Assembly (NCBI GenBank): GCA_030685015.1
Contig: JAUXWS010000009.1
Coordinates: 1-19,222, forward strand
Reading direction: 5' to 3'
DNA: 19,222 nt
Origin: a bacterium
GTDB taxonomy: Bacteria; CAIWAD01
Shown: positions 1 through 19,222 of the stretch, one piece after another
Layout of the letters: each line of letters starts with the position of its first letter
Position numbering within the stretch: the first letter of the stretch is position 1
Position numbers and translations under genes: made by a program
Notes under the pieces: model-generated
What the model was told of the DNA's origin: nothing
The model's database searches: none
The model's input: the letters and a program-made list of their open reading frames with translations, nothing else

Positions 1-18
1 AGAGCTTATCCGTAAATA
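1..18 (+). repeat. left terminal inverted repeat of the IS5-family element
   Basis: It begins AGAGCTTATCCGTAAATA and matches the reverse complement of 917-934 at 16 of 18 positions. A TTGACA hexamer lies just inside at 21-26 and could serve as a transposase -35 box, but I see no good -10 box at the expected spacing. Confidence 0.85.
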
Positions 19-76
19 GGTTGACATTTCGATTCCGTTGAGCCAGCTTCCTCCATCACAACTGGAGGAGTCAGCC

Positions 77-565
77 ATGTCGCGATTGGCGAGCTGGGAA
101 TTGTCGGATGCCTTCTGGAGCCGAGTGGAGCCCCTGCTTCCATCGCCGCAGCGGGATCCGAATCGAGACTACAAGCGCAAGCCAGGCGGTGGACGTAAGC
201 CAAAGTCAGCGCGATTGGTCCTTGAAGGCATCTTGTTTGTTCTTCGTACGGGCTGTCAGTGGAAGGCCCTTCCCAAAGATGTCTTTGGGAGCGCAAGCGC
301 CATTCACACCCGGTTTCTGGAGTGGGAACGCGCAGGTGTGTTTGCCGCTCTGTGGCGTTCGGGACTTGTTGAGTACGATGAGATGGAGGGAATTGCTTGG
401 GCGTGGCAAAGTATCGATGGGGCCTTGACCAAGGCGCCACTGGCAAGAGAGTCCGTCGGGAAGAACCCAACGGACCGGGGAAAAAATGGGGACCAAGCGC
501 AACCTCCTGACCGACGGACGTGGCGTCCCGTTGTCGATCGTCGTCTGCGGAGCCAATCGGCATGA
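77..565 (+). CDS. IS5-family transposase, first reading frame (OrfA)
   Basis: N-terminal part of an IS5/IS427-type transposase, 162 residues from the ATG at 77. That start is chosen because GGAGGAG lies 6 bases upstream (64-70); an in-frame ATG at 38 lacks such a site. The protein opens with the usual IS5 N-domain (WELSDAFWSRVEPLLP), continues with the conserved GGRKPKSARLVLEGILFVLRT-type stretch (about residues 40-62), and carries the first catalytic Asp in QSIDGALTKAP (about residue 117). Past the A6 run at 481-486 the frame reads an unrelated tail, while homology continues in the +1 frame as OrfB. The active enzyme is therefore probably an OrfA-OrfB fusion made by slippage; otherwise the copy is frameshifted. 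Confidence 0.85.
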   Translation: MSRLASWELSDAFWSRVEPLLPSPQRDPNRDYKRKPGGGRKPKSARLVLEGILFVLRTGCQWKALPKDVFGSASAIHTRFLEWERAGVFAALWRSGLVEYDEMEGIAWAWQSIDGALTKAPLARESVGKNPTDRGKNGDQAQPPDRRTWRPVVDRRLRSQSA

Positions 566-929
566 CGTGACCCAGTTGGCGGCTGTCTTGGATGGTGTCA
601 TGCTGCCTCGGCCTGCGGTCACGGATGAAGCACCGCAGCACCTTTGCGCTGATGCCGGCTATGCGGGGCTGCCCGCCTATGAACAAATGACGTCTCGTGA
701 TTACACGCCCCATGTCCGATCGAGGAGAGATGAGATGGTCCAGAAGCCCCTTGGCTATAAACCACGTCGGTGGGTTGTTGAGGTGAGCCATTCGTGGTTC
801 AACCGCTTTCGAAAGCTTCTGGTGCGGTATGAAAAACTCGACCGCAGCTACATCGCGCTGGTCATGCTTGCCGCAGCCATCATTGTTTTCCGCATGGTGC
901 CGGGAGACGTAAACATTATTCACGGATAG
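486..929 (+). CDS. IS5-family transposase, second reading frame (OrfB)
   Basis: C-terminal catalytic part of the same transposase, 147 residues if begun at the ATG at 486. It starts with GTKRNLLTDGRGVPLSIVV, a conserved IS427-type segment. The second catalytic Asp is in GANRHDV, and the catalytic Glu is in VVEVSHSWFNRFRKLLVRYE, which is the family's C1 signature. OrfB overlaps OrfA by 80 bases in the +1 frame. Losing one A from the A6 run would join the two frames exactly at the family-typical TDRGK-GTKR junction. Translation could come from frameshifting, transcriptional slippage or coupled reinitiation. It cannot act alone because the first Asp is in OrfA. Confidence 0.85.
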   Translation: MGTKRNLLTDGRGVPLSIVVCGANRHDVTQLAAVLDGVMLPRPAVTDEAPQHLCADAGYAGLPAYEQMTSRDYTPHVRSRRDEMVQKPLGYKPRRWVVEVSHSWFNRFRKLLVRYEKLDRSYIALVMLAAAIIVFRMVPGDVNIIHG

Positions 930-934
930 GCTCT
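917..934 (-). repeat. right terminal inverted repeat of the IS5-family element
   Basis: Read on the minus strand it is AGAGCCTATCCGTGAATA, the partner of 1-18 with two mismatches. It lies just past the OrfB stop and overlaps its last codons. The flanking TA at 935-936 is the probable target duplication. Confidence 0.85.
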
Positions 935-935
935 T

Positions 936-1290
936 AGTGAAAGAAGTAATATCATGAGTTTTAATGCGATATATCTCATATTCCACCTCGCTTTTCATTA
1001 CCATATTAACAATGGAATTTGCGTCCAACGTGCTCAAGTGCAGTATCCCCCACGAAGTGGCGCAAACCATGCTCTCCCATGAGCGGACGCTTCTGATTGC
1101 CGAACCAGACCACTCTCAACGGGAGGGCCGAACCCCCTGCCGGGATTGAGTCCAATGCCACGGCTTGTCGCTGTGAGCCATTGCTGTCGCCAGGAGCCGA
1201 TTGATCCCCTGCTTCACAGCACGCAATTCGACCCGATCTGAATCCGACAACTCCGCGATGAGAACCAACCTTAAGTTCCGGAGACCTCCT
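936..1290. other. intergenic stretch without a supportable gene
   Basis: About 355 bp between the IS element and the 3' end of higA. The first 85 bases are AT-rich and include the palindrome GATATATC at 969-976. The rest is of moderate G+C. A minus-strand open frame of 103 codons (1317-1006) covers part of it, but it overlaps the end of higA, has no ribosome binding site I can see, and has no family I recognise. It could be a remnant of an older mobile element. Confidence 0.5.
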
Positions 1291-1295
1291 CCGTG

Positions 1296-1610
1296 TCAGG
1301 AGGCCTTCAGCGGACATATCTGCATCACGCTCGACTGCATGGTTCGGGCAACATCCCAGAGGTCCACGGCCCGCTGGGCATTCAACCAGAATTCTGGCAT
1401 GTTTCCGAACAATCGCGCCAATCGCAGGGCCATCTCAGGGCTGACCGCACGTCGCTCTCGAAGCAGTTCATTGATCGTTTGCCGCGAAACACCCAATGAA
1501 GCAGCCAGCGAAGCGGTAGTCAGCTTGAAATCAGGCATGAAATCCTCACGTAGCATCTCACCTGGATGAATCGGTCTGATGGCACGTGCCTGATCGTTTG
1601 TGTAACTCAT
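1296..1610 (-). CDS. higA: HigA-type antitoxin, XRE/VapI family
   Basis: A 104-residue DNA-binding antitoxin. After IHPGEMLREDF (residues 14-24), the usual opening of HigA/VapI proteins, comes a Cro/C1-type helix-turn-helix: LTTASLAASLGVSRQTINELL (about 30-50). The family's RRAVSPEMALRLARLFG and PEFWLNAQRAVDLW follow. The length is normal and the C-terminus looks intact. It is the second gene of the module, beginning 20 bases after the toxin stop, with AGGAG six bases before its ATG (1617-1621). By family knowledge it neutralises HigB and represses its own operon; the palindrome in the upstream promoter is the likely binding site. G+C is far lower than in the neighbouring transporter gene, which suggests acquisition. 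Confidence 0.93.
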   Translation of the reverse strand: MSYTNDQARAIRPIHPGEMLREDFMPDFKLTTASLAASLGVSRQTINELLRERRAVSPEMALRLARLFGNMPEFWLNAQRAVDLWDVARTMQSSVMQICPLKAS

Positions 1611-1630
1611 CTTATTCTCCTATTACAAAC

Positions 1631-1912
1631 CTAATGGTAATCTGCAATTTCAACATCGTAAGCATCCCCATCGATCCACTTAAAGACAATTCTCCATTGA
1701 TCATTAATTGAAATGGCGTACTGTCCTTGTCGATCACCACCTAACGAATGCAAACGATTGCTTGGCGGTACTTGTAGATCCTCAATTCTCGATGCGTGAT
1801 CAATGTACTCCAGCCTGCGACGCGCACGCCTTGCAAGATCGGGCGGGATACGCCTGCAGGTGCCATTTGTGTACAATTCTCGAGTTGCCTTGTCGGCGAA
1901 GCTCTTGATCAT
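1631..1912 (-). CDS. higB: HigB-type mRNA endonuclease toxin (RelE/ParE fold)
   Basis: A 93-residue toxin, the normal length for HigB. HigB enzymes cut mRNA in the ribosomal A site and slow growth when the antitoxin is lost. The sequence opens MIKSFADKATRELY, as many HigB proteins do. It has the family signatures RRARRRLEYIDHA and LGGDRQGQYAISINDQWRIVFKW (about residues 58-80), and ends D-Y-H, the C-terminal trio linked with activity in this family. The toxin-first order with higA 20 bases downstream is the typical higBA arrangement. The ATG at 1912 is kept because homology starts there, although no ribosome binding site precedes it and the promoter's -10 box is only 8 bases away. The gene therefore looks intact and possibly leaderless. 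Confidence 0.93.
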   Translation of the reverse strand: MIKSFADKATRELYTNGTCRRIPPDLARRARRRLEYIDHASRIEDLQVPPSNRLHSLGGDRQGQYAISINDQWRIVFKWIDGDAYDVEIADYH

Positions 1913-1920
1913 CGGGCAAG

Positions 1921-1949
1921 AGGATAGTTTGTCACGTGACGCTTGTCAA
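1921..1949 (-). promoter_or_regulatory. higBA promoter with internal palindromic operator
   Basis: On the minus strand a perfect -35 box TTGACA (1949-1944) is followed by a 17-base spacer and a -10 box TATCCT (1926-1921). The spacer contains the perfect 10-base palindrome GTCACGTGAC (1931-1940), well placed for HigA to block RNA polymerase. The first base of the transcript should fall near 1914, two bases before the higB ATG. Confidence 0.75.
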
Positions 1950-2093
1950 TGGAAGATGCCAGTGGTCCTCCACACGTGTTTCCGGCTGCAGCCCTCTGCC
2001 TTGACTGTCAACTGTCAGCCGCATGCATTCAATCAATCGGCCCCAACCACGCAAGCCCATTCTCAGCCTGCTCATCTTTGCGCGGCACCGGCC
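1950..2093. other. spacer between higBA promoter and antiporter gene end
   Basis: About 145 bp separating the higBA promoter from the 3' end of the minus-strand antiporter gene. I see no gene, and no clear hairpin followed by a T run. Transcription from the long upstream gene train could therefore reach higBA. Confidence 0.4.
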
Positions 2094-4061
2094 TTAGCTT
2101 ACTGTGGCCGGATCCCAATCCAGCGGACTGATCACGAAGAGCACGTCGCCGGGCAGCAAGGGTTCGTCGCTGTGGGGGTTGCCCAGGGTATGGCCGGCGC
2201 GGGTGATGGCCAGCACCGTCACCCCGTGCTGTGGCCGCAGGCCGCTGGTGGCGATGGTGCGCCCGACCAGGGGGGAGTCCGCCCCCAGGCGCAGGCTGTG
2301 GGTGCTGAGGTCGGGGATGTGGATGCGCGAGACGGGCACCACGGTGGCGTCCTTGGCGAAGCTGCGCGCCATGCGCCGCCAGTCGCCCCGCACCTCGCCG
2401 ATGAGGCGCTTGATGTCCTCCCGCGGCACCAGCATGCGGGCCAGGACGCGGGAGAAGACTTCGATGGAGACCTCCAGCTCGTCGGCGATGACTTCGTCGG
2501 CGCCCAGCGCGATGAGAGGCTCCACCTCCCGCAGGGTGCGGCTGCGCACCAGCAGGTAGGCGTCCGGGGCGATGCGCCGCGCCAATTCCACTATGCGCCG
2601 CGTGCCGGCCGGATCGTTGATGAGGACGACGACGGCGCGGGCCTTGTCGGCGTCCACGTGGCGCAGGATGGACTCCTGGGTGGCGTCCCCGTAGTGGATG
2701 GGCTCGCCCTGGGCGGCCGCCTCGCGCAGGATGCCGGCGTTGATCTCGAGGATGAGGTAGGGCAGGTCGGCCAGGCGGGCGGTTCGAGCCACGTTGCGCC
2801 CGGTCACGCCGAAACCGACGATGAGCACGTGGCCGACCTGCGGGTGGTCGGTCCCGGACGCGACATCCGCCACACCCCGCCGCGCCAGGCGGGCCAGGGG
2901 TGTGCGGGCCAGCCAGACGGCGCTGGGTGGTCCGGCGGCGATCAGGAGCGGCGTCAGCAGCATGGTGATCACCGCCAGATTGAGCACGGCCTGAAAGTGG
3001 TCGGGCAGAAGCAGGCCGGCCACCACGCCCGCCTTGGCCGCCACCAGGGAGAACTCCCCCACCTGTCCCAGGGCCAGACCGGACTGCACGGCGGGGCGCA
3101 GGGGCAGGCCCAGGGCCAGGGCCGCGGCGGTGGCCAGCAGTGGCTTCACCACCAGCACGCCAAGGGTGAGCAGGCCCAGCAGCAGCGGGTGTGCCAGCAG
3201 GTATTGGATGTCCAGCAGCATGCCGGTGGAGACGAAGAAGAGGCTGAGGAAGACGTCGCGGAAGGGCAGCATGACGGCCACGGCCTGGTTGGAGTACTCC
3301 GACTCCGAGATGATCAGCCCGGCCAGGAAGGCGCCCAGGGCCAGGGACAAGCCCAGGGCCTGGGTGAGGAGGGCGATGCCGATGCAGAGGAGGACGACGC
3401 CCAGGAGGAAGGCCTCGGGGCTGCGCGTGCGGGTGATGCGCTCCAGGATCCACGGCACGATCCACTTGTAGGCCGCGTAGGAGAAGGTGCCCACGCCCGC
3501 CACCCGCAGGAGCAGGCTCCCCGCCTGGGTCAGGCCGGTCCCGGTGGCGGCGCCTGCCAGCAGCGGCGCCAGCAGCATGACCGGCACCACGGCGATGTCC
3601 TGGTAGATGAGGGTGGCCAGGGCGGCGCGGCCGTGGGGCGAATCCAGCTCCGCGCGCTCCTGCAGCAGGCGCAGCACAATGGCCGTGCTGGAGAGGGCGA
3701 TGACGAAGCCCAGGTAGAGTCCCTGGGGCGGGGTGACCCCAGCCAGCAGGAGGCCGGCGCCCACGAGGCCCGCCGTCCCGAAGAACTGGACCGAGCCGCC
3801 CACCAGGAAGTGGCGCTTGAGCTGGGCCAGGTCGGCGAGGGAGAACTCGAGGCCGATGACAAAGAGGAGAAGGACGACGCCGATCTCGGAGAGCAGCTCG
3901 ATCTCGTGCACGCCGCGCACCAGGCCGAGGGCGTCGGGACCGGCCAGCACGCCCACCAGCAGCAGGCCGATGGGCATGGGCAGGCGCAGCCGGTGGCAGG
4001 CCAGGGCAGCCACCACCGCCAGCGCGAAGATGATCACGATGTCGGGCAGCAGGGCGGGCAT
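2094..4061 (-). CDS. KefB/YbaL-type monovalent cation/proton antiporter (CPA2) with RCK domains
   Basis: An inner-membrane exchanger of K+ or Na+ against protons, 655 residues. Residues 1-390 are strongly hydrophobic, about twelve membrane segments of the CPA2 type, with the family stretch LLSEIGVVLLLFVIGLEFSLADL and the probable ion-binding Asp in LIYQDIAVVPVM. Near residue 410 an RCK/TrkA-N domain begins with the Rossmann glycine motif VLIVGFGVTGRN and continues through YGDATQESIL. A TrkA-C domain occupies roughly 575-650 and contains EPLLPGDVLFVISP. This matches KefB/KefC/YbaL, but the ion and ligand cannot be told, so no gene symbol is given. I chose the ATG at 4061 because GGAGG sits 5 bases upstream; an ATG at 4073 is in frame but lacks such a site. 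The CBS remnant ends 18 bases upstream. Confidence 0.93.
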   Translation of the reverse strand: MPALLPDIVIIFALAVVAALACHRLRLPMPIGLLLVGVLAGPDALGLVRGVHEIELLSEIGVVLLLFVIGLEFSLADLAQLKRHFLVGGSVQFFGTAGLVGAGLLLAGVTPPQGLYLGFVIALSSTAIVLRLLQERAELDSPHGRAALATLIYQDIAVVPVMLLAPLLAGAATGTGLTQAGSLLLRVAGVGTFSYAAYKWIVPWILERITRTRSPEAFLLGVVLLCIGIALLTQALGLSLALGAFLAGLIISESEYSNQAVAVMLPFRDVFLSLFFVSTGMLLDIQYLLAHPLLLGLLTLGVLVVKPLLATAAALALGLPLRPAVQSGLALGQVGEFSLVAAKAGVVAGLLLPDHFQAVLNLAVITMLLTPLLIAAGPPSAVWLARTPLARLARRGVADVASGTDHPQVGHVLIVGFGVTGRNVARTARLADLPYLILEINAGILREAAAQGEPIHYGDATQESILRHVDADKARAVVVLINDPAGTRRIVELARRIAPDAYLLVRSRTLREVEPLIALGADEVIADELEVSIEVFSRVLARMLVPREDIKRLIGEVRGDWRRMARSFAKDATVVPVSRIHIPDLSTHSLRLGADSPLVGRTIATSGLRPQHGVTVLAITRAGHTLGNPHSDEPLLPGDVLFVISPLDWDPATVS

Positions 4062-4079
4062 CACCTCCTCCATGTGTCG

Positions 4080-4330
4080 TCAGCGCTCCGCCCGGGGCGG
4101 GGTTCCCGCGGCGCGGATGCGGGCAGCGCAGCACCGGCGCGCGGTCGCCTGCAGGTCGGCCACATTGTCCGCCTCGTCCACGATCTCGTTTCCCGGCAAG
4201 GTCTCGATCACGTCCTCCCGGGTGACGAGCCCCTTCGTCCCGCTGAACTCGTCCACCACCAGCGCGATGAGCTGCCACTTGTCCAGCAGACGCTCCAGCA
4301 GCCGGGGCAGGGGCATGGCTCGGGCAGAGC
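4080..4330 (-). pseudogene. C-terminal remnant of a CNNM/CorB-type (DUF21-CBS) protein
   Basis: The minus-strand frame here reads LPRLLERLLDKWQLIALVVDE, then GTKGLVTREDVIETLPGNEI and VDEADNVADLQATARR before a TGA at 4080. This is the second CBS domain and the tail of DUF21-CBS (CNNM/CorB) membrane proteins, which are linked to Mg2+ transport. The DUF21 membrane part and the first CBS domain are absent; upstream in the same frame lies only non-homologous sequence and then the DUF190 gene. Some residues look eroded, such as SGTK and ETLPG where GGTE and ETLLG are usual, as does the RCCAAR tail. An ATG at 4318 could start a 79-residue protein but has no ribosome binding site. I read it as a deletion relic; a small functional CBS protein is less likely. 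Confidence 0.75.
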
Positions 4331-4405
4331 GGGCTTCCGGGGCGGTCCTGCGGCCCAGGCCAGGGTGGCCGGATGCTTCATCTTGCCGGCGTCTCATTGC
4401 CTGAT

Positions 4406-4759
4406 TCAAGCACTTGCCCCACCGGCGCGTCCACTCGCGTAGTGCCGCACGTGGAGCTCCTCCACCGTCATCAGGCCGCCGTCCAGCATGCCCTCGATGA
4501 CAGGCAGCAGGGTTTCCACCCGCTCGGCCCGGTCCACGAAGACAAGCACCATGGGCAGGTCCTCGGAGAGGCGCAGGATGTGCGCGCTGTGGATGCGGCT
4601 GGCCTGGCCGAAGCCCTCCACACCGCGCAGCACGGTGGCGCCGGCGCAGCCCTCGCGACGCAGCAGCTCCACCAGGGCCGTGTGCAGCGGCTGGTGCCGC
4701 CAGCGGTCCGATTCCCCGAAGAAGACTGTCACCTTGAGCGCGCGTCCTTCCAAGGTCAT
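4406..4759 (-). CDS. DUF190 (PII-like) protein, CrcB-associated
   Basis: A cytoplasmic protein of 117 residues in the DUF190 family, whose fold resembles the PII signalling proteins and whose genes often neighbour crcB. Family hallmarks are VTVFFGESDRW near the start, the long run HTALVELLRREGCAGATVLRG (about residues 28-48), GFGQASRIHSAHILRLSEDLP (about 51-71) and a VEELHVRHY end. The ATG at 4759 is preferred over one at 4777 because AGGAGG lies 5 bases before it. The gene follows crcB by 73 bases on the same strand, so a role in the fluoride response, perhaps modulating or sensing for the channel, is inferred from context. No biochemical function is established for the family as far as I know. 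It appears intact. Confidence 0.9.
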   Translation of the reverse strand: MTLEGRALKVTVFFGESDRWRHQPLHTALVELLRREGCAGATVLRGVEGFGQASRIHSAHILRLSEDLPMVLVFVDRAERVETLLPVIEGMLDGGLMTVEELHVRHYASGRAGGASA

Positions 4760-4832
4760 GTTGTCCTCCTTTCCCATCTCTCGTCGGCCACCGGCGTGTC
4801 ACACGCCACCGCGCCGATGCGATGGCCGGGTC

Positions 4833-5213
4833 TCATATCATCCTCCCCAGGACCAGCCCCGCCACCGCTGCCGCCAGCCCCAGCAGCGGGCTGCCCAGCA
4901 GGTTGGCCGCACCCTGCAGCAGGCAGCCCTGCTGGATGAGGGCAAGGCTTTCCCAGGCCAGGGTGGAGAAGGTGGTGTAGCCCCCCAGCAGCCCCACCCC
5001 CAGGAAGAGGCGCAGCGGCGGTGACACGAGGTCGCGCTCGAGGGAAAGGGCCACCAGCAGGCCGAGCAGGAATGAGCCGCTCAGGTTGACGGCCAGCGTA
5101 TTCCAAGGAAAGGCGGCGCCCCAGCGCTGGGCCACCCAGCCGCCCAGGGCATAGCGCAGGCCGCCACCCAGGCCCGCTCCCGCCATCACCACCAGCAGAT
5201 TGAGCAGCCTCAC
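4833..5213 (-). CDS. crcB: CrcB/FluC fluoride ion channel
   Basis: A small membrane protein of 126 residues that exports fluoride as an antiparallel dimer. The family marks are clear: GLGGGLRYALGG near the N-terminus, FPWNTLAVNLSGSFLLGLL (about residues 40-58) with the conserved Asn, and GGYTTFSTLAWE (about 77-88), within four hydrophobic segments. The first Phe of the usual TTFSTF box is present but the second is Leu. The start is a GTG at 5213 that overlaps the recD stop by four bases (GTGA) and is preceded by a purine-rich GGGAGGAGG stretch, so translation is coupled to recD. Because the upstream gene overlaps, there is no room for a fluoride riboswitch directly in front, and I saw none elsewhere. 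Confidence 0.95.
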   Translation of the reverse strand: MRLLNLLVVMAGAGLGGGLRYALGGWVAQRWGAAFPWNTLAVNLSGSFLLGLLVALSLERDLVSPPLRLFLGVGLLGGYTTFSTLAWESLALIQQGCLLQGAANLLGSPLLGLAAAVAGLVLGRMI

Positions 5214-6916
5214 GCCCCTCCTCCCTCTTGTCCGGTCAAAAATGTCAGACGCACGGCCAATCCGCTGCCGCGTTCCTGGCGGCGGGCCACGGCCAGGCGC
5301 AGGGCCTCGGCCGAGGCCACCACGGTCAGGCGGCGCCGGGCGCGGGTCAGTCCCGTGTAAAGCAGCTCGCGGCAGAGGAGGGGCGAGGGCGCCTCGGGCA
5401 GAATGAGGAGCAGGTTGTCCGCCTCCGAGCCCTGGGCCTGGTGGACGGTGATGGCCCAGGCCGGGTCGAAGGGCGGCAGCTGGGCCGCCGCCAACTCCCG
5501 CGGGACACCTTCCGGGGCCAGGAGGCAGCGCGCCGCCGCATCGCCGGGCAAGCCCTCGCGCACACCGCTGTCGCCGTTGGCCAGACCCAGCACGGCGTCG
5601 TTGGCCCTGACCAGGATGGGCGAGCGGGCGGCCTGGCCCGGCGCCGTCCAGCGCCGCTCACACCAGGCGTTGACCCCCTCCACCCCCAGCCGTCCCGTGC
5701 GCCGGGCGCAGACCACGCGGAACTGGTCCAGGGCGGCCAGGGCGGCGGCGGCGTCCGGCGCCTCGCGGAAGGGGCGCGTCCCCTCCTCGAGCAGGTCCTG
5801 CAGGCGGCGGCTCCACCCCGGCCGGTCCGGCCGGATCCACTCCAGCTCCCCGTCGCCCGCCGCCAGCACGTCCTCCACCCGCTCCCCGTCGGTGTTGCGC
5901 ACGGCCGCGGCCAGGGCGCCGATTCCCCCCTCGTCGCGAAAGCGGCGGCTTACTGTGAGCCGGGTGACGGGCGGTGGTGCTCCGTCGTCCACCGCCGCGG
6001 ACCGCGCGGCCAACCCCGCCACCAGATGATGGAGGACGGCGCCCGCCTCCACCGAAGCCAGCTGGTCGGCGTCGCCCACCAGCAGAAGCCGGGCGGCGGG
6101 GGGCAGCAACTCCGCCACTTGCGCCATGAGCGGCAGGTCCACCATCGAGGCCTCGTCGATCACCAGCCAGTCCAGGGCGGGGCGCTCGTGCAGCAGGCGG
6201 TGCAGGGTGCCCGCCCGCGGCAGCCCGCCCAGGGCGTCCCGCGCCCTCTCCGGCAGGTGGGCGGCGGTGGCGGCCAGGGCCTCCTGCATGCGGGCGGCGG
6301 CCTTGCCGGTGGGCGCCGCCAGACGGATGCGCAACTCCGGCTCCCCGGCCAGCGCCATGGCCAGCAGGCGGCCCAGGGTGCTCGTCTTGCCCGTGCCCGG
6401 ACCCCCCGTCAGGATGGACACGCCGCGATGGAAGGCCGCCCGCACTGCCCCACGCTGCCCCTCGTCCAGGGCGCCGGCCAGTTCCGCCAACAGGCCCTCC
6501 AGCCCTGGCGGCGGCGGGCAGGGGCGCAGGCGGGCGAGGACGGCCTCCGCCACGCGGCCCTCGGCGGCGTGCAGGCGCTGCAGGTAGAGACCGTCGTCCC
6601 CGTCCAGCACGAGGGGCGCCGCTTCCTCCATCGCCCCGCCGCGGGAGACAAGCCGGCTGGCGCGCAGGTCGGCGCGCCAGGCCTCCAGCGCGGGAGCGCG
6701 TTCCCCCCAGGGGCCGGCGGCGCGGCCCAGCTCCCGGCCGGCCACCTCGGCCAGGGAGAGGCAGGCATGGCCCGCCAGGCGCCAGGCGCTGGCCAGGGCT
6801 CCGGCCAGGGCCACGGCGGGCGGGGCCTCCGGCTCAAGCCTGCCCAGCAGGGCGGCCAGTTCCAGGTCGAGGGGACGGAAGCCCTCCAGGATCAGGGTCT
6901 CGCGCATCAGGGACAT
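5210..6916 (-). CDS. recD: RecBCD enzyme subunit RecD, 5'-3' helicase
   Basis: The fast 5'-to-3' motor subunit of the RecBCD helicase-nuclease, 568 residues (E. coli RecD is about 608). Helicase motifs occur in order: Walker A TGGPGTGKTST (about residue 170), LAAPTGKAAARMQ, Walker B LVIDEASMVDLPLM, VGDADQLASVEAGAVLHHL, and the C-terminal ITVHQAQGSEADNLLLILP and ELLYTGLTRARRRLTVV. The ATG at 6916 is chosen because GGGAGG lies 6 bases before it. It overlaps the 3' end of recB by 10 bases, and the gene runs into crcB with a 4-base overlap, so it sits inside a translationally coupled operon. All core motifs are present, so the subunit should be active. The N-terminal RecB-contact region is diverged but of normal extent. 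Confidence 0.95.
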   Translation of the reverse strand: MSLMRETLILEGFRPLDLELAALLGRLEPEAPPAVALAGALASAWRLAGHACLSLAEVAGRELGRAAGPWGERAPALEAWRADLRASRLVSRGGAMEEAAPLVLDGDDGLYLQRLHAAEGRVAEAVLARLRPCPPPPGLEGLLAELAGALDEGQRGAVRAAFHRGVSILTGGPGTGKTSTLGRLLAMALAGEPELRIRLAAPTGKAAARMQEALAATAAHLPERARDALGGLPRAGTLHRLLHERPALDWLVIDEASMVDLPLMAQVAELLPPAARLLLVGDADQLASVEAGAVLHHLVAGLAARSAAVDDGAPPPVTRLTVSRRFRDEGGIGALAAAVRNTDGERVEDVLAAGDGELEWIRPDRPGWSRRLQDLLEEGTRPFREAPDAAAALAALDQFRVVCARRTGRLGVEGVNAWCERRWTAPGQAARSPILVRANDAVLGLANGDSGVREGLPGDAAARCLLAPEGVPRELAAAQLPPFDPAWAITVHQAQGSEADNLLLILPEAPSPLLCRELLYTGLTRARRRLTVVASAEALRLAVARRQERGSGLAVRLTFLTGQEGGGA

Positions 6917-9900
6917 GGCCGACCTCCCAGCGCCGCGTCCAGCTCGAGGATGAGGGGCAGGGGCAGCTCCCCGCTCAGCACGCCCGTGCCCGGACTCTCC
7001 GGGGCCACGCCGCGCAGGAAGAGATAGTGCAGGCCGCCCAGGTGCCGCGTCGGCTCGTAACCGGGCAGGGTCCGACCCAGGTGGCGGTGCAGGGCGCCGA
7101 GGTAGAGGAGGGCCTGGTGAAAATAGCCGGAGCGGGCCATCTCCGCCACCATCGCCTCCCGCGTGTAGCTGGACGCCGCCGGTCCCAGGTGGTTGGACTT
7201 CCAGTCCAGCACCCACCAGCGCCCGTCGTGCTGGAAGCAGAGATCGATGTAGCCCTTCAGCCAGCCGGCGGGCAGGCGCCGCAGGGGGCGGGCGGCCGCT
7301 TGCGCCAGGGTGCGCCGCGTCTCCCCGTCGCGCACGCCCAGGCGCTCCGCGTCAAGCAGGCCGTGGCGGCGCGCCAGCTGCTCCAGCCCGCCCTCCAGCA
7401 GCCTGTCGACCCGCAAGTGGAACTCCAGCTCCGCCACGCGGCGGTCCGGCTCAAGCCGCGCCAGGCGGAAGCCGTCGGCGTCGAGCGGCGCCTCCAGCAC
7501 CTCGCGCAGCCAGCGCCGGGTGCCGGCGGCCAGGGCCGGATCCAGTCCGTGGGCGATCAACTCCCGGCGACACTCCTCCTCGCGCCCGGGGCCGTCGACG
7601 GCGAAGTCGGCCAGCTCCAGCAGTCGATGCAGGCAGGTGCCCGCCTCCCGGCCGCGGGGAAAGGCGGCCCGCCAATCGCCATGCGGGGCGGTGGCGCGCA
7701 GGTCCTCCGCCAGGTCCTCCCCGGCGGTGGCCGGGTCGGCGCCGAACCATTCGTCCTGGCGCAGGTCGGCGTGGGCGCCTGTTATCAGGCTGGTGAAGGA
7801 GCTGACCTGCTCCCCCGCGGCGATCCGGCCGTGGAAGTCCCGCGGCGCCAGCTCGACGGCTCCCTCCCCGCCCGCCGGCGGCGGGACCTCCGCCAGCGCG
7901 ATGGACGGCTCCAAGCTCTCCAGGCCGATGTCGCCCGCCGAACGCGCCGCCAGATCCTCCCAGGCCTCCCACAGAGGCAAGGCGCCCGCGTGGTCCAGCT
8001 CCCGCCAGCTCGCCGCCAAACCAGGCACGGCACCCTCGGCCAGGCGGCCGGCCAGCAGCAGCCAGTCGAGCGGTCCGGGCCGGCTGCGCGCCCGCTGCAC
8101 GGAGAAACTGTGCACCACCAGCTGGGAGCGCGCCCTCGTCAGCGCGACATAAGCCAGGCGCAGGCTCTCCCCCAGCACCTCGTCGGCCTGGGCCGCCGTC
8201 GTGGCCTCATCGGGCGGCGCGGCGCCGGAGCGGGGCGCCAGGCGGGCGCCCTCATCGTCGTGGAGCAGCGCGGCGGCGAAGGCCTCGTCGGGCCCTTCGC
8301 CGCACCAGAGGAAGGGGCAGCAGACGAGGGGGAACTCCAGGCCCTTGCTCTTGTGCTGGGTGATGACGCGCACGAGGTTGTCCTCGCTCTCCAGGCGCAG
8401 CTCCAGGTCGCGCGGGGGCGTGGCGCCCTCCGCCGGCGCGGCCAGGCGCCGGGCCAGCTCGGCGGGATCGCTCCAGCCCGCCACCTCCTCGGCGCACAGC
8501 AAATCCAGCAGGTGCCGCCAGTTGACCAGCCGCCGCTCGCCGCGGCGCAGGCCCAGCAGGGTCTCCGGCCAGCCCAGGCGCTCGAGCATGGCCGCCAGGG
8601 CGGAGGCAAGGCCGCGCTGGCGGGCTTCCTGGCCGGTCCGGTGCAGCTCCCCCTGCAGACGTTCGAGCAGGTCGCCGCGGCCCAGGGCCTCCGCCGGCGT
8701 GGAGCCCAGGGCGAGGGCGAGCGGCCCCGCCAGCAGGACGCGCGCCGCGCGGGTGTCGGCCGGGCGGGCCAGCGCCGCCAGGAAGCGCTCCAGCTCCACC
8801 GCCTCGGTGCTCTCGCGGATGCTGCGGTTGCCGCCCTGGATGCAGGCCAGGCCGGCCTGGGCGAGGGCGTCCGCCACCAGCTGCCCCTGGCGGTTGGTGC
8901 GCACCAGCACGGCCACCTCACGGCCCTGGAGCGGAACAAGGGCGCCGCCCGCCCGCCGGGAGATCCAGCCGCAGGTATCGTGGGGCGAGGGGCGCAGCAG
9001 GCGGCGCAGGAGCTCCGCCAGGTGGCGGCAGGCCAGCTGCTCGGCACGGGCCTTGGACAGCGGCCCGTCCTCTGCCTGGAAGGCCAGCAGGGGCGGCAGC
9101 TCGCGCCCGGCCAGAACCAGGGCGCGTTCGTCGGCCTGGCCGGAGACCTCCACCGGCCGGGCCTGGATGTCCGGGCGCAGGAAAGGGCCGCGCCCCCCAG
9201 GGAAGCGCTCGCCGGCAAAGACGAGGTTGAGCGCGTTGATGAGCGGCCCGTCCGAGCGCCAGTTCACGGTCAGGCCCTGGGCCGGCCCCCAGCGGCGGGC
9301 CACGGCCAGGTAGGCGTCCAGGTCGGCGCCGCGGAAGCCGTAGATGGCCTGCTTGGGATCGCCCACCAGGACAAGGGGCAGGCCGCCCTCGCCGAAGATG
9401 CGCTGCAGGATCTCCGCCTGGACAGGGTCGGTGTCCTGGAACTCGTCCACCAGGGCCGCCCGCCAGCGCCGGCGAAGCTGGCGGGCGAGGACCTCGCCCG
9501 CTTCGCCCTGCAGCCCGCGTCGCACCTGGAGGAGCAGGTCCGTGAAGTCCAGCTGCCGGCGCTCCAGGCGCAGCGCCGCCGCCCGCGCCGGCCACAGCGC
9601 CAGGCACTCCCACTGCAAGTGGGCCAGCAGCCGGGCGTTCCCCTCCACCAAACGCCGCTCGGCCTCCTGCAAGTCCTGCAGGGCGTCGAAGGCCGGATGG
9701 CGCGGAGCCTCGCCGCCCTTGTTCACCCGGCCGGCCAGGGTGGCAGCGGCGTACTTGAGCCGCTCCTTGGCGCCGTCCAGCAAGCCTTGGCCCATGGGCG
9801 CGCCGCGCTCCAGCCACTCCCGCACGGCGGCCAGCTCAGCCGGGATCTTGTCCGGCTTGTAGCTCCCGCGGTGGAGGCCGGCATCCTGCAGCAGCGCTAC

Positions 9901-10659
9901 GAGAGCATCCAGACCCACCTCCCGGAAGTGTCGCAGCGCCGTCTCCGCGCAGAGTCCGTGGTCGGCCGCGCTCGCTTCCTGGGCGGCGCAGGCCTCCTCC
10001 AGGCTGGCGAAGGGCGGTTCGGGCAGGCGGGCCAGCGGGTGGAGGTCCCGCATCCCGGCCAACCGGATCCAGGCCTCGGGATCGAGCAGGGAGATGCGCC
10101 GTCCCCCCCGTTGCCCGCCCAGCCAGTCCAGGATGCCGGGCGGCAGGCGGTGCCACCAGCGGCGCAGGGCGTCCAGGGCCACCTCGCGCAGGGCAGCGGC
10201 GGCCTGCCCTCCCGGCTCCAGGTCCGGGGGCAGTCCCAGGGCGAGGGGACTCTCCGTGATCACCCGCTGGCAGAAGCCGTGGATGGTGAAGATGGAGGCC
10301 TCGTCGAAGGACGCGAGGGCCAGCCGCAGCCGGCGCCGCGCCTCCCCGTCCTCCCAGCGGTCCTCCGCCTTCAGGCGCGACCGCAGCGCCGCCAGGAAGG
10401 GGTCCGCCTCCGGCCGGGCCTCCTCATCGAGGGCGACCAGCGCCTCCTCCAGGCGGCGGCGCATGCGCTCGCGCAGCTCGGCCGTGGCCGCCTCGGTGAA
10501 GGTGAGGACGAGCAGGCCGGGCAGGTCCAGCCCCTCCTCCAGCACGAAGCGCAGCAGGAGGGCGCCCATCGTCCAGGTCTTGCCCGTGCCGGCGCTGGCC
10601 TCCACGAGCAGGACGCCCTGCAGTGGCACCGCCACCGGATCAAGGCGGGGCGCGCTCAC
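6907..10659 (-). CDS. recB: RecBCD enzyme subunit RecB, 3'-5' helicase and nuclease
   Basis: Helicase-nuclease subunit, 1250 residues (E. coli RecB is 1180). The UvrD-like helicase is complete: Walker A EASAGTGKTWT (about residues 20-30), IFTIHGFCQRVI, Walker B LVDEFQDTDPVQAEIL (about 403-418), DPKQAIYGFRGADLDAYL, VNWRSD, VRVITQHKSKGLEFPLV and LRLAYVALTRARSQLVV. The C-terminal PD-(D/E)XK nuclease has GTCLHRLLELADF, GYIDLCF, WVLDWKSN (about 1150, catalytic Asp and Lys) and a Q-x3-Y element (QALLY). The GTG at 10659 is taken as the start: it overlaps the recC stop as GTGA, GGAGG is 7 bases upstream, and family homology begins at once. Upstream ATG codons in frame lie inside recC. Confidence 0.95.
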   Translation of the reverse strand: MSAPRLDPVAVPLQGVLLVEASAGTGKTWTMGALLLRFVLEEGLDLPGLLVLTFTEAATAELRERMRRRLEEALVALDEEARPEADPFLAALRSRLKAEDRWEDGEARRRLRLALASFDEASIFTIHGFCQRVITESPLALGLPPDLEPGGQAAAALREVALDALRRWWHRLPPGILDWLGGQRGGRRISLLDPEAWIRLAGMRDLHPLARLPEPPFASLEEACAAQEASAADHGLCAETALRHFREVGLDALVALLQDAGLHRGSYKPDKIPAELAAVREWLERGAPMGQGLLDGAKERLKYAAATLAGRVNKGGEAPRHPAFDALQDLQEAERRLVEGNARLLAHLQWECLALWPARAAALRLERRQLDFTDLLLQVRRGLQGEAGEVLARQLRRRWRAALVDEFQDTDPVQAEILQRIFGEGGLPLVLVGDPKQAIYGFRGADLDAYLAVARRWGPAQGLTVNWRSDGPLINALNLVFAGERFPGGRGPFLRPDIQARPVEVSGQADERALVLAGRELPPLLAFQAEDGPLSKARAEQLACRHLAELLRRLLRPSPHDTCGWISRRAGGALVPLQGREVAVLVRTNRQGQLVADALAQAGLACIQGGNRSIRESTEAVELERFLAALARPADTRAARVLLAGPLALALGSTPAEALGRGDLLERLQGELHRTGQEARQRGLASALAAMLERLGWPETLLGLRRGERRLVNWRHLLDLLCAEEVAGWSDPAELARRLAAPAEGATPPRDLELRLESEDNLVRVITQHKSKGLEFPLVCCPFLWCGEGPDEAFAAALLHDDEGARLAPRSGAAPPDEATTAAQADEVLGESLRLAYVALTRARSQLVVHSFSVQRARSRPGPLDWLLLAGRLAEGAVPGLAASWRELDHAGALPLWEAWEDLAARSAGDIGLESLEPSIALAEVPPPAGGEGAVELAPRDFHGRIAAGEQVSSFTSLITGAHADLRQDEWFGADPATAGEDLAEDLRATAPHGDWRAAFPRGREAGTCLHRLLELADFAVDGPGREEECRRELIAHGLDPALAAGTRRWLREVLEAPLDADGFRLARLEPDRRVAELEFHLRVDRLLEGGLEQLARRHGLLDAERLGVRDGETRRTLAQAAARPLRRLPAGWLKGYIDLCFQHDGRWWVLDWKSNHLGPAASSYTREAMVAEMARSGYFHQALLYLGALHRHLGRTLPGYEPTRHLGGLHYLFLRGVAPESPGTGVLSGELPLPLILELDAALGGRPCP

Positions 10660-13600
10660 GGGCCGCCCTCCCCGATGGGCGCGCCCAGGGCCAGGGCCAG
10701 CTCCAGCACGGGCCCGGCCAGCGCGGGATGGGTGAAGGGATCGGCCTCGCCCAGGGCCAGGGCCAGCCAAGGGTCCTCCCGCAGCCAATCCCGCCCGTGG
10801 TACCAGTCACGGTCCAGCAGGCAGTCGGGCGTGGCATGCTCCAGCCTGCGGGCATGACGGGCGATGGCCTCGCTCACCTCCGGCAGCCAGGGCAGCCAGC
10901 GGTCCTGCCCCTCCCGCCAATGCCGCAGCACGGCTTCCAGCTGCCCGCCGGGCTGGTCCGGACAACGCAGCAGGAGGGCGCCGCCGCGGTGGACCAGCAT
11001 CGTCTCGCGGCCCTCGGCCGTGCCGTCCTCACTTCCCAAGCAGCACCAGGCGAGGTGGGGGATCCACTCGGTCAGACGCGGGCCGCTGTCCAGGCTGCTG
11101 GAGGAGAGCTCCACGCGGCGCAGGCCCGCCGCCGCCAGACCTCCCCGCAGGCGCAGGCCGCCCAGGCTCAGATCCAGCTCGCAGGCAGAGGGCGCAACGC
11201 CGCAGAGGGCCTCGTCCGCACGGGCGAGCAGCTCGGCCACCTCCCGCTGGAGGGCCTCGAGCAGGGCGCGTCCCGGCCGGCCCCAGGGCAGCAGGCCGCC
11301 CGCCCGCAGGCGCTCCTCCTCGCCGGCGGGATCCAGCCCGGCTAGTCGCTCTCGCAGCAGGCGATGGCGCAGCCCTCCCCGGGCCGCGGGGTCCAGGGTG
11401 AAAGGTTCGTGGTCGCGGGGAGGGGCCGCCTCCCAGGGCAGGCGCAGACCGGCCCGCCGCAGGAAGGCCTTGGCCGGGTTGCGGAAGAAGCTCGTCAGGT
11501 CGCCCAGCTGCACTTCATCGGGCGGCGCCGGCAGGGGCAGGGGCGCCAGGAAGGCCGGACCGGGCAGGGCCGCCGCCGCGGGGTCGGCCAGCACCCGGGC
11601 CAACCGGGCCGCCGCCCGGCCACGCCCCTGGTGGAAGGAGCGCTCCGACGGCGGCCCCTGGTAGCAGGCGGGGTTGAAGCCCTGCAGCGGATGCTGGCGC
11701 ACGCGGCCCCCCTCGCGGCCCAGCAGGTCCAGCAGCTCGCTGACCACGACCGAGGGCGGCCGCACCGTGTTCTCCCGCTCGTCGCGACCGTTCCAGAAGA
11801 TGAGCAGGGCGCGGCGGGCCGACCACAGGGCGTCCAGGAAGAGGCCGCGGTCCTGCAGGCGGGGCTGGCGGTCCCCGGGGTGGGGCCGCAGCAGGCAAAG
11901 GTCCAGTTCGTCGCGACGGGAGGGGCGGGGAAAGGCCTGGTCGTCCAGCCCAAGAAGGACCACCACCTCCGCCGGCAGGCCCCGCGCCGCCAGCATGGGC
12001 GCCACCGTCACGCGCCCGTCGAAGGCGCCGCCGCGGATGAGCCCCCGAGCCTCCAGGGCCAGGGCGAGCGCCTCGCGGGCCACGGGCCAGGCGCAGGCCT
12101 CCCGCCCGTCGGACGCGTCGGCCAGGCGGCCCGCCCGCAGCAGGCGCTCGCGCAGGGCCGCCAGCTCGTTCTCCTCGTCCTCGCCGTCGGGGGCGAAGAG
12201 CAGGGGCAAGCCGTCCGCCAGCCAGGCGTGCCACTCCCCGGGGGAGCGCGGTCGGCCGCTCTGCTCCTGGAAGTCCCGCAGCAGGGCCAGCCATTCCAGC
12301 CAGGCCTCGAGCAGGGCCGGCTGCGCCGCCCCGCCCGCCGCGGGCAGAAGGCCGGCCACGGCCTCCGTCCCCTCCATGGCGTAGCCGAGCAGCAAGCGGT
12401 CCAGGCCGGAGCGCCAGCCGTGCTCGGCCACGGCGGGCAGGTCGCGGGCGGCGCGGTCCGCCGCGTCCCAGCCCCAGACCACCCCCGCTTCCGTGCACCA
12501 CTCCTGCAGGCGAGGCAGCTCCTCCGCCGGAATGCGATGCCGCCGCCTCAGCGCGGGGCAGGAGAGGGGCGCCAGCACGGCGGCCAGCTCCCAGCGGCCG
12601 CCCGCCAAGGCCATGACCTGGGCCAGGGCCTGCGCCATGCTCCGTCGCGCTTGGCCGCCCAGCAGGCGCCAGGGCAGCCGCCGCTCCTCCTCCTGGCCCT
12701 CCAGCACCGCTTCGAGGGCGGGGCGGGCCGCCTCGAGATCGGGCACGAGGACCAGCACATCGCCCGGCCGCAGGTCGGGGTGGCGCTCGAAGAGATCGAG
12801 CAGGCGGTCCACCATCACTTCCGCCTGGCGCGTCAGGCTGTGGCAGGAGTGGAACTGCAGGCTGTCGTCGGGCGGCCCGGCGGGCAGCGGGGCCAGCTCC
12901 GCTTGGCTATGCCGGATCCGCTCCAGCAGGCTGCCCTCCCGCGGCGCGGTGGTGGGGGCGGGGTCGTGGAAGCGGGCCTCCACCTCCAGCAGTTGATCGA
13001 TCCAGCCGCCCAGCTCGGCGCCGTTGGCCTGCAGGAGAGGGGCCGTCCACGGATCGAGCGCCTCCCGGCGCCGGTGGCGGCGAGGCAAGTCCCCCCAGTA
13101 TTCGGGGGAGGGGTTGAGCAGGTAGACGCGCAGCTCCCGGTGGCGGGAAAGAGCATCGAACACGGCCAGTTGGGCGGGAGGCAGGCCATGCAGGGCGAAG
13201 AGGCTGAGGCGGCCGGGCAGCTCGGCCACGCCGGGCGGCGGCGCCCCCGCCCGCGCCTGCTCCAGCCAGTCGGCCAGCAGGGCGGCGCGATGGGGCTCGG
13301 CGATCTCCCCGCCCAGGCGCCGCCACAGGTTGCGCTGCCAGTGCGCCATGGGCGAGTCGGGGGGCGGGTCGGGGCCGCCGGGCAGGTTGCCGTGGGGCCG
13401 GCCCTCCCAGCCCAGCAGCAGGCCGGGGCGGTGGACGAGGTACTGGTCGAAGAGGGAGGCCAGCCGGCGAGCCAGGGCGTGGCGGCGGCGGCCGTCGTCC
13501 TGGTCCAGCAGACGACCGGCCGGGCCGGCCAGGGCGGGTTCCTGCCGCAGCAGGTCGGCGATGCGCCAAGCGAGGGCCTCCACCTCCCAGGGCGACTCGG

Positions 13601-13844
13601 TGGCGGGCGCCGCCAAGCCGGGCCGCAGCAGGCGCTCCCAGATGAAGCGGGCGGGAAAGGGCGTGGCGAGGCGGGCGACGGATCCCAGGCGGCGGGCCAG
13701 CTCCAGGGGAAGGCGGCGGGCCATGCCGACCGATTCCACCAGGATGATCTCCTCCTCCAGCGGGGCCGGTGGTCGGCGGGCCATATCCCCGGCCAGCCGC
13801 GCGAAAAGGGCCCCGCCGTCGTGCTCCTGGATCACGTCAATCAT
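10656..13844 (-). CDS. recC: RecBCD enzyme subunit RecC
   Basis: The subunit that splits the DNA strands and, in E. coli, recognises Chi; 1062 residues against about 1122 there. Recognisable parts are the N-terminal EEEIILVESVGMARRLPLEL (about residues 29-48) and FPARFIWERLL, the YLVHRPGLLLGWE segment, FALHGLPPAQLAVFDAL, FHSCHSLTRQAEVMVDRLLDL, DVLVLVPDLEAARPALEAVL, VVLLGLDDQAFPRPSRRDELDLC and the LTSFFRNPAKAFLRRAGL C-terminal region. As in known RecC proteins, the helicase-like folds lack Walker motifs. It heads the train recC-recB-recD-crcB. The ATG at 13844 has no ribosome binding site, but TATCTT ends six bases before it, so a leaderless message is possible. The divergent sulP gene starts 82 bases away. 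Confidence 0.94.
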   Translation of the reverse strand: MIDVIQEHDGGALFARLAGDMARRPPAPLEEEIILVESVGMARRLPLELARRLGSVARLATPFPARFIWERLLRPGLAAPATESPWEVEALAWRIADLLRQEPALAGPAGRLLDQDDGRRRHALARRLASLFDQYLVHRPGLLLGWEGRPHGNLPGGPDPPPDSPMAHWQRNLWRRLGGEIAEPHRAALLADWLEQARAGAPPPGVAELPGRLSLFALHGLPPAQLAVFDALSRHRELRVYLLNPSPEYWGDLPRRHRRREALDPWTAPLLQANGAELGGWIDQLLEVEARFHDPAPTTAPREGSLLERIRHSQAELAPLPAGPPDDSLQFHSCHSLTRQAEVMVDRLLDLFERHPDLRPGDVLVLVPDLEAARPALEAVLEGQEEERRLPWRLLGGQARRSMAQALAQVMALAGGRWELAAVLAPLSCPALRRRHRIPAEELPRLQEWCTEAGVVWGWDAADRAARDLPAVAEHGWRSGLDRLLLGYAMEGTEAVAGLLPAAGGAAQPALLEAWLEWLALLRDFQEQSGRPRSPGEWHAWLADGLPLLFAPDGEDEENELAALRERLLRAGRLADASDGREACAWPVAREALALALEARGLIRGGAFDGRVTVAPMLAARGLPAEVVVLLGLDDQAFPRPSRRDELDLCLLRPHPGDRQPRLQDRGLFLDALWSARRALLIFWNGRDERENTVRPPSVVVSELLDLLGREGGRVRQHPLQGFNPACYQGPPSERSFHQGRGRAAARLARVLADPAAAALPGPAFLAPLPLPAPPDEVQLGDLTSFFRNPAKAFLRRAGLRLPWEAAPPRDHEPFTLDPAARGGLRHRLLRERLAGLDPAGEEERLRAGGLLPWGRPGRALLEALQREVAELLARADEALCGVAPSACELDLSLGGLRLRGGLAAAGLRRVELSSSSLDSGPRLTEWIPHLAWCCLGSEDGTAEGRETMLVHRGGALLLRCPDQPGGQLEAVLRHWREGQDRWLPWLPEVSEAIARHARRLEHATPDCLLDRDWYHGRDWLREDPWLALALGEADPFTHPALAGPVLELALALGAPIGEGGP

Positions 13845-13926
13845 GGGGACAAGATAGAAGGGCCGGGGACAGGCGCCACCATCCGCGGTCGGGAATTACC
13901 TTGGGCCGGTAAGCAAGGACCGCCGC
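13845..13926. promoter_or_regulatory. divergent recC/sulP intergenic promoter region
   Basis: This 82-base gap must hold promoters for recC (minus) and the SulP gene (plus). On the minus strand TATCTT, 6 bases before the recC ATG, is a candidate -10 box, but no convincing -35 lies at 16-18 bases. On the plus strand AAGGA (13915-13919) is the SulP ribosome binding site; I see no clear plus-strand promoter boxes. Confidence 0.4.
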
Positions 13927-15675
13927 ATGCCCCGCCGTTCCCTCCGCCGCCTCTACCAGGACGAGTTCGCCGGCTACCGCCCCGACACCTTCCGCCAGGA
14001 TCTGCTCGCCGGCCTCACCGTGGCCGCCGTGGCCCTGCCCCTGGCCCTCGCCTTCGGCGTGGCCTCCGGCGCCAGCGCCGCAGCGGGCCTGGTCACGGCC
14101 ATCATCGCCGGCCTGGTGATCGGCGCCCTCTCCGGCGCGCCCTACCAGATCTCCGGCCCCACCGGCGCCATGAGCGCCATCCTCATCCTGCTCGCCCAGC
14201 GCCATGGCCTGGAGGGCGTCCTGCTGGCGGGACTCCTCTCGGGGGGCATGCTCCTGGCGATCGGGCTGTTGCGGCTGGGACGCTTCATCGCCTTCATCCC
14301 GGCCCCCGTCATCACCGGCTTCACCAGCGGCATCGCCCTCATCATCGCCATCGGCCAGCTGGACGCCTTCCTGGGCATCCGCACGGCCGAGGCCGACTCG
14401 GCCATCGCCAAGCTGCTGGTGCTGGCGCAGGGCGGCTGGACGCCCCAATGGCAGGCGGTGGCCACCGGCCTGCTCGTGGCCCTGCCCATGGCGCTCTGGC
14501 CCGCCCGCTGGGGCAACCGCCTGCCGGCCAGCCTGGCGGGCCTCGCCCTCGCCAGCTCGGCGGCCGGCCTGTTCCACTGGCCGGTGGCCACCATCGGCGA
14601 GATTCCCGGCTCCCTCCTCCTGCCCGATCGGCTCAGCCTGGCCACGCTGCCCTGGGGGCGCCTGGACGAGTTCCTGGCACCGGCCATGACCATCACGGCC
14701 CTGGGCGCGGTGGAGTCGCTCCTCTGCGGCATGGTGGCCTCCAACATGACCGGCGTGCGTCTGCAAGCCAACCAGGAGCTGGTGGCGCAGGGCGTGGGCA
14801 ACCTGCTGCTGCCCTTCTTCGGTGGCGTGCCCGCCACCGCCGCCATCGCGCGGACCAGCGTGGGCATCCGCTCCGGGGGGCGCACGCGCTTGACCAGCAT
14901 CCTCCACTCCCTCTTCCTGCTCTGCTCCATGTGGCTGCTGGCGCCCCTCATGGGCCGCATCCCGCTGGCGGCGCTGGCCGGCGTCCTGCTCATCACGGCC
15001 TGGCGCATGAATGAGTGGGCGGCCATCCGCTTCCTCTTCGGGCACCGCTTCAAGTCGGCCATCCTCGCCTTCTCCGTCACCCTGGTGGCCACCATCGCCC
15101 TCGACCTGACCCAGGCCATCCTCATCAGCACGGCCCTGGCCGGCGCCATCTACATCAGCCAGAGCGCCGCCCTCCACGTGGAGGTGCAGCCCATGGACCG
15201 CGCCAAGCTGGCCGCCCGCGGCATCGAAGTGGAGGGCGACTGTCCGCACATCCAGGTGGCCTTCGTCACCGGGCCGCTCTTCTTCGCCGCCGTGGGCAAC
15301 TTCAACGAGGCCTTCGCCAAACTGGGCCGCTGCCACGCCCTCATTCTCAGCATGCGCGGCGTGCCGCTGGTGGACACGGCGGGCCTGGAGGCCATCCACC
15401 GCCTGCGGGACCACCTGCGGGAGCAGGACGGCCACCTGATGCTGGCGGGGGTCCACGACCGCGTGAGGGTCATGATGGAGCGGGGCGGCATCCTGGACGC
15501 CGTCGGCCGGGAGAACCTGTTCTGGAGCAGCGACCAGGCCATCGTCGAGGCGGAGCGGCGGGGCTGCGCCCATTGCGCCAGGCCCGCCCGCTGGACCTGG
15601 CACGGCGTGGCCGGCACAGGCAGCACGGTCTACGAGGATCCGGCCGACGACCCCATGTTCGAAGACGAGGCATAG
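13927..15675 (+). CDS. SulP-family anion transporter with C-terminal STAS domain
   Basis: An inner-membrane transporter of inorganic anions (sulfate, bicarbonate or similar; the substrate cannot be read from sequence), 582 residues. The membrane domain starts near residue 26 with RQDLLAGLTVAAVALPLALAF, and has PYQISGPTGAMSAI (about 75-88, the SulP signature region) and FIPAPVITGFTSGIALIIA. Alternating hydrophobic segments run to about 420. A cytoplasmic STAS domain occupies about 438-545, including MRGVPLVDTAGLEAIHRL at the usual phosphorylation/nucleotide-fold position. A short acidic tail follows. AAGGA lies 7 bases before the ATG. The gene is alone on this strand, divergent from recC, and its last 46 bases overlap the 3' end of the minus-strand GIY-YIG gene. 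Confidence 0.93.
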   Translation: MPRRSLRRLYQDEFAGYRPDTFRQDLLAGLTVAAVALPLALAFGVASGASAAAGLVTAIIAGLVIGALSGAPYQISGPTGAMSAILILLAQRHGLEGVLLAGLLSGGMLLAIGLLRLGRFIAFIPAPVITGFTSGIALIIAIGQLDAFLGIRTAEADSAIAKLLVLAQGGWTPQWQAVATGLLVALPMALWPARWGNRLPASLAGLALASSAAGLFHWPVATIGEIPGSLLLPDRLSLATLPWGRLDEFLAPAMTITALGAVESLLCGMVASNMTGVRLQANQELVAQGVGNLLLPFFGGVPATAAIARTSVGIRSGGRTRLTSILHSLFLLCSMWLLAPLMGRIPLAALAGVLLITAWRMNEWAAIRFLFGHRFKSAILAFSVTLVATIALDLTQAILISTALAGAIYISQSAALHVEVQPMDRAKLAARGIEVEGDCPHIQVAFVTGPLFFAAVGNFNEAFAKLGRCHALILSMRGVPLVDTAGLEAIHRLRDHLREQDGHLMLAGVHDRVRVMMERGGILDAVGRENLFWSSDQAIVEAERRGCAHCARPARWTWHGVAGTGSTVYEDPADDPMFEDEA

Positions 15676-16595
15676 TCCCCGCCCCCCAGCTGTTGCCGCC
15701 ACTCCGCCTCCAACTGCGCCAGGCGGCGGCCGCGCTGGGCCATGCTTTCGTTGGCGTCCTCCAGGATGGCAAGTACTTCCAGCCGGAAGGCCACCGCGCC
15801 GTCCCGCGACCAATCCTCCTGCAGGGCCGCGCAGCGATGCACGCCCAGTTCCAGCTGCGCCCGCTGGGAGCGCAGACGGCTGGCCACGGCGCCGGCCCGC
15901 CCCAGGAAGCGCCGACCGCTGGGCAGGTGGGTGATGCAGTAGACGCCGGCCTGGCCGGCGGGCCGCGCCTCCCGGCCGCCCGCGCCGGACTCCGCCCGCC
16001 CCTCGTCCCAACCCTCCCGCAGCCAGGAGGGACCGGCCGGCCGCCAGGCCTCGTTCAGGCGGTAGACCTGTTGGTCGCGCCGCAGCAGGCCCAAGTCCAC
16101 CAGCTCCCGCCGCACGGTGCAGTAGTCGGGGAAGTGGGCGGCGAAGAGTTCGTTGACCTCGCGCTCGGGGTAGCTGCGGCCGGGTTCGAGCAGGGCGGCG
16201 AACTCCTCGAGGAGCAGGCGGCGCTTCTTCTGCTGCACGGGCAGGTGTTCGACCCGGCCATGGGGCGCGAAGGTCTGCAGCACGCGGCGGCAGTAGGCGG
16301 CCAGGCGCTCCCGCTCCCGCCGGTCCTCCTGCGCGTCGCCGGCCACCAGCTCCAGCAGGGGCCGCTCCAGCACCGGCCAGCACACCGAGTAGACGGAGAA
16401 GTACTGCTCGCGGCGCTTCTCCACCAGCCCGCCCTCCTCCAGCTTCTTCAGGTGGAAGGCGAGGGTCGAGGGCGCCAGGCCGAGGCGCCCGGCCAGTTCC
16501 TCGGCGTAGTGTGGGCGCTCCAGCAGCGCCCGTAGCGCCGCCAGCCGCGCCGGGTCGGCCAGGGCCTTGGCCACCAGCAGTCCATTGGCTTCCAT
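15630..16595 (-). CDS. ArsR-type HTH, DUF2087 and GIY-YIG three-domain regulator
   Basis: A 321-residue protein with three parts. Residues 10-75 form an ArsR-like winged helix: LADPARLAALRALLE, then LAGRLGLAPSTLAFHLKKLEEGGLV, with no metal-binding cysteine motif in the recognition helix. Residues about 125-190 fit DUF2087 (RRLLLEEFAALLEPGRSYPEREVNELF and VRRELVDLGLLRRD). After a Gly/Ala/Glu-rich linker, residues about 214-280 form a GIY-YIG nuclease-like domain: GVYCITH for GIY, RRFLGRAG for YIG with Phe in place of Tyr, then SRLRSQRAQL and FRLEVLAILED. GIY-YIG domains attached to ArsR- or LuxR-like regulators are a known class without a settled role. The start at 16595 has GGAGG 4 bases upstream; an ATG at 16622 is less likely. 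Possible jobs are a DNA-damage or defence-linked regulator, or a repressor with a non-cleaving domain. Confidence 0.85.
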   Translation of the reverse strand: MEANGLLVAKALADPARLAALRALLERPHYAEELAGRLGLAPSTLAFHLKKLEEGGLVEKRREQYFSVYSVCWPVLERPLLELVAGDAQEDRRERERLAAYCRRVLQTFAPHGRVEHLPVQQKKRRLLLEEFAALLEPGRSYPEREVNELFAAHFPDYCTVRRELVDLGLLRRDQQVYRLNEAWRPAGPSWLREGWDEGRAESGAGGREARPAGQAGVYCITHLPSGRRFLGRAGAVASRLRSQRAQLELGVHRCAALQEDWSRDGAVAFRLEVLAILEDANESMAQRGRRLAQLEAEWRQQLGGGDYASSSNMGSSAGSS

Positions 16596-16610
16596 CAGGC
16601 CTCCAAAACT

Positions 16611-16617
16611 GATTCGA
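16611..16617 (+). promoter_or_regulatory. single GATTCGA half-site in the leader of the GIY-YIG regulator gene
   Basis: A third copy of the heptamer found in the upstream palindrome, 16 bases ahead of the chosen start and just upstream of its ribosome binding site (16600-16604). Occupancy here could block initiation. A weak -10-like TATGCT sits on the minus strand between the two sites (16633-16628). Confidence 0.5.
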
Positions 16618-16655
16618 TGCACACGGAAGCATATTTGCCGGGGCGAGGCAAGACA

Positions 16656-16675
16656 GATTCGAATTTTCTCGAATC
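16656..16675. promoter_or_regulatory. palindromic operator GATTCGA-N6-TCGAATC
   Basis: A perfect 7-base inverted repeat with a 6-base AT-rich centre, 61 bases upstream of the ArsR-like gene start. This size and symmetry suit a winged-helix dimer, so autoregulation by the downstream protein is the simplest reading. The surroundings are otherwise GC-rich, which makes the AT-rich motif stand out. Confidence 0.65.
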
Positions 16676-16848
16676 AAAAATCACGTCCGGTCGGCGGGCG
16701 GCTTGTCGTTCAGTGCGGCGGACGGGGCGGGATCAAGTGGAAGCAGGCTCGTGGGATGAGCGGGGCAGGCTCCATCCCGACCCTTCCGGTGGATGATGTC
16801 GCGCCCGGCAGCCTGTCGAAAAAGTTTCCCGCACGGGAGAAATTTCGC
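16676..16848. other. intergenic region between the regulator operator and the hipBA promoter
   Basis: Together with the flanking sites this is a 295-base gap between divergent genes. Open frames continue through it from downstream, but they have no homology before the hipB ATG at 16891. I see no small gene and no terminator here. Confidence 0.4.
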
Positions 16849-16892
16849 TTGCGGCGCTATCCACAGGGCACTATGTTACCGCTCGGGAACAT
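16849..16892 (+). promoter_or_regulatory. hipBA promoter and overlapping inverted repeat
   Basis: A -35-like TTGCGG (16849-16854), a 17-base spacer and a -10-like TATGTT (16872-16877) precede hipB. The 20-base imperfect palindrome ATGTTACCGCTCGGGAACAT (16873-16892, one mismatched pair in 8-base arms around GCTC) covers the -10 box and the first bases of the hipB ATG. It is the likely HipB operator. The predicted transcript start near 16884 leaves a leader of about seven bases. Confidence 0.6.
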
Positions 16893-17124
16893 GAACGTGC
16901 TTGATCCAACTCAGCTGGGCGCCGCCATCCGCGCAAGGCGCAAACATTTGCGGGTCACCCAGAGGGATCTGGCCTTAACCTGCGGGATAGGCGTGCGCTT
17001 CATTGTCGATCTGGAGAAAGGCAAAGCCACGTGCCAGATTGGGAAAACCCTCCACGTCCTTAGGGCGCTTGGTTTGAGGCTAGACATCACACAACAGTCT
17101 AACCTAAACAATGAAGCCGTTTAA
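16891..17124 (+). CDS. hipB: HipB-type antitoxin, XRE family
   Basis: A 77-residue DNA-binding antitoxin (E. coli HipB has 88). It has the HipB layout: LGAAIRARRKHLRVTQRDLAL (about residues 8-28), the helix-turn-helix TCGIGVRFIVDLEKGK (about 29-44), then TLHVLRALGLRLDI. It would bind HipA, hold it inactive and repress the operon through the palindrome that overlaps its own start. The ATG at 16891 is chosen because family homology begins there. An in-frame ATG at 16873 lies within the -10 box, and a much longer upstream frame shows no homology. There is no ribosome binding site, consistent with a nearly leaderless transcript. The stop is two bases before hipA. G+C is lower than in the core genes. 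Confidence 0.92.
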   Translation: MNVLDPTQLGAAIRARRKHLRVTQRDLALTCGIGVRFIVDLEKGKATCQIGKTLHVLRALGLRLDITQQSNLNNEAV

Positions 17125-17126
17125 CC

Positions 17127-18377
17127 ATGAGCGGCCTCAACGTATACTTCAACTCACAAATCGTCGGACACTTACAGCAGGACAAAAGCGGGCTTCTGAA
17201 GTTTACTTACAGTGAATCCTGGTTGAAGAATCCCGCAGCCATACCACTTTCCCGCAGCCTGCCACTTCAGTCGGGGGCATTCCCAGGGAAGCAGGCCAGA
17301 CCCTATTTTGCCGGGATTTTGCCTGAGCAGGGGCCACGCCGGCGCATCGCCGAGATCCTTGGGATCAGTGAGTCGAATGACTACGCCCTGCTCGAGCGGA
17401 TGGGAGGGGACTGTGCCGGGGCGATCAGCCTCTTGCCTGTTGGCCATGTCCAGACGGACCAGGGCTCATCGGCCTGCCGCCCCTTGTCGGAGTCAGAATG
17501 GAGCCGGATTGTGGCGGAGCTGCCACGCAATCCACTGCTGGCGGGGACAGACGGACTTCGCTTGTCGCTGGCCGGAGCGCAGGACAAAGTGCCCGTCATT
17601 CTGGAAAATCAGGCGCTTTGCTTACCCCTCGAGCAGATGCCAAGCACGCACATCCTGAAGCCGGAGCCCGACCGCTTTCCGGGTCTTGCCAGCAATGAGA
17701 CCTTCTGCATGATGCTTGCCCGTGAAATGGGGCTGGATGTCGCGGAGGCGGTCTTTCTCATGATCGGCGACAAAGCCTGTGTGCTGGTGAAGCGATACGA
17801 CCGACGCGTGGACGAGGCCGGCGGCATCGACAAGCTCCATCAGGAGGACTTCTGTCAGGCGCTGGGACATCCGCCGGAGAAGAAATACCAGGAAGAGGGC
17901 GGGCCGACACTGTCGGATTGCCTCTCGCTGCTTCAGGAGTGGTCCACCGCCCCGGCCCTCGATGTGCCCCGCTTCATACGCGGCTTGATTTTCAACGTGC
18001 TGATCGGCAATGCGGACGCGCACGCGAAGAACCACGCACTGCTCTACAGCTCCGGGGAGCGGCGGCTGGCGCCGCTCTATGATCTTGTCTCCACCCTTGT
18101 CTGGCCGGAGTTGTCGACGCGCTCCGCCATGAGAATCGGCCACAGCAGATCCATCGACGTGTTCGAGATGTCCGACTGGATGGACATGGCGAAGAGCTCC
18201 GGCCTTGGCTGGCCCATGATCCGCATCCGGGTCGCGGAGAGCTGCGCGGAGCTTCTGGCCAAACTTGATCATGTCCGGCGACAGGCTCGCGCGCTTGATG
18301 CCGGGATGGTCGAGCGGCTGGCCACCCTGATCCGGGAGCGGGCAGGCCGGCTGCAGAAGGCCTTCACCTCTCTTTAG
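17127..18377 (+). CDS. hipA: HipA-type serine/threonine kinase toxin
   Basis: A 416-residue kinase toxin (E. coli HipA has 440). In E. coli HipA phosphorylates glutamyl-tRNA synthetase and induces dormancy; other HipA proteins hit other tRNA synthetases, so the target here is unknown. The N-terminal subdomain is present (LNVYFNSQIVGHL to MGGDCAGAISLLP, residues 4-103), so this is not the split HipS/HipT form. LRLSLAGAQDKVPV (about 144-157) carries the autophosphorylated-Ser/ATP-loop region. The catalytic loop is GNADAHAKNHAL (about 293-304) and the metal-binding DFG-like site is LYDLVST. All key residues are present, so the toxin looks active. It follows hipB by two bases without a strong ribosome binding site, implying translational coupling. 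Confidence 0.95.
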   Translation: MSGLNVYFNSQIVGHLQQDKSGLLKFTYSESWLKNPAAIPLSRSLPLQSGAFPGKQARPYFAGILPEQGPRRRIAEILGISESNDYALLERMGGDCAGAISLLPVGHVQTDQGSSACRPLSESEWSRIVAELPRNPLLAGTDGLRLSLAGAQDKVPVILENQALCLPLEQMPSTHILKPEPDRFPGLASNETFCMMLAREMGLDVAEAVFLMIGDKACVLVKRYDRRVDEAGGIDKLHQEDFCQALGHPPEKKYQEEGGPTLSDCLSLLQEWSTAPALDVPRFIRGLIFNVLIGNADAHAKNHALLYSSGERRLAPLYDLVSTLVWPELSTRSAMRIGHSRSIDVFEMSDWMDMAKSSGLGWPMIRIRVAESCAELLAKLDHVRRQARALDAGMVERLATLIRERAGRLQKAFTSL

Positions 18378-18642
18378 CAGCTTATCGGGCCTGGACATTC
18401 CAAGGAACAGGTACCCTTTTCAAGATTGGCTTCAGGAGATTTCGAGCGTATACTGGTGGATTGCTCAAGAAAGCTGAAAGTCTAGGCCGAAGGCCTGTAA
18501 GGTGCAAATGGACGTGATAGGGATGGGTCTCACCCAAGTCGGAGAGAAGCACCGGCAGGGTCTGAATCGCGCACGTTCAACGTGTTCCTCCTCCAACCGA
18601 CCGAATGAAAGGCATCGAGATCAGGGATCCCAAGGATCCCAA
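18378..18642. other. gene-free stretch between hipA and the orphan antitoxin
   Basis: About 265 bases between two convergent genes. It contains AGGCC-GAA-GGCCT (18484-18496), a small hairpin without a following T run; the quasi-palindrome CACGTTCAACGTG (18572-18584); and a tandem duplication of GGATCCCAA (18625-18642) right after the antitoxin stop. I see no gene and no toxin remnant. Confidence 0.45.
18625..18642. repeat. tandem 9-base repeat GGATCCCAA
   Basis: Two perfect adjacent copies, immediately beyond the stop of the orphan antitoxin gene. It could mark an old insertion or replication slippage; no function is apparent. Confidence 0.7.
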
Positions 18643-18918
18643 TCACTGACTGCGAATGCAGATCTCCTGAAAATTGGACTCCATTTTGCTCCAGAACAAA
18701 GCTGGGATTTCCGTCACTCCTTCCAGATGTCTGCAGGTTTCTGCCGAGAGTGCCTCCTCACCTTTGAGAATGGTCGCCAGATGCCGCAGGTCCCATCCCA
18801 GCCGTAGTGCTAAGTCCGCCGCGGAATGGCCCTGTTCTTCCATCCACTCGCGCAGGATGTCACCAGGTGCGACGCGGTAGTTCGGCTGAAACTGGCTACA
18901 GCCCGATGTCATGCTCAC
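18643..18918 (-). CDS. orphan XRE/HigA-type antitoxin-like regulator
   Basis: A 91-residue helix-turn-helix protein. After FQPNYRVAPGDILREWMEEQG (residues 10-30) come HSAADLALRLGWDLRHLATILKGEE (the DNA-binding region) and LSAETCRHLEGVTEIPALFWSKMESNFQE, the standard ending of HigA/VapI-type antitoxins. The sequence looks full length but diverged, and no toxin gene lies next to it: downstream is the gene-free stretch and upstream only a 17-codon gene stub before the IS3-family end. The GTG at 18918 overlaps that stub's stop as GTGA, suggesting former translational coupling; an ATG at 18912 is the alternative. It may act as a stand-alone repressor or an anti-addiction factor. Confidence 0.8.
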   Translation of the reverse strand: MSMTSGCSQFQPNYRVAPGDILREWMEEQGHSAADLALRLGWDLRHLATILKGEEALSAETCRHLEGVTEIPALFWSKMESNFQEICIRSQ

Positions 18919-18968
18919 ATTGCCTGTTTAAAGATTTGGCGCGGCATCTCGTCCCAGGTGCGACCATC
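18915..18968 (-). pseudogene. 3' stub of an interrupted gene, resembling the end of phage Gp37/Gp68-type (DUF5131) proteins
   Basis: Between the IS3-family tip and the antitoxin start, one minus-strand frame reads DGRTWDEMPRQIFKQAM and then TGA (18917-18915). The motif DGRTWDEMP is, from memory, typical of the extreme C-terminus of DUF5131/phage Gp37-Gp68 proteins, where it usually follows FFKQWGG and LL. The stub is short, so the assignment is tentative. The overlap of its stop with the antitoxin GTG supports this being the original reading frame. The insertion appears to have removed or displaced nearly the whole gene. Confidence 0.5.
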
Positions 18969-19222
18969 TGACTCGCCCCCAGTTTTCTTGGACACAAAAG
19001 TGAGGTAAATCTCATGGTCCAAGGAGAGGAGAGCCGCATGCCCATCGAGAGGTTCACGCCACCCGCGCCCGGGGCGCCGGAAGGCGCGCGTCGCGCGACT
19101 GGCGGCGCGCCGGGCGCAGCGCCCGCCGCAGTCATCCGGTGGTCGGCCAACCGCAAGAAGGACGTCGTGCTGCGCCTGCTGCGCGGCGAGTCCCTGGACG
19201 CCCTGTCCCGTGAATTGGGCGT
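18969..19222 (+). mobile_element. IS3-family insertion sequence, left end, truncated by the window
   Basis: The element appears to begin at 18969 with TGACTCGCCCCCAGTTTTCT, an IS3-type tip with the terminal TG. A transposase OrfA follows after about 70 bases. The element continues beyond the window, so neither its right end nor a target duplication can be checked. Confidence 0.75.
19038..19222 (+). CDS. IS3-family transposase OrfA, partial (3' end outside window)
   Basis: First 61 residues of a transposase helix-turn-helix protein. It starts MPIERFTPPAPGAPEGARR, passes through an Ala/Gly-rich segment, then reads RWSANRKKDVVLRLLRGESL and DALSRELGV, the opening of the DNA-binding domain found in OrfA of a group of IS3-like elements. 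The ATG at 19038 is chosen because AAGGAGAGGAG lies shortly upstream; an in-frame ATG at 19014 precedes this site. The G+C is high, unlike the neighbouring antitoxin gene, so this element may suit a GC-rich host. OrfB would follow by frameshifting downstream of the window. Confidence 0.8.
   Translation, partial: MPIERFTPPAPGAPEGARRATGGAPGAAPAAVIRWSANRKKDVVLRLLRGESLDALSRELG

Follow-up and report, generated by a model that had tools for sequence, protein, structure and literature searches.

A predicted autoregulating ArsR-type regulator with conserved operator dyads and a degenerate GIY-YIG domain

The regulator gene and its surroundings

The window, as we call the whole 19,222-nucleotide stretch of bacterial DNA analysed here, carries on its minus strand a gene (15630..16595) for a 321-aa protein, P0001, that joins an ArsR-type winged helix, DUF2087 and a GIY-YIG-fold domain. 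Its likely start is the ATG at 16595, which has GGAGG ahead of it (a ribosome binding site found by eye at 16600..16604, minus strand) and agrees with the starts of orthologues; it was preferred to the GTG at 16622, the mechanical start call for this frame.

A SulP-family transporter gene (13927-15675; Sulfate_transp 5.2e-66, STAS) is convergent with the regulator gene, the two 3' ends overlapping by 46 bases (15630-15675). Divergent from the regulator, an HTH gene and, after it, a gene for a HipA-like kinase (16891-18377; HipA_C 2.6e-52, Couple_hipA 5.9e-26) make up a hipBA-type toxin-antitoxin pair, and a lone HTH_3 gene lies at 18643-18918. The rest of the window holds an IS4/5-type transposase at 38-929 that is spread over two overlapping frames (DUF4096, 38-565; DDE_Tnp_1, 486-929) and resembles frameshift-using elements, genes for a HigB-like toxin and its HTH antitoxin (1296-1912), and consecutive Na/H exchanger-TrkA, DUF190 and CrcB (fluoride channel family) genes at 2094-5213, a row adjoined by a RecD gene and RecB/RecC-sized frames.

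The three-domain polypeptide that a sequence-only reading of this DNA had proposed was confirmed. The ArsR-type DNA-binding domain (residues 12-61; 16413..16562, minus strand) was assigned to ArsR/SmtB by profile (HTH_5 1.2e-11, 44.8 bits against a cut-off of 22; HTH_20 1.3e-10) and by fold, and DUF2087 (residues 114-179; 16059..16256, minus strand) by PF09860 (1.2e-21, 77 bits against a Pfam gathering threshold of 22.4). The NCBI metalloregulator model NF033788 scored 54.4 bits against a cut-off of 55, and no ELCVCDL-type metal-ligand motif was seen by eye in helix 3. The GIY-YIG-fold domain with its degenerate active site (residues 215-313; 15657..15953, minus strand) was assigned by profile, fold and alignment: as a single sequence it fell under the Pfam cut-off, and a single-sequence search of the PDB matched the ArsR part only, while a profile of 18 relatives matched the I-TevI catalytic domain in the PDB at 8.5e-13, with the GIY, YIG and Arg27 region ungapped and the sole further match at chance level.

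An AlphaFold model built with 33 sequences (mean pLDDT 86.7; pTM 0.49, so that the placement of units relative to one another is unreliable) comprised the ArsR winged helix, the DUF2087 unit, a linker and the GIY-YIG fold. Residues 1-84 matched the ArsR structure 6j05_A (Z 13.8) among solved structures. DUF2087 was modelled as three helices and a two-strand wing, a second winged-helix-like unit, and the linker (residues 185-214; 15954..16043, minus strand), mostly of low confidence with pLDDT <50 at 192-211, is probably flexible. Residues 215-313 matched I-TevI 1ln0 (Z 13.2, rmsd 2.0, 89/92 residues), Foldseek agreed, and modelling the domain separately left its secondary structure unchanged. 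The C-terminal domain is thus a genuine GIY-YIG fold, shared with the I-TevI catalytic domain (1ln0, 1mk0) and its superfamily, and the outcome that the earlier reading had named as fatal to itself, some other fold at this end, did not materialise.

Putative operator dyads in the leader and across the class

GATTCGA does occur three times ahead of the gene, at 16611-16617, at 16656-16662 and, inverted, at 16669-16675. On their own, three occurrences in 19 kb are not striking (31 of 200 shuffles give as many), and 6% of shuffled 130-base leaders contain some 7-bp interrupted palindrome; the case for an operator is made by conservation of the dyad across orthologues, together with the fact that GATTCGA-N6-TCGAATC occurs once in the whole genome.

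Two of the copies form a predicted upstream operator dyad, GATTCGA-GAAAAT-TCGAATC (16656..16675, minus strand, at -78), exact to TTCGA-N6-TCGAA. Described earlier as a perfect palindrome, it does hold two inverted copies, as 7-bp arms interrupted by N6. The remaining copy makes up the right half of another, degenerate dyad, GCTTCCG-TGTGCA-TCGAATC (16611..16630, minus strand, at -33; two mismatches to TTCGA-N6-TCGAA), the predicted downstream operator dyad. What had been called a three-site operator is thus better read as two dyads flanking a promoter: the sites exist, and with the start at ATG 16595 the copy at 16611 falls in the 5' leader, upstream of GGAGG. Between the dyads is a probable weak promoter, CTGTCT-N17-TATGCT (16627..16656, minus strand; 7 of 12 consensus bases), where orthologues have, for example, TTGACA-N17-TAATAT (genome G422; 10 of 12). 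The weakness of this promoter, and a stricter general scan that returned none in the window, count against reading P0001 as a repressor.

Five fusion orthologues, from another phylum and about 40% identical to the window protein, allowed the leaders to be aligned as the sequence-only reading had suggested. Both dyads occurred at matching places in all five (6/6 leaders with the window). TTCGA-N6-TCGAA was exact in five of the six and one base off in the other, with exact matches at spacing 6 only; the exact dyads were equalled in 0 to 4 of 2000 shuffles and the one-mismatch case in 21 of 2000. In the orthologues the upstream dyad is weaker (-80 to -82, two to three mismatches) and the downstream dyad strong (-27 or -28; four exact, the fifth with one mismatch), promoter-like hexamers lie between them, and the right half of the downstream dyad, CATCGAA, is identical in the DNA alignment of all six leaders. 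The dyad centres are 45 bp apart in the window and 52-55 bp in the other fusion leaders, so phasing is not strictly conserved. That four of the five orthologues belong to one genus counts against the repressor reading. Conservation of TTCGA-N6-TCGAA points to what is expected of ArsR/SmtB regulators, an interrupted dyad overlapping the gene's own promoter.

The ArsR family mostly represses, and a strong dyad across the start site in five orthologues is in a repressor position; both argue against an autoregulated activator or dual regulator, for which the upstream dyad would recruit polymerase and the downstream dyad would limit it. We consider this alternative unlikely, although the window's perfect dyad is the upstream one, which abuts the -35 and could be an activator position. 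The relative BtmL of the bottromycin cluster, the one ArsR-like DUF2087 protein that has been studied, is described as a positive modulator that raises transcription of one gene (PMC7113386); it likewise favours activation and counts against repression.

The dyads extend beyond the fusions. Of 34 ArsR-DUF2087 genes without GIY-YIG, 11 have an exact TTMGA-N6-TCKAA upstream where shuffles predict 0.05, and 18 have it with at most one mismatch where 0.87 are expected, although the set includes related loci and the counts are not of independent events; spacings of 2-5 and 7-10 gave 0 or 1 exact matches each. The sites are therefore a property of the ArsR-DUF2087 class and not of the fusion, and the nuclease-like domain is not what they are for. 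Counting against the repressor reading, the leaders of the closest non-fused ArsR-DUF2087 relatives (L039, L040, L041, L096 and L097) hold no TTMGA-N6-TCKAA, unlike many more distant ones. Together, the orthologue leaders and the wider class back the earlier claim that the protein has its own operator, and autoregulation of the P0001 gene is, at the level of sequence, well supported.

Other targets and roles were considered. TTMGA-N6-TCKAA matches this genome only in the leader of the gene itself and at one position within a coding region; a regulon elsewhere in this genome was therefore rejected, and the lack of further exact matches outside coding DNA favours the autoregulating repressor. 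A hairpin role for the leader was rejected too (DNA fold z -0.62). An upstream transport-like gene, kept in the orthologue genus and a candidate target as a conserved neighbour, is absent from the window, and control of the divergent hipBA-like pair is unlikely, the dyad being ~215 bases from that start.

A class-wide operator TTMGA-N6-TCKAA of DUF2087 regulators was not found in the limited literature searched, and a query for an ArsR family operator with TTAGAT gave no matching papers there. The motif offers a testable operator code for DUF2087, a large regulator class; relative to that limited literature, the class-wide operator and the subfamily-wide active-site decay described below are new here.

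The GIY-YIG active site and the question of cutting

An alignment with the I-TevI segment took in 29 sequences of this GIY-YIG subfamily (6 ArsR fusions and 23 others). The window protein keeps the GIY tyrosine as Y219, R27 as R240, H40 as H253 and E75 as E296; the positions of Y17, H31 and N90 are F230, Q244 and A309, and P0001 therefore differs from I-TevI in having no equivalents of the YIG tyrosine, H31 and N90. The earlier observation that phenylalanine replaces the YIG tyrosine was thus correct. Across the subfamily this position is Phe or Leu in 28 of 29, and the sole member with Tyr is without H40 and E75. Of the 29, the window copy alone still has R27, and 28 have lost it; the GIY tyrosine and the glutamate are mostly retained and Asn90 often. 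The canonical set (GIY Tyr, YIG Tyr, Arg27, Glu75, Asn90) is complete in 0/29, the window copy reading Y, F, R, E, A.

In human ANKLE1, changing the YIG tyrosine to Phe lowered the rate 3500-fold and the histidine to Ala 150-fold, and an Asn-to-Asp change left no detectable activity (PMC10287932). R.Hpy188I is an active GIY-YIG enzyme with Lys in place of the YIG tyrosine (PMC2630997), so an altered YIG alone is no proof of inactivity; cutting by P0001 is unlikely because the losses add up.

The sequence-only reading had speculated that the repressor also uses its GIY-YIG domain to nick or cut its own operator or a related site. The fold is genuine, the window copy holds the equivalents of the GIY tyrosine, R27, H40 and E75, and retention of R240 and E296 makes residual chemistry possible, which counts against regarding the domain as a retired nuclease. 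The losses at the YIG tyrosine, H31 and N90 in this copy, the incomplete canonical set throughout the subfamily and the presence of the dyad before genes that have no GIY-YIG domain nevertheless make operator cutting hardly credible to us. Judged by its residues, P0001 most likely does not nick DNA. The prediction that follows for a widespread, regulator-attached GIY-YIG subfamily is that it is non-cutting, with a role in sensing or binding.

Relatives, linked forms and proposed working

Among the genomes searched, full ArsR-DUF2087-GIY-YIG fusions are rare: one in this genome, four in one genus and one in a neighbouring genus, the last a Candidatus Krumholzibacteriia record (L032). No relative of P0001 was found in viral contigs. 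The two genus relatives searched gave no match at E 1e-20, which makes horizontal gain of the fusion gene plausible. The same absence would suit a decaying gene, as would the loss from the window copy of the orthologue motif xxYKxxxxxAGVYxIRN (YK ahead of the domain) and of N90. Decay is nonetheless very unlikely, as the frame is open over 321 codons, the model is well folded, the operator is intact, and the HTH and DUF2087 domains score well over their family cut-offs.

Another phylum, that of genome G329, has fusions of a LuxR-like HTH, DUF2087 and GIY-YIG (L042, L100, L103, L108 and L109), with another, L043, in a further genome; these six carry the same degenerate residues as P0001, from which they differ in an HTH that is LuxR-like rather than ArsR-like. 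In the same phylum, a DUF2087 gene is followed directly by a stand-alone degenerate GIY-YIG gene (L105, L114, L115, L116, L118 and L120), and this adjacent pair represents the system in two-gene form. The fused-or-adjacent pattern suggests that the DUF2087 and GIY-YIG units work together and that the HTH has been exchanged; a functional pairing is probable. No paper dealing with DUF2087 together with GIY-YIG was found in the literature searched. We take COG3860 to be the DUF2087 region. A wHTH-COG3860-GIY-YIG fusion of Symbiobacterium thermophilum, reported in 2006 (PMC1564403), shares with P0001 and the six LuxR-type proteins the order of HTH, middle domain and GIY-YIG in one chain; like those six, it differs from P0001 in its LuxR-like HTH. 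BtmL (PMC7113386) and Deinococcus KDR_0233m (PMC11219805) have, like P0001, an ArsR-like winged helix and then DUF2087, but no GIY-YIG domain, and the part available for BtmL gives no operator. P0001 can therefore be described as a known architecture in an ArsR-type version, its GIY-YIG domain joined to a regulator whereas I-TevI-type domains are joined to homing DNA-binding modules.

The domains, the fold, the conserved dyads and the residue losses are established from sequence, and from them we infer that the protein binds as a dimer, that it represses instead of activating, and that it has a role in sensing. On balance we regard P0001 as probably a stand-alone autoregulating ArsR-type repressor whose GIY-YIG domain has ceased to work as a nuclease. 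A dimer would bind TTCGA-N6-TCGAA, one per dyad, and the two dimers, one adjoining the -35 on its upstream side and the other covering the transcription start, would keep the gene's own promoter shut until a signal releases them. DUF2087 and the GIY-YIG-fold domain at the C-terminus would act as a sensing or interaction module, the latter retained, after cutting was lost, for contact with a signal or with DNA.

A more tentative extension, which we hold as a possibility rather than an expectation, is that this regulator subfamily as a whole has converted its GIY-YIG fold from a nuclease to a sensory or DNA-structure-reading domain which does not cut and which governs the HTH. A cysteine two positions after H253 (C255) is present in 6/6 ArsR fusions and in 0/23 of the other sequences, which also sets the ArsR fusions apart from the LuxR-type ones, and C159 in DUF2087 is invariant among the fusions; C255, near the invariant H253 and perhaps together with C159, could form a thiol or metal switch.
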